Shown here: piece by piece, positions 1 through 64,000 of the stretch
Layout of the letters: each line of letters begins with the position of its first letter
Position numbering within the stretch: position 1 is the stretch's first letter
Assembly (NCBI GenBank): GCA_900299185.1
Contig: OMIV01000248.1
Location: forward strand, 1-64,000
DNA from: Planctomycetaceae bacterium
GTDB lineage: Bacteria; Planctomycetota; Planctomycetia; Planctomycetales; Planctomycetaceae
DNA length: 64,000 nt
Reading direction: 5' to 3'
Notes under the pieces: generated by a model
Told to the model about the DNA's origin: nothing
Databases searched by the model: none
What the model saw: the letters and a program-made list of their open reading frames with translations, nothing else
Translations under genes and position numbers: made by a program

Positions 1-49
1 ATCTACACCTAAGCCTTCGTCGGCAGCGTCAGATGTGTATAAGAGACAG
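1..49 (+). other. Illumina Nextera adapter (non-genomic)
   Basis: Bases 1-8 are the end of the P5 adapter, 9-16 (CTAAGCCT) match the Nextera i5 index S508, 17-30 (TCGTCGGCAGCGTC) are the Read 1 adapter and 31-49 (AGATGTGTATAAGAGACAG) are the Tn5 mosaic end. This is library-construction sequence left on a contig end. It produces the artefact peptides SYTHLTLPTKA (minus strand) and MCIRDR (plus strand). Genomic sequence starts at base 50. Confidence 0.98.
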
Positions 50-1199
50 ACCACACACTCAGCACGATCAGCAGCGGCAGATAGGTCAGACCATAGAACG
101 CCACAGGCAGGCGTTGTTCGCCCAGCGAGGTTGCTCCGGATTGAGCCAACTGAAGTGCGAACTCACGAAAGAACGTCGGCGAGAATTGGTAGGCCATGAT
201 CGTCGCGACCAACATCGCCCACACGTAGCCGCGTTGCTGAGTGCGTTTGGCGATCACTCCCAACAGGCTCGCTTCGATGGCGGCCGCAGGCACAAATACG
301 TGCATCTGCGGAAAGCTGTTGGCGGCCAACACCAACCCAATTAGCATCAAGGCCAGACCAGCCGTAAGGGGCAGGGCGATACTCCACGGATATGGTCGAG
401 TGACTTTGCCGTGAACTCGTTGAAAGACTCGCACCAACGCGTCGACGGCCAACAACACGGGAATCGAAGTCAGCACGAGTCCCAACCCAATCCACGGCAT
501 GGCGATGTGCTCAGCTAAGCTCAACGAGAACACGCCCAGGAACTGAGTGCCCAGCAAGAGGATCGGAAAGAAGCCGAAGATGCGCGGCAGGCGATGGTCT
601 TCGATCATGCAGAAGTCATGCTGATTGACGCTCGCTGCACCAATGGCGAACACGCTCCAGATGGCGAGTGCGGTGATGGGGGCCAACGCTGTTGGAAGCA
701 ACGGGACGACGGCTGCGGCGATGCAAAGCAGGACATACGACGCCAGAAAGATCCAATCAGTCTTCCTCAGGAAGTGCGTAAAGATTCGCTTGGCTGCGAG
801 CGTGCAAAGAGCCACCGCCGACGTCAGCGAGCCCCACAGAATGGTGTGATCGAGTAGTGACGAAGCCGAGAGTTCGTCATCCGGTTGCACCCACTTTAGG
901 CCATGAAAAGTGAGCGGCAGCAGCAAGACCGTAAGAGCCATCAAGCCGGTGCCCGTCTTGCGAAGTCCCAGCGAGTGATAGGTTAGTTGACCAAGCCCAT
1001 GCACGGCGGCCGTGTAGCCCAGCAACACTCCCAGACGCCATCCGATGGAATAAGTCGTCCACTGCGAGGACACGAGCATCAGCGATGATCCCAGCAAGAT
1101 CATCAAGCCAAGGCAGAGCATCCAGCGAATGTTCTGTTCCTGCAGAAAGACATCCAGGAACCGCAACACAAACGGCCTGCGTTCGTTGCTCTCACTCAT
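50..1199 (-). CDS. Polytopic membrane protein, 3' end missing
   Basis: I do not recognise the family. The protein is almost entirely hydrophobic, with about eleven or twelve predicted membrane segments, beginning with IRWMLCLGLMILLGSSLM near residue 25, and short charged loops between them. The start is set at the ATG at 1199 (MSESNERRP), which has GGAG seven bases upstream. Reading further upstream gives only an Arg-rich, non-membrane extension. The C-terminus is lost at the contig end: the last residues of the open frame come from the adapter and are not real. It is probably an inner-membrane protein, but the sequence suggests no transport or enzymatic motif. Confidence 0.7.
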
Positions 1200-1470
1200 A
1201 GTGCGTCTCCGAGTGATGCGATTCAGCAACCAGCCGTTCCACCATGGCCCGAACTTTGAACCGCGACGGACGCAAGACGCAGACTCGCTTCGGATATCAC
1301 GCCGTATTTTTAACGACACTAAGTTTTGGCTCATCGTCAGCATTAACGAGCTGCTCGGAACATTCCGTTACGACACGATTTCGACGACTCTGCAGAGCCT
1401 GCAGACTTACGCGAGACGACGAACGACGAGCACGCCGATTTGATGACTCCGACCAGAGTCGCAAATCACC

Positions 1471-1532
1471 GTGGGGCAGGTTTTCAACCTGCCTGGATCT
1501 TCGCAGTTTCAAAGGTTGAAAACCTGCGCCAC
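1471..1532. repeat. Inverted repeat, 20-bp arms
   Basis: Arms at 1471-1490 and 1513-1532 match at 19 of 20 positions around a 22-base loop. The core is GGGCAGGTTTTCAACCTGCC, which is itself nearly palindromic. It lies between a minus-strand gene and a plus-strand gene, so it is not a simple terminator for either. It is probably a REP-like element. Confidence 0.75.
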
Positions 1533-1540
1533 GGGCTCTT

Positions 1541-1639
1541 GAGGAACACCGTCAGTTTTGGAGTACGACGGACTTGCAGTCCGTCGCTCCTCAACGACGG
1601 CCTGCGACGGACTACAAGTCCGTCGTACCAGTGTTCCTC
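1541..1639. repeat. Nested inverted repeat, 24-bp arms plus outer stem
   Basis: Arms at 1564-1587 and 1604-1627 match at 23 of 24 positions; the core reads ACGGACTTGCAGTCCGT. An outer stem, GAGGAACAC (1541-1549) with GTGTTCCTC (1631-1639), encloses them. It lies directly beside the repeat at 1471-1532. The stretch 1200-1724 holds these two elements and otherwise shows no gene. Confidence 0.75.
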
Positions 1640-1724
1640 ACAGATCGTGGCGGCACTCGGTTGTGGGCTCTTGTCGTGTCGTCTGCTCTATCCCAACCTT
1701 GGTTCTCTCTGAGGAATCTTCGAT

Positions 1725-2960
1725 ATGCACTTGCAGACTGCGCTGCGTTCGGTCTTCTGCTTACTGACGCTGTCCGTCACTGCGGTTGCGAATGCTCAAC
1801 TCCAGGTCTCATCAGACTTCGAAGGCGGCAACGCAGAAGTTGTCAGCCTCGACCAAGCGACGGCGACCGTGCGCATCATGCCCGCGTTGCGAGAAGGCCG
1901 CGGCTGGCCGTGTTGGTGGTACTTCAAGTTGGATGGACTGACTGTCGGGCAGACCGTGACCGTCGAGGTTCAAGCTCAGACGGCTCCGTATGCACCCGGC
2001 AAGCGGCTGGCGAATTCGTGGTGCCAGCCCAAGCACGCTTCCATCAGTACCGACGACCGCACTTGGAAGCCGTCTCCCAAAGCCACCGTCACCAGCGATC
2101 AAGTGGCGGTCTACAAGATCCCCGTTGCGGCCAGCCCCATGTGGGTCGCGTGGGGACCGACGTTCTTGCCTCGTCATGCCGAAGCGTTGGTGACGGACAT
2201 CGCCGCGCGAGTTCCCGGAGCGAAGAAGTTTGAACTCGCAAAGACACGCGGTGAGCGGCCCGTGTGGGGCGTGCGGATTGGTCAGGAGGATGCGCCGCGA
2301 CAAGTTTGGATCAACGCTCGGCAACACGCCTGGGAGTCCGGTGGCAGTTGGGTTGGTCGCGGCTTGATCGACTGGATCGCCAGCGACGATGCCGCTGCGA
2401 AAGCTCTGCGCGAGACGACCTGCCTGCACTTCATACCGATCATGGATGTCGACAACGTCGCGTTAGGAGCCGGGGGGAAGGACTCCATTCCGCGCGACCA
2501 CAATCGCGATTGGGCTGCGGAGCCAACCTATCCCGAAGTGCGAGCCGCTCAGCGGATGATTGCCGACATCGAGCAGCGTCGCGGCTTAGATGTCTTCATC
2601 GACTTACATAACCCCGGACACGATGACCCCATCTTCTTCTTTGGTCCGTTTGATTACGACAAGCTGACCGGCACGCCTCAACGCAACTACGCGCGGTGGC
2701 TAGAGCTGGCTGCGTCGCGCATGCAAAAGCCGTTGGCCGTGCAGTCGAAATACAAGTTCGCGACTTATGTGACGAGCCAAGAAGAACGCTCGCGCACGAG
2801 TAGCGGTTGGGTGCGCGAACACACCAGCGACCGAGCCGTCTCACTAACGCTCGAAACCGCCTGGAACTCGATCATCATCACTCAAGACAGCTACCAGTTA
2901 GTCGGTCGACAACTCGCCGAAAGCCTCGCGGCCTACCTCCAAGAATTGCCATCGCGCTGA
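1725..2960 (+). CDS. Secreted M14-family zinc carboxypeptidase
   Basis: 411 residues with a signal peptide (MHLQTALRSVFCLLTLSVTA, cleaved after about residue 24). An N-terminal beta-rich domain (about 25-150) precedes the catalytic domain, the arrangement seen in cytosolic-carboxypeptidase-like (AGBL/CCP) M14 proteins. Zinc ligands are visible as the HxxE of ARQHAWESG and the His of FIDLHNPGHDD. The general-base Glu is in SLTLETAWN near the C-terminus. Expected role: hydrolysis of C-terminal amino acids from peptides in the periplasm. It stands alone between a repeat-rich region and a convergent Roco gene. M14 assignment is strong; substrate is unknown. Confidence 0.85.
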   Translation: MHLQTALRSVFCLLTLSVTAVANAQLQVSSDFEGGNAEVVSLDQATATVRIMPALREGRGWPCWWYFKLDGLTVGQTVTVEVQAQTAPYAPGKRLANSWCQPKHASISTDDRTWKPSPKATVTSDQVAVYKIPVAASPMWVAWGPTFLPRHAEALVTDIAARVPGAKKFELAKTRGERPVWGVRIGQEDAPRQVWINARQHAWESGGSWVGRGLIDWIASDDAAAKALRETTCLHFIPIMDVDNVALGAGGKDSIPRDHNRDWAAEPTYPEVRAAQRMIADIEQRRGLDVFIDLHNPGHDDPIFFFGPFDYDKLTGTPQRNYARWLELAASRMQKPLAVQSKYKFATYVTSQEERSRTSSGWVREHTSDRAVSLTLETAWNSIIITQDSYQLVGRQLAESLAAYLQELPSR

Positions 2961-3004
2961 ATGCTCAACGTCCTCGCTGCCGCGCGAGTGCGAGTCTCGG
3001 GTGG

Positions 3005-3030
3005 CACGCCCTAAGTACTCGCAGGGCGTG
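3005..3030. repeat. Short inverted repeat between convergent genes
   Basis: CACGCCCT (3005-3012) pairs with AGGGCGTG (3023-3030). A similar, weaker pair follows within about 60 bases (ACGCCT ... AAGGCATG). It lies between convergent genes and could act as a bidirectional terminator, but there is no T-run. Confidence 0.4.
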
Positions 3031-3129
3031 GTAATCCCCGCAGCAACACACGCCTCGAATACTCAAGGCATGCCAGCCTCATTCAGGAACCTTCGTTATC
3101 AACAGGTCCTTCGCGACTCGTTCAATGCC

Positions 3130-5859
3130 TTAAGCGATGTTGGCCCAGCCTTTGTCGGCGGGCTTCCAATCGTGGACTGGTTTGCCGGAAGAGGGCAGCG
3201 CGTTGAGCTTTCCAAGCGTTGTGTCTCCGGCGGGGATGCTTCTCCAACCGGCGGTCGTGCGAATGATGATCGGGATTACGACAACCCCGGCTTCGGCGCG
3301 GCGTTTCATCGCGGCGGGGATTTCGATGTCGTTGCAATAAGTCGACGCTTTGAAGTCGTCGCTGATCAGCAGCAGGATGATGTCGGCCTGGTTGAGCTTG
3401 TCCTCAATGTCTTTGTCGAACTCGGCACCGGGGAGAATCGCATTGTCGTACCATGTGCTGATCAAGTTGCGGCGTTCGAGAAGAGAGAGCGACTTCGACA
3501 ACCTCAGCTGTTGTTTCGAGTCCACGCGCGAGTAGCTGTAGAAGACTCGCAGCGGGCGCTGACTCCCTTCGAAACCAAACTCGGCGGCTGCACGAGCACG
3601 ACCCTTCTGACTGAGAGTCGTCCTTAGAGCTTCATCGAGTGGGGCGTATTCAACGCCTTCCAGCAGCTCGCGCACGGTCGCTTTCATCACTGTGCCGTCG
3701 ATGACTCGCTTGATGGGAGCATCGGGTTCATCGGCATAGAGCACTTCGAGTTCGCTGTAGCTCACCGTGATCTGCGGAGCATTTGGGAACGAGACCAATT
3801 CATCGGGCTTCAAGTGCGGCACGTCGCGTTGGATGACGTCGAAGTCTTGTCGGATCACGGCCAGCATGCGGCGAAGTCCCTCAACCGAGCCCTTGTCTTT
3901 GTTCTTGATCAAGATGCGAATGGTCTTGTCTTGCGGGTCGGCTTTGACGAGCGCGGTGTTGCCTTCGAAATGCAGGATCACGCCGGTCTTCCAACGGTGT
4001 TCTTCGCTGAGCACATGGGTCCGCACGATGAATCTCGGCAGCAACCCCGGCGGCAGCACCGGATAGCGATAGAGAAAGTTCAAGCACTTCGCTGCGTCGA
4101 AGTCACTCGCTGCCTGTGGTTGCTGGGGATCAAGCAGTTCGGGAATCAAGTAGCGCGAGGCGAGTGTCGGCTTTTGCTCCGCAAAAGCAGGTACTTTCGC
4201 AGAGCGAAAGCCGACTTTCTTCGGCTCCTCAAAACTAAAGCACAGCTCGAACTTCTCCATCAGGTTGATCAAGAAGGCGTGCATCTCGGCGGGGTACTTT
4301 TTCGCGTCGAGTTCTTGCGCGAGGTCTGCCGGAGTGAGTTCTCCCTTCCGTGCCGCGAGCGTCTTCGAATTCAGCAGCGTGTAGATGCCAGTCGTCAGCC
4401 AGTGCGGGTTGAGAACGTGCTTGTCGTGCAAGCGCGGGTCGTCGCTGAAGTTGAGAGCGATGCCTAAGCGATGCAGGATCGTGCTCAAGCTCTCTTGTCC
4501 CTGATGTGCTTCTTCGCCGAGCTTGGCACACAACGCGCGATACTCATCGAACGTGATGAAGTTCTTACGACGCGGTTTCGAGAGTTCTTCCTTGATGGCG
4601 AACCAACTGTTGGGGAACGGCTGGCGGATGTCAGGCAGCTTGTCGACTTGCTGCGCGATGGCTTTCCGCAGTTCGTCGATGCCGTGTCCATTCTCGCCCT
4701 TCTTCCCGTCGAGACTGGAGTTGTCGCAGTCGGTTTCAACGAAGCCGACGACCTGCGGAAATTTCTGTTGCAGGGCCGCGCGATTGAGTGCGAAGTGGTC
4801 CTTCTTGATCTTGTTGAGCACCACCAACACCGGCGATTCAGGCGCGAAGCTGGCGATCAATCGCAGCCAGTAATCGGCCTCGGCTTCTTGCTGTCCCGCG
4901 CGGCCATCGAGCACCACCAGATACAGACTGCGGTCGGTCAGAAAGAGTTGATGCGTAGCGTGCATGATCTCTTGCCCGCCGAAGTCCCAGACATGCATCT
5001 GGATCTTGTCTTTCTTGCGACCTGCGACGACTTCCAGCTTGCGGATGCGAATACCCTGCGTGGTGTCTTCGCGCCGCGAGAACGAGTTATCGATCAATCG
5101 CCGCACCAACGACGTTTTGCCGACATCCCCGCGTCCCACGAGGATCAACTTGCCCTCAAACAACGGCCGCCGCTCAGCCTTGGCTCGCGTACGGAAGTAG
5201 TAATCAAGGATCGGCCCGGGCTTCGGTGCGGTTTCGAGATCTCCGTCCCATTCTTCGAATCGCACTCCCAATACCGAAGCCGGCAATTCTAACTCCGGAT
5301 TGTCGTGCAAGAACAACGCCTTGAGGTTCGACAATTCCCGCAGGCTCTCAGGAAGGCTCGTTAGTTTGTTTTCGAAGAGACTGAGGATCCTTAGATTTGC
5401 GAGCTGGCCGATCTCCGGCGGCAAGCTCGTCAGTTTGTTACGGTCTATGTAGAGCACCGAGAGCTTTTGCAAATGTCTAGTTTTAGTTGGCATGCTCCTC
5501 AGTTGGTTCTGCGAGAGGTTGAGATACGTGAGATTTTCAAGTTGTTGAATCTCCTGCGGTAGTGCTTGCAATTTGTTGTCAAAGAGGAATATCGAAGAGA
5601 TTTTTTTGAGCTGCCCGATCTCAGGGGGCATAAGTGTCAGCCCGAGATTACTGATGGCGAGATAGTCGCGGCCATCGCGTGCAGCTCTGGCGATGCGAGC
5701 TTGAGCTTCTCGGTAGGCAGCGGCGGCTTTCTTATCAGCGGACGTGGCGGCGGGAGCGGGCATGCGAGATGTTCTCGGGGCGGTGGCGAACGCGAGCAGC
5801 GGCGGAGCGGCCAAACGTGGAATGCTCTGGCTCGACAGAGCAGTTCGAGTCATCGGCAC
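3130..5859 (-). CDS. Roco protein: LRR-Roc-COR-TIR
   Basis: 909 residues from a GTG at 5859; ATG at 5853 or 5763 are alternatives, and the Ala/Pro-rich first 40 residues give little support to the longest form. Six or so leucine-rich repeats span residues 65-200. A Ras-like Roc GTPase follows (235-425) with P-loop GRGDVGKTS (242-250), switch II DFGGQE (292-297) and NKIK (349-352) at the G4 position. A COR dimerisation region covers about 430-740. A C-terminal TIR domain (768-909) begins VFYSYSRVD and carries TYCNDIE with Glu846 at the NADase catalytic position of TIR_2 proteins. Roco proteins are dimeric G-protein switches and TIR domains often cleave NAD+, so a ligand-triggered NADase is plausible but inferred. 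No other defence gene is adjacent. Residues 549-565 are encoded by a palindromic repeat. Confidence 0.9.
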   Translation of the reverse strand: MPMTRTALSSQSIPRLAAPPLLAFATAPRTSRMPAPAATSADKKAAAAYREAQARIARAARDGRDYLAISNLGLTLMPPEIGQLKKISSIFLFDNKLQALPQEIQQLENLTYLNLSQNQLRSMPTKTRHLQKLSVLYIDRNKLTSLPPEIGQLANLRILSLFENKLTSLPESLRELSNLKALFLHDNPELELPASVLGVRFEEWDGDLETAPKPGPILDYYFRTRAKAERRPLFEGKLILVGRGDVGKTSLVRRLIDNSFSRREDTTQGIRIRKLEVVAGRKKDKIQMHVWDFGGQEIMHATHQLFLTDRSLYLVVLDGRAGQQEAEADYWLRLIASFAPESPVLVVLNKIKKDHFALNRAALQQKFPQVVGFVETDCDNSSLDGKKGENGHGIDELRKAIAQQVDKLPDIRQPFPNSWFAIKEELSKPRRKNFITFDEYRALCAKLGEEAHQGQESLSTILHRLGIALNFSDDPRLHDKHVLNPHWLTTGIYTLLNSKTLAARKGELTPADLAQELDAKKYPAEMHAFLINLMEKFELCFSFEEPKKVGFRSAKVPAFAEQKPTLASRYLIPELLDPQQPQAASDFDAAKCLNFLYRYPVLPPGLLPRFIVRTHVLSEEHRWKTGVILHFEGNTALVKADPQDKTIRILIKNKDKGSVEGLRRMLAVIRQDFDVIQRDVPHLKPDELVSFPNAPQITVSYSELEVLYADEPDAPIKRVIDGTVMKATVRELLEGVEYAPLDEALRTTLSQKGRARAAAEFGFEGSQRPLRVFYSYSRVDSKQQLRLSKSLSLLERRNLISTWYDNAILPGAEFDKDIEDKLNQADIILLLISDDFKASTYCNDIEIPAAMKRRAEAGVVVIPIIIRTTAGWRSIPAGDTTLGKLNALPSSGKPVHDWKPADKGWANIA
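4166..4215. repeat. Palindromic repeat inside the Roco gene
   Basis: 22-base arms at 4166-4187 and 4194-4215 match at 19 of 22 positions around a 6-base loop. The core CTTTTGCTCCGCAAAAG resembles the core CTTTCGCTCCGCGAAAG of the intergenic repeat at 12070-12179. It is read in frame as residues 549-565 of the Roco protein. Confidence 0.7.
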
Positions 5860-5954
5860 AGTGATCTCAGCAACAATCGACTCACGTCGCCAGCTTCAGC
5901 GCCTCCAAATCCAGCGAAGCTGCACCTCAGACCGTTGCCGTCCGAATGTCGCCG

Positions 5955-6064
5955 GCGCGTCAGCGCGGGAATCAATCGGCACCCTCGCTGACGCGCTTTG
6001 AAGTTGGGTAGTACTCGTCGTCTTTGCCCCAAGGGAGCGAAGACCAAAACGGTGCAACTTCAAA
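5955..6064. repeat. Cluster of palindromes between Roco and blaR1-like genes
   Basis: The 362-base gap 5860-6221 holds a perfect 11-bp inverted repeat, GCGCGTCAGCG (5955-5965) with CGCTGACGCGC (5986-5996). This is followed by a 10-bp stem, TTTGAAGTTG (5997-6006) with CAACTTCAAA (6055-6064). A smaller imperfect hairpin (GTCTTTGCCCC / GGAGCGAAGAC) lies inside the second stem. No gene is seen in the gap. It follows the 3' end of the BlaR1-like gene, so part of it may also terminate transcription. Confidence 0.6.
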
Positions 6065-6221
6065 ACCAAGGCGTCGGGCCGCACTCCAGGACAATTGACT
6101 CAAAAGCGCAAGAGTGCCGAATTCAGAGTCCAAGGCGTGAAAGCTTCGGCCAGACGCGGTGTTGTGAAGGCTACATCTTGTGGCCAGCTCGTGGCGTTCT
6201 CTTCATGCCACGTCGCCCAGG

Positions 6222-9200
6222 CTATTCGACGTCGATCCACATCGTCAGATGGGGCAACTGCTGATGTAACGGCGATTGCAGCCACACTTGCCAATAACCC
6301 GGCTCGACACCCGACAGATCAAGCGAGTCAACAGCCAGCGGCACGCGCACGCTCTCATGCGGCGGGACTTCGAGCGGAACCAACTTCGCATCGGCTGCCG
6401 GTTCGAGCTTCACGTGCAGCTCGCGGACCTTGAGTTCTCGCCGCAGCGTCCAAGAGCCTTCGGGGATCTGCACGGTCACGGGCTTGTCAGAAGTATTACG
6501 CAGGCTGAATTCGAACTTCGCTGGCGAGGGCTCACCGGACTTGAGCGTGAACTCGTTGTTGATGCCCGCCCAATCGACGAACAGTTCCAGCGACGCGTGA
6601 TCGAGTGCGTTCTTGTAGCCCGTCGCGCGATGCACCTTCAGCTTGTCGACGGGATAGCTGAGCGACAGCAGCGGAGTCGCCTCGTCCGCTGACACCTTCA
6701 CGGCAAGAGCACGCTCGAAGTACCCGACATGCTCGTGCCACACGATGAAGGAGTGCGTGCCGGGCGGCAGCTTTTCGATGTCCATGTCGAAGCGACCGTC
6801 AGCATCGGTGATCGCGGCGAAGGGGTGATCAAGCAGCAGCACATGGGCACGTTTCTGCGGAAAAATGTCGCTGCGAATGATTCGCGGCAGTTTTTCCACA
6901 TGCTGCACCGAAGCCGCCGGAGCCGACTCGGTCTTACCCGGTGCTACGATGATGTTGAAAGCCTGATTCGTCACGGATCCGAAATGGAAATTGTCGGACA
7001 CTTTGAGGCCGGCGGCGGACAGAGTCAGCGGCTGCTTTGCCAGCATCAGAAACGCTCGCGGCACGAACCGCTCGGCTTCAGTTCTTAAGACCATCGGCTG
7101 GGTCGGAATCGGAGTCGGCTGCCAACCTACCAGAGCCTTCTGCAAGAACACAAAGGTGTTCGCGATACCTCCGTTGTTACCGATCAACACCGACTCATCA
7201 CGTGCCTTACGCGGATCAAACTTCGCCGGGTTCTTCGCTCGCTCGGCCTCAAAGTTCGCGACGTCCTCTGGCCGAGGAGCCTTCAAACGCCACGGGTAAT
7301 TCCGCGAGCGGTCATAGATCGGAATCGGCGGCATCTTCGGGACGTTGCCTTCGATCTTTACAACGCCTCGCAACCGACCTTTCAAAGGAACAGCCGCCGC
7401 CCCGACGCTGCTCGACTTACTCTTGGCAGCGGGCTTCCCAAGCAGCCGTTGTAAGTCTTGTTCCAGATCCAAAATCTGCTTCTTAAGCCGCTGCACTTCG
7501 ACATCAGATACCGAGCCGGGTTGCTTCTCATTCGACTCATTCGCGATATCAAGCAGCGTCTTGTTCAACGCCAAGAAGGTCTCGACGCGTTTGATGAGCA
7601 GCTCATTCGACTTCTGCAGGAACTCGGGAGTGATCGACTGACCGAGCACTTGCGAAGCCTCGTGCAGAACGAGTTCATGCTCGGCCTGCGTCGCGTCGAT
7701 CATCTGCTTGAGCTTCTTCAACTCCAGTGGCGAGACCGATCCGGCTTTGATGCGGTTCTGTCGCTCGCCTGCCGCCAAGTCCTTCACTGCTTGCTCAGCC
7801 GCCGCTTGAGCGAAGCGTTCCCGAGCCGGTCCTTTCACAGTCTCGACGAACTGCGGCATGCGACGCTTCGCGACGATGTCCGGCAAGCTCACGACCACTT
7901 GCTGACCGTCCCAAGCGAATGACAACTCCTCGTCATACTTTGCGAGCACCGCTTCGAGCGCATCACCGAGCGGTACGTTGTCGACATCCACCGTGACCGG
8001 CATGTTCTTCGTGAGCCCGCGCGACTTGAGGCTCTCTCCATCGAGTTCATGTTTGACCTTTGCTTGTTCGCACACGGCTTTGATCGCGTCTTGCAGAGAC
8101 ACGCGCGCCTCATGCAACGTGACCTTCGCTTGCAGCGGTTCGGGGTAACGATCGAGCCACACTTTGAGCGGGGTCGTTTGGATGCGCACGAGATCAAGCA
8201 CAGTGGGTTGATGACCTACGGCATCGAATCGCAGTTTGAAGAAGCCGCGCTCCAGCGGCTCTAAGCGAAACATTCCGTCCTTGTCGGTCTTCGCTCGCGG
8301 CATCGAACCCGGAGTTCGCGAGCGTTCATCAATCATCAGCGGGTTGATGTAGCGCCACATCACGTCGACTTGAGCATTCACCAGCGACTGGCCGTCTTGG
8401 TCCACAATCCGCCCGGTAATTGAGGTGATCTTGTTAGCGACGATATCGCCCAAATCGACGGACTGCCCCTTACCAATCGCGACTTCAAACGTGCTCGTCG
8501 CATAGCCCAAACCCGGCAAGATGCGGATCTCGTAACACCCCTTCTTCAATGTCGTGAGGTCGATCGTTCCCGCGACGCTCGTGTTCGAGATGATCGTCGC
8601 CTCCGGATTGGGATAGACGGTCAGACCGCCATAGCCGCCGCGTGCCAGCTTCAGTTTCGGCACGACTTCAATGCGTCCTCCGCCCATCGGAATCTTGTTC
8701 TCATTGAGGACTCGGCCAATGACCTGCGTCTGCGGTTCCGCCTTCGCGAACTTCTCCTTCCATGCCGCTTCCGCCGCGCGACCGACTTCATCCGGCAGCA
8801 CCTCGGGAATTCTGATGACCGGGACATCCTTCGCTCCGGCAGCAGTCAGCAGCTCACCGATCTGCTGTGTAATCAAAGTTCCATTCGGGATCGCGATCAC
8901 CTTGCGTTGATGATCGAGGAACAATCCCGTCGGCATCCCGCGCACCTTGAGCGCGTCATGCAGCTCGCCTTCACCCGATTCATTCTCGGCATCGATCACG
9001 ACTGCGAACTGAGCTTTGCTCTCATCGGTAATGTGGCTCGCGTAGTCGGCATAGCGCGGTCGATGCACGGCCAGAATCTTTAAGCCGTGCGGCTCGTAGG
9101 TCTCATGCAAACGATTGAGCGCCGTGAACGTCGCCACGCTTTCCGAGTTCCAGCAATTCCAGAACACGATCAACGTGACCTTGCCCTCAAGCTGCTTCCA

Positions 9201-11828
9201 ATCGAGCTTTGATTTCGACAACCACTGGAAGCTGTCGCCGCGGCAGTCATCGTCACAGTCGCCATTCACCGTCTTCGGCAGTCCGGGCAACACGGTCAGA
9301 GGTTGATCGCTCGGCGGTGCGCTGAAGTTCGATTGCAGTCGCAGCAGCGATTCGAGTGGTCGAGGACGCCAACTAAACTTCGCCTTCAATTCCGGTTCGA
9401 GTGTTTGCCACCACGGATCATTGAAGTAGCTCGCACCACGACTCAGGTCGACCACTTCGACGCCATAGTTGGGATACTTCACGTGCCGCGAGACGTTGCC
9501 CAAGTCGATGCCTTGCTTCGTGAAGTCATGCTCGAACGGCGAGGGATCTTCGCGCGGGTCGAGCCGATGCGACCCTCCATATCCGACGATGCTGTGATTT
9601 CCCATCTGCCAACCAACCGCTTTGGAATCCGCTTCGATCAGCTTCACGGTCATGCGTTCGTCAGAGAGCGCGAGCCGGTGACCATCATTCGCATAGAGAT
9701 AGTTCGCTCGCTGAATCGTGCGCGGAGCCCAGATGTCCTTCCGCACTTCCACAAGGTCCGACAGCTTGCATTCCCAACTCACGCGACCGTCATAGAGCTG
9801 TTGCACTTCAAGCGGCAGATAACCGCGACTCGGACACACAAAGGCCGACCACTTCCAACTCGGGTTCTTCTCCGAGGTCGCTTCGAGCCGCAGTCCATCG
9901 AGTCCATTCAATTGAGTCGCCGTTGTCTTCACGGTCTTCATCGAGACCGCTTTCAGGAAGCCTTCCAACCCGCCGCCGACCGAGTTCCAAAACAAGTTCC
10001 GAGGTTCGTACTGCTGACAATGATCTTGCACGCTGCCGATCGTCAGCCGATTCGCGTCGCGCTCCCATTGAAAGAGTTGCTCCCCATCAAACCCCGTTGA
10101 CCATGTTTCGGCCCGCAACTGCTTCGTGTTCGTCGTCGCGTTATGAGACTCAAAGTCGATGCGCCATTTCTGGCCGTCCGATTGCCACCCAAAGCGACCG
10201 AGCGCCTTCTGCAAGTCGGGCTCGCCTTTGATGAATGGGTCAGCTCGATCAACGACGTTCTCGCGATCCACCAGCATGTGACCGCCGAAGAACTCCGACG
10301 CCGCACGACGAATCTTCATCGCCAACGTGTTGCCCGACTCATCGAGCCGAACTTTGACCTCAGTCTGCTGGCCCGCTTCGAGCGACACGTTCTCAAAGAC
10401 AACTTCACGATGACTGACTTCATCACCGGGCGAGCCATATGCCAACTCGGGAGCTCTCTCGCTGACCTTAATCGTCACGCTCGTCGTCGCCTTGGCGCCG
10501 GGCTTGAAGTACTCGATCCACTTGCCGCCGTCGCTCGAATATTCGCCGCGTCCCTCGACCGACTCCACATCTTTCACTTCGCCAAAAACATTGACCTCAT
10601 ATCGCTCTGGCTCAGGTAGGTTGTTCCAACGATGAACCACACCAATCAAGTTCTTGGGCGGGACATGATCCTTCCCAAAGTCCAATTTGGGTTTCGCAAT
10701 CACGGTGCCGTTGGGACTCCACCAAACCTCACCCGCATCTGTCACCTTGCACAGCGCGACGAGCTCCACCGTCGTGCCCGGTGGCACGCGTTGCGAGTAA
10801 GTCTTCTCAGCCGCTTCGGACTTCGTTGCCGACATCGAACTAATGGTTGTTGCAACGGCAATTAAAACTCCCAGCAGCAGAAGGCTCGGAGTCCAACTCG
10901 ATCGCCCCTCGATCCCGCTTGAGCGACTCATCAATCGCCTCACTCTCTGTAACAACGAACCACCATCCGCCGACATTGCGAGCGACACTTGCGGGCCGCG
11001 CAACTCTTCGAGCGCGACGAGCGCCTTCGCATACGACAACTCATCGCCGCAGACCTGCACGGCGAGATCATCGCAACAATGCTCGCGCTCGATGCGGATG
11101 CGCCGCGAGAGCCACCACACCGCCGGGTGATAGAACAACAACGTCTCGATCACGGACTGCAGCAAGTTGATGAGATAGTCATTGCGTCTGACATGCGCGA
11201 GCTCATGCGCCAACAACGCTTCGAGCTGCTCAGTGCTCAACCCAGACATCGCCGTCGCGGGCAACAACACAATCGGCTTGAGCCAACCAATCACGGTCGG
11301 CACTTCGACCAAAGCCGACTCGACCAATCGCCCCGGCTTCGAAATCGCGAGCCGTTCTAACAGCCGCGCAAACAACTCTTGCAGAGCGGCACGCGCCGAT
11401 TGCTGGGCCTGCTTCCTCAACCGTCTGACACCGAACCAACCCCACAACATCCGCGCCGACAGCACGCTCACTCCCAGCAACCAGACGCCGACGATCTTCG
11501 GTAATAAAGGTTGCACGTTGTTGGCGATGCGCTCGCGCGACCAAGCGTCTGAAGAGGCCGTGCTGTCGGCTGAAGGGACAGCAATGGGGGCGCCTTCTTC
11601 AATAGCACTGCTAGGACGAAGAGGACTCATAGGACCGATGGGTCTTGTTGGTTCTATGAGTCCGATGTCCTCAACCGGCTTCGCCACAGCGGGGTCAGGC
11701 ACTTCGGAAATTCGGAATTGGGCGGCCTCAGTCGTCGCCATGGGCAGAGGCTCTGCTCCGCCCAATTTCGAATTTTCGAAGTGCCTGACCCCTCTTTCGG
11801 CAAGCGTCAAAACCGGAGCTACCGCCAT
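6222..11828 (-). CDS. BlaR1/M56 sensor peptidase with giant C-terminal sensor region (main part)
   Basis: 1868 codons after an in-frame TAG. The M56 metallopeptidase domain has a membrane helix near 112-132, HELAH at 208-212 (zinc and catalytic Glu) and EREHCCDD near 247-254 (third ligand). A further helix follows (WTPSLLLLGVLIAVATTISS). The long exported part includes a thioredoxin/TlpA-like domain (VTLIVFWNCWNSE, only one Cys of CxxC), a carboxypeptidase-regulatory-like beta domain (VIGRVLNENKIPMGGGRI), an STN-like segment (ARVSLQDAIKAVCEQAKV) and a C-terminal Ig/cupredoxin-like region. BlaR1 proteins sense a signal outside the cell and trigger cleavage of BlaI repressors. The BlaI-type gene just upstream fits. 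The true protein probably starts at 11975; two palindromic repeats encode residues 13-46 and about 55-70. Confidence 0.85.
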   Translation of the reverse strand: MAVAPVLTLAERGVRHFENSKLGGAEPLPMATTEAAQFRISEVPDPAVAKPVEDIGLIEPTRPIGPMSPLRPSSAIEEGAPIAVPSADSTASSDAWSRERIANNVQPLLPKIVGVWLLGVSVLSARMLWGWFGVRRLRKQAQQSARAALQELFARLLERLAISKPGRLVESALVEVPTVIGWLKPIVLLPATAMSGLSTEQLEALLAHELAHVRRNDYLINLLQSVIETLLFYHPAVWWLSRRIRIEREHCCDDLAVQVCGDELSYAKALVALEELRGPQVSLAMSADGGSLLQRVRRLMSRSSGIEGRSSWTPSLLLLGVLIAVATTISSMSATKSEAAEKTYSQRVPPGTTVELVALCKVTDAGEVWWSPNGTVIAKPKLDFGKDHVPPKNLIGVVHRWNNLPEPERYEVNVFGEVKDVESVEGRGEYSSDGGKWIEYFKPGAKATTSVTIKVSERAPELAYGSPGDEVSHREVVFENVSLEAGQQTEVKVRLDESGNTLAMKIRRAASEFFGGHMLVDRENVVDRADPFIKGEPDLQKALGRFGWQSDGQKWRIDFESHNATTNTKQLRAETWSTGFDGEQLFQWERDANRLTIGSVQDHCQQYEPRNLFWNSVGGGLEGFLKAVSMKTVKTTATQLNGLDGLRLEATSEKNPSWKWSAFVCPSRGYLPLEVQQLYDGRVSWECKLSDLVEVRKDIWAPRTIQRANYLYANDGHRLALSDERMTVKLIEADSKAVGWQMGNHSIVGYGGSHRLDPREDPSPFEHDFTKQGIDLGNVSRHVKYPNYGVEVVDLSRGASYFNDPWWQTLEPELKAKFSWRPRPLESLLRLQSNFSAPPSDQPLTVLPGLPKTVNGDCDDDCRGDSFQWLSKSKLDWKQLEGKVTLIVFWNCWNSESVATFTALNRLHETYEPHGLKILAVHRPRYADYASHITDESKAQFAVVIDAENESGEGELHDALKVRGMPTGLFLDHQRKVIAIPNGTLITQQIGELLTAAGAKDVPVIRIPEVLPDEVGRAAEAAWKEKFAKAEPQTQVIGRVLNENKIPMGGGRIEVVPKLKLARGGYGGLTVYPNPEATIISNTSVAGTIDLTTLKKGCYEIRILPGLGYATSTFEVAIGKGQSVDLGDIVANKITSITGRIVDQDGQSLVNAQVDVMWRYINPLMIDERSRTPGSMPRAKTDKDGMFRLEPLERGFFKLRFDAVGHQPTVLDLVRIQTTPLKVWLDRYPEPLQAKVTLHEARVSLQDAIKAVCEQAKVKHELDGESLKSRGLTKNMPVTVDVDNVPLGDALEAVLAKYDEELSFAWDGQQVVVSLPDIVAKRRMPQFVETVKGPARERFAQAAAEQAVKDLAAGERQNRIKAGSVSPLELKKLKQMIDATQAEHELVLHEASQVLGQSITPEFLQKSNELLIKRVETFLALNKTLLDIANESNEKQPGSVSDVEVQRLKKQILDLEQDLQRLLGKPAAKSKSSSVGAAAVPLKGRLRGVVKIEGNVPKMPPIPIYDRSRNYPWRLKAPRPEDVANFEAERAKNPAKFDPRKARDESVLIGNNGGIANTFVFLQKALVGWQPTPIPTQPMVLRTEAERFVPRAFLMLAKQPLTLSAAGLKVSDNFHFGSVTNQAFNIIVAPGKTESAPAASVQHVEKLPRIIRSDIFPQKRAHVLLLDHPFAAITDADGRFDMDIEKLPPGTHSFIVWHEHVGYFERALAVKVSADEATPLLSLSYPVDKLKVHRATGYKNALDHASLELFVDWAGINNEFTLKSGEPSPAKFEFSLRNTSDKPVTVQIPEGSWTLRRELKVRELHVKLEPAADAKLVPLEVPPHESVRVPLAVDSLDLSGVEPGYWQVWLQSPLHQQLPHLTMWIDVE
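11621..11663. repeat. Palindromic repeat inside blaR1-like gene (second element)
   Basis: GGACTCATAG (11623-11632) and CTATGAGTCC (11654-11663) are perfect complements, with partly pairing bases inside (GACC ... GGTT). It is read in frame and encodes Pro-rich residues of the loop before the M56 domain (IEPTRPIGPMSPLR). Confidence 0.6.
11691..11792. repeat. 102-bp palindromic element inside blaR1-like gene
   Basis: 35-base arms at 11691-11725 and 11758-11792 match at 33 of 35 positions; the outer end reads GGGGTCAGGCACTTCG. The element is 102 bp, exactly 34 codons, and keeps the frame. It encodes residues 13-46 of the downstream open frame, in the periplasmic loop between the second and third membrane helices. 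It looks like a REP- or MITE-type element. Confidence 0.8.
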
Positions 11829-11975
11829 CTAGCTCAGCGCGGCGACCCCAACCAGATAGCGAGCATTCGCCGAACGACGACGGAGCATCAACAACGTCAC
11901 CGCCGCGCTGAGTCCAATCAAGCACCCTTGCCACACAAAGTGCAGCAGAGCCCAACCTAAGTCGTCGATGAACAT
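11829..11975 (-). pseudogene. N-terminal fragment of the BlaR1-like gene, ended by TAG
   Basis: Starts at ATG 11975 (MFIDDLGWALLHFVWQG) with AAGGG nine bases upstream. It encodes the first membrane helix of an M56 protein and most of the second (ARYLVGVAALS). A TAG at 11831-11829 follows, and the next codon in the same frame is the ATG of the large downstream frame (AALS-stop-MAVAPVLTLA). TTG (Leu) to TAG is the simplest single-base explanation. Either the gene is disrupted, the base is a sequencing error, or translation restarts at the adjoining ATG. The last case would give a peptidase lacking its first two helices. Confidence 0.8.
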
Positions 11976-12069
11976 GGTCGAGAACCCTTTCAGTCTGGCG
12001 GCTTTCAATGGTATCAGTATGGGGCAAGGAGTCTTTGCGGCAGCGTTGCAGAGAGGCCGTGGTTCCATG

Positions 12070-12179
12070 TGGTCGCCTTTCGCTCCGCGAAAGTGGTCTT
12101 GCTGGACACCTCTGCTGAATCGATTCTCGGGCATTGTGAGGTTGTTGAAGACGCTCTCTCGCGGAGCGAAAGGCGACCA
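12070..12179. repeat. Perfect 21-bp inverted repeat between blaI- and blaR1-like genes
   Basis: Arms at 12070-12090 and 12159-12179 are exact complements; the core is TCGCCTTTCGCTCCGCGA. The arms are 68 bases apart. It sits in the 235-base gap between the repressor stop and the sensor start, so it would be transcribed as a hairpin in the middle of a presumed blaI-blaR transcript. Its core is shared with the palindrome at 4166-4215. Confidence 0.75.
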
Positions 12180-12210
12180 ACCAAACCATCAATGCCCAAC
12201 GTCCCGAAGG

Positions 12211-12600
12211 TCACTTCGCCTTTTTCTCGAATTCGGCGATCAGCTCTTTGATCTCGGCCAGCTCCACCTTCGATGTGCGTTTTGCTGAGAGCGCCTGCAT
12301 CACCAATTGTTGGGCAGATCCGCCGAAGACTCGGTCCAGCAGGTCACCGACGATTTGTCGTTGAGTGTTCTCTGCCGATGCGACGGCTTCGTAGACGTGC
12401 GAGCGTTCGGACTCGTCACGCTTCACGAGCCCTTTCTCGGTCATGATCTGCATGAGCTTCAGCGCGGTCGTGTAGCCCGTGCCGCGTTCGTCTTGCAGAT
12501 GCTCGGTGACTTCACGCACCGTCGACGGGCCGCGCTCCCATAACACGCGGAGGATGGCCAACTCAGCTTCGGTTGGCTTGGGGAGATCAGGCTTGGCCAT
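12211..12600 (-). CDS. BlaI/MecI/CopY-family transcriptional repressor
   Basis: 129 residues, the normal family length. The N-terminal winged helix (PTEAELAILRVLWERGPSTVREVTEHL, then GYTTALKLMQIMTEKGLVKR) matches BlaI/MecI. The C-terminal helices (about 75-125) form the dimer and carry the site cleaved or released on BlaR1 signalling in known systems. It represses its own operon by binding dyads in the promoter, and two such dyads lie at 12661-12699, about 60-100 bases upstream of the ATG. The partner BlaR1-like gene follows on the same strand. The target is unknown; no beta-lactamase gene is nearby. Confidence 0.92.
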   Translation of the reverse strand: MAKPDLPKPTEAELAILRVLWERGPSTVREVTEHLQDERGTGYTTALKLMQIMTEKGLVKRDESERSHVYEAVASAENTQRQIVGDLLDRVFGGSAQQLVMQALSAKRTSKVELAEIKELIAEFEKKAK

Positions 12601-12660
12601 GAGTCACTTTCTCTAGCTGGCTTGGAAAATGATTGCATCCAGCAACTGAAGGCGACGTTA

Positions 12661-12699
12661 TACGAAGCGATTCGTAGTCGTCTACGAAGACTTTCGTAG
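12661..12699 (-). promoter_or_regulatory. Tandem BlaI-type operators and promoter
   Basis: Two dyads, TACGAAGCGATTCGTA (12661-12676) and CTACGAAGACTTTCGTAG (12682-12699), share the form TACGAA-N4-TTCGTA with one difference. Their centres are 22 bases apart, about two helical turns, so two dimers would bind the same face. Reading toward the repressor gene, a possible -10 (TATAAC, 12662-12657) overlaps the first dyad and a possible -35 (TAGACG) lies between the dyads. The dyads are seen directly; promoter assignment and BlaI binding are inferred. Confidence 0.75.
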
Positions 12700-12860
12700 A
12701 TTGAGGGCGGCAGATTCATCGAGCCAGTGACGAGCACGGGGCATGATGGACTCGACGTTGGATGTGATCGCTCAACGCCGAGTCGGATCCCAGCGCACTC
12801 AAGCGGAGAAGACGTGCTACCTGAATTCCGTTTCGGAGACTTCGTGTTGATCAGTGCGAC

Positions 12861-14006
12861 CTACGGCTGCTTCACCAACAAGGACAAGATCGTTTGCGCG
12901 TAGAGTCGATGGCCGAAGTCGTTGGGGTGGTTCAGGCCGTTCCCCGTGAGATCAAGATCGTGCTTGTGCTTCAGCATGATCTCCCAGGCGAGCGTCACGT
13001 CCGCCAGAGCGATGCCAGGCCCCGTCAACGAACGCAGTTCGTCTCGATACTTCGCGAACATCTCGCGCGGCGTATGGACCCACTCGGAATTGCCGAGCAT
13101 GGGCGAGACCAGAATCAATTCAATGCTTGGATCAGCGGCATGCACTCGCTCGATGAAGGTCTTGGTCTGAGTGTGGAACCATTTGGGGTCGCGACGTCCA
13201 ACGTCGTTCATGCCGTAAGCGACGATGATGAGCTGCGGCTTCTCGGCCAACAGTTTGTCGAGGTCATTCAAACCCGTCGCAACGCTCCAGCCTGAGACGG
13301 CTCGGTTCTTCAAGTTGATCTTAGAGCCACAAGTAGTCTGCAATTGAGCGGCGACGAGATCGGGATAACCGGGCTGCAGTGGCGGTGCTTGGAAGAGGCC
13401 AGATGCATCGAGTCCCGTGGAGATGCTGTCGCCGCTGATGCCGAGCGTGAATGGTTCGCCGGCCTTCAACCGAGCAATGGTCTTGGGCAACAAGTCGGTG
13501 ATTCGAGGAAGCTGCTGACTGACGGGGCTGCGGCGATAAGTGATTTCGACATTGCGTTCGTGAAACCATTTGCCGGGGCGATAGAGCATGTTCTGCTCGG
13601 GGTTACTCGCGCGGTGACGGTAGCTATTCGGAGAGTCCTTCGGCGGGAACAGATCGTCGGTCGAAAGCGGAACGATCGGTCCCGGATTGGAAAAGACGAG
13701 CGTCTGCTTGTCGCTCATCAACGTGCAATCTTTGCCCAGCTCGAAGCGATGTTGTCGCGTTGCTGTTGAGACTTCGAGGATCTCGTCAGCAGGAAAGGCC
13801 AGCCGCGCTGTCAGTGGGCCGTCGGCAGTCATCTTCAAGAGAATGCTGCTCTCGCGATGAATGATGGGCGAAGAGATCGCGGGTTCGAGCAGGTGCAATT
13901 CGGGGAGCAGCGCCGCGACGTGCTTGTCATCCGCGAAGGTTTGGCCTGCTTGAGAATTGAAGAGAGCACAAACGCAGAAGGCCGCGATGAAGAGCGAGCG
14001 AAGCAT
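12861..14006 (-). CDS. Exported SGNH/GDSL hydrolase
   Basis: 381 residues from ATG 14006, which has AAGGA eight bases upstream; a signal peptide (MLRSLFIAAFCVCALFNSQA) follows. A beta-rich N-terminal half (about 25-180) precedes the SGNH domain. The block I Ser is in GISGDSISTG, the Asn in YGMNDVG, and the C-terminal His in GLNHPNDFGH, with the Asp three residues after it. The family includes esterases, lipases and carbohydrate deacetylases; the export signal fits a polysaccharide-modifying role, but the substrate cannot be told. It ends about 260 bases upstream of the repressor gene. Confidence 0.85.
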   Translation of the reverse strand: MLRSLFIAAFCVCALFNSQAGQTFADDKHVAALLPELHLLEPAISSPIIHRESSILLKMTADGPLTARLAFPADEILEVSTATRQHRFELGKDCTLMSDKQTLVFSNPGPIVPLSTDDLFPPKDSPNSYRHRASNPEQNMLYRPGKWFHERNVEITYRRSPVSQQLPRITDLLPKTIARLKAGEPFTLGISGDSISTGLDASGLFQAPPLQPGYPDLVAAQLQTTCGSKINLKNRAVSGWSVATGLNDLDKLLAEKPQLIIVAYGMNDVGRRDPKWFHTQTKTFIERVHAADPSIELILVSPMLGNSEWVHTPREMFAKYRDELRSLTGPGIALADVTLAWEIMLKHKHDLDLTGNGLNHPNDFGHRLYAQTILSLLVKQP

Positions 14007-14134
14007 GAGCAGCGTCCTTGTCTGAAGATGAACTGGAACCAGGAAATCTGATCGAGTCGGTTGATGCGATCGGGGCAGGCTTTGTAATGCGACTGCGTGA
14101 CCGGGACATCTCACCTTCAGCATCGAAGACAAAC

Positions 14135-14698
14135 ATGAGTCAGACCATTTCGCCAGCCATTGCCGACCTCATTCGTACTCGTCGGACCATTCACTCCTTC
14201 AAGCCAGAGCAACCTGCGGCCGAGCTGATTGAACAAGCCATTGAATTAGCGCGGTGGGCGCCGAACCATCGACTGACCGAGCCGTGGCGGTTTCATGTGC
14301 TGGGGCCTCAGACGATTGCAGCGATAGTGGAACTCAATGCGCAGATCACTGCGGCGAAGGGTGGAGCGGAGGCCGCCAACAAGAAGCGACAGCAATGGGC
14401 CAGCGTGCCCAGTTGGGTGCTGGTGACGTGTGCTCGCAATGTGGATGAGATCTTACATCATGAAGATTACGCCGCGTGCTGTTGCGCGATTCAGAACTTT
14501 ACGATTGGGCTCTGGTCGGCGGGCGTGGGCGTGAAATGGACGACCGCCAAAATCACTCGCGACCCTGAGTTCTTGAAGATCGTTGGCGTGAATCCCGACG
14601 AGCGGATGGTCGTGGGGATGCTGTGGTTGGGATATCCCCAAGAGATTCCCCTGCAGGCTCGCAAGTCCGTCGATGAGATCACCGTGCGTTTGCCGTAG
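14135..14698 (+). CDS. Nitroreductase-family FMN flavoprotein
   Basis: 187 residues. The start is ATG 14135 (MSQTISPAI); the longer upstream frame overlaps the divergent hydrolase start region. Features of the family are the N-terminal RTRRTIHSFK FMN-phosphate-binding segment, RWAPNHRLTEPWRF, and a C-terminal GMLWLGYP. The short length and lack of extra domains resemble YdjA-type reductases. It probably uses NAD(P)H to reduce nitro compounds or quinones in the cytoplasm. Physiological substrate unknown. Confidence 0.85.
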   Translation: MSQTISPAIADLIRTRRTIHSFKPEQPAAELIEQAIELARWAPNHRLTEPWRFHVLGPQTIAAIVELNAQITAAKGGAEAANKKRQQWASVPSWVLVTCARNVDEILHHEDYAACCCAIQNFTIGLWSAGVGVKWTTAKITRDPEFLKIVGVNPDERMVVGMLWLGYPQEIPLQARKSVDEITVRLP

Positions 14699-14741
14699 TG
14701 GCAAGTTCGCGGTCGCGATCCACGAGGTCTAAGCCGACGAC

Positions 14742-15548
14742 TTACTGGGCGGACTTCTTCAATTCGCCAATCACGAATTCCAGGGCCTCGGTGGTGTCGG
14801 CCAGGTCCGTGGCATGACCGCCGTTGGGGCGATGTAGCAGCTTCACTCGGCGGCCTTGCTTCTGTAGGACTTCGTACAATCTCAAGATGCTGTCGGGCGG
14901 GACCAAGGTGTCTTTGCCACCGGTGGTGAAGGCGATGGGCATGGTCAGCTTGTCTGGCCATAGCTCGGCTGAACGCTTCCGATATTCGTCGGGCTTTTGT
15001 TGCTTGTTGCCGCCAAACGACGCCGAGATGGCATCTTGAAACTGCGTGTATTCGACATGGTTGGCGGTGCCGTTCAGCGATACGACGCCGTCGACCAACT
15101 CGGGATGCAGCGCGGCAAATGTTAGAGCAGACGTGCCACCCATCGAGCCACCGCAAACAATCACTTGGGTGATGCGATGTTGTTGTTTGACTTCGTCAAT
15201 GATCTGCACTGTGTCGGCTTCGGCGGCTGGTCCCATCCACGATGTCTTCGCTCGATAATCGGGTGAGATGAAGATCATGCCGTGCTTGTTCGCGACGTCG
15301 CGAGTTCCTTTGCACTCGCCGCGATCTTGTTTGACGAACTGCCATCGGTCGGAGCCGTGACCATGCAGAGCGATGACGATCGAGTGCGATTGCTGAGCGT
15401 CAAAGCCATCCGGCAGCAGTTCGACATAGCGCTGCTCGGTGCCATCGAATTGAGATTTGAAGACCACATCGCGCGGCTCGGCGGCGACAAGTGATGACTT
15501 CGAAATCGACAGGAAGCAGAGCAGGGCAGCGAGGATTCGAATTGTCAT
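14742..15548 (-). CDS. Exported alpha/beta hydrolase (esterase)
   Basis: 268 residues from ATG 15548, preceded by AAGG at six bases; signal peptide MTIRILAALLCFLSISKSSLVAA. The oxyanion-loop sequence ALHGHGSDRW, the nucleophile elbow CGGSMGG, an acid in TTGGKDTLVPP and a late His in RPNGGHATD complete a normal catalytic triad. It resembles poly(3-hydroxybutyrate) depolymerase/feruloyl esterase-type or peptidase S9-like hydrolases. Convergent with the nitroreductase gene. Confidence 0.85.
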   Translation of the reverse strand: MTIRILAALLCFLSISKSSLVAAEPRDVVFKSQFDGTEQRYVELLPDGFDAQQSHSIVIALHGHGSDRWQFVKQDRGECKGTRDVANKHGMIFISPDYRAKTSWMGPAAEADTVQIIDEVKQQHRITQVIVCGGSMGGTSALTFAALHPELVDGVVSLNGTANHVEYTQFQDAISASFGGNKQQKPDEYRKRSAELWPDKLTMPIAFTTGGKDTLVPPDSILRLYEVLQKQGRRVKLLHRPNGGHATDLADTTEALEFVIGELKKSAQ

Positions 15549-15811
15549 CGTGAGCCTTAAGTAAGTGGCGACTGATGGTGAGCACGAACTGGGCGAGTTC
15601 GATTCGTCTGATTTTGAGACGTCGAACAAGATTCTCGAAGTCGAACGCCGACCCGATCGATTGGGAAGCTCGCCGAGCATCATTCAGATCTCAGCATTGA
15701 GAACAAGGCATGCAAACAGTGGCGGCGACTGCTTGTAAAACCGCAAGTAAGGCTGTGAGATTCGTGACCCGCTCGGTGCTATTGGAAACGAAGTCGCAAA
15801 GGAGTCGCGGT

Positions 15812-16843
15812 ATGGCCGACGCAATTCTTGAAGAACGCAAGAAGGATCAGTCGGAAGGTTCGAAGCGAGATCATTGGGTCGGCTTTGATCTCGGTGGCAC
15901 GAAGATGCTGGCCGCGGTGTGCGACTCGGAGTTTCAAGTCATCGGTCGCAAGAGAAAAAACACCAAAGGGCACGAAGGTGCCGAAGCAGGGATCAGTCGC
16001 ATCCGATCGACGATCGAAGCTGCGGTGGAAGATGCCGAGCTGACGTTTGATCGAATCGCTGGGATCGGCATCGGTGTGCCGGGGCCTCTGGATCTGGATG
16101 CGGGAGTGGTGCTCGAAACTCCAAACTTGGGTTGGCGCGACGTTCCCGTTTGCGACTTGCTCGAACAACAGTTCGGTGTGCCGGTGGTGCTCGTCAACGA
16201 TGTTGATGCTGGTGTCTACGGCGAATACCGATTGGGCGGTGCGCAAGGTGCTCGCTGTGTGGTGGGGCTCTTTCCCGGCACGGGCATCGGTGGCGGTTGC
16301 GTCGCTAATGGCGAGATCTGGCGCGGCAAGAAGCTGTCTTGTTTCGAAGTCGGTCATATGTGTGTTCAGCCGGGCGGGCCGATCTGCGGTTGTGGTCGTC
16401 GAGGTTGCCTCGAAGCAGTAGCCAGTCGGTTGGCCATCTCTGCCGAATGCGCGAAGGCTGCTTATCGAGGTCAAGCTCCGAATTTGCAGCGGCTCGCTGG
16501 TACCGACTTGTCGAACATTCGTAGTGGTGTGTTGGCCGAGGCCATCAAGCTCGGCGACACGATTGTGGAGGACATCGTTCGTGACGCGGCTCGCAAGTTG
16601 GGCTCGGCCTGCGGAGCGATCGTCAATTTGCTGGCTCCTGATGTGATCTTGTTGGGCGGCGGCTTGGTCGAGGCTCTACCGGGATTGATGACGGAAGAAG
16701 TGCGTTGTGCGGCTGAAGAGCAAGCGATGCCGGCTTATCGCAAGACCTTCAAGATCAGCGTGGCCACGTTGGGTGACTTCGCGTCTGTCAAAGGGGCCGC
16801 TGCGTGGGCTCAATCGGTGTCGCAGTTGCGTGCGAAATCTTAA
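15812..16843 (+). CDS. ROK-family sugar kinase (glucokinase-like)
   Basis: 343 residues; ATG 15812 is chosen because AAGGAG lies eight bases upstream. The phosphate-binding motif DLGGTK is at 26-31, the ROK catalytic region at GIGVPGPLDLDAG and VLVNDVDAGVYGEY, and the zinc site at EVGHMCVQPGGPICGCGRRG, followed by CLE. A second phosphate-binding stretch is ILLGGGLVEALP. It probably phosphorylates glucose or a related hexose with ATP. No transcription-factor HTH is present at the N-terminus, so it is a kinase and not a ROK repressor. About 100 bases separate it from the Ppx/GppA gene on the same strand. Confidence 0.9.
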   Translation: MADAILEERKKDQSEGSKRDHWVGFDLGGTKMLAAVCDSEFQVIGRKRKNTKGHEGAEAGISRIRSTIEAAVEDAELTFDRIAGIGIGVPGPLDLDAGVVLETPNLGWRDVPVCDLLEQQFGVPVVLVNDVDAGVYGEYRLGGAQGARCVVGLFPGTGIGGGCVANGEIWRGKKLSCFEVGHMCVQPGGPICGCGRRGCLEAVASRLAISAECAKAAYRGQAPNLQRLAGTDLSNIRSGVLAEAIKLGDTIVEDIVRDAARKLGSACGAIVNLLAPDVILLGGGLVEALPGLMTEEVRCAAEEQAMPAYRKTFKISVATLGDFASVKGAAAWAQSVSQLRAKS

Positions 16844-16946
16844 CAATCGCGATCGGTCGAATTGATCGACGACCGCTCTACGATGCCGCTCACTTCGAGT
16901 CAGTGCTGGCCTGTTCGACTCCGCTTTCAATGTCTCTCAATAGCCC

Positions 16947-18557
16947 ATGTCATCACGCAAGAACGAACCATCTCTGTTTGGCTCCGTGTTGCCGACCATC
17001 GCGAGCAACACCTTGCGGACCGTTGCCGTTGTGGACGTGGGGACGAGCGCGATTCGCATGGCCGTAGGCGAGATTCGCCCAGATGGCACGGTGCGAGAAA
17101 TCGAAACACTGTCGCAGGCCGTGGCTCTGGGTAAGGACACTTTCACGCGCGGAGACATTTCACGAGGTGCAATTGAAGACTGCGTCCGGGTGCTGACTCG
17201 CTATCGAGAAGTGCTCGATGCTTATGGGATCACACGGCCGGATCAGTTGCGATGCGTGGGCACCAGCGCGGTCCGCGAAGCCACCAACAAGATGGCCTTC
17301 ATCGACCGCATCTACATCGCGACTGGCATGCAGATCGAGCCGATCGACGAATCCGAAGTAACGCGGGTTACATATCTCGGCATTCAACCGACCCTGAAGC
17401 TCGATCATGACTTGATGCACTCGCGAGTGGTCATTGTCGAGGTTGGGGGCGGCAGCACCGAAGTTCTGGTCGTGGATCACGGTCAGGTGACGTTCTCGCA
17501 TACCTATCACGTTGGGTCACTCAGGCTTCGGCAAACGCTGGAGTCCTTGCGGACGCCTCGTGAGAAGGAACGCGAGATCATGGAGAACCACATCGATCGG
17601 TTCATCTCGCAAGCGGTACAGCAATGCCGCGGAGGAGCCGACCAATCGAAGCCAGTGCTGGTCGCGTTGGGGGGAGACTTCCGTTTTGCGGCTGGTCAAC
17701 TTGCGGCGGATCGCGTGGAAGAGTCACTGGCGCGCATCGATTTGGAACGTCTCTCGCGATTCGTCAACGAGATGTTTCCGCTGACCGAAGACGAACTCGT
17801 GCATGAGTACCACCTGACATTTCCCGATGCTGAAACGTTGGGACCGGCGCTACTCACGTTGTTGAAGTTTGCGCGAGCGTTGAAGGTCGATCACATTCGA
17901 GTTTCGGATGTGAATCTGCGAGACGGCTTGCTGCGCGATATGGCCGTAAGTGGCGTGTGGAGCGAAGAGTTCAAAGAGCAGGTATTGAATTCGGCGGTCG
18001 ATCTGGGGCGACGTTATGCGTTTGACGAAGCGCATGGCCGCCACGTCGCTCATCTGTCGAGGCTCTTGTTTAACGCGCTGCACGGTCTGCATCGGCTGGA
18101 TGGACGATATGGCGTCTTGCTGATGCTGGCAGCGTTATTACATGAGATCGGCATGTATGTGAGCGCTTCGAGCTATCACAAGCACTCGATGTATCTGATC
18201 CAGTTCAGCGAGTTGTTCGGCTTGAGTCGTCGCGACTTGTTGTTGGTGTCTCTGGTGGCTCGTTATCACCGTCGAGCGTCGCCGAAGCCAACTCATCAAG
18301 GCTATGCGACCCTTGATCGAGAAGACCGAGTGATTGTCGCCAAGTTGGCCGCGCTCTTGAGAATCGCCGACTCACTCGATCGTTCTTACAGCCAACGCAT
18401 CAAAGAGTTCTCGTGCTCAATTCAGTCCGAGCGCTTGGTCATTTCAGTGCCAGGACTCGACGATGTTTCGTTGGAGCAAGTGGCCTTGAAGCAGTCGGTG
18501 TCGCTCTTTGAAGAAACCTACGGTTTGACGGTCATGCTGCGTCGCTCGCGGCTGTAA
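16947..18557 (+). CDS. Ppx/GppA-family exopolyphosphatase
   Basis: 536 residues. The N-terminal ASKHA half has VVDVGTSAIRMAVGEI (phosphate loop), CVGTSAVREATN and VIVEVGGGSTEVLVVDHG, as in exopolyphosphatase/guanosine pentaphosphate phosphatase. The C-terminal part (about 350-480) is an HD-like helical domain with GRHVAHLSRLLF and LMLAALLHEIGMYV, the two-domain architecture of Escherichia coli Ppx. Expected activity: release of phosphate from polyphosphate or pppGpp in the cytoplasm. It follows a ROK kinase on the same strand and may be cotranscribed. Confidence 0.92.
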   Translation: MSSRKNEPSLFGSVLPTIASNTLRTVAVVDVGTSAIRMAVGEIRPDGTVREIETLSQAVALGKDTFTRGDISRGAIEDCVRVLTRYREVLDAYGITRPDQLRCVGTSAVREATNKMAFIDRIYIATGMQIEPIDESEVTRVTYLGIQPTLKLDHDLMHSRVVIVEVGGGSTEVLVVDHGQVTFSHTYHVGSLRLRQTLESLRTPREKEREIMENHIDRFISQAVQQCRGGADQSKPVLVALGGDFRFAAGQLAADRVEESLARIDLERLSRFVNEMFPLTEDELVHEYHLTFPDAETLGPALLTLLKFARALKVDHIRVSDVNLRDGLLRDMAVSGVWSEEFKEQVLNSAVDLGRRYAFDEAHGRHVAHLSRLLFNALHGLHRLDGRYGVLLMLAALLHEIGMYVSASSYHKHSMYLIQFSELFGLSRRDLLLVSLVARYHRRASPKPTHQGYATLDREDRVIVAKLAALLRIADSLDRSYSQRIKEFSCSIQSERLVISVPGLDDVSLEQVALKQSVSLFEETYGLTVMLRRSRL

Positions 18558-18687
18558 GAGTTGTTGCTTCGCTTATGCCATCAGTTTGACGTTTGCTTGA
18601 AACATGCTGTCGCCGCTGATTAAAGCCGAAGACGCAGTTTGCGTAATCTGCCCAGCCTTCGTTTTGGAGCGACGCTCGTGTCTGCGG

Positions 18688-19608
18688 CTACTTTTCCAAC
18701 ACGCTCACGGCGGCGGTGGGAAGTTCGGGGCCAGCGGCGGGTTTCTCTGGTTGAATGACCCGCTCGTGATTTTTCGCAGACGTCGCCAAGGACGAGTCCG
18801 GGCCGATCGCTCCGCGAACTTGGCCAGAGCCACTGCTCTTCAGCTCAATCTGCATTCCGTTCTTGATGTCGAACTTCAGCTCTCCAGTCAGCGAGCGTTG
18901 GAGCAACTGGGCTTGCAGTTCGGGCTCGCGAATCAGATCCATCGGATAGATGCGGAACTCGATGGTGGCGATGTCGTCTTGGATTTGCTTCAGGGTGTAT
19001 CGACGCCTAATCGCAACATCCTTCTTGGCTGAGCGATTTTCGGTGAGTCTCACACTGACGGGCACGGTGAAGTCGTCGTTCCATGACTCGCCGACCGCGA
19101 TGGATTTCTCTGGGAGAACCGTGAGGAAGGCATGCTGCGCGGGATCCGTGGAAACTTTGCGATCGGTCCCCGAGACGGGCAGGACTTCAGTTGCAGCACC
19201 GGTGGACTTGAACCGCAGTCGCACGAGGGGCTTGCCGATTGATTCCTGCACCGAGCGGAAGGCTTGCGGCGGAGTATCGTCGGTGGCGGAGTCGAACTTG
19301 ATGGGCTTGTCGTCGTCGTTCTGGATCGAGATGGCCACATGATCGATCGTCGGCTCGAGCACTGCACTGCCATCGCTCGCAACGGAGACAACGCGAAAGT
19401 GCTTCTTGGATGTCCGAGTCTCTGCCGTCGTTTGTTTGAACTCTTTGGCGACGATGGTCATGGACGTTGAAGACTCAACTTCCAAATGCACGAACTGCCC
19501 GGTCTTGAAGCGGTATCTCAACTGGTAGGTCGGAGCGGTTGATGATTCGTCCGCGATAACCGAAGAGTAAATTGCAAAGGCAGCGATGCAGGCAGTGAGA
19601 AGTCTCAT
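18688..19608 (-). CDS. Exported protein of unknown function
   Basis: 306 residues from ATG 19608 (MRLLTACIAAFAIYSSVIADE, signal peptide). The mature part is beta-rich with no cysteine: TYQLRYRFKTGQFVHLEVE, a conserved-looking FRVVSVASDGSAVLEPTIDHV, and KSIAVGESWNDDFTVP. This pattern resembles the DUF6263-like exported proteins found in planctomycetes and Bacteroidota, but I am not certain of the family. No enzyme motif is visible. It is convergent with the Ppx/GppA gene. Confidence 0.75.
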   Translation of the reverse strand: MRLLTACIAAFAIYSSVIADESSTAPTYQLRYRFKTGQFVHLEVESSTSMTIVAKEFKQTTAETRTSKKHFRVVSVASDGSAVLEPTIDHVAISIQNDDDKPIKFDSATDDTPPQAFRSVQESIGKPLVRLRFKSTGAATEVLPVSGTDRKVSTDPAQHAFLTVLPEKSIAVGESWNDDFTVPVSVRLTENRSAKKDVAIRRRYTLKQIQDDIATIEFRIYPMDLIREPELQAQLLQRSLTGELKFDIKNGMQIELKSSGSGQVRGAIGPDSSLATSAKNHERVIQPEKPAAGPELPTAAVSVLEK

Positions 19609-19752
19609 ATCAGGCAATCTCTGGGAAGAGTGGTCAGTTCAAAGGGACGGACGAGAAGTCTTCGAGGTGCCGCTCGGACCTCGAACTTGGTTGGCTTACG
19701 TGATGTGTATTCGCATCAACGAGATCCCGACGTGGGATGATTCGAAGCGAGT

Positions 19753-20604
19753 CTACGAGTCAGAGGCATCAGCCGGTTCCCGTTTGGGACCGATGGACTT
19801 CTTGGTCGACTCTTCGGGACCATGCAGCCTCACGGGGATGCGCAGCACGTTGAATTCTGGGTCGTCGGTGCGAACACGAATCTCGCATTCATGCCGGCCG
19901 GGCGGAACTTCACCGACAGTGACTTCCAGCATGCTGACCACTCCGGCTTCGAGATCTTTCTCGCTGAGTTCGCCTTCGTCGCGCAAGCGAACGTGAGCCA
20001 ACGGGCTATCAAAATGCACTTCCAAGACCTTCATCGGCTTAGGTCGCAGATCGGTGATCGCAATTGGGCGAACGGTCTTATTGGCGTTGGGCTGATGAAC
20101 GATGAGCACTCGCGGTCGAACGATGACCGAGGCTTCGGGCAGCCACACTTGGAAGGCGAGGTCAGCTTCATAGCTGACCTCGGGCTTACCCACGGGGCCA
20201 TAGATGGCTTTGCAGGTGTAGCGTTTGAGACCCGGCTCTTGGTTGGCGGATTGAATTCTCAGAGCGAACTCGCCGTCCTCGTTGGGCTTAAAGACTGATC
20301 GTTCTTGATGCCGGCTGATACAACCGCAGCTTGTCTTGAGTTCGCGAACCTCGATCTCTTCGTTGCTGTGGTTGGTGAAATGAAAGAACGCGAAATGGTC
20401 GCGTCGCGGCTCTACTCGACCAAGGTTGACCGCGTACTGGCGAAAGGCGAGCGGCGGCTTGGGGGCTGGCGGCTGGGCCGGAGAGGGCCGTGTTCCGACT
20501 AAGGAAAACACGAACCCCAAAACCGCGGGCAGTAACGAAACACACAGCGGAGCGAGGCTGCGCCAGCGCGATATGGATTGAGGCTTCGAATCCGTGGAAC
20601 TCAC
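19753..20604 (-). CDS. DUF1573 membrane-anchored protein
   Basis: 283 residues from GTG 20604, chosen because AAAAGGA precedes it by six bases. One N-terminal membrane segment (LAPLCVSLLPAVLGFVFSLVG) is followed by a Pro-rich linker and a DUF1573 Ig-like domain (about 55-150) with the typical FHFTNHSNEEIEVRELKTSC followed by GC. A second Ig-like domain follows. DUF1573 proteins are exported and abundant in planctomycetes; function unknown. Same strand as the preceding exported protein, 144 bases away. Confidence 0.85.
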   Translation of the reverse strand: MSSTDSKPQSISRWRSLAPLCVSLLPAVLGFVFSLVGTRPSPAQPPAPKPPLAFRQYAVNLGRVEPRRDHFAFFHFTNHSNEEIEVRELKTSCGCISRHQERSVFKPNEDGEFALRIQSANQEPGLKRYTCKAIYGPVGKPEVSYEADLAFQVWLPEASVIVRPRVLIVHQPNANKTVRPIAITDLRPKPMKVLEVHFDSPLAHVRLRDEGELSEKDLEAGVVSMLEVTVGEVPPGRHECEIRVRTDDPEFNVLRIPVRLHGPEESTKKSIGPKREPADASDS

Positions 20605-21101
20605 ACGACATCCTTTTCGTGGGACGATTCGCAAGGGATTGCCACCGCGCTGATACGACGCAGCGGCAGACTTTTGATCGAGCCAAACAACTCGATCGGA
20701 TAAGTCGGGGCGCTTGTATCAGAAGGCGAGGAAATCCAACAAGATGGATGCGCAGGTCGCGCGAGGACCAACTCTCGGATGCCTGATTTCCGAGTTCGCG
20801 TTCTCTGTTCCTCTGCGGTGAATAATCCTTCCACCACAGAGCAGCAGAGAACGCAGGGTAGTGACACAGAGGCCGTATCGACGCACAGCTCGAGTTAGCA
20901 ACGATCTGCTCATCTCCAGAAGCGCCACGAATGGAGGAGAACTCGAATTCGAGGATCCCGTCGTTTCGAGTGTCCTGGCCATAAACGAGATCGCCGCCGG
21001 TGAGTGAACACGACTCGCTATCGCTGCCGGTTGATCTTCGCGAGACTCGGCAGACTCTTTGAATGATTACTTCCGCTCAATGCTTGTTGAGGTTGTGTGT
21101 G
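20605..21101. other. Intergenic region with a long interrupted palindrome
   Basis: About 500 bases between divergent genes, with no gene seen. GCGTTCTCTG (20798-20807) and CTCTGCGGTG (20811-20820) pair with CACCACAGAG (20832-20841) and CAGAGAACGC (20845-20854). Together they form one near-continuous 57-base hairpin, probably a repeat element. Promoters for both flanking genes must lie here, but I cannot place them with confidence. Confidence 0.6.
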
Positions 21102-23654
21102 ATGAAGTTCGCTCCGGTGTTTGTTGGGTTGCTGGTTGTGCTTGGTCAGGCGGTTGAGGCGGCAGAGGCTCCTCAGTTCAAAGCTGACGAGGCCAAGTTT
21201 AATTCGGTGGTCACTCCGTTCTTGAAGACGCACTGCGTCCGTTGTCATGGCGGGGCCAAGAAGGAAGGCAACCTGCGGATCGAACAGCATCTGACTACGG
21301 ACTTCCTTGATCCGGCGGTCAAAGAGAAGTGGGGCGAGGTGGTCAATGTGCTTAACTCGCACGAGATGCCGCCCGAAAAAGAGCCGCAGCCAAAGCCTGA
21401 CGAGGTCGCTCAAGTTGTCGATTGGGTGACAGCTCAGATGACTCAAGCGGAGCTTATTCGTCGCGACGGCGTGATCGTTCTGAGAAGGCTGAATCGAGAC
21501 GAATATCGGAACACCATTCGAGATCTGATCGGCGTGGATTTTGATGTCTCGGGCTTCCCTCAGGATCCACCGTCCGGCGGCTTCGACAACAACGGGAAAG
21601 CGCTGACGATGTCGCCGTTGCATACCGAGCTGTACTTCGAAGCGGCTCGCAAGATTCTGGATCGAGCCTTTGTGGAAGGCAGTCAGCCGGAAGCCATCAA
21701 GTGGCGGTTTGAAGTCGATTCGGGCGACAGTGATTCCAATCGCGTGCGCTATGGCAAGAACAACGCGATTGTGAATGGCGGTCGAAATCCGGTGAAAGAC
21801 GGCTTCAAGGTTTTGCACCACGACTCGTGGGATCGAACGCTCAATGCACGCGACTTCAAAGTCCCCGAAGAAGGCGAGTATGTCATTCGCATCCGAGCGG
21901 GCGGCAAAGTTCCGTCTCGGGAAGAGGTCGTCGCGTCTGCCGAGAAGACGTTGAAGACTCGCTTCGACAAGCAAATGCAGGAGAACCCCAAGGGCGAGCG
22001 ATATCACAAAGAGCAAATGGAGCGCGACCTCAATCACTTCAAGAACGACCGCATGTATGACTACGGACGGCCGAGATTGAAGTTGATCCAAACGCTTGGC
22101 GGTCAGCCAAAGGTGCTCGCGGAATTCGACGTTCCCGACTCATTGGAGAAGCCGGGGATCTATGAGTTTCGAACACGCTTCACGACGGAGTCGGCGGGCA
22201 TCACCGTCGAGTATGCCTATGCCATTCCCAAAGTGTTGGAGAACTTTTGGTTTCAAGGGCACGACACGTTTGCTCGACCAGAGGCTTACGTGGATTGGTT
22301 CGAGCTCGAAGGCCCCGTCTACGAGAGTTGGCCGCCGGTCAGCCATTCGCGGTTGCTGTTTGAGTCGCCTAAGTCCAAGACCGATGAAGTCGGCTATGCC
22401 CGAGAAGTTCTGACAAAGTTCATGCAACGTGCTTATCGACGTCCGGTGACGGCCGCAGAGGTGGACTCGAAACTACAGTGGTTCCAACAAGTGAGAGCCG
22501 ACGCGCCGTCGTTCATTCAAGCCATCAAGACTCCGTTGATGGGGGTGATGGTGTCGCCGCACTTCCTGTACTTGGCTGAACCCGTGGACTTGAAGGCGTC
22601 GCCTGCCGCGCGACGGTTAAGCGATCACGAGTTGGCATCGCGACTGAGCTACTTCTTGTGGTCATCAATGCCGGATGACGAACTCTTTCAGTTGGCCGAG
22701 TCGGGCAAACTTCGTGACTCAAAGGTGTTGGCCGCGCAGGTGGATCGGTTGTTGAAGGATCCGAAGTCGGAAGCCTTTGTTCGTAACTTTGCGGGCCAAT
22801 GGCTGGGGCTTCGGGAAGTCGGGGCGAACCCGCCGGCCTCCGATCTCTATCCGCAGTATGACCGGCATCTGGAACTCTCAATCACTGAGGAGTCCCGAGC
22901 CTTCTTCCGCGAGATCTTGCGGACCGACGTCAGCGTGATGAACTTCGCGAGCTCCGACTTTGTTGTGATCAATGAGCGACTCGCCCGGTTCTATGGCATT
23001 CCGAATGTGCGCGGTGACGAGTTCCGAAAAGTCAAAGTTCCCGAGGGCGTGCATCGCGGTGGCATCGTGACGCAGGCATCGATCTTGACCATCACATCCA
23101 ACGGAACGCGAACCTCGCCAGTGAAACGCGGCACATGGGTTTTGAAGAACGTGCTGGGGACTGATCCCGGCTTACCAGTGGCCAATGCCGGAGACATCGC
23201 TCCCAAGGTTCCTGGCATTGATAAGGCGACAGTCCGTAAGCGACTGGAAATTCATCGCGAGCTTCCCCAGTGCGCTCGCTGCCATAGCAAGATTGATCCG
23301 CTCGGCTTTGCTCTTGAGAACTACAACGCCAGTGGTGAATGGCGCGAGCAAGAAGGCTTTGGATACAAAGGCCGCATCGAACGGAACGATCCGAAGATCG
23401 ACGCGTCCTCAAAGCTTCCGGACGGCACGGCGATCAACGGAGTGGACGACTTGCGCGCGACGCTACTCCAGAAAGAAGATCTCTTCTTGAGTTGCCTCAG
23501 CAACAAACTCTTCACGTATGCGTTGGGACGTGAGCTTGGAGTTGCTGATCAGCCCACCGTCAAAGCGTCTATCGAGCACGCGAAGAAAAACGGTTACTCG
23601 ATGCGATCGCTTCTGAAGTTCATCGCGACAACGGAGACGTTCGGAGTGAAGTGA
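21102..23654 (+). CDS. Planctomycete cytochrome c-like protein, DUF1587/1592/1588/1585
   Basis: 850 residues from ATG 21102 (GAGG nine bases upstream); signal peptide MKFAPVFVGLLVVLGQAVEA. The N-terminal heme site is CVRCH at 45-49 (PSCyt1-like). Domains follow in the standard order: DUF1587 (RRLNRDEYRNTIRDLIGVDF), a carbohydrate-binding-like insert (about 200-430), DUF1592 (AYRRPVTAAEV ... YFLWSSMPDDELF), DUF1588 (VVINERLARFYGI ... RTSPVKRGTWVL) and DUF1585 near the C-terminus. A CARCH precedes IDPLGFALENYN. The family is periplasmic and almost confined to the PVC group; its reaction is unknown. The usual partner, a DUF1552 gene, is absent here. Confidence 0.92.
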   Translation: MKFAPVFVGLLVVLGQAVEAAEAPQFKADEAKFNSVVTPFLKTHCVRCHGGAKKEGNLRIEQHLTTDFLDPAVKEKWGEVVNVLNSHEMPPEKEPQPKPDEVAQVVDWVTAQMTQAELIRRDGVIVLRRLNRDEYRNTIRDLIGVDFDVSGFPQDPPSGGFDNNGKALTMSPLHTELYFEAARKILDRAFVEGSQPEAIKWRFEVDSGDSDSNRVRYGKNNAIVNGGRNPVKDGFKVLHHDSWDRTLNARDFKVPEEGEYVIRIRAGGKVPSREEVVASAEKTLKTRFDKQMQENPKGERYHKEQMERDLNHFKNDRMYDYGRPRLKLIQTLGGQPKVLAEFDVPDSLEKPGIYEFRTRFTTESAGITVEYAYAIPKVLENFWFQGHDTFARPEAYVDWFELEGPVYESWPPVSHSRLLFESPKSKTDEVGYAREVLTKFMQRAYRRPVTAAEVDSKLQWFQQVRADAPSFIQAIKTPLMGVMVSPHFLYLAEPVDLKASPAARRLSDHELASRLSYFLWSSMPDDELFQLAESGKLRDSKVLAAQVDRLLKDPKSEAFVRNFAGQWLGLREVGANPPASDLYPQYDRHLELSITEESRAFFREILRTDVSVMNFASSDFVVINERLARFYGIPNVRGDEFRKVKVPEGVHRGGIVTQASILTITSNGTRTSPVKRGTWVLKNVLGTDPGLPVANAGDIAPKVPGIDKATVRKRLEIHRELPQCARCHSKIDPLGFALENYNASGEWREQEGFGYKGRIERNDPKIDASSKLPDGTAINGVDDLRATLLQKEDLFLSCLSNKLFTYALGRELGVADQPTVKASIEHAKKNGYSMRSLLKFIATTETFGVK

Positions 23655-23673
23655 GTCGCGATGTCGGTGCGGT

Positions 23674-24834
23674 CTATCGAACGCTGACTTGGACTGTGCT
23701 TCCAATCGGCAGGTACGGCCAGACGCGGCCTGTGGGCAGAACCTTGACGGTGATCTCGGATTCGGCCTTGTTGGAGCGAGTTGTCTGCGGCGGAATGGTT
23801 TCGACCTGACCTTCCCGAACGGTGTTGTCTGGGAAGTGAACTTGCAGGGTGTCGCCGGGCTTCAGCGTTCCTGCCAGGTGAGCGGGAATGTCGGCTTCGA
23901 CGAACTCTTTGTCGCGATCGTAGACCTCAACAAGGACGTCGCCCGTCTTGACCTTGTCGTTGGGAACGTGCGCGACCAAGCCGGCCAAGCCATAACCCGT
24001 TGCCGTGATCGTCTGGTTGTCAGCTTTGCTTTCGAGTTCCGCTCGTTGAGCCTTCGCGAGAGTGAGTCGCTTTTCGATGCCGGACACTCCAACTGCGGAT
24101 TCGAATTGCTTGACGATTTGATCCTTGCGGTCACGAATGATTTTCAAACGGTTCTGGCAGAGTTCGATGCGAGCTTTCAGTGTCTCGGCTCGGTTCTCTG
24201 ATTCGGCTTCTTGCAGGATCGAATCGATCTGGTCGCGCGGCGTTTGCAGTGACTTGCTGATGGGATGCAATCCGCTGAGTGGGATTTCGGTGCTGGAGAG
24301 AGCGTTGAAGTAGGTGGTGTTTTCGCTCCAGGCTTTGGCTCGCATACGTTCGAGATAACAGTCGCCACCCATCACTGCGATCTGGTCTTCAAGCTTGAAG
24401 ATCTGTTGGTCCAATTCGTCGATCAGTCTTTGCGATTCAACTGCGGCCTTGGCTTGAGCGGAGCACAACTCCATTTCCAGTCGTTCAATTTCTTGGTCTG
24501 CGGCGGTTAGGAGTTCCTGCTGGCGAGGCTTGCTGATGACGAGGAGTTCTTGATTGTTGGTGACGATCTGGCCGGACTTCACTTTGATTTCGTCGATGGT
24601 TCCGTCGGACGGGGCGACGATGACTTCTTTGGTGGCGAGAAGGCGGGCTGGAAATCGATCGCGCTTGGGACCGGCGATACTCCCGGTGAGGACGGTGCTC
24701 AGACCGATCGTCACACCCAACAAGGCCAACGTGCGCCCCAGAGGAGCGGGTGCCGTCGACTTGCCTTCGGCGGGTTGCCTTTGATCCATCAGTCCCGCTT
24801 GCGTGGGTGCGACGTCAGGAGAACCTTGAGTCAT
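23674..24834 (-). CDS. HlyD-like membrane fusion protein
   Basis: 386 residues. One membrane segment near 32-52 (TLALLGVTIGLSTVLTGSI), then a biotinyl-lipoyl half (VIVAPSDGTIDEIKVKSGQI), a long coiled-coil hairpin (about 105-275, rich in E, K, Q and L), the second lipoyl half (GYGLAGLVAHVPNDKVKTGD) and a beta-barrel end. This is the layout of periplasmic adaptors of type I secretion or efflux systems. No ABC transporter, RND pump or outer-membrane channel gene is adjacent, so its partner is unknown. Convergent with the cytochrome gene, only 19 bases away. Confidence 0.85.
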   Translation of the reverse strand: MTQGSPDVAPTQAGLMDQRQPAEGKSTAPAPLGRTLALLGVTIGLSTVLTGSIAGPKRDRFPARLLATKEVIVAPSDGTIDEIKVKSGQIVTNNQELLVISKPRQQELLTAADQEIERLEMELCSAQAKAAVESQRLIDELDQQIFKLEDQIAVMGGDCYLERMRAKAWSENTTYFNALSSTEIPLSGLHPISKSLQTPRDQIDSILQEAESENRAETLKARIELCQNRLKIIRDRKDQIVKQFESAVGVSGIEKRLTLAKAQRAELESKADNQTITATGYGLAGLVAHVPNDKVKTGDVLVEVYDRDKEFVEADIPAHLAGTLKPGDTLQVHFPDNTVREGQVETIPPQTTRSNKAESEITVKVLPTGRVWPYLPIGSTVQVSVR

Positions 24835-25270
24835 AAGCGCTTCACTTTCCCGCGAGACAAGGCAGCGCTGGCTCGTCCAAGACCAGCATTGTCAGAACTC
24901 GCATTGGCGGGATGGCCTGATCCCCATTCACCACATCTTTTGTCTGCATACCTACTGTCGGAAGCAGTAGGCACAGTGGATGCCTCCGCAGACAACTTCC
25001 TGTCATCTCATCGAGGCGTGCCGGAAGGCACTTATGGTTCTTCGGATATTGCTGGTCCGAAAATCGTTCTTCTCTGACTCGCTAGTCGCGGCTGACGAAG
25101 CTTGCAAATTCCTTTCAATCGCAGGCAAGTAGACTCAAGAAACGTGGTTTGTCGCGGTCTGGGTTTGCTCATCGGATCCGGTTGAAGTTGTGCTGGCCGG
25201 GCTTAGAGTCCCAAGCAAGTTGTGCTTCAAATTGGCATTGAATGGCGAGTTCATCCCAGAGGGTTTCAGC
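24835..25270. other. Intergenic region, nothing recognised
   Basis: About 435 bases between divergent genes. I see no convincing gene, RNA or long palindrome here; it must contain the two divergent promoters. Confidence 0.5.
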
Positions 25271-26965
25271 ATGCTCAGTGGGTTCGTAAAGAAGTGTTGG
25301 TCGTTGCGTCGAGCGGTCGGTTTCGCGGCATTGAGTTGCGGGTTGGGTCTAACCGCTGAGCAGCAAGTTCAAGCCGAGCCACCGAAGCTGATCGTGGTGG
25401 TGAGTGTCGATCAGTTGTGCGAGGACTATCTGATTCGGTTCGAGGACAACTTCTCGAACGAGGGCATCTTTCGGCGGATCGATCGCGAGGGCTCTCATTA
25501 CACCAATTGCCATCATCGCCATTCACTGACCGTTACTGCTCCGGGCCATGCCGTGCAGCTCACGGGAGCCTATCCGGGTTCTCACGGAGTCATTGAAAAC
25601 AATTGGTATGACCGCGATCTGAAGAAGCGGAAGTACTGCGTTAGTGACCCGCTGACAAAGGTCGTCGGCATCGAGTCCAAAAATCCGATGTCACCTCGCG
25701 TGCTGAGAGTCGATACGGTGGGCGACCGCATGAAGCTCGCGTCTCGCCAAGCCAAGGGGTTTGGCTTGGCGATCAAGGACCGAGCATCGATTTTGATGTC
25801 GGGCCATGCGGCCGATGCGGCGTATTGGATGGAGAAGAACAACTGGGTTACGACCGAGTATTACCGACCCGATCTGCCGAGTTATTTGCAGGCGTTGAAC
25901 GCGGCCAACTTTCTGGACGCATATCGCGGCAAGCAGTGGAAGCTGCTGCATCCTCAGGCCAAATACCGCAACATCGGACCGGACAAGAACGATTGGGAGA
26001 ATCCTCCCAAGGGTTTCGACACCGAGTTCCCGCATGACATTTTCAAGCCGGGTGAGGGTGGACCGGATGATCTCGACGACCAAGTTCTCGCGTCGCCATT
26101 TGGCAATGAAGTGACGCTGTCGGCGGCGAAGGAGTTGGTGAAGCACGAGGAGCTTGGCAAGGACGGAATCACAGACTTGCTCTGCATCAATCTGTCGTCC
26201 AACGACTACGTCGGCCACGCGTTTGGACCTCATAGCTACGAAGTCGAAGACATCACCTATCGCACCGACTTAGACCTCGGCGAATTTGCGAAATATCTCG
26301 ATAAGCAAGTCGGTCAGAACCAATGGACGCTCTTCATCACCGCTGATCACGGAGTCGCTCCGGTGGTCCAGGTGGCTCAGCAATTGAAGCTGCCGGCGGT
26401 TCGTAATCCGCTGCCGATTGATGTCATCAAGGTGGAACTTGAAGCACATTTGAGGACCGAGCTGGGCGTCGCTGCCGACGTGAAGCCGCCACTCATTGAG
26501 TTCGTCGAAGACTTGGCGCTCTATCTAGATCAGAAGCATCCGGCACTCAAAGGTGACCGATTGCCTCAGGCACGCCGCATTGCTCGCGATTGGATCGCCA
26601 AGCATCGTTACGTGGCGACGGCGAAGACTCGCGAAGACTTGCTGTATGGCAGCGGTGATGAGGTTCACAACGCAATGCGTCGGATGTTTCACCCGCAGCT
26701 CAGTGGCGATGTGCAATGGTGCCTGACCCCGTACTGCGTGCCTGGTACATCGAAGAAAGGCACGACTCACGGCAGCCCGTGGTTCTACGACACTCACGTG
26801 CCGTTGCTCGCGTTAGGCCACGGGATCAAGAACGGCCGCTTTGACCGACTCGTCAGTCCGGCATGTTTGGCCTCGACTGTCGCCAAGCTCGCTCATGTCG
26901 ACGCTCCTGGAGGCAATGTCGAAACTCCGTTGTCCGAAGCATTGGGGCTCAATAAGGCCGAGTGA
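25271..26965 (+). CDS. PafA-like alkaline phosphatase / phosphodiesterase
   Basis: 564 residues from ATG 25271, with AGAGGG seven bases upstream; signal peptide through about residue 35. The alkaline phosphatase superfamily metal site is visible as VVVSVDQLCEDYL, the Thr nucleophile region HSLTVTAPGHAVQLTG, SSNDYVGHAFGP, TADHGVAPV and a late His in GTTHGSPWFYDTHVPLLA. The spacing and the THGSP ending match periplasmic PafA-type monoesterases. Likely role: phosphate release from organic phosphoesters outside the cytoplasm. Confidence 0.88.
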   Translation: MLSGFVKKCWSLRRAVGFAALSCGLGLTAEQQVQAEPPKLIVVVSVDQLCEDYLIRFEDNFSNEGIFRRIDREGSHYTNCHHRHSLTVTAPGHAVQLTGAYPGSHGVIENNWYDRDLKKRKYCVSDPLTKVVGIESKNPMSPRVLRVDTVGDRMKLASRQAKGFGLAIKDRASILMSGHAADAAYWMEKNNWVTTEYYRPDLPSYLQALNAANFLDAYRGKQWKLLHPQAKYRNIGPDKNDWENPPKGFDTEFPHDIFKPGEGGPDDLDDQVLASPFGNEVTLSAAKELVKHEELGKDGITDLLCINLSSNDYVGHAFGPHSYEVEDITYRTDLDLGEFAKYLDKQVGQNQWTLFITADHGVAPVVQVAQQLKLPAVRNPLPIDVIKVELEAHLRTELGVAADVKPPLIEFVEDLALYLDQKHPALKGDRLPQARRIARDWIAKHRYVATAKTREDLLYGSGDEVHNAMRRMFHPQLSGDVQWCLTPYCVPGTSKKGTTHGSPWFYDTHVPLLALGHGIKNGRFDRLVSPACLASTVAKLAHVDAPGGNVETPLSEALGLNKAE

Positions 26966-27276
26966 CGTGCGTTGCTTACGACACGTTTCTCTAACTTCGA
27001 TTGGCGTTGCAGAGCACCTTCGTCGCTGGAGTCTGTTCGACAGTTCTTAATCCACTCCGGCAAAGTCCCCGCGTTTGCCGCAGCGCCAATTGTGTGGCGT
27101 ATGCCAATTGGTAACGGAACAGTTGGGATGTGAACTTCGCTTAGTGGCTTTCCCTGTCACTCTACCGCATAGCAGCGTCCGATCACGACGAGACGATTTG
27201 GATCAGCGTGCCCTTTTTAAGGAGCATCTTGTGATCCAGCAGGAGTCTTCCGGTCTCGTGGCAAGAAGGACGCAGC
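26966..27276. other. Upstream region of the giant surface protein
   Basis: 311 bases with no gene. The only pattern noticed is CCAATTG occurring twice about 16 bases apart around 27085-27110, the second copy as the palindrome CCAATTGG. The ribosome site AGAAGGA lies six bases before the ATG at 27277. Confidence 0.5.
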
Positions 27277-30200
27277 ATGTCGTCGTTTCAGTGGCTGGCG
27301 CGGTTAAAAACGAAGTTGGGCTTGACTGGCAAGAATAAGAGACACGCGAAGCTTTCGACGATGAAACTGGCAGATCGAGTCCATCTGAGTGAGCGGCTCG
27401 AAGAGCGAACGCTGCTCACTCAGCCATTCATCACTGTCACCAGCCTTGCAGATAACACGACTCAAGATGGGCTCGTCACTTTGAGAGAAGCCATTCAGGC
27501 GGCTGAGACGGACACTTCTGTTGATGGTTCGGAAACCGGCAATGGTGCGGACAGGATTGTGTTTGATCCGTCGCTGTTCACGAGCGGGGATCAGTCGACC
27601 TATCTCTCGGGGACGAGCGACGAAGGAGTCATTGGACATACAGCGTTCGTGCTCAGTACTGACATCACCATTGTTGGACCTGCAGGGGACAATGGGCTGA
27701 CGATTGATCGCAACGGGAGCATTGATGGTTTTCGGTACTTTCATGTGCTCGGCGGCGCGAAGCTCACGCTCGAAGATTTGACGGTACGAAACGGTATCGC
27801 GACCGGCATCACCGATGCCGACTCCACCTATATTGGTTACGGAGGAGCGATCTTCAGCGTCGGAGATCTGACGATTGATCGTGTGGCGTTTGTGAATAAC
27901 GCGGCCGAAGGCTCTGGAAGTGTATTCGGAGTCTCAAGCGGTTTCGGAGGATCGATCTACTCTGAAGGCCCTTCAGTAACGATTCGCAATTCGACGTTCT
28001 TTCAAAACGGTGCTTCAGGCGGAGCCTATGACGGCAATGCCGGCAGCGGTTACGGAGGAGCGGTGTATGCGTTGAATGGCTCCGTCACGATCGAGAGTTC
28101 GACGTTCTCGGGAAACCTCGCCGACGAAACTGGAGCGGTATCAATTCATACTGACACCGCAGCGATCAATCTCACGATCGCGAATACGATCCTCGCGGAT
28201 TCCATCAACGTTGATTCGGCTCCCATTGTTGACCTCGAAATTGAAGGGCACGGGAGCGGCTCGATCAACTTCGTTGACTTCAGCGGGAACATCATCGAGT
28301 CCGGCACACAGAACGGTGCCGCCTTGCAGGCTGATCCGACGAATCACATACAAATCGCTGATCCTCAATTAGGTTCGTTCGGTGACAATGGAGGACCGAC
28401 TTACTCGATGCCGATCAGTGGCGGCAGCCCTGCGCTGGATGCCGGAGTCGATCCGAACAACGCGTACTCGGCTGCTGTTAGCAATGTTGATCAGCGCGGA
28501 CTGACTCGTGTTTCAGGCGGTGTGATTGATGTCGGTGCGTTCGAAGCGCAGCACTTCATTGCGAATATCACTCTGACTCAAGGGACGCTGACACAGGCGA
28601 CTTCAGACATCGAAGTTTCGCTCCCGCAGACGGGCGGCGAGTATTGGTTTGTCGTGGTACTCGCGAGCGACAACGAGCCGACGGCTTCTGAGATTGAAGT
28701 AGGACAAGCGAGCGGCGGAGGAGCTCCACTCCACTCTGGACATCGCAGTTACACGAGCCCGCATACCGAGAGCTTTACGGGACTTGATCCCAACACGGCC
28801 TACGTGATGTATGTGGTCGGCAAGAATGCGTTGGGTGATCCGACGAACGAACAGACCCTTAGCTTCACAACCCTTCCGACTCCAGAGACGTCGGTCACGG
28901 TCGTGAATGGCTTGCTCACAGTCACCGACATCAATGGTGGGACGAGCAACGACGGTTGGGGCATTGCGAACGATCCCGACAACGACGGGTATCTGCGGAT
29001 CAACGACAGCAACGCGATCTTTACGACTGACATCAATGGCGCGCTCGGATCGGGGACGAACGCGATCAGCGTGCCTTACTCCGCGTTCAACGGCATCAAT
29101 CTCATGCCATTGGGCGGTGATGATTTCATCTTCATCGGGAGCTTGCCGAGCACGCTGGAAGGCGGCTTCTTTGTCGATGGCGGAGAGGGCGATGATTCCT
29201 TCACGCAGAATGCGTTTCTCGAAGCCAACGGCGGCGACATTGTCATGAAGGCCGAGACAATCACGCTGATTGGCCCCAGCGAAACGACCGGCTCGGGTAC
29301 GGTCACCATTGAAACTCCCAATTCATTGACCGTCGGCGATGTCATCACGGCGGGCGGCGGCGAGATCTCGATTACTGCAAGAGACATTGCCATCGGTGCG
29401 AAGATTTCGGGCACGGGGTTCCTCACGCTGAAGCCGTTTGATCCGACGAGTTCGATCGGCATCTACAACAGCGGTGACTTCAACATTGATTACTCGGATT
29501 ACAACAACATCGCCGACACGTTCTCGCTTGTGACGATCGGCGATTACGCAGCGGGTAGCGGCTTGCTGCAGACCTATGAGCCCGTCTTTAAGACTCATAC
29601 TCGCCTTGCGGGCGGCAAGATTGTGTATGCGAAGATTGATGCGGGAGCGTTCGATCTCGGGCTCTTCGCGAACACTGATGGCGTCTTCGATTCCACCGGC
29701 GATCCGGCGGACATCACAGCCAACGGACTCGCGATTCGATCGGCGAAGGGCGTCAACAGCAGTGACTTCCCGATGGACCTCGCCGTCAGTCGGCTCGCTG
29801 TGTCGGTCGATGAAGGCGACATCACCTTCAACAACTCGAAGCACTTGACGATCGACAGCATCTTTGGTGTCTCGGGGCTAACCGTTACGAACTTCGACGG
29901 CGTCGCCACGGGGCAGGACAACATCACGATCCATACGCGCGGCGGCATGCAGGTCGATGAGAACGTCCACAATTACGACGGCGGCACGATCAATCTGATC
30001 GTTGATGCCAGCGGCGTTCCGGGCGACGGCGCGCTGACGGGGACTGGTTATGCCAGTACGGACCTATTGCCTGCTATCTCCTTCGCGGCGGCAACGAACG
30101 ACCGCGATTATTACGCCGTGAATCCTCAGACGAACTCCGTGGTTCATGTCGTGCTCGACACCATCGGCTCGGGCGGGCTGTATTACATCGCGACTTACAC

Positions 30201-33200
30201 CAATGGGAGCTCGGGCATCACCGGCATGTCGGCACCGCAAGCCATTCGCCTGAGTCCCGATCAACAGAACGTCTATGTGCTGAACGATGGCGGGAACATC
30301 GTCACGTTTGATCGAGATCCTTCTTCGGGGGCATTGACATATGCGTCGACGTTGAGTGGCTTCATGTCGCCGTCCGACATCGTGTTCTCGCCCGATGGCA
30401 CTTCGGCTTATGTGCTTGATCGTCTTGCTGACTCGGTGACGTTCCTGTCTCGCAATACGTCGACGGGAGAACTCACGGTTCAAAGCAGTGCTGTGAATGG
30501 AGTGAATGACGTTGTCGGACTCTCAACGCCCGAAGCGGGAGTCATCAGCAGCGACGGTTCGTTTTTGTACTTCGTTGCTAGCAGCAGTGATGCAGTGACG
30601 ATCTTCTCGCGGCAATCCAACGGTCAGTTCGCTTTCGTTGGGGCATTGTCCGACGGCGTTGACGGAGTCGAAGGCTTGAATGGAGCGCGAGCACTCGCCC
30701 TCAGTCCGAATGGGCGGCATCTGTATGTGGCGGGTTACTATTCGAGCTCGGTCGCCATCTTCGAACGTGCTTCAGATACCGGATTACTGACCTATGTCGG
30801 AAAAGTGACAGACGGAGTGAATGGCGTCTCGAATCTCGGAGATCCCCTCGCGGTCTCTGTCAGCCCTGACGGACGACAAGTCACGGTGTCGGCGGAAGAC
30901 TCGAATGCGCTGACCGTCTTCAGCCGAGATGCGGAGACGGGGTTACTCACACAGACAAGCAGCACTAGTTTGGCCGTGCCGAAGAGACACTTCGTCACGA
31001 GCGATAACCGGTATCTCGTGGCACTGTCGGCGAATAGCACTTTGAACTCGTTCCGTCGACAGGACATCGATTACTCGCAAGGCACGAGCGACGACGACCT
31101 CGTGATTGCCGCAGTGATTACGGCGGGAACCAATAAGGTCACGCTCGCAGCGGCGAATGATGTGAGTATCAGCTCCGGAATTACGACTGGCGGTGATCTC
31201 TCCATTAATGCGGGCACAGCGACTCAGGACGGCAAGGCGACAATCAGCGGAACCGTGAATGTCGCTGGTGATCTGACTGTGACGGCCGATGGCGACATCA
31301 CGTTCGCCGACGTGACTGCCGACAGCGTCACGATGACCTCAACGCGCGGCGCGATTGACGATGTCGTTTCGGGAGTCAGCGTGACGGCGAATTCCGCTTC
31401 CTTTACTGCGAAGAATGGCATCGGGAGCAACGGCGCAATGCACTCGGATATCGCCGAGTTGTCTGCCGACAGTTCGGCGGGAGCGATCTGGGTCGAGAAC
31501 CTGCATGATCTCTCGGTGCTCGATTCCAGTGGCACCGCGATCAACTTGGCGGCAGGTGGCCGCATCACGATCGCGGGGACAGTCGGGACAACGGGAGGCC
31601 CGCTGGAGCTGTACTCGGAAGACATTAATGTGACCGGCAGTCTCTCGGGCTCGGCGGACTTGTACTTCGTGCCGATTCACGTGACGTCAGTCGGAGTTGG
31701 TGGAGGTAGCGGAGACTACAACCTCAGCGACGCCGACATCGCGAACATTGGTAACTTCAACTACATCGAAATCGGACATCCCAACGCCGAGCTAAATATC
31801 CAGAGTTCGAGCTTTGCTGCCGAGATGTCTCTGTTCGGCTCGTCGATCAACGTGACGGGGCTCAACGATGCGGGATATCCGCTCTACCTCTATGCGTCTG
31901 GCGGAGCGATCACATCCGCTGGAAACGCTGCCGCAGACATCGAAGCGAGCAACCTCTACTTCTCCGCCGAGGACGGCTTTGGAACCTCTAACGAACCAAT
32001 TGCGATGGTTGTCAGCGAGCTGTCTGGTGCAGCGAACTTCGGGGTGATCAACATCTCTAACCAGGGAGATTTGATAATCGGGAATGTCGGAGATGGTGTC
32101 GGCGTGCAGCTCAAGGGCGCTGCAGACATCCACGCTCCGGGCCAAATCAGCATCGCGACGACGGGCTCACTGACGATCGACACCATCAGCAATGAGGCTC
32201 TCGGTTCGATCAATCTGCAAGGCTCAAGCGTTGTGGTAAGCGACGTCGGCTTGGCCAGTCGACTTGATTCAACCTCAATTAATGGGACGGACCTGCAGCT
32301 CGGACGCACGAGCTTGCCGATCTCTGTTGTTGATCCACTTACGGTATCAGGCACTCTGACGATTGAAAACTTGCCGTTGGCTGTCGCTGCCGGTGAGCAG
32401 TTTGTGCTGGTCAACAACGACGGCTCGGATCTCATCAGCGGTCGCTACGACAGCACTCCAAACGACACTGCGGTGACGCTCAACGGAGTGCAAGGCGTGC
32501 TGAGCTACTACGGCGGTGACGGCAACGATCTTGCGTTTGTGGTGACGGGCAACGCGACGATCGACGGAACGAATGACGAAGACGATTTCAGCGTGCAGCG
32601 TGTCACTCATGCGGACGCCAATCTGCTGCAAGTCTTCAAAGGCGGAACTCCAATTGATTCGCGTCCGACGTCTTCGTTCACGACTCTGACGATCAATGGC
32701 GGAGATGAGTCGGACTCGCTCTTTGTGGATTACAACGGAACGGGCGGCTTCTTCAGCACGCCGTTGACGTTCAACGCGGGCGGTAACGGCAACGAGCTGA
32801 TTTCAACCAGCCACAGCAATGTCACGGCGGTCTCGCATACCAGTAACGGCAACACGACGGGCATTTATGTCACGGTTGGCTCGACGACGCAGGTCATCAC
32901 GGCATCGGGAATTGCAGCCGTGAATGAGTTCCTGACTGCCGAAGGTCAGTCCTTCACGTTCTACAACGGCACGGAAACGATCGGCCTCATCGACGAAAGC
33001 ATTTCGGACAACGGCATCCAATCGAACCTGTCTCCGTATTTCCGCTTCGCCAATCCGACACAGAATCTAAGCATCGCCGGTCTCGACGGTGCGGACACGA
33101 TCGTCCTCAACAGTGTCGATGCACTCTTCGCCGCAACGTTGAGCGTCTATGGCGGTGACGGTGCCGACAACATCGACGCGTCTGCTCTACGGCGCGGCGT

Positions 33201-34755
33201 GCGGATCTACGGCGACAGCGGTAACGACGCGATTGTTGGTTCGCTGGGCGATGACTCGATCGAAGGCGGCGCCGGCAACGACACGATCAACGCCGCTCGC
33301 GGTAACGACACCGTCATCGGCGGACGTGGCAACGACGCGCTGACCGGCGGCATGGGCGACGACCTCTTCCCGTGGCGCGGCGGTGACGGTAACGACAACA
33401 TCGACGGCTCGGGGGGCAGCGATCGTCTGACAGTGCTCGGTGCCGATACGGCGCTGCAAGGCGAGACGATCACACTCAGCGACAACGCCGGTCGGGTGAC
33501 CACCGAACGCAAAGCCGATGCGGGCATCATCCCCTTCCAATTGAGTTCTCTCTCGGTCGAGCAAATCGAACTCACGACATTGGCCGGTGATGACATCGTC
33601 GACGCTCGCAACCTGACGCTGACAAAGCTCATCGTCACAGCGGGCCGAGGCAATGACGTGGTCTATGGTGGTGCTCAAGACGACGTGTTGATTGGTGGTG
33701 ACGGCGCCGATTCGATGTTTGGCGGCGGCGGCAATGACGGCTTGCTGGGCGGTGCTGACTCAGACCTGCTCGATGGGCAAGCTGGAGACGATCGCTTGCG
33801 AGGTCAAGGTGCCGATCGAGAAGTGCTCATCGGAGGACTCGGCAGTGACCAGCTCGATGGTGGCGAGGGGCTCGACATCGTGGCCGAGTTCGGCGACCAG
33901 AACTACGTGCTGACCTCAGCTCAGCTTGTTGGGTCGTTGACCGGAACCGATGAACTGATTGGTATCGAACAAGGGCAACTGACTGGCGGCGACTCCGCGA
34001 ACACGATCAATGCAAGCGGCTTCAACGGTCCTGTCGTCGTCAATGCTGGTGGCGGCAACGACACACTCACTGGCACCGCTGGGAACGATGTGCTGATGGG
34101 TGATCTCGGCGATGACCTCATAAATGCCGGTAACGGAAATGACATCGTCAACGGCGGTGGCGGTAACGATTTGATTAATGCCGGTGATGGCAACGATCTC
34201 GTTCGCGGTGGAGCGGGCTCCGACACCATCAACGGCGGCGAAGGTGACGACAACCTGCAAGGTCAGACCGGCAACTTCGATGTCGTCAACGGGGGTAACG
34301 GAAACGACACACTCTCCGGCGGAGTTGGTCGCGGTGACACCGTCAACGGCGGCGAAGGCGACGATCTCTTCGTGTGGACCGACGGCGACAACTTCACGGT
34401 GCGCGACAACGGTGGCCGAGTGCTCGTTTCCAGAGCGACAGTCGGTCTCGTGAGCGGCATGTCATTGAGCTTTGGTTCGATCGAGATCGTCGATATCAAC
34501 GCTCGCTCGGGCAACGACATTGTGAATGCGTCTTTGCTGACGCTCGCGAGGCTGATCGCTCACGGAGGTAACGGAAACGACACCATCACCGGCGGCTCGC
34601 AAGCCGACACGCTCTACGGCGGTGCCGGAGCAGACAGCATCAATGGCGGCAGCGGAGTCGATGAGATTCACGTCGAAGACAACGATGCCGTCGACACCGT
34701 CATTAATTCGGCCCTCGACACTGTCTTCAAGAATGGCAACGACTTGGTGAGCTAA
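27277..34755 (+). CDS. Giant RTX / beta-helix / beta-propeller surface protein
   Basis: 2492 residues; start supported by AGAAGGA six bases upstream. The N-terminus is basic and carries [11 protein letters not shown] (38-47), the LE-R-LL motif of planctomycete extracellular proteins, in place of a typical signal peptide. A CSLREA-like start (VTSLADN ... [11 protein letters not shown], 53-76) leads into a parallel beta-helix ending in a choice-of-anchor-Q type segment ([19 protein letters not shown]). Next come a fibronectin-like stretch (about 430-540), filament-like repeats, and a seven-bladed-propeller-like region (about 950-1265, [22 protein letters not shown]). More beta repeats follow, then many RTX nonapeptides (GGxGxDxUx, about 1950-2480) expected to bind calcium. 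It is probably a secreted or cell-surface adhesin; T1SS export is inferred. Confidence 0.88.
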
Positions 34756-34846
34756 TCCTTGGCAAACGAGTGAGACCGTCGATGGCGCTGCAACGACGCC
34801 CGATGTCGGTCTGATTCGTCGCGACTTGGCGGTCTCATTCAAGAGC

Positions 34847-34885
34847 TGTGAGAGACGTTCCGCCTTCGAACGAACGTTTCTCACA
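34847..34885. terminator. Hairpin between convergent genes
   Basis: 14-base arms at 34847-34860 and 34872-34885 pair with one mismatch around an 11-base loop (TGTGAGAGACGTTC / GAACGTTTCTCACA). It lies between the stop of the giant gene and the stop of the convergent lactonase-like gene. No strong T-run follows, so rho-independent termination is only likely, not certain. Confidence 0.5.
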
Positions 34886-34911
34886 ACTGGCTGCTGACCA
34901 TGTCGTTCTTC

Positions 34912-36057
34912 TTACGGCAACAGCATGATGCAGGATGGACTGGCCTGTTCGAGCGGCGTGCCCGTCGAAGTCAACTTGCCCGAGGTTCCATCAATGCGGA
35001 AGACGGCGATGTTCTTGCCGGGCATGTTCGCGCAGAGCAGCAGTTCGCCATTGGGTGTGATCGCGAGGTTCTGTGGGCCTTTCCCCAAACTGGGCTCGAT
35101 GGCGATCAACGTCAGCTTTCCATCGTCCGCAATTCGATAGGCCGCGATGCTGTCGTGGCCTCGATTGGTGCCATAGAGGAACTTGCCGTTGGGCGTGATC
35201 TTCAGGTCAGCGCAATGGCTCGTCCCCTTAAAGTCGCTGGGTAGCGTCGAGATGGTCTGCTGCTCGCTGAGGGCACCGGTAGAGGCGTCATACGCGAAAA
35301 CCGTGACTGAGTTCAGCAGTTCGTTGATGACATAGAGATGCTTTCCGTCGGGATGAAACGTCAGATGTCGCGGGCCTGCTCCGGCGGGCGACTTAGCGAA
35401 GGGCGGATCGTTGGGGGTAAGCTTCGATGTCTTGGCATCCAATCGGTAACAGAGCACTTGGTCGAGGCCCAAGTCGGCAGCGTAGACGTAGCGGTTGTCG
35501 GGACTGGTGATGATGGCGTGCGCGTGCGGTTCCTTTTGACGTGACTGATTCACGCTCGAACCGACGTGCTGAATGAAGGTGGCCGATTCGCTGAGCGATC
35601 CATCTTTGGCCGCAGGCAACGCCGCAATGCTGCCACTCGAATAGTTGGCGACCAACACGGTTTGGCCGGTGGCGTCGACGTGTAAGTAGCAGGCCGCAGT
35701 GCCTTTCGCGGACGCTCGATTGAGCGGCTTGAGTTCGCCCGTGCGTCCCATTACCTCGAAGGCCGCAACGTTCTCGGGTTCTTTGCCGCCAAACTGCCGA
35801 GCGTGAATTGAGTACAAGAATTTGCGATCGGGTGAGAGTGCGAGGAAGAACGGGTGCTCGACGCCGCTGGTCGATTTCAGCAGCTTGAGTGTGCCTGCTG
35901 TTTGATCGAGCTGATAGGCATTGATGGCGCCTTGGGTTCCAGGGGCGAAAGACGAGACAAAGACCAGCGGATCATCCGCTCGAAGTTGAGATGCAGACGC
36001 AGTCAGCATGGCAGCTACCACCAAAGAGGAGAGAAGTCGCAGCGGGTTAAAGCTCAT
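34912..36057 (-). CDS. Exported lactonase-family beta-propeller
   Basis: 381 residues from ATG 36057; signal peptide MSFNPLRLLSSLVVAAMLTA with cleavage after about residue 26. Seven-bladed propeller repeats are visible (LALSPDRKFLYSIHA, ITSPDNRYVYAADLG, LTFHPDGKHLYVINE, ITPNGKFLYGTNRG, ITPNGELLLCANM), with the GPRHLTFHPDG stretch typical of 6-phosphogluconolactonase-like (PF10282) proteins. The signal peptide argues against the cytoplasmic pentose-phosphate role, so the annotation should stay at family level. Downstream of a GDPD gene on the same strand by 91 bases. Confidence 0.85.
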   Translation of the reverse strand: MSFNPLRLLSSLVVAAMLTASASQLRADDPLVFVSSFAPGTQGAINAYQLDQTAGTLKLLKSTSGVEHPFFLALSPDRKFLYSIHARQFGGKEPENVAAFEVMGRTGELKPLNRASAKGTAACYLHVDATGQTVLVANYSSGSIAALPAAKDGSLSESATFIQHVGSSVNQSRQKEPHAHAIITSPDNRYVYAADLGLDQVLCYRLDAKTSKLTPNDPPFAKSPAGAGPRHLTFHPDGKHLYVINELLNSVTVFAYDASTGALSEQQTISTLPSDFKGTSHCADLKITPNGKFLYGTNRGHDSIAAYRIADDGKLTLIAIEPSLGKGPQNLAITPNGELLLCANMPGKNIAVFRIDGTSGKLTSTGTPLEQASPSCIMLLP

Positions 36058-36148
36058 TGAGATTCTTGCGGAAAAGAGAATTGGGACGCGAAGAAGTCGG
36101 CGCGATGGCAGATCAATTACAGACGCACTCAGTCTCGGTCGCCCAGCA

Positions 36149-37099
36149 TTACTTGCCGGTTTTCCGGGCTGCGACACCGGCAGCGGGGAAGTCTGTGAAA
36201 TAGCCATCTAGACCGCAGGCAATGCCGGCTCGCATTTGGGCGAGATCGTCTTTGTAGGTCCAGGCGATGACACCCAGTCCGCGCTGATGCAGCGACTTAA
36301 TCCAGACTGCAGAGTCATCCGGTTGGATGGCCTTCACATGCACCGCGAGGATGTCGGCGGCTTCGAGCACTCGGCCCATGGCTCGATCATCGGGACGCGA
36401 ACCAACGAGATAAGCCAGCGGCAGTTTGACGCGCGATCGCAGCCGTTCGACGGTCTCCAGTTCAAAGCATTGCACAACGACCGGCAGCGACTCGTCGCCT
36501 TCAAGATGATGGTCTTGGACGGCTTTGAGAAACGCGGCTTCAAGGTCCAATCCCACAGCCTTCAAGCCACCGACATTTTTCAATTCGGGGCACAGTCCAA
36601 CGCGCGACTTGGTCTTAGCGTTGTGGTTGCGAACAAGAGCAATCTGCTCTGCAAACGTGGGGATTAACTGCTCGCGGTCATACAGAGTGGGCTTACCACC
36701 GATGACGTGTCGGACTCGCAACGTGCGCAGTTCGGCAAACGTGAAGTCGCGAACCCAGAAGCTCGATTTGCCATTCTTGTCGGTCTTTTTTCGGGCCGCG
36801 AATTCGGGGTGGTCGGCAATGTCGGTCACTCGATCGAGCGTTGTGTCATGTAAGCCAACTAACACTCCATCGCTGCTGAGCTGGAGATCCATTTCGATGA
36901 GATCCGCTCCTTGTTCCAGCGCAAGCTTATAGGCCGCGATGGTGTGTTCGGGACGTTCTCCACTCGAACCGCGGTGAGCAATGACGATCGGCAAGCCGTC
37001 TGCTCGCCGTCCCATCTTTGTCAGAACCGGATCTGCGGCGATCGCGATCGTGGCCGACCAGAGTAAGTAACAGGCAAGCCAACTCGGCAGAGACTTCAT
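36149..37099 (-). CDS. Exported glycerophosphodiester phosphodiesterase
   Basis: 316 residues from ATG 37099, preceded by AAGG at eight bases; signal peptide MKSLPSWLACYLLWSATIAI. The GDPD TIM-barrel motif is IAHRGSSGERPEHT, with metal ligands and catalytic residues in IEMDLQLSSDGVLVGLHD. The end AGIACGLDGYFTDFPAAG is also characteristic. It hydrolyses glycerophosphodiesters to glycerol-3-phosphate and an alcohol, here probably in the periplasm. Likely cotranscribed with the lactonase-like gene that follows. Confidence 0.92.
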   Translation of the reverse strand: MKSLPSWLACYLLWSATIAIAADPVLTKMGRRADGLPIVIAHRGSSGERPEHTIAAYKLALEQGADLIEMDLQLSSDGVLVGLHDTTLDRVTDIADHPEFAARKKTDKNGKSSFWVRDFTFAELRTLRVRHVIGGKPTLYDREQLIPTFAEQIALVRNHNAKTKSRVGLCPELKNVGGLKAVGLDLEAAFLKAVQDHHLEGDESLPVVVQCFELETVERLRSRVKLPLAYLVGSRPDDRAMGRVLEAADILAVHVKAIQPDDSAVWIKSLHQRGLGVIAWTYKDDLAQMRAGIACGLDGYFTDFPAAGVAARKTGK

Positions 37100-37611
37100 A
37101 ACGAACACCTTGGGGATGTGGCTGGATAATTTGAAGCGGACATCGCGGTCGTCAGTGGCGAGACGGAGTGGTATTGGAGCGCGACTCAGAACTGAATCGT
37201 GCGGTGATGGAGCCAAACAGAAAGTTGGTTTGAGAAGGGAACGGGGATACGCCGTTCGAGTTCGGAGATCGTGTCGATTGTCACTTCGATATCGCGACGC
37301 CTGCGCTTCGATCGACCACGAGATAGAGGTGAGACACTTAGCTTGAGGAGTGGCGATTAATCGAGGCGGTCTCCTCTGGGCTTGCTGTTTTTCAATCGGG
37401 CGAGTGGAAGAGTTCTCACGCAGAGTCGCTGGGGGCGCAGAGATGAGGAATTGAGGAACATCATGTCTGTCGCGTTGGGCTATTGGGATGACGGCAATTG
37501 GCTGGATCTTGTTGAAAGGCTACGTCGAACTTCCGCTGCCACTTCAGAGGTTCGCGGTTGCTGCTACAGTCCCGCCGCTTTGAACCCTCACCTTCCACCG
37601 CAGCAAATTCA
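37100..37611. other. Intergenic region with a weak repeat-like patch
   Basis: About 510 bases between divergent genes, no gene seen. Around 37413-37445 (CTCACGCAGAGTCGC ... GGGGGCGCAGAG) the sequence resembles half of the palindrome at 20798-20854 and may be a degenerate repeat copy. Confidence 0.4.
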
Positions 37612-39480
37612 ATGTCTCGCCGCACGATCGTCTTAGTTCAATTACCGATTCCTCAACCCGGAATGTCGCCGGCTCGCGGCAACGTGCCGCTGGCGGCGGG
37701 CTATCTGAAGATGCACGCTCAGAATGCCGGTCTGAGCGACGCCTATCAGATCGACATCTTGCCGACGCCGCTGGCCAACACGCTCAGCGATGTGGGGCTG
37801 GTCGATGCGATATGCTGTCACGATCCCTGGATGGTGGGTTTCACGTGCTATCTGTGGAACATCGATCGGACGTTGTATGTCGCCAAGTTGCTCAAGCAGC
37901 GGCGGCCTGACCTGCGCATCATCGTGGGCGGTCCCGAGATCACGGCGGATAACGCTTGGGTGTTGGAACGATCGGAACTCGACTTTGCAGCGATCGGCGA
38001 GGGCGAACAAACTTTCGTGGATCTCCTGAATGACTTACGGAGTCGCGATTGGCCGAGTCGTGCGATTGATGGTCTGTGGGTGTCGACCAAGAACGGGAAT
38101 CGAAGTGGAGCAGGGCGGTTCGATTTGCCGCTCGTGACGAGTCCTTCGACTCCGACGTTCCGTCAGCCGTTGCCTTCACTGGATCCAATTTCGTCGCCGT
38201 ATCTGTGCGGGATCTTGGACGCTGCGGACGAGCAGATGCTGCTGTTGGAAACGATTCGTGGCTGCATCTTCAAATGTAAGTTCTGCTACTACCCGAAAAG
38301 CTACGACGCGTTGTACTTCGTCTCGCAGAAGAAGATCGAAGCCAACCTGGCTCATGCGAGAGAACGCGGAGCGAAGGAAGTCATCATTCTTGATCCGACG
38401 CTCAATCAGCGACGTGAGTTTGATGACTTTGTGAAGATGCTGGCTCGCAACAATCCCGACGGGCAGTTCACGTACTTTGGTGAGCTGCGGGCAGAAGGCA
38501 TCACCCCTGAGACGGCTCGCTTGCTGCGCGACGCCAACTTCACTGAGGTCGAAATTGGATTGCAGTCGATCGACCCGTTGGCGATGGAGTTGATGGATCG
38601 CAAGAACAACATGAAGGCGTTTGAGCGTGGTGTCCGAGCGATGATGGATGCGGGCATCAGCGTGAAGATCGACCTCATCATCGGGTTGCCTGGAGATACG
38701 CCGGACTCAATTCGAAGAGGCTTCGAGTACGTACACGGCTCGGGGCTTTACAGTGACATCCAAGTCTTCAACTTGGCCATTCTGCCGGGGACCGCGTTTC
38801 GGCAAGAGGCTCAGCAACTGGGACTTCGCTTTCAGCCGCGACCGCCGTACTACGTGTTGGAGACTCCGACGTTGCAGTTGGATGACTTCTATGAATTGAT
38901 GGCCGAGGCCGAAGACATCTTCGATGCTGAGTTCGATGCGCATGGTGCACCCGAATTGATTGCACCGGGGCGCGGAGCGAACGGCCTCACTCGAACGGTG
39001 CGCGTTGATTTGGACGATTGGCCGGACGGTGCTGATCCCTTGCCGCCAGCGCAGGAACGATCTCAAGCCATCACGCTGTGGGTTCGATCGTCTCAATGGA
39101 AGCCGCATCGGGCGAAGCTCGCTCAATGGATCGAGCGACTGTTGGCGGACAATCCGCACTCGACGTTGCAGATCGCGCTCGAACCCAAGAGCGGCGTGCG
39201 CGAGATCACTCCGGCGTTTCTGGAAGCGTTGCGTCGAGCGTGCTTTGCTGAGACGTCTTATCTCGATCGCTTCTATTCGATCTTGCCTGGCCGTTGGGCC
39301 GGTGCAAAGCGGTTGGTCGTCTTGCTTCCGTTGTCCGCTCGCGACGATGTCGGCGAGAGATGGGGCGATCAAGTTGCCGAGTTCACCACGGTGGCTTGGA
39401 TGAGCGGTATTCCGGCCACGATCGACCCCGATGATCTGGCTCCCAACGAGTATGAAGTCGAGATTCCGGCGGGGTTCTAG
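37612..39480 (+). CDS. B12-binding-domain radical SAM protein
   Basis: 622 residues from ATG 37612 (MSRRTIVLVQLPIPQPG). An N-terminal cobalamin-binding-like Rossmann domain (about 1-160, VGGPEITADNAWVLE and AIGEGEQTFVDLL) precedes a radical SAM barrel with the cluster motif C218-x3-C222-x2-C225 (RGCIFKCKFCYYPKS). Further motifs are EIGLQSIDPLAMELMDRKNN and KIDLIIGLPGDT. The C-terminal 180 residues are not recognised. Such proteins modify unactivated carbon atoms in lipids, cofactors or natural products; the substrate here cannot be named. It stands alone in its transcription unit. Confidence 0.88.
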   Translation: MSRRTIVLVQLPIPQPGMSPARGNVPLAAGYLKMHAQNAGLSDAYQIDILPTPLANTLSDVGLVDAICCHDPWMVGFTCYLWNIDRTLYVAKLLKQRRPDLRIIVGGPEITADNAWVLERSELDFAAIGEGEQTFVDLLNDLRSRDWPSRAIDGLWVSTKNGNRSGAGRFDLPLVTSPSTPTFRQPLPSLDPISSPYLCGILDAADEQMLLLETIRGCIFKCKFCYYPKSYDALYFVSQKKIEANLAHARERGAKEVIILDPTLNQRREFDDFVKMLARNNPDGQFTYFGELRAEGITPETARLLRDANFTEVEIGLQSIDPLAMELMDRKNNMKAFERGVRAMMDAGISVKIDLIIGLPGDTPDSIRRGFEYVHGSGLYSDIQVFNLAILPGTAFRQEAQQLGLRFQPRPPYYVLETPTLQLDDFYELMAEAEDIFDAEFDAHGAPELIAPGRGANGLTRTVRVDLDDWPDGADPLPPAQERSQAITLWVRSSQWKPHRAKLAQWIERLLADNPHSTLQIALEPKSGVREITPAFLEALRRACFAETSYLDRFYSILPGRWAGAKRLVVLLPLSARDDVGERWGDQVAEFTTVAWMSGIPATIDPDDLAPNEYEVEIPAGF

Positions 39481-39644
39481 CGCGGGATCGGACGTCGGAC
39501 ATTCTCTCGCGAACCGTCAAAAGCAGCCTGCCTCGGGGCCAGTCGCTGACTATCATCCGCCCGGCTTTCGGGCCTGCTGTTTGTGCTAGTTGGGCTGATG
39601 GGCAATCGGCTTCAACTGGCCTTCGTCACATTCGAGGTCAAGGA

Positions 39645-41243
39645 ATGAACCCAGAATCTGAATCGTCAATCGCAGTGGCGGTGGCAGAATTGAAGACGCT
39701 TGGTGCGCGGATCGTGGAGGATGCGGGACGCGTGCAATTGGTGGATCTCTCTGAGTCCCAATTCGCCGATGAGCACACGCACTTGCTGCAAGCGTTTCCC
39801 GAAGTTCGCAGCCTGATGCTCGCTGACACAGAGATCACAGATGCCGGACTCAAGGACATCGGTCAGTTAGCGAGTCTCGAAACGCTGGATCTCTCGACCA
39901 CTCAAGTCACTGATTGTGGGCTGCAGCATCTGGCCGGGCTGAAGAAGCTCGACATGCTGATCTTGGGAGGCTGCCGCATTCGAGATGCCGGACTCGCGGA
40001 ACTTAGTAAGCTGCCGATGCTGCGCATGCTGATTCTGTCGGACACCGATATCACCGATTCTGGCCTGGCTGAGATTGGCGAGCTGACTCAACTGCGAGAT
40101 CTGAATCTCGATTACACCAAAGTCACCGACGCAGGCATGCCGCACCTCGCCAACCTTAAAGAGTTGGAGTTGCTGGGGCTGGTGTTTTGCAAAGGCGTCA
40201 CTGATGTCGGTCTGATGTTCCTCAAGTCGCTCGCGAATCTGCACGTGCTCGACGTGGGCACAACAATGGTGACCGCTGAAGGCGTCTCGGACTTGCAGGC
40301 GTACTTGCCCGATTGCTTCATCGCCTTTACTCCCGACCCGCTGCTGGAAGCCGTCGAGAAATACAACGGTGACTTGGTCACGGCGCTCAATGCGATTGGC
40401 AAAGTGGAACTCGGCACAAACGGCGAGATCACCAAGTTGCGAGTTGATCAGGCGCAGCTCACCCGAGCCGGGCTCGAATACCTGAAGCGCTTCGATCAGC
40501 TCGAAGATCTGGGGCTCTACCATCATCGCCAATTGCCGGATGCTGGCCTCAAGCACTTGAGGCACTTGAAGTATCTGAAGAAGTTGGGACTGCTCGGCAC
40601 AAACATCACTGAAGAGGGACTGCGTTACATCGCCGACCTTCCGTCACTGACAGTGCTCAACTTGGCTTACACGTCCGTGACCGACCGCAGCTTGGAGCAA
40701 CTCAGTAAGCTCACCCAATTGGAAGAACTCTTCCTGGGGGACACGTTGGTGACAGATGGTGGATTGGCTCACCTCGGAGCGCTCTCCAAGCTTAAGGGGT
40801 TGGGGCTGAGCGGGACTCGAGTCCAAGGGCATGGTCTCAAGCACCTGTCGAAGCTGACGTCGCTGCAACGGATCGGGCTAAGCGGGACGATGCTCAATGA
40901 CGATAGCGTCCATCATGTCGCGAGTTTGCAAAGTCTGACGGCGTTGAGTTTGCGGGGTACGAACATCTCTGACCGATGCTCACACCATCTGGCGCAACTG
41001 ACTCAATTGCAGGTCGCTTGGCTGGATCGGACTCACATCACAGAGAACGGATTGCGCTGGTTGAGCGAATTGCCGCACTTAAAGGAACTGGGGCTGCGAA
41101 ACTGCCCGGTTGGGGATGGATTCTTGGCGATCGCTGCGTCGATGAAAGAACTCACCGTTCTGAATATCTTCGGGACTTTGATATCCGACGCCGCCGTTTC
41201 TGCACTGAAGACCTTGCTGCCGCAGTGCGAAATCATTCAGTAG
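39645..41243 (+). CDS. Cytoplasmic leucine-rich-repeat protein
   Basis: 532 residues with no signal peptide or membrane segment. About eighteen 23-24-residue repeats of the type LxxLxLxxTxITDxGLxxL(xxL) occur in two arrays (about 50-225 and 275-530). An approximately 50-residue non-repeat spacer (DPLLEAVEKYNGDLVTALNA) separates them. This LRR type resembles the cysteine-containing/RI-like class abundant in planctomycetes. Probably a protein-interaction scaffold; partners unknown. It lies upstream of an FHA-domain gene on the same strand. Confidence 0.8.
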   Translation: MNPESESSIAVAVAELKTLGARIVEDAGRVQLVDLSESQFADEHTHLLQAFPEVRSLMLADTEITDAGLKDIGQLASLETLDLSTTQVTDCGLQHLAGLKKLDMLILGGCRIRDAGLAELSKLPMLRMLILSDTDITDSGLAEIGELTQLRDLNLDYTKVTDAGMPHLANLKELELLGLVFCKGVTDVGLMFLKSLANLHVLDVGTTMVTAEGVSDLQAYLPDCFIAFTPDPLLEAVEKYNGDLVTALNAIGKVELGTNGEITKLRVDQAQLTRAGLEYLKRFDQLEDLGLYHHRQLPDAGLKHLRHLKYLKKLGLLGTNITEEGLRYIADLPSLTVLNLAYTSVTDRSLEQLSKLTQLEELFLGDTLVTDGGLAHLGALSKLKGLGLSGTRVQGHGLKHLSKLTSLQRIGLSGTMLNDDSVHHVASLQSLTALSLRGTNISDRCSHHLAQLTQLQVAWLDRTHITENGLRWLSELPHLKELGLRNCPVGDGFLAIAASMKELTVLNIFGTLISDAAVSALKTLLPQCEIIQ

Positions 41244-41588
41244 GAAGCCCGAGCAGCGACTGTTCTTCGTCAGGATGAGCGGGGAAGGAGTCGAGTTCTC
41301 GTAAACGTGAAGGTGCCGATGGCCTTTGAAGATGGATCGAGAGTTGGTCACAAGGCAGGCGAGAAGTTATCGATCGCGACGACTTTTCGATGACGGTTGC
41401 TGGAAGAATTGAAGGAGTTGCTGAAGCATGGCTCGGGCGGATGCCGGACATGCTTTCGATGGTTCGTCAGGAGCTAGACGCCAAGAAACGAAGTTCGTTC
41501 GAGAAATCTGATCCGGTTGAAGAGGTTCCCGAAAGGTGGCCTTTGCCAATCAGAGGACGAGTTTGCTGCTCACTCACTTGGGGCCACA
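41244..41588. other. Intergenic region, nothing recognised
   Basis: 345 bases between two plus-strand genes. A 73-codon open frame lies inside but has no recognisable features and no clear ribosome site; I do not call it. Confidence 0.4.
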
Positions 41589-42074
41589 ATGACCACGCTG
41601 CTCAAGCCTAAAGCCGGAGGACGACCGATCGTTGTCGACAAGCCGATTCTGTTGATCGGACGACATCCCGATTGCGACATCATCATCGAGTCCAGCCCGA
41701 AGATTTCTCGACTGCATTGTTGTGTGGCGCGCGTTGATGAGCGTTGCATCGTTCGAGATCTCGAAAGCATGAACGGCGTTTGGGTGAACGGTCGCCGCGA
41801 GACTGGATCGGCGGAATTGTTTCCGGGCGATGTTCTGATGATTGGTGATGTGCCATTTGATGTTGTGAAAGCCGGAGCTGCCCAGCCCGCACCTGCTGCC
41901 AGACGCGAGTCCGCTCGGCCATCCAAGGGCGATTTGCGCAGAACAATGCCACTCGATGAGAAGCCTGAGATCTACAACGAAGACATGCTGCGTGAAGCTG
42001 ATGCCAGCGAGGCCATCAAGTTTGATGAGTCCCTGGCTCTTCCACTTTCGGACAACGACGGCTCAGAGGGCTAG
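41589..42074 (+). CDS. FHA-domain protein
   Basis: 161 residues from ATG 41589 (MTTLLKPKAGG). The FHA fold fills the N-terminal 95 residues: LIGRHPDCDIII, SPKISRLHCCVARV and DLESMNGVWVNGRR carry the conserved Gly-Arg, Ser-Arg-x-His and Asn-Gly of phosphothreonine binding. The C-terminal tail is acidic, with a threonine in LRRTMPLDEKPE that might be phosphorylated. FHA proteins read Ser/Thr kinase signals; no kinase gene is adjacent. Follows the LRR gene. Confidence 0.88.
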   Translation: MTTLLKPKAGGRPIVVDKPILLIGRHPDCDIIIESSPKISRLHCCVARVDERCIVRDLESMNGVWVNGRRETGSAELFPGDVLMIGDVPFDVVKAGAAQPAPAARRESARPSKGDLRRTMPLDEKPEIYNEDMLREADASEAIKFDESLALPLSDNDGSEG

Positions 42075-42263
42075 GCGGCGCTGGATGGGATGACTACCTA
42101 TCGCCTGCGCCGATCTAAGGAAGCGCCCTGGAGGGGGCGGAATAACCGTGTTGGCGCGACTTGATCTTGCGCAGTCGCGAGGCATCTCTGGTTTCTCAGT
42201 GTTGCCGAGTCACCTCAAGACTTTTGCTTCGGCCTTGTAGCGGAAAATACTCCCGGCCCGGAG

Positions 42264-43334
42264 CTAGCGGTTTCTGACCAATCCCGGAGTCACGTCGAGG
42301 TCTAGATCAGCGAGTCGTCCTCGTTCGAGTTGCTCCCAGGCAATGGCAGCCATTGCAGCATTGTCAGTGCAGAGTGAAAGCGGAGCGACATGCAACTCGA
42401 CTCCCAGCTTCTTGGTCATCTTGGTGAGTTGCTCGCGCAGCGGACCATTCGCGGCCACTCCGCCGCCGACGCACAGAGCCGTTCGACCTCGCTGCTGCAA
42501 AGCCAACTTGCACTTGGCTACCAGCACGTCCACGACAGCCGCTTGAAAGCTAGCGGCTAAGTCTGCAACTCGTTGCTCTGTTAACGGTTCGACGGGACTA
42601 CGTTGGCCCGGAGCTCCTTGAGCCGCATAAAGCACCGCCGTCTTGAGACCGCTGAAGCTGAACTCCAGTTTGTCGGAGTTCTTGAACGTGCGAGGAAAAT
42701 GAACGGCTTTGGGGTTACCTCGTTCGGCCAGCTTCTGAATCGCCGGACCACCCGGAAAGCCAATCCCCAAAATCTGCGCGACCTTATCGAACGCTTCGCC
42801 TGCGGCGTCATCGATCGTTGAGCCGATCATTTCGAAGTCGACTGGGCTGCGGCAGTCGTAGAGATTGGAATGGCCGCCGCTGACGACGAAGCCGATCGCC
42901 GGGAATACATCGCGACCGGCAGCCATGCGGCAGGCATAAATATGGGCTTCGATGTGGTTGACGGCGATGAGCGGCACATCGAGCACCATCGCCAACGTCT
43001 TTGCCGCTGTCAGACTCACGAGCAGCGAGCCCACCAAACCGGGCTGGCTCGCGACGGCAATTGCACCGATATCGGCGAGCGTCAGGTTCGCTCGCTGCAA
43101 GCTCTCTTGAATGACCGGCAAAATGCGTCGCACGTGGGCTCTTGAAGCGATCTCTGGAACGACTCCGCCAAACGTTTGATGGAGTTCGTATTGGGTCGCA
43201 ACGACGCTCGATAACACCTGAAGGTCACGGTCGATGACCGCCGCTGCGGTCTCATCGCAAGACGATTCAAGTGCGAGCAAGTAGCGGATTTTGGTCAGGT
43301 CGGTTTGCATGGCGCGCGGAAGTTGGCGAGTCAT
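42264..43334 (-). CDS. tsaD: tRNA N6-threonylcarbamoyladenosine transferase TsaD
   Basis: 356 residues (ATG 43334; ATG 43310 is an alternative). The ASKHA fold begins [15 protein letters not shown]. Metal ligands are HIEAH (127-131) and the Asp in [16 protein letters not shown]-binding segments are [28 protein letters not shown] and [13 protein letters not shown]. It transfers threonylcarbamoyl to A37 of ANN-decoding tRNAs with TsaB/E partners encoded elsewhere. Normal length for the family. Divergent from metH. Confidence 0.97.
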
Positions 43335-43518
43335 CGAATCACTCGCAAGGATCGCGGAGTAGTCGGGGATGCAGCCGAGATCGGTCCACTTGACAGTTCG
43401 CGAACCTCAGTTTGTCGGCTTCGGTAGCGACTCACGCGTTGCATCGCTGAAATACCTACTCGATTTTGGTCGCGCGGCTCACCGTGACGACGATGTCTCC
43501 TTATTCAGAACGAATCCA

Positions 43519-47505
<3,987 letters not shown>

Positions 47506-47535
47506 AACCGCTTATAAAGCGATCCGTATTATCGG

Positions 47536-49407
47536 TTACGGATTGGTACTGTTAGATTTTGGATCTAGAGCGTGATAAAGCTTTTGGTGTTTTTCGGCAT
47601 CGGCGTCTCGACCAACCGCTTTGTATGCATTTGATAGCCATTGATGCAGTTGTGGATCGTATGGGAATTTCGTGACTGCCAACTCTGCGAGCGGAATGGC
47701 TTCGTCAAACCTTTTAAGCATTCCGAGAAGATGTACTGATCGGCCAATCGATATTCGGTCATGCGGGTTGAGAGTCATGGCCTTGCGTAACGCGAAGAGT
47801 CCTTCCTCAAGTTCACCTAAGTCATGCGCCAACATTCCTAACCCTCGCCAAGCTTCCTCACTTTGAGGGTTAATAGCGACGACTTTTCTCCATATTTCAC
47901 GTGCCTTTTGGGGCTGATTCTCGACCGAATAAGCTGTTGCAAGTGCTCCGAGTAATGGGATGTCATCTACGAACAAGCCAGACACTGATTCCAACGTCTC
48001 AACAGCCGCAGCAGCCAATAGTTTGTCCTGGTCACGTTGAGCGAACTGACTCATCAGAATTCCCTTCGCTCGAGTCACCTCGTTCGACGGTATCACCTTG
48101 GCACCATCTCCGAAGAGCGTAAATCGTACTCCTTCAGCTTTTGGCTCTGCGACTCGAGATCGAACTCGAATAATGCGGTGATCTGTCTGCGAAGTGTGAG
48201 GAACATTATTCGCATCGAGTCGAGGCATGTGACAGACAATACAGGAATCATTAGTGGGTCGTCGCGATGATTCACTTTCAACGCATTGATGTCCCTTCGA
48301 CTCATGACAATTGAGGCATCTTGAGCGGTAAAAATCAGTCTTGTCTTTCTCAGTTGGGACTCCATGAGGGGAATGGCAAGAATTACAGCCAAGTTTGCCA
48401 TTTGTCGCTTGATAGCAACGGCTGGCATGCATTTGGGGAACATGACTAACCACCTCTGTCGAGCCTGAGGAATCGACTCCGGTGGCTTGTATCAGTGTTA
48501 CCCATATATCATGAAGCGAATCGCCGGGCCTAAAATCCGTATGCAGTCTCCCATATCTTAGGATTCGATGACTCGTTGGTAGATGGCATTGGTTACAGAT
48601 CGCTTCGCGCTTCTCAGTCGAAAGTTTGGATGGATTAGTGATTGGGTCTAACAACTCCAGTTTTTGGTCACCTGCTTGGGCGGCATGTCGGAAAGCAATG
48701 TGTTCTCTTCCTGGACCATGGCAACTTTCGCAGCCGATGCCAAATTCCAGAAACGGTGGATCTCCAAAACAGTCCACATCTCCTTGCCCAACATTTACTC
48801 GGCCAACATGGCAGGTGACACATTCATGAGTTATGCGGCGTTCAAAATGCAGATTTCGGTTGGAATACCCGGGGGCCAAGTCCCATTGTTTGCTCGTCGA
48901 ATACCATGTGACCGGAGATTGAAATAATCGACCACTGTCATGTGTAAGAAACGTCTTGCCGCGTTTTCCTGATCCAATTGCGATACTCATTTGCTCCGCA
49001 CGTGATACAAGTATTACTCCGCTGGAGTCACGACGTTCTTCAATGTGAATGAGTCTTGAGTCAGTGGCTTCCACTCGATAGTGAAAGCCTTTCGGGGCGG
49101 GGAAGTTAGCCTTTTCGGATTCTATGGATGATTGATTTTCAGATGCCAAGCTCGCCGAATGTGACATTGGATGGAGATGATATTCCCTATCTATCTCCAC
49201 GTGGCACTCGCTGCATGCTTCGCTTCCAACGAAGCTTGCATTACGTGAATCTGGTTTACGGAGTTGGCGATGATCTGGTGATTCAGAAACTCCAACTGGT
49301 TGTTTAGGCGAATCATTTTGCGGTCGAGATTCACAACCAACCGAGAGTAGCAGCATCAAGCTGTAAACCAATCTGAGACCACAGTTGATTCGATTCTTGT
49401 AGCGCAT
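47536..49407 (-). CDS. Heptaheme cytochrome c lipoprotein with TPR tail
   Basis: 623 residues; ATG 49407 has GGAG seven bases upstream. A lipobox (LMLLLSVGC, Cys25) predicts a lipoprotein. Seven CxxCH heme sites are visible: CSECH (65-69), CVTCH, CESCH, CNQCH, CNSCH, CLNCH and CIVCH. The C-terminal 140 residues form about three TPRs (AREIWRKVVAINPQSEEAWRG, EGLFALRKAMTLNPHD). The multiheme part resembles the cytochrome c554/NapC-NrfB-like proteins of planctomycete genomes that carry TPRs. A role in extracytoplasmic electron transfer is likely; partners are unknown. It follows the UnbV-type gene by 50 bases. Confidence 0.9.
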   Translation of the reverse strand: MRYKNRINCGLRLVYSLMLLLSVGCESRPQNDSPKQPVGVSESPDHRQLRKPDSRNASFVGSEACSECHVEIDREYHLHPMSHSASLASENQSSIESEKANFPAPKGFHYRVEATDSRLIHIEERRDSSGVILVSRAEQMSIAIGSGKRGKTFLTHDSGRLFQSPVTWYSTSKQWDLAPGYSNRNLHFERRITHECVTCHVGRVNVGQGDVDCFGDPPFLEFGIGCESCHGPGREHIAFRHAAQAGDQKLELLDPITNPSKLSTEKREAICNQCHLPTSHRILRYGRLHTDFRPGDSLHDIWVTLIQATGVDSSGSTEVVSHVPQMHASRCYQATNGKLGCNSCHSPHGVPTEKDKTDFYRSRCLNCHESKGHQCVESESSRRPTNDSCIVCHMPRLDANNVPHTSQTDHRIIRVRSRVAEPKAEGVRFTLFGDGAKVIPSNEVTRAKGILMSQFAQRDQDKLLAAAAVETLESVSGLFVDDIPLLGALATAYSVENQPQKAREIWRKVVAINPQSEEAWRGLGMLAHDLGELEEGLFALRKAMTLNPHDRISIGRSVHLLGMLKRFDEAIPLAELAVTKFPYDPQLHQWLSNAYKAVGRDADAEKHQKLYHALDPKSNSTNP

Positions 49408-49457
49408 TGTTAATCTCCGGCTACCTAGCTAATCCAGTTTGCCGACTGAGATGATGA

Positions 49458-51287
49458 TTAATCTGAAGACCTCGCATCTAATTGATACGGCATTTGATTT
49501 TGAGGGATGATGTATCGGTGGTTCGGTGTTAAGCGGACTCTCTGAGTCGGCCAACCTGCAACTGGCCAGTGAATTACGACGTCACACGTGTCGTTGTTAT
49601 CCGCGAGGCCGAAACACAGAACTGGTTGATTGCTGGCGCAATAGCTTGAGCCGCCTACGAGATGCTTAACTAACCTTTTTTTTCCTTGTACTACTTCGAC
49701 GATTGCTCCGATGGCATTTCGATTGGCCTCAACACCAATGAGCTCCAATTCGAACCAGGTTCCTTTCTTGGCGGAGATATTCTTTAGCAGAGCCATCGGC
49801 GATTCTTGGTGGATTACCGCCAAATCCAGGTCACCGTCGTTGTCATAATCTGCCGATGCAACTCCGCGTCCCACGTACTTACCTTGGAAGTAGTCTCCGG
49901 ACTCTTTGGAGTAATCTAGCCATGCTTGGCCATCAAATGTAAAGAGTTGCGGTGACATTTCCTTTGCACCCTTTCGGCTTCGAGTGTCATCAATGTCACC
50001 ATTTGCGATGAAGATCTCTTCGAATCCGTCTGAATTGAAATCCGCCATCACTGTGCCAAAGGCAAGAAATGGCAGAGTTGGTTTATGAAGACCAGTTGTT
50101 CGAGTCACATCATGGAATCCAGCCTCTCCAAGGTTGCGGTAGAGGGTATTCGAGTCTTGGAGGAAGTGCGTGACATAAAGGTCAATTAAGCCATTGTGGT
50201 CGTAATCGCCCACGGCAATTCCCATGCTTGCTTGATATTGTCCCATGATGTTCATGGCGCAGCCAAGTTGAACCGCGCGCTCCACATAGTGGCCGTCACT
50301 ACTTCTTTCAAAAAGATGATTTGCCGTAGTATCATTGGCGACGTAGAGATCAATTCTGCCATCCTGATTGAAATCAGCTATTGCGATTCCGAGTGACTTA
50401 CTGCCGGGGGCCAGTAGATTGGCTTCCTTGGCGATTGGCCGGAATGCCCCGTCGCCTTGGTTCTCGTAACACTCATTGTCTTCGGGATCTAGCTCTTCAG
50501 GATGGCAAGTTGCGGGTGTACCGTCCGACGTTCTACATGCAACAGGGTTAAAAACGTCATACTTCAGGTAGTTGCAGACGAAGAGGTCGAGATCGCCATC
50601 AAGGTCGAGATCTGCCCAGGCCGCGCTACTTCCCCAACGTGGATCTCCAATTCCTGTTTCAATTGACGTGTTAGCAAAGGTGCCGTCTCCCAAATTCATC
50701 CACAAGAGGTCTTTACCCACATTGGTAACGAGAATGTCTGGAAACCCATCCTGATTATAGTCGCCGATTGCGACTCCTTGACCGTAACTGTTGTCAGTAA
50801 CTCGAGTAGACAGAGTAACGTCTATGAATTCGGTTCCAGATAAATTGCACAGGAGCCTGTCTCCCGTGGGATGGACGGTATTTGCAGTGCAGTCTCCACC
50901 TTGTACGAGGTATATATCTGCAAATCCATCTCGATCAAAGTCCCCCCAACCGCATCCGCCACCAGTAGATTCAACCATCAAGGCATTGCCTTTCGCCCCA
51001 GTTTCGTATGTAAACGAAATCTTCGACGACGAAGATGCATTGACGAATGTTGTCAAACGGGGACCGTTGTTTTGGGGTGATTGAACATTACTTTTGTGCT
51101 TCGCTTCTTGATGCATAAATGCGTCAAGCTTTTCAGTTCCTGGAGTTTCAATATGAGGCTTGTCATTGCAACCGGTAATGATGAAAAGCAAACTCGCAAG
51201 TAGTGAAGGTTTTGTGCGGAAATAGTTGTTGAATGTGTTCGAAAGTAGGACGCTTGATGGATGCTTAGAAGCTGGCGTATGAATCAT
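49458..51287 (-). CDS. FG-GAP/VCBS repeat lipoprotein with ASPIC/UnbV domain (CRTAC1-like)
   Basis: 609 residues; ATG 51287 has GAGG five bases upstream. Lipobox LLFIITGC (Cys40). The middle contains seven or so FG-GAP repeats with calcium-binding loops (GDFDRDGFADIYLVQ, GDYNQDGFPDILVTN, ADLDLDGDLDLFVCN, ADFNQDGRIDLYVAN, GDYDHNGLIDLYVTH, ADYDNDGDLDLAVIH), predicting a beta-propeller. The C-terminus (ANRNAIGAIVEVVQGKKRLV onward) is the ASPIC/UnbV domain. Such proteins are exported and common in planctomycetes; function unknown. Transcribed just before the heptaheme cytochrome. Confidence 0.9.
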   Translation of the reverse strand: MIHTPASKHPSSVLLSNTFNNYFRTKPSLLASLLFIITGCNDKPHIETPGTEKLDAFMHQEAKHKSNVQSPQNNGPRLTTFVNASSSSKISFTYETGAKGNALMVESTGGGCGWGDFDRDGFADIYLVQGGDCTANTVHPTGDRLLCNLSGTEFIDVTLSTRVTDNSYGQGVAIGDYNQDGFPDILVTNVGKDLLWMNLGDGTFANTSIETGIGDPRWGSSAAWADLDLDGDLDLFVCNYLKYDVFNPVACRTSDGTPATCHPEELDPEDNECYENQGDGAFRPIAKEANLLAPGSKSLGIAIADFNQDGRIDLYVANDTTANHLFERSSDGHYVERAVQLGCAMNIMGQYQASMGIAVGDYDHNGLIDLYVTHFLQDSNTLYRNLGEAGFHDVTRTTGLHKPTLPFLAFGTVMADFNSDGFEEIFIANGDIDDTRSRKGAKEMSPQLFTFDGQAWLDYSKESGDYFQGKYVGRGVASADYDNDGDLDLAVIHQESPMALLKNISAKKGTWFELELIGVEANRNAIGAIVEVVQGKKRLVKHLVGGSSYCASNQPVLCFGLADNNDTCDVVIHWPVAGWPTQRVRLTPNHRYIIPQNQMPYQLDARSSD

Positions 51288-51350
51288 TAGAGCCTCTGCG
51301 CGACTACAATTATCAATGAAATCCAGTGAATCTAATCAGCCATAAAAGCA

Positions 51351-51387
51351 AACAGGTCTTGCCGCAATCGTGTCGGCAAGACCTGTT
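51351..51387 (-). terminator. Rho-independent-like terminator after the DUF1559 gene
   Basis: AACAGGTCTTGCCG (51351-51364) and CGGCAAGACCTGTT (51374-51387) are perfect 14-bp complements around a 9-base loop. On the minus strand the stem is followed by TTGCTTTTA. It ends the DUF1559 transcript 35 bases after its stop and separates it from the UnbV gene. Confidence 0.85.
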
Positions 51388-51422
51388 ATTTGAGATCGAA
51401 GCGATTGAAGTTTTGGAAAGCT

Positions 51423-52451
51423 CTATTCAACTAGGTCATAGACTTCGCCGGCAGCCCTTGTGGCCATTGCTTGGCGAATTGAATTGGCAATATTTTCATT
51501 CACGAACTTAACAACGCCGTCAGCCATAACACAATGGGCACCGCCGACATGGACGCTGGACCAATTTGTACAACGAGTGTCGTCGCCTCCGTTACCTCCC
51601 GGTACCGTCATTGGATCAAAGTTAATTGGCTTCTGAAGGGACTCAATCGAACCCAGTGGCGAGAACCACAATCCGGTTTTGTTTGGATTTGCCGCCGTAT
51701 CTTTCGAATCGTACCAATGGTGATTTTCGACGACCGCAACCGTGTTGGACGAGCCATCGGTGATATCCGCGATGCGAGCACTTCCCATCCACCAGAAGAT
51801 TCCTACATAGCGTTGGAGATTATCAAGGTTCTCGTTATGAAGCTGGTCTGGTGTGACCCAAACTGCTCCTGCGGACCAATCTCCACAGTCTTTCCAGCCG
51901 GTGTAGGTGAATCCCATATTGCCTACATAGTCAGTGCGACCGCCTCTCATATTCCGGGAATTTCCGTTCCAGCCGCTGCCGTCGTAGACTGCAGCGCCGT
52001 CATAGGTTTTTGGTTGGGGATTACTTGGACATAGCAGGCCTGGAATAATTGTCTGACGAACGGTTTGGGCAGCTGCGCTGTCGAGGGCGTATTTGTTGCC
52101 TGATCCAGTGGAGATGAAGTCGAGTTTTTCGTAGGCTGTTGCCTGATCAAAAAATGGAAGGCAGCCGGTGAGCCAGGAGATGGAAGTTTCCAGCCGAGCA
52201 GAGAAACGATTTCTCGTCGAATCAAAATTCTGCGGAAACTGACCATGAGTCTCTTCGTAGTTCATACAAGCGAGACCAATTTGTTTCATGTTACTCTTGC
52301 ATTGAGCCCGACGAGCCGACTCGCGAGCGTTCTGTACTGCAGGGAGCAACAACGCCACAAGAACTGCAATGATCGCAATTACGACCAAGAGTTCGATCAG
52401 CGTAAATGCTGTTCTTGTTCGTAATCGAGCTGCAGATTGGTCAATAATCAT
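51423..52451 (-). CDS. DUF1559 prepilin-like protein
   Basis: 342 residues from ATG 52451, which has GGAG nine bases upstream; ATG 52466 is the longer alternative. A type IV prepilin-style N-terminus ([20 protein letters not shown], cleavable before the Phe) leads into the DUF1559 domain, with [35 protein letters not shown] and the ending [20 protein letters not shown]. The family is hugely expanded in planctomycetes and probably forms or decorates pseudopilus structures in the envelope. It follows the small lipoprotein by less than 50 bases, so the two are likely one operon. Confidence 0.93.
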
Positions 52452-52497
52452 ACAAATAATCTCCATTGAAAACGTGTGTAAAAGAAAGTTGCAATTC

Positions 52498-52926
52498 TTA
52501 CCATAGCTCTAGTGTTAATACATTGTCCGCACCGGCCTTTACGTCAAACGTCTTAGGAGAAGTATCTGCGGACGTGAATTCCTTTGGTATCGACGTGTCT
52601 TCCTTGGGGCGTGATTTGGAAGTGTTGCTGTAATCCATTGTCGGAGGTACGGAAAGGACGACCTTGTAGCTTCCTACTGGGACGCCTTTCTTACCTTGTG
52701 GTGTCGCGAACTCGAAAGAACCGTCATCAGCGCTGATTGTTGTGACTGTGATTCCTTTCTTTGCATCTACGGGAACGAGCATGACTGATACGGCCTTAAG
52801 CGGTGCGGGGCCTTTTTTCACGCTACCTTTGACGGGGTAGAGGGTCGGTCCATCGTTTCCAGCGCCGCATCCTGCGGCGTAGGAGATTAACGTTAGGCAG
52901 ACTGACCAAAGGAACGTGCGATACAT
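52498..52926 (-). CDS. Small lipoprotein with carboxypeptidase-regulatory-like fold
   Basis: 142 residues; ATG 52926 has AAGGG six bases upstream. Lipobox LISYAAGC (Cys20). The mature part is one Ig-like/transthyretin-like domain ([49 protein letters not shown]). Proteins of this type are commonly encoded beside DUF1559 genes in planctomycetes, as here. Function unknown; probably envelope-associated. Confidence 0.85.
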
Positions 52927-53187
52927 GCAAAACCCTTGTTTCTAAGATTGCGGTGCGATGAACAGCGAGAAGGTTAGAAAGCGGTCAAATGTAAGGGAAT
53001 TACAGGAAAGGGTGCGTCATGAGCAAGTCAAGATCTCTGGCAATTTTGCGTCTCACCGCGAACGCGGTAGAGAGTTGAGAGCAAGCTTTTGTCGTATTCG
53101 CTGCAACTTGTTGGATGCTGCCCAATACGTTCGCGAGGCTACTCGGGAATCGGCAAAGACTTATCAAGCGGAGTCAGCGAAAGACTC
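52927..53187. other. Gap upstream of the lipoprotein-DUF1559 pair
   Basis: About 260 bases, no gene called. It probably contains the promoter of the lipoprotein-DUF1559 pair; no motif stands out. Confidence 0.4.
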
Positions 53188-54384
53188 TCATCGACTCTTT
53201 GTAAGTTTGGACTTGAGCGCGGGAGCGACGGTCTCGTCGCCGCAATCACGGGCATACGATTCCATCTCCATGAGAAGTTGCGGTGTCAGCGAGGCCGTGT
53301 TTGGTAGATGGAGTAGTTGGGATTCCAAACTTTTACCCCTGCTTGCAAGCGAGGCTTGTATTTCGGCATGAGCAGGTTGGTTCGAAAGTCTTAGCGTCGT
53401 GGCAAGTGCATGCCGTGCTCGCCAGTCAAACGGATAGAGCTTCAGCGAAGTCTCATACGCACTGATTGCTTCTGACGACCGCTGTTCTGCCATCGCTAGC
53501 CAGCCACGGAATCTCCAGAAGCGATGGTCCGAATTTGTCGTTTCCGGGAGTTTTTCAAGTCGAGCGCGAAGTGAATCGACTTCTCCATTTGAAATCTCGC
53601 GATCCATAACAAATGCGAGTATTTCTGGGTTCTGCGGGTATTTCTGAAGACACTCATCGAGCATTTTGGGGGCATCAATTGTGGCCTCGCCAAAATATGA
53701 CATGGATTTACTAGGTGGGATGCGAGAGGCGTAAATTGCTTGCGCGACTTCGAGGGCGGGATTATCAGAATGTGCTCGTCGCCATTCGGTAATTCGCAGA
53801 TAGCCATCTGAAAATTGAAGATTTGAAGCGAGCATATAATATAAGTATGCCTCGTCTGTTTCACAGTTTCGAGAGATTGCTTCTTGGATCTGGCTGACTA
53901 GCTCTCCTCGTTGTTGCGTGAGTGCGAAAACATAGATGAGGCGCTGATGGGCAAGTTGGTGGTCAGGTTTTATCGCGAGCATTTGCCGCCAGTTTTCGAT
54001 CGCAGCAAGAGGTCGGCCGAGTTCGGAAAGCAACAAGTCGCCTCGAAGTTCAAGCACCTTTATGTAACGAGGATTGTTCGCAGGTACTTTTCCGAGTGCT
54101 TCTGCGGTTTGATCGAACTGTTTTAACTGGCGAGTTGCTTCGGCAAGTGCAATCCATGCGTCGCCGTCATTTGGGGCATCGGCAGCCCATGCTTCAGCTG
54201 AACTCTTTGCTTCGCTCCAATCTGAAGTCGCCAGAGCGTATTGGGTGGCGGTGATGGTGCGAGCGAGTTGACGACTTTGCCAATTCAGGAAGCCGATAGC
54301 GGCTAGGACAATCCCACCGAACGTGGCAAGCACCACTGTCATTCGACGTTTTTTGGGGTTCGGCGATTCGTCAGCGCCTTGCAT
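53188..54384 (-). CDS. Membrane-anchored TPR protein
   Basis: 398 residues; ATG 54384 has AAGGAG seven bases upstream. A basic N-terminus and one membrane helix (MTVVLATFGGIVLAAIGFLNW) are followed by helical repeats of TPR type (SDWSEAKSSAEAWAADAPND, FDQTAEALGKVPANNP, AAIENWRQMLAIKPDHQLAH, SSEAISAYETSLKLYPFDWR). Probably a periplasm-facing scaffold. It is the first gene of the AT-richer group and lies 45 bases after the large membrane protein gene, so read-through from that gene is possible. Confidence 0.82.
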   Translation of the reverse strand: MQGADESPNPKKRRMTVVLATFGGIVLAAIGFLNWQSRQLARTITATQYALATSDWSEAKSSAEAWAADAPNDGDAWIALAEATRQLKQFDQTAEALGKVPANNPRYIKVLELRGDLLLSELGRPLAAIENWRQMLAIKPDHQLAHQRLIYVFALTQQRGELVSQIQEAISRNCETDEAYLYYMLASNLQFSDGYLRITEWRRAHSDNPALEVAQAIYASRIPPSKSMSYFGEATIDAPKMLDECLQKYPQNPEILAFVMDREISNGEVDSLRARLEKLPETTNSDHRFWRFRGWLAMAEQRSSEAISAYETSLKLYPFDWRARHALATTLRLSNQPAHAEIQASLASRGKSLESQLLHLPNTASLTPQLLMEMESYARDCGDETVAPALKSKLTKSR

Positions 54385-54429
54385 GGGGATGCTCCTTAAA
54401 CTCAGGGATTGAGCTGACGGCTCGCGGAC

Positions 54430-56127
54430 TTACTTTTCTTTGCCGATGCCAAGTTCGCGGCGGATGATGGCGTCGAGCTGCTTGGCGGATTCTTGATCGG
54501 TTTCCAGAAGGCCCGACAAGATGCCTTGTTGGTCTGTGACTTGGAACAAGATCGGTTCGCTGAAGCTCTTCTTGGGTTCGCGCGTACCACGGTAGTCGTA
54601 TGCCACGAACGTCACTTTGAGTTCGTCGCCTTTGGCCAACTTCAAAGATGTGAGATCGAGCTTGAAGGTGCCTTTGGCCACGGACTGAGTATGGGTCTCT
54701 GGTACTGTGACGACAGCAAACTCACGATCGGGGATCTCCGCATCGCCGCGCGAGACCTGCACTTGAGCGACGACCTTTGACAGCGCGTAATCGTCTTGGA
54801 CCGAGTAGAGAATGGGAGGATTGGCGGTGGCGATCACTCGATTGGTGCGGGACGACACTGCGATGCGAGGCGGCAGGTCTTGCTTGAGTCGGATGGTTCC
54901 TCGAATCGGTGCTTCCAATTGCAGCCCCTGCTTGTCTGTCACTTGTAGCTTGTATTCCAGTGGCTCGCTCACCGAAGCCAGTGGTGTGCCGTCGGTCTTC
55001 AGTGACCAGTTTCGCGAGCCTCCATCGCGTGGGGTGAGTGCGAACTCGTGCTCGCCCAACCACAGCTTCGCCGAGTCGAGGTCGCTGTTGAGCGAGTCCA
55101 ATTCAATGTCGACTCGCGAGCCCTCGATCACCGACAGATGCCACTTCGCAGCACCTTTGGAATCCGCGTTTGAAGACTCTGTCGAAGTCGCATAACTCGG
55201 CGGAGTGACCTTGAGCTTCACATCCACAACGGGCAGCGAAACTGCGTTGATCTGGAACGGCACTGTGCGAGCATCTCCGACAGAGACTTCGAAATTGACC
55301 GAGTCCATAAGTCGGGGCAGTTCGCCTCTCAGCAGAGTGACTCCGGGTTCGGGGGTCTCAGGTGGAAGAAGTTCGACATCGGTGGCGATGCTGCCGTCGA
55401 GACTTTGAACTCGCAGTTTGCCGACGAGCGTGGCCGGGAGTTCGCCGCCCACCACAACCTCGAACTTCACTGGCTGGCCAAACGGTGTGGCGATGGAGTT
55501 CTTCAACGTGTTGCCGTCCAACAACAACGTCTGATTGACGGTGAGCTTTAGGATTTGAGTGCTTGTGGGATAAAAGGCATTTCCCAACAGCAGACGCGAC
55601 ATGAACGCGTTGAGATAGCCGGGGTTGGCGACCCAGCAAACGACGACTGCAAGTAGCAAGGCGACAGCGATGGTGACTCGACGCTGAAAGTCCAGGAGCG
55701 AAAAGCCTTCGAAGACGTTGAGCCGCGGGGACATCTCGGCCACGCGAGTCACGACCGCAGTTTCGAGTTGTGGTGATCCCCAGGTGCTCGCTTCAGGTTG
55801 CTCAAATTGCATGGCGGCCACGAGGTCACTGTCGATCTTTTGATGTCGTTCCACTAGCAAGGCGACTTCGACCAAATCTTCGTGTTGTTCCAGCCACGGC
55901 TTCGTAAATCGTTTGAATGCCCAGACGCCAGCAGCCACCACGAGTCCAAGCAAAATGACTCGCTGCAATCGCGACATATCGAGCGTGAAGTCGGCGAAGA
56001 ATGCAATCAGCAAGGTGAGCACCAAAGCGGTGACCAACAGGCTGAAGCCGTTGCCCCAGCGGATGAGGCGGCGCGAACTCTGTAGTCGCGCGAGTTCATG
56101 GCGGAGTTGTCCGAGTTGTGTGGGCAT
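54430..56127 (-). CDS. Large membrane protein, DUF4175-like
   Basis: 565 residues from ATG 56127 (MPTQLGQLRHELARLQSSRR). Two N-terminal membrane helices (GFSLLVTALVLTLLIAFFADF, VILLGLVVAAGVWAF) and one more near 165-185 (VTIAVALLLAVVVCWVA) precede a long exported region of Ig-like beta domains (VTPPSYA, PPRIAVSSRTNRVIATANPP, YSVQDDYALSKVVAQVQVS). This layout is that of planctomycete proteins usually found beside MoxR ATPase, DUF58 and von Willebrand A genes, none of which is in this window. Function unknown. Upstream 56128-56460 is a divergent gap with no recognised feature. Confidence 0.75.
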   Translation of the reverse strand: MPTQLGQLRHELARLQSSRRLIRWGNGFSLLVTALVLTLLIAFFADFTLDMSRLQRVILLGLVVAAGVWAFKRFTKPWLEQHEDLVEVALLVERHQKIDSDLVAAMQFEQPEASTWGSPQLETAVVTRVAEMSPRLNVFEGFSLLDFQRRVTIAVALLLAVVVCWVANPGYLNAFMSRLLLGNAFYPTSTQILKLTVNQTLLLDGNTLKNSIATPFGQPVKFEVVVGGELPATLVGKLRVQSLDGSIATDVELLPPETPEPGVTLLRGELPRLMDSVNFEVSVGDARTVPFQINAVSLPVVDVKLKVTPPSYATSTESSNADSKGAAKWHLSVIEGSRVDIELDSLNSDLDSAKLWLGEHEFALTPRDGGSRNWSLKTDGTPLASVSEPLEYKLQVTDKQGLQLEAPIRGTIRLKQDLPPRIAVSSRTNRVIATANPPILYSVQDDYALSKVVAQVQVSRGDAEIPDREFAVVTVPETHTQSVAKGTFKLDLTSLKLAKGDELKVTFVAYDYRGTREPKKSFSEPILFQVTDQQGILSGLLETDQESAKQLDAIIRRELGIGKEK

Positions 56128-56460
56128 AAGAGCAAATTCCGAGATGGCGGAAGTGAGCTGGCAGGGCAGGGGCGAGGCGTGTCGGTGGCGACTGACCAAG
56201 CGGGATGAGCGTGATAGTCGAAGCTGTCGTTAGAAAAAACGAATGTCGCTGACATTTTGCAAAACGTCCGCAAAGTGCAGGCACATCGATTCTTACGTTG
56301 AGATCCCATCCAACTCGAAGCGGATGGATGGAGATCATTGAACGTGGCAAAACTAGCCGTCGTGCCACGGATCGAGCGATCGCAGTCGGCATGCTACCGT
56401 TCGCTCGCATTGCTGATTTCCAGCGGCATTTACACACCTCACGCTTCAAAGACAGCCTTA

Positions 56461-57090
56461 ATGACATCGCAACTAACGACGTTGTATTTAGTCCGACACG
56501 GCTCGACTCCCGCCAACGAACACAAGCCTCGCATGCTGCAGGGCAGTGGTGTGAACGGTGGCCTCAGCGAACTTGGGCGACGTCAGGCCGCATCGGTCGC
56601 TCAATGGTTTCGGCAGGTGCGAGTCGATGTGGTCTACTCCAGCCCATTGGTGCGTGCTGTCGAAACGGCTAACGAAATCTGTCGCTCGATCGAACGCGAG
56701 ATGACCACAGTGCCCGAGTTGGTCGAAGTCGATGTCGGTCAGTGGGAACGTCAAACATGGGACTCGATCAAGGCGAGCTATCCCGAGGAGTACGCTCGCT
56801 TTCATGCCGATTGCTCACGCCACGGCTATCTGGGTGGCGAATCTTACAGCGACGTTCAGCAACGAGTCGTTCCCGCATTCACTCGCCTGCTAGAGCAGCA
56901 TGTCGGGCAGTCGATCACGATCGTCGCGCACTCGACGGTTAACACCGTGTACCTCGCGACGTTGCTGGGGCTCGACGTGAAGATGGCTCGCAAACTGCCG
57001 CAGGAAAACTGTGCGGTGAATGTGATTCAATTCAAAGACGGAGTCGCCCAGTTGGTGACGATGAATTCGGTGTTTCACTTAGCCGAGTAG
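56461..57090 (+). CDS. Histidine phosphatase family protein
   Basis: 209 residues from ATG 56461 (MTSQLTTLYLVRHGST). The catalytic RHG is in LVRHGSTPAN, with conserved Arg in SSPLVRAVETA, an acidic residue in ELVEVDVGQWER, and the second His in IVAHSTVNTVYLATLLG (AHST replaces the common SHG). The size fits the phosphoglycerate mutase-like cobC/GpmB branch. It is probably a phosphatase, not a mutase, with unknown substrate. Confidence 0.88.
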   Translation: MTSQLTTLYLVRHGSTPANEHKPRMLQGSGVNGGLSELGRRQAASVAQWFRQVRVDVVYSSPLVRAVETANEICRSIEREMTTVPELVEVDVGQWERQTWDSIKASYPEEYARFHADCSRHGYLGGESYSDVQQRVVPAFTRLLEQHVGQSITIVAHSTVNTVYLATLLGLDVKMARKLPQENCAVNVIQFKDGVAQLVTMNSVFHLAE

Positions 57091-57102
57091 TCCTGGGGAT
57101 TG

Positions 57103-58503
57103 TCACGTCAGGATTTCGTGTACCAGTTTGCCGGCGATGTCTGTCAGGCGGTAATCGCGGCCGGCGTGACGATAGGTCAGCCGTTCGTGATCGAGACCTA
57201 AAAGATGCAGCATGGTGGCGTGCAGGTCGTGAGTGTGGACGGCTCCTTCGGCAGGCAGGATGCCGTATTCGTCGGACTTACCATGAACGAAGCCGGGCTT
57301 TACTCCGCCGCCAGCCATCCAGGACGTGAAGACGAGGTTGTGATGTTCGCGACCAGCGTGGTTGGCTTGAGCGTTGAACGGCGTGCGCCCGAATTCAGTT
57401 GTCCAAACAACTAACGTTCGGTCGAGCATGCCGCGGCGTTTGAGGTCGGTGATTAAGGCCGCGATCGGTTGGTCGATGTTCTCCGCCAGTCGCGCGTGGT
57501 CCTGCATGTTGCCGTGCGAGTCCCAATTGTCGCTCGATCCAACGTCAATCAACTCGATGAAACGGACGCCGCGTTCGGCCAGCCTGCGAGCGACCAAACA
57601 TTGCCATCCGAAGCCGGCGGTCGCTCCACGCTGCAAGCCGTAGAGCTTCATGGTTTCTTCGGTCTCTTGGCTTAGGTCGAAGGCGTCGGGAGCTTCTCGC
57701 TGCATACCGAACGCTGTTTCGAAGGACCGAATGCGAGCGTCCAAGGCTTGATCAGCGGCTCGTCGTTCTAAGTGGTTGCGATTGAGCTTTGCGAGCAGTC
57801 CAAGTTCCATCTGTTGCAGCTCGATGCTGGGGACTCGCGGCTGCAAGTTCGGCAACGGTTCCTTGCCGGGAATGACATGAGTCCCCTGATGGCAGGCGGG
57901 CAGGAAGTCGCTGCCCCATGTTTGTGCTCCGGCATAGGGCGCGGCAGGAGCCAGGACCATGAACGATGGCAGATTGCGATTGACGGTCCCCAAGCCATAA
58001 CTGACCCAGGCTCCGTGGCTGGGGCGAGCGAACTGAGCTGATCCAACATGCGCGGCGAGCGTCGCTTTGTCGTGCCCGTCACTATCACAGTGCATGGCGT
58101 TGAGCACGCAGACGTCGTCGATCACCGATCCCAGGTGCGGAAAGAGGTCACTGACACACGTGCCGCATTGGCCTCGCTGTTGAAAGGCCCAATGCGGCTT
58201 AATCAAGAATCGCTGAAACTGGCCGGGCTTATTGAGCCACCTCGATGCCGTGATGGACTTGCCATGATCGGCGATCAACTGCGGCTTATGGTCCAGCGTG
58301 TCAACCTGCGAAACTCCACCGGTCGAGTACAGGAAGATCGCTCGATCAGCCTTGGGAGCGAAGTGTCCCGAACGAGCGGCCAACGGATCGGAGCTCGCCG
58401 CCAAACCGCTTTCAGCCATCAGACCTGCTAGCGCGATAGCTCCGAAGCCACCGGATGCCGCTTGCAGGAATTCACGACGAGATGCTGTGCGAGCCGAGTT
58501 CAT
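57103..58503 (-). CDS. DUF1501 family protein, Tat-exported
   Basis: 466 residues; ATG 58503 has AAGG six bases upstream. A twin-arginine signal (SRREFLQAASGGFGAIALAG) is followed by the DUF1501 domain, an alkaline-phosphatase/sulfatase-like fold: AIFLYSTGGVSQVDTLDHKP, HCDSDGHDKA, GSSDNWDSHGNMQDHARL, WTTEFGRTPF, GREHHNLVF and MLHLLGLDHERL. The family is typically encoded next to PSD1 cytochromes in planctomycetes. Here a DUF2887 gene separates the two, with gaps of under 10 bases. Function unknown. Confidence 0.94.
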   Translation of the reverse strand: MNSARTASRREFLQAASGGFGAIALAGLMAESGLAASSDPLAARSGHFAPKADRAIFLYSTGGVSQVDTLDHKPQLIADHGKSITASRWLNKPGQFQRFLIKPHWAFQQRGQCGTCVSDLFPHLGSVIDDVCVLNAMHCDSDGHDKATLAAHVGSAQFARPSHGAWVSYGLGTVNRNLPSFMVLAPAAPYAGAQTWGSDFLPACHQGTHVIPGKEPLPNLQPRVPSIELQQMELGLLAKLNRNHLERRAADQALDARIRSFETAFGMQREAPDAFDLSQETEETMKLYGLQRGATAGFGWQCLVARRLAERGVRFIELIDVGSSDNWDSHGNMQDHARLAENIDQPIAALITDLKRRGMLDRTLVVWTTEFGRTPFNAQANHAGREHHNLVFTSWMAGGGVKPGFVHGKSDEYGILPAEGAVHTHDLHATMLHLLGLDHERLTYRHAGRDYRLTDIAGKLVHEILT

Positions 58504-58512
58504 GGCGTTGCC

Positions 58513-59352
58513 TTACCACTTCAGTTCATCGAGCGATTCAATCTTGACGACTTGTTGCACCAACCGTTTCAGGGTGTCGATCGACTCGGTGTGGTCAATG
58601 CGGTCATGGAGTTCCTTAGACACCACCCCAAATCTTTCTTCGATGATGCTGAGGAGGACGCCACGGATGCCTTCACTGATCCCTTCATTGCGGCCTTCAC
58701 GGCGGCCAATGTTGATCAAGTCGCGACCGGACGCTGTGTCACGTAGATCGGGTAGTTCGCCGAGTAACATTTGTTCGATCTCCTCTTTGCCTTTGTCTCG
58801 CAGGCGTTGTTCGAGCCAATTCACGAAGACATCCAGCATGGTTTGCTTCAGTGTTTCAGCTGCGTCGCTCACACGAATCTGATGGTAATAATCGGCAGCA
58901 TGAGCCGCGAGAGCTTGTTCGCTGCTCTGAAGCACCGGTTGGAAGACTGCCACCAGCGGATGCTCGGGCGAGCGTTCGGCAAGCGACTCCAACATGCCGC
59001 CCAGCGAGTAGCTGTGAATGATCTGCGACCACGGTGCCGTTTGCGGATCGTGCTTGGGGAAGCGAAAGAAGATTACGCCCTGCACCAACCGCATGGATTG
59101 CTGTTGTTGGACGAGAGCCATTTCAATGGCCACTCGCGTGTAGATCTGCGGATCGTCCTGGAATTGAAACTCCACGACTGTTAGCGGCTCGTCAATCAAC
59201 TCGGGAACGACAACGGCATCTGCTTGCTGCTCAATGGCCTTGAGGACAATGGACTGCAACTCGCAACGACCGGGCGGCTTCAAACCCGTGAGTTCGAAGA
59301 TCCACAGAGGCTGTGCGCTGAAGAGTTCGTAAAGCTGCTTGTCAGTCTTCAT
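58513..59352 (-). CDS. DUF2887 (Rpn/PD-(D/E)XK-like) protein
   Basis: 279 residues from ATG 59352 (MKTDKQLYELFSAQPLWIFE); its ribosome site overlaps the stop codon of the upstream PSD1 gene. DUF2887 features are FELTGLKPPGRCELQSIVLK, DAVVVPELIDEPLTVVEFQFQ (acidic residues and a core strand of PD-(D/E)XK nucleases) and QIYTRVAIEMALV. The C-terminal region (NIGRREGRNEGISEGIRGVL) is the usual regulatory tail of Rpn-type proteins. Relatives are linked to recombination-promoting nucleases and are often mobile. Its place inside a PSD1-DUF1501 operon is unusual. Confidence 0.82.
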   Translation of the reverse strand: MKTDKQLYELFSAQPLWIFELTGLKPPGRCELQSIVLKAIEQQADAVVVPELIDEPLTVVEFQFQDDPQIYTRVAIEMALVQQQQSMRLVQGVIFFRFPKHDPQTAPWSQIIHSYSLGGMLESLAERSPEHPLVAVFQPVLQSSEQALAAHAADYYHQIRVSDAAETLKQTMLDVFVNWLEQRLRDKGKEEIEQMLLGELPDLRDTASGRDLINIGRREGRNEGISEGIRGVLLSIIEERFGVVSKELHDRIDHTESIDTLKRLVQQVVKIESLDELKW

Positions 59353-59359
59353 GACGTCC

Positions 59360-62300
59360 TTAATCCACATACAAGAACGCATTGCTTGTCAGCAGCACTC
59401 GCGAGAAGGCCGACCAAGCGGCGAGCGGTTGGCGGTCGCTGGGCGTTTTCTGCTCGGCCAACTTGGTTTGATAGGTGGTTACAAAAGACACCGCGTCGGC
59501 GACTTCGGCTTCGGAGGGGACTCGGCCTTGAGTGGTTTCGACGGCCCAACGGACTCGAGCGGCATCGTCTGTCGCGGCCGGGATGATGCGTGCTCCGAGT
59601 GACGCGGCTTGATCATGCACGAACGGCGAATTCATCAGGTACAGCGTTTGAGTCGGAGTCGTCGTCGGGAGACGCGAGGCGATGCTCAGGTTGGGATCAG
59701 CCGCATCGAACAACGCCAAGTACGGATGACGGCGGTTCCTCTGCACCATCAAGTAGACGCTGCGATGGTCCGAATCGTAGACCGCATGGAAGGGGCGATG
59801 GATGGTAAAGCCCCAAGTGTCAACGGGCGGAAATGGATGCTCGGCAGGGACTTGGCGATTGAGCTTGCCACTCACAAACAACATCGAATCGCGGATCGAC
59901 TCGGCATCCAACGCGCGGCGCGAGTAACGCCACAGCCAGACGTTGTTTGGATCGACTCGCAGATTCGCTTCGTCATCGTCGCTCGCGAGTTGATAGGTCC
60001 GCGACGACATAATCAGTCGCTGCAAAGCCTTCACTTTCCAACCCGAGGCGATGAACTCGGACGTCAGCCAATCGAGCAACTCCGGATGAGTTGGCGCGTC
60101 GCCGCGAGTTCCGAAGTCGCTCGGCGTCGGCACGAGTCCTTGGCCGAAGTGCCATTGCCAGACTCGATTCACGAAGACCCGCGCGGTCAGCGGGTTCGTC
60201 GGTCGAGTCAGCCATTGCGCCAGTTCGAGTCGACCGCTTCCCGTGGTGTCCGGAGGCAATTTGGAGTCGCCGAGAATCGCCACGAAGCCTCGCGGTACTT
60301 CATCGCCGAGCTTGTCGGGTTCGCCACGCTTTTGAATGCGGACATTGGTCGGTGTCCCTTCGGTGACTCCGTAGGCAACAGGGTAGAGTTGCTTGGCGTT
60401 TTCGGCGTCGCGTTGCTTGGTGGATGCCGCGATGGCGGCATCCAATTTGGCGATCTGTTGCGGCAAGTCTTCGGGAGCTTTCGGAGCGACTACTGGTCCC
60501 GATCCGGGCTCACCAAAGGGAGTCATCATGAGGCCGATGTTGTCGAGATCTCGCACGGGCGACGGACCTTCGGCATGTCCGATCCCATCGCAGATGAAAG
60601 TGTCGAACACGCCGTCCCAACCGGCTGAGAGAGGCTTATCAGCGATCACCGTGAGATCGCCTGGCGTGCCCACAATGCCCGAGTAAGTCTTCTTGTCGCG
60701 ATCCAAAGTAAGACGCAGTGTGTACCAAGTTCCGGGCTCAATCTTGCGAACAACGCTCCATTCGCCGCCGCTGCGAACAGCCACTTCATTGGCCGTGACG
60801 CTGACATCCACCGCTGTCGAACCGATGACGCCTCGCCCCAGAAAGAATCGACACGCTCCCTTCTGCTCGGCAGGCGCGACCACTCGGAAGTCGATCGTGA
60901 AGTGCATCTGCTTGCCGGCGATTGCTCGTAAGCCAGGATTGAAGACGTACCGCACGCCGTCGGTTTTAAGTCCACTTCCAAGTCGCACGCCTTTGGCTCC
61001 GACAGGATGCGTATGAGCGAACGGGCTTTGAGCTTCTGCCAACACCGAGTTCGGACCAGCCGACAACCACACGCCCGCCGGTGGCTTGCCGATCGTTTGA
61101 GATTCGAACCCGAGATCAACTCCCCCAGCGATCACGTTGTTGTTGAGTGCCGCTCGCTCGTTCTTCAGACGAGCCAACTCGGCATCTAACCGCGCGACCT
61201 CCGCTGCTTTGGCTTGATCTAATTTGGTGGCCTCTGCCTGGGGCACCAGCGATGGAAAGAACGCCGGTCGCTTCTGCTCTTCACCGCCGGGGAAGGCCCA
61301 TTGAGTGCTCTTCAAGATGCCATACAGACCGTAGTAATCCTGCATGCTGACGGGGTCGTACTTGTGGTCATGGCACCGAGCACACCCGAGCGATAACCCC
61401 AGCAACGAACGCCCGATCGAGTCGATCGCATCGGCAAAGTCGAGATGCTGATAGTCAGGGTTCGGGGCATACCCATACCGCTTGCCGACCGCGAGGAAAC
61501 CGGTCGCGGTCATGCGACTCGCGTAGTGCTCGGCAGGGCCGGTCTTCGCGAGAATGTCTCCGGCGATCTGCTCGCGGATGAACTCATCAAATGGCTGATC
61601 CGCGTTGAAAGAATTGATGACCCAGTCGCGGTACTTGAACGCTTCGCGAACCGGATAGTCCGCTCCATCGCCGGCAGTGTCTGCATAGCGAGCAACATCG
61701 AGCCAATGCCGCCCCCAGCGTTCGCCATACGCAGATGACGTGAGCAGTCGGTCCACGACTTTGTAGAAGCTTTCTGCGGAATCATCCTTCAGAAACGCTT
61801 CAATGTCGGCAGGTGTCGGCGGCAGCCCGGTCAGATCAAACGTCGCACGTCGAATGAGCGTTCGCTTGTCGGCAGTGTTGTGTGATCGCACTCCAGCAGC
61901 GCGTTGCTTCGCAAGGACGAACGCATCGAGCGGTGCGACACTCGTCTGAGATTCCGTCTGAGGTACCGTCGGTCTGGCGATCGGTTGAAACGCCCAATGC
62001 TTGGCTGGATCAACTTTCTCGCCACCCGGTTGAGCTTCGGGAAACGGTGCCCCGAGTTCGACCCACTTCGCGAAGTCTGCAATCTGTTTGTCCGCAAGCT
62101 TGCCGTTCTCCGGCATCTTGAGGTTCTCATCTTCGTGCTTGATCGCGCGAATCAACCGACTCTCCCCAGCCTTGCCGGGAACCACCGCCGCACCGGAATC
62201 GCCCCCAGTCAGCAACGCTTTCCGAGAATCCAATCTCAACCCAGCCCACTGCTTCTTAGCCCCATGACAGCTCCAACAGTGCTCGACCAAGACCGGTCGG

Positions 62301-62431
62301 ATGTTGGTCTCAAAGAACCGCACCTGCTCCGGAGTTGGTGCCGTTTCTTGAGCGGTGACAGTTCGCACCACCGTCATCAGCCCGAACATCAACACGATTG
62401 CGACCCGACGACAAACAACAACTCTGGGCAT
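59360..62431 (-). CDS. PSD1 (DUF1549/DUF1553) cytochrome c-like protein
   Basis: 1023 residues from ATG 62431, with AAGG six bases upstream; signal peptide MPRVVVCRRVAIVLMFGLMT. The heme site CWSCH (PSCyt1, near 50) is followed by DUF1549 (RRATFDLTGLPPTPADIEAFL, ERWGRHWLDVARYADTAGDG). A second site, CARCHDHKYDP, follows. A coiled coil and a concanavalin-like insert (about 390-620) come next, then DUF1553 (LTARVFVNRVWQWHFGQGLV, SDFGTRGDAPTHPELLDWL, SSRTYQLAS). The family is periplasmic, expanded in planctomycetes and of unknown reaction; sugar or polysaccharide catabolism has been suggested for relatives. First gene of the PSD1-DUF2887-DUF1501 group. Confidence 0.94.
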   Translation of the reverse strand: MPRVVVCRRVAIVLMFGLMTVVRTVTAQETAPTPEQVRFFETNIRPVLVEHCWSCHGAKKQWAGLRLDSRKALLTGGDSGAAVVPGKAGESRLIRAIKHEDENLKMPENGKLADKQIADFAKWVELGAPFPEAQPGGEKVDPAKHWAFQPIARPTVPQTESQTSVAPLDAFVLAKQRAAGVRSHNTADKRTLIRRATFDLTGLPPTPADIEAFLKDDSAESFYKVVDRLLTSSAYGERWGRHWLDVARYADTAGDGADYPVREAFKYRDWVINSFNADQPFDEFIREQIAGDILAKTGPAEHYASRMTATGFLAVGKRYGYAPNPDYQHLDFADAIDSIGRSLLGLSLGCARCHDHKYDPVSMQDYYGLYGILKSTQWAFPGGEEQKRPAFFPSLVPQAEATKLDQAKAAEVARLDAELARLKNERAALNNNVIAGGVDLGFESQTIGKPPAGVWLSAGPNSVLAEAQSPFAHTHPVGAKGVRLGSGLKTDGVRYVFNPGLRAIAGKQMHFTIDFRVVAPAEQKGACRFFLGRGVIGSTAVDVSVTANEVAVRSGGEWSVVRKIEPGTWYTLRLTLDRDKKTYSGIVGTPGDLTVIADKPLSAGWDGVFDTFICDGIGHAEGPSPVRDLDNIGLMMTPFGEPGSGPVVAPKAPEDLPQQIAKLDAAIAASTKQRDAENAKQLYPVAYGVTEGTPTNVRIQKRGEPDKLGDEVPRGFVAILGDSKLPPDTTGSGRLELAQWLTRPTNPLTARVFVNRVWQWHFGQGLVPTPSDFGTRGDAPTHPELLDWLTSEFIASGWKVKALQRLIMSSRTYQLASDDDEANLRVDPNNVWLWRYSRRALDAESIRDSMLFVSGKLNRQVPAEHPFPPVDTWGFTIHRPFHAVYDSDHRSVYLMVQRNRRHPYLALFDAADPNLSIASRLPTTTPTQTLYLMNSPFVHDQAASLGARIIPAATDDAARVRWAVETTQGRVPSEAEVADAVSFVTTYQTKLAEQKTPSDRQPLAAWSAFSRVLLTSNAFLYVD

Positions 62432-62681
62432 GCTGCACCTTGCTGCTGGTTCCCCACAAACCTTCGACACCAACCAGCCTCCTACGCCCCGGCAACGCAC
62501 ATCGTCAAGCTTGTTGAAGTTCACAACCAAGGTTGTGACGTCGCACAAGACGGCCCAACCTTGCAGGAACACGCACTGGGCCATACCAACGCCGCAGCTA
62601 TGTCGCTTGAAGACATCCCGCATCCTCGCGGAGCACGTTCTCAATGTGCTCCCACTTCCCACGCTGATGAGGCCACTGACT

Positions 62682-64000
62682 ATGAAGCACGCAACGAGCC
62701 GACTTTTGTTGGCTGTTCTGGGATTGTTGATCGGCACGGTCACGGTCGCCGCCGATTCGTTACCGCCAGCGACGGTTCCTTCGAAACTGCAATGGATCTG
62801 GGCAGGGCCGGGGGCTGACAAGGCCGAAACCATCGTGCTCGAAACCAGTTTCTCGCTGGAGAAGAAGCCGACCAATGGTCGAGTGCGAGTGATGGCTCGT
62901 GCGGGATGTTCGGTGTCGATCAACGGCGAGTCCATTGGCGAGCAGACCGAAATCAAGCGACCGAAGGATTTGCAGATCAAAGGCCAGTTGGTGGCGGGTG
63001 AGAACAAGGTTCGCATCGAAGCCAAACGCGGCAGCGACGTGAATGCTGTCGCGCTGGTGCTCTATGTCACCGAGGCCGATGGCTTGCGGCGGCGGCTCGA
63101 AACGGACGGCTCTTGGGCTGTCGTTGATAAGGCTGACGCGAAGGGCAAGGTCGCGAATGTTGTGCATGCTTACGACAAGTCGCCGTGGGGCGATGTCTTT
63201 GCGGAATTGCGTCCATCGGTGACGAAGCCCGAGTCCATCAAGGTGCCGGAAGGTTTTCGTGTCGAGCTGCTGCATGCGCTCGATGAGGCCGAGGGGTCTT
63301 GGGTCGCGATGTGCGTCGATGGCAAGGGGCGACTGATTGCTTCGGATGCTGGAGGCCGCATGGTGCGGATCACTCCGCCGCCGGTCGGGGGCGACGTGAA
63401 GCAGATGAAGATGGAGCCGATCGCACTGCCCGTCGGACATGCAAACGGGTTGTTGTGGGCCTTCGATAGTCTCTACGTTATGGTCTGTCAGGAAGGCGTG
63501 TATGAGGCAGGCTCGGGCGTCTATCGCGTCACCGACACCAACGGAGATGACGTGCTCGATAAGGTCGAACTGCTCCGCAAGATTCATGGCAGCGGCGATC
63601 ACGGGCCGCATGCGTTGTTGCTGTCGCCTGACGGAAAGTCGATCACGGTGGTGTGCGGGAACTCCACGCGACCGACCGAGTTTCAGCATCATCAAGTGCC
63701 GCCGATTTGGAAGGACGATCTGGTCATTCCAAAGTTGGTGGGACATGGCTTTATGCTCGGGGCTGGAGCACCGGCGGGATACATCGCGCGGATGTCGCCC
63801 GATGGCAAAGAGTGGACGCTGGCAGGCATGGGTTTGAGGAACCAATACGACGGTGCCTTCAATCGGCACGGCGAGTTCTTCACGTATGACGCCGACATGG
63901 AATGGGATCTCGGCACGCCGTGGTATCGACCGACACGCGTGTGTCATGTCGTCGATGGGGCCGAGTTCGGTTGGCGCAGCGTGTCGGGCAAGTGGCCTGA
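62682..64000 (+). CDS. PVC-type heme-binding/beta-propeller protein, 3' end outside the window
   Basis: At least 439 residues, open at the window end. ATG 62682 has GAGG nine bases upstream; the signal peptide is MKHATSRLLLAVLGLLIGTV, cleaved after about residue 24. An N-terminal beta-sandwich (SKLQWIWAGPGADKAETIVL) is followed by a propeller (KVPEGFRVELLHALDEAEGS, MCVDGKGRLIASDAGG, PIALPVGHANGLLWAFDSLYV, GDHGPHALLLSPDGKS, WYRPTRVCHVVDGAEFGWR). This is the start of the planctomycete membrane-bound dehydrogenase-like proteins that end in a CxxCH heme domain; that end is not visible. Divergent from the PSD1 gene across a 250-base gap. Confidence 0.88.
   Translation, partial: MKHATSRLLLAVLGLLIGTVTVAADSLPPATVPSKLQWIWAGPGADKAETIVLETSFSLEKKPTNGRVRVMARAGCSVSINGESIGEQTEIKRPKDLQIKGQLVAGENKVRIEAKRGSDVNAVALVLYVTEADGLRRRLETDGSWAVVDKADAKGKVANVVHAYDKSPWGDVFAELRPSVTKPESIKVPEGFRVELLHALDEAEGSWVAMCVDGKGRLIASDAGGRMVRITPPPVGGDVKQMKMEPIALPVGHANGLLWAFDSLYVMVCQEGVYEAGSGVYRVTDTNGDDVLDKVELLRKIHGSGDHGPHALLLSPDGKSITVVCGNSTRPTEFQHHQVPPIWKDDLVIPKLVGHGFMLGAGAPAGYIARMSPDGKEWTLAGMGLRNQYDGAFNRHGEFFTYDADMEWDLGTPWYRPTRVCHVVDGAEFGWRSVSGKWP

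Follow-up and report, generated by a model that had tools for sequence, protein, structure and literature searches.

Bacterial proteins that combine leucine-rich repeats (LRRs), an AP-GTPase (Roc) and a COR domain with C-terminal effectors were described by Kaur, Iyer, Burroughs and Aravind (eLife 2021, 10:e70394, PMC8195603, Fig. 6D). In this LRR-AP-GTPase(Roc)-COR class the LRRs are N-terminal and evolve rapidly, the C-terminal domains are of at least 24 kinds, TIR being among those named, and a function in countering invaders was predicted (PMC8195603). A 2019 review describes all prokaryotic Rocos as LRR-Roc-COR proteins (PMC6337361), and TIR-bearing Rocos have been noted in Trichoplax and a ROCO-TIR protein in Chondrus (PMC11378527, PMC4104024). 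No experiment on any TIR-Roco was found in the open-access literature.

The gene analysed here lies in a 64,000-nucleotide stretch of planctomycete DNA (the window). Its product has in common with the class of Kaur et al. the order LRR, Roc, COR and variable C-terminal effector and the occurrence of several copies per genome, and no structural difference between the two was found. The class, TIR effectors included, has already been described as predicted counter-invader proteins; the idea put forward in an initial annotation of the locus is therefore not new (PMC8195603). What is added here for the TIR subfamily is a set of invariant residues, a spread over at least eight phyla, a stable fusion and a stand-alone layout. 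We propose, with a probability of roughly 0.55, that the protein is an immune or programmed-death receptor, encoded by a single stand-alone gene, in which a GTPase gates a TIR NADase. The features of the gene are the following.

3130..5859, minus strand: ORF of the LRR-Roc-COR-TIR protein, 909 aa (ORF reading, Pfam, homologues)
3130..5763, minus strand: probable true coding sequence from ATG 5763, 877 aa (disorder in the model, homologue start)
5290..5662, minus strand: leucine-rich repeats, about residues 66-190, sensor candidate (Pfam LRR_8/LRR_4/LRR_14; fastest-evolving part)
4807..5151, minus strand: Roc GTPase domain, residues 237-351 (Pfam Roc, 2.2e-29; invariant motif residues in 44 proteins)
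4132..4614, minus strand: COR-A domain, residues 416-576 (Pfam, 8e-40)
3661..4089, minus strand: COR-B domain, residues 591-733 (Pfam, 2.5e-25)
3564..3639, minus strand: low-confidence COR-TIR linker, residues 741-765, probably flexible (AlphaFold2 pLDDT <50 for 741-766)
3133..3563, minus strand: TIR domain, residues 766-909 (Pfam TIR_2 772-868, 8e-11; PADLOC ThsB model 772-909, 2.5e-35; TIR-only model)
3322..3324, minus strand: codon of the predicted catalytic Glu846 (invariant in homologues; aligned with AbTir E208)

The reading frame is intact on the minus strand, running from a GTG at 5859 to 3130 (909 codons). Because residues 1-36 are disordered in the AlphaFold2 model and a 39%-identical homologue begins at a point corresponding to about residue 35-40, ATG 5763 is probably the true start, giving a protein of 877 aa; the residue numbers, including that of Glu846, are those of the long 909-aa form. 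A chance ORF was ruled out by the Roc, COR and TIR domains common to 43 homologues, and a chance ORF or a pseudogene by dN values well below dS in every domain in the comparison with the closest relative (dN/dS values of 0.06/0.79 for Roc, 0.17/1.45 for COR, 0.19/1.15 for TIR and 0.46/1.58 for the N-terminus). No sigma-70-like promoter was found between positions 2900 and 6300, a pattern that planctomycete promoters may not fit, and no RNA family was found within the 64-kb window.

The domain anatomy is certain, the order being LRR-Roc-COR-A-COR-B-TIR with each domain above the Pfam curated cut-offs. The initial annotation was thus right in its LRR-Roc-COR-TIR architecture and in its coordinates, to which the minus strand, absent from it, is added here. 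The full-length AlphaFold2 model, built with the 44 homologues, reached a pLDDT of 85.0 and a pTM of 0.82, with low-confidence stretches limited to residues 1-36, 548-560 and 741-766. The third stretch links COR-B, the dimerisation module in known Roco proteins, to TIR, so that the TIR domain is probably tethered flexibly. The top Foldseek matches of the full model were the Chlorobium tepidum LRR-Roc-COR protein (6hlu), its Roc-COR (3dpu), LRRK1 and LRRK2. Roc is followed directly by COR, as in the Roco family (Pfam; fold match to 6hlu and 3dpu), and the P-loop and switch motifs are likewise intact.

These Roc motifs are the P-loop GRGDVGKT (residues 242-249), DFGGQ (292-296) and NKIK (349-352). 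The alignment of 44 proteins has 772 well-filled columns, 35 of them invariant; G242, G247 and K248 of the P-loop, T267, G269, D292, F293, G295, Q296 and N349 are the same in all 44. The guanine-specificity motif reads NKIK here and not NKxD, its N being invariant and the D present in 25 of the 44 homologues, and this departure from NKxD would lower the expectation of strict guanine specificity.

Within the TIR domain, the only invariant columns are F773, L791 and E846. W803 and D805 are 98% conserved among the 44 proteins, position 841 is Y or F in every row of the alignment, and E846, which lies in the pattern S-x-x-F-x-x-S-x-Y-C-x-x-x-E, does not vary among the 44 homologues or among the 48 TIR segments from the related loci. 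The NADase activity of AbTir requires S140, D167, W204 and E208 (PMC11374754), and in a profile alignment, from which the equivalent residue numbers were derived by hand, these correspond to S775, D805, Y841 and E846. The family spacing, Y-C/I-x-x-x-E, places one residue more between the aromatic residue and the Glu than the classic WxxxE. Since the stand-alone ThsB-like TIRs of relatives have the same longer spacing, it is, on the sequence evidence, the mark of a TIR subfamily and not a defect peculiar to the Roco proteins.

A model of the TIR domain alone (pLDDT 89.7) matched a plant RPP1-type TIR (RPPT-TIR) with a Z of 15.0 over 130 residues at 2.3 A, the SPARTA TIR-APAZ (Z 15.0), RUN1 (14.5), SARM1 (13.4) and AbTir (13.3, with 126 residues aligned at 2.7 A). 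The matches are mostly NAD-cleaving TIRs, yet MyD88 also scored 13.8, and because scaffold TIRs such as this one reach that score, the modelled fold by itself does not demonstrate catalysis. The TIR fold is accompanied by the features of TIR NADases, namely the catalytic Glu of helix C, the Asp of strand B and the aromatic residue, and we regard it as likely, from residues and model together, that the domain is an active enzyme. The initial annotation had assumed a complete Roco switch joined to a TIR that keeps its Glu 846 in TYCNDIE. Both parts held, in that Roc, COR-A and COR-B are present with invariant P-loop and switch residues, and the Glu, residue 846 of the 909-aa reading, stands in a predicted NADase active site that is intact (invariant in 44/44; TIR-NADase fold).

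To follow the distribution of the family, an alignment of five homologues was run against 84,980 prokaryotic genomes, and 80 loci were kept. A fused TIR was found by BLAST in 43 of them; the contrast with loci classed as lacking TIR is approximate, the classification resting on BLAST to the window's TIR and at least one such locus (L057) having a Pfam TIR. Roc, COR-A, COR-B and TIR_2 pass in all 44 aligned proteins, the window's included, and Pfam LRRs in 40 of the 44. TIR-Rocos occur in at least eight phyla (Planctomycetota, Verrucomicrobiota, Acidobacteriota, Chloroflexota, Armatimonadota, Bacteroidota, Pseudomonadota and SAR324). The Roc-COR tree joins the window protein first to that of a planctomycete MAG (L035; 86% over Roc-COR) and next to that of an Acidobacteriota MAG (L034), with high support for both groupings; the remaining planctomycete TIR-Rocos lie far from it. 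The full architecture is present in about 8 of 150 genomes of its own family, some copies being broken, and among 294 evenly sampled Planctomycetota genomes COR and TIR were found together at E 1e-30 only in its own genome and one other. The fusion is thus rare and its distribution patchy, with old transfer probable and errors of MAG binning a possible alternative. One gene copy (L123, G123:C335, about 8109-10260), 62% identical where intact, carries frameshifts and has lost most of the Roc core, which looks like decay.

Rapid evolution of the N-terminal LRRs, a trait of the class of Kaur et al., was also observed here. Median identities were 75% for Roc, 68% for COR, 59% for TIR and 46% for the N-terminus in 105 (non-independent) TIR-Roco pairs with a Roc identity of >=60%, and repeat number varies: at a Roc identity of 92%, L050 carries 5 LRRs and L058 carries 14. 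Between the window protein and L035 the identities were 90% for Roc, 77% for COR, 73% for TIR and 53% for the N-terminus (LRR region). As dN remains below dS in all parts of this pair, the candidate sensor is evolving fast, rather than being under proven positive selection. The TIR distances follow those of Roc-COR (Mantel r 0.872, 0 of 2000 permutations); by this measure the switch and the TIR effector are co-inherited and the fusion is stable within the clade of the window protein, and the r of 0.87 ruled out repeated recruitment of the TIR in that clade.

Other combinations were seen among the relatives. The C-terminal effector varies as in the described class, being a TIR in the 44 proteins and EAD11 in L102; a paralogue (C44) in the window's own genome has a TIR that belongs to a different subfamily. 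The Roco protein with the EAD11 C-terminus (L102:10643-12385) and one with an N-terminal AAA/STAND-like ATPase (L079:732-5324) are in line with a swapping of effectors and inputs. Ten Roc-COR-TIR proteins have no LRR by pattern (L068, L074, L075, L082, L083, L088, L089, L094, L101 and L109); they come from Saprospiraceae/Lewinella, gammaproteobacteria and SAR324 and may have an N-terminal sensor of another kind. The window's own genome holds 22 TIR domains above the cut-off, those of the next three proteins among them. The paralogue, its second LRR-Roc-COR-TIR protein (L127:5544-7913, G000:C44), is 32% identical to the first and, because its TIR is of the classic WCxxE subfamily, TIR has probably joined Roco at least twice. 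Two more proteins of the same genome suggest several sensor-GTPase-TIR designs in one planctomycete: a TIR-WD40 protein that matches the window's Roc domain (L128:3665-7189, G000:C249), and a WD40-Roc protein that ends in a TIR and lacks COR-A (L129:4189-7401, G000:C330).

The gene stands by itself: upstream of it, at a distance of about 360 bp, is a gene for an M56 peptidase, and a gene for an M14 carboxypeptidase converges on it. Its neighbours are housekeeping genes, and at 1e-10 a PADLOC match was obtained for 1 of the 29 other window genes, to the candidate family PDC-M51A; apart from this candidate match, the claim of a single gene with no defence genes nearby stands for the window. The 43 TIR loci have no recurrent family of neighbouring genes, the same method recovering the conserved neighbours of cyanobacterial Rocos, and a two-gene or operon system was thereby ruled out. 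The initial annotation had also proposed to survey the neighbourhoods of homologues for defence islands. No enrichment near TIR-Roco genes was found by PADLOC, the matches at 1e-40 amounting to about 6 of 111 near genes (within 1.2 kb) and about 6 of 129 far genes (4.5-10 kb), counted by family name and as single models, not systems. Given the lack of a recurrent neighbour and of any enrichment of defence genes around it, the gene looks stand-alone. Its GC content equals that of the window (0.568 and 0.564, with GC3 alike), so a recent mobile insertion is unsupported, and no full-length copy was found on sequenced plasmids or phages.

As to the surroundings, the M56 neighbour (6222-11828, minus strand) encodes a 1868-aa BlaR1-type peptidase with carboxypeptidase-regulatory domains. 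It has a relative in the one same-genus genome, adjoined there by neither Roco nor M14, and an even larger relative (3084-codon frame) was seen in the same-genus genome G026 (C83). An LRR-rich protein of 532 aa, with about 13 repeats by pattern and no GTPase link, is encoded at 39645-41243 (plus strand). Positions 1-49, at the contig start, are sequencing adapter (...TCGTCGGCAGCGTCAGATGTGTATAAGAGACAG), which we take to be the Nextera transposase adapter; because of this adapter the end of ORF 9..1343 (SVSYTHLTLPTKA) is artefactual.

We infer for the window protein a NADase activity, control by GTP, a trigger and a role in defence, which would be connected as follows. The LRRs would sense a trigger, possibly a phage product, and the Roc-COR unit would be a dimerising GTPase switch that, before the trigger arrives, keeps the TIR domains separate or inactive. 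A changed nucleotide state or oligomerisation would then bring the TIR domains together, and the assembled TIRs would cleave NAD+ via Glu846 to ADP-ribose or a cyclic ADP-ribose isomer and nicotinamide, leading to growth arrest or death of the infected cell. Control of the TIR by Roc-COR is plausible, the odds being moderately in its favour, and a role in defence or cell death is slightly favoured; that the role is anti-phage we can only infer. Should the mechanism hold, prokaryotic Rocos, used mostly as models of LRRK2 and lacking a known task, would gain one, the control of an immune NADase. Both GTP control of TIR assembly and bacterial Roco function could then be tested directly in one gene, whose loss-of-function residues (K248, E846) are clear.

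The main variant of the defence or cell-death reading is a signal-making receptor like Thoeris ThsB, which would not itself deplete NAD+ and whose product, a cyclic ADP-ribose isomer, would activate an effector encoded elsewhere. The match of the window TIR to the PADLOC ThsB model (2.5e-35) and the YCxxxE spacing shared with stand-alone TIRs of relatives, up to 40-50% identical, agree with it, as does the aromatic residue at the position of AbTir W204, which is needed for 2'cADPR (PMC11374754), but no partner gene recurs beside family members, and we hold this variant to be rather unlikely. A search of the window's own genome for a ThsA-type STALD domain gave no match, the search control being equally silent. 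Somewhat less probable still is a receptor with the same switch and NADase chemistry directed at a threat other than phages, such as plasmids, predatory bacteria or cell stress. It would fit the lack of any phage or defence-island link in our analyses and the stress laid by Kaur et al. on multicellular and aggregating bacteria (PMC8195603, PMC7159879), but three papers present the tested bacterial TIR systems as serving anti-phage abortive infection (PMC12578639, PMC11984713, PMC12847820).

The TIR could also be a scaffold in non-defence signalling or development, with no NADase role, comparable to Dictyostelium Rocos or Toll-like receptors. Planctomycetes are developmentally complex, which would suit a scaffold, and so would the lack of defence-gene enrichment. 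Roco proteins outside bacteria, moreover, serve chemotaxis and cell division (PMC4104024). However, a pure scaffold needs none of the NADase-critical positions, all of which are conserved here (E846 in 44/44), and a patchy distribution with fast LRRs misfits a core developmental gene; we consider the scaffold improbable and retain the GTPase-gated TIR NADase as the preferred reading.

Among known systems, the top structural and sequence matches of the window protein are the Roco of Chlorobium tepidum and Roco2 of Methanosarcina barkeri (6hlu, 3dpu, 4wnr), of which 6hlu is LRR-Roc-COR and 3dpu and 4wnr are Roc-COR, whereas the window protein adds a C-terminal TIR. With human LRRK2 and LRRK1 it has in common the LRR-Roc-COR core and an effector after COR-B, but the TIR takes the position of the kinase and ankyrin, armadillo or WD40 parts are lacking. 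The TIR of Thoeris ThsB is the best PADLOC match of the window TIR, and Pfam ThsB_TIR is matched by 12 of the 44 homologues; unlike ThsB, the TIR is here fused to a GTPase switch, with no recurring partner gene beside family members. The ThsA effector gene that adjoins in Thoeris was not found in the window, nor was a recurring neighbour at the 43 loci. The TPR-ROCO-TIR protein of Chondrus crispus (PMC11378527), likened by domain order alone, shares the order Roc-COR-TIR but is eukaryotic and has TPR in place of LRR. Plant TIR-NLR and bacterial TIR-STAND receptors follow the same scheme of sensor repeats, NTP switch and TIR, but the window protein uses a Ras-like GTPase (dimeric in known Rocos) instead of a STAND ATPase, and its domain order is reversed, with LRR first and TIR last. 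It is a tentative proposal, with the odds a little against it, that this would be the first GTPase-gated TIR NADase, in which the nucleotide state of an LRRK2-like Roco dimer would directly open or close TIR assembly, a single-gene immune receptor doing the job of a plant TIR-NLR.
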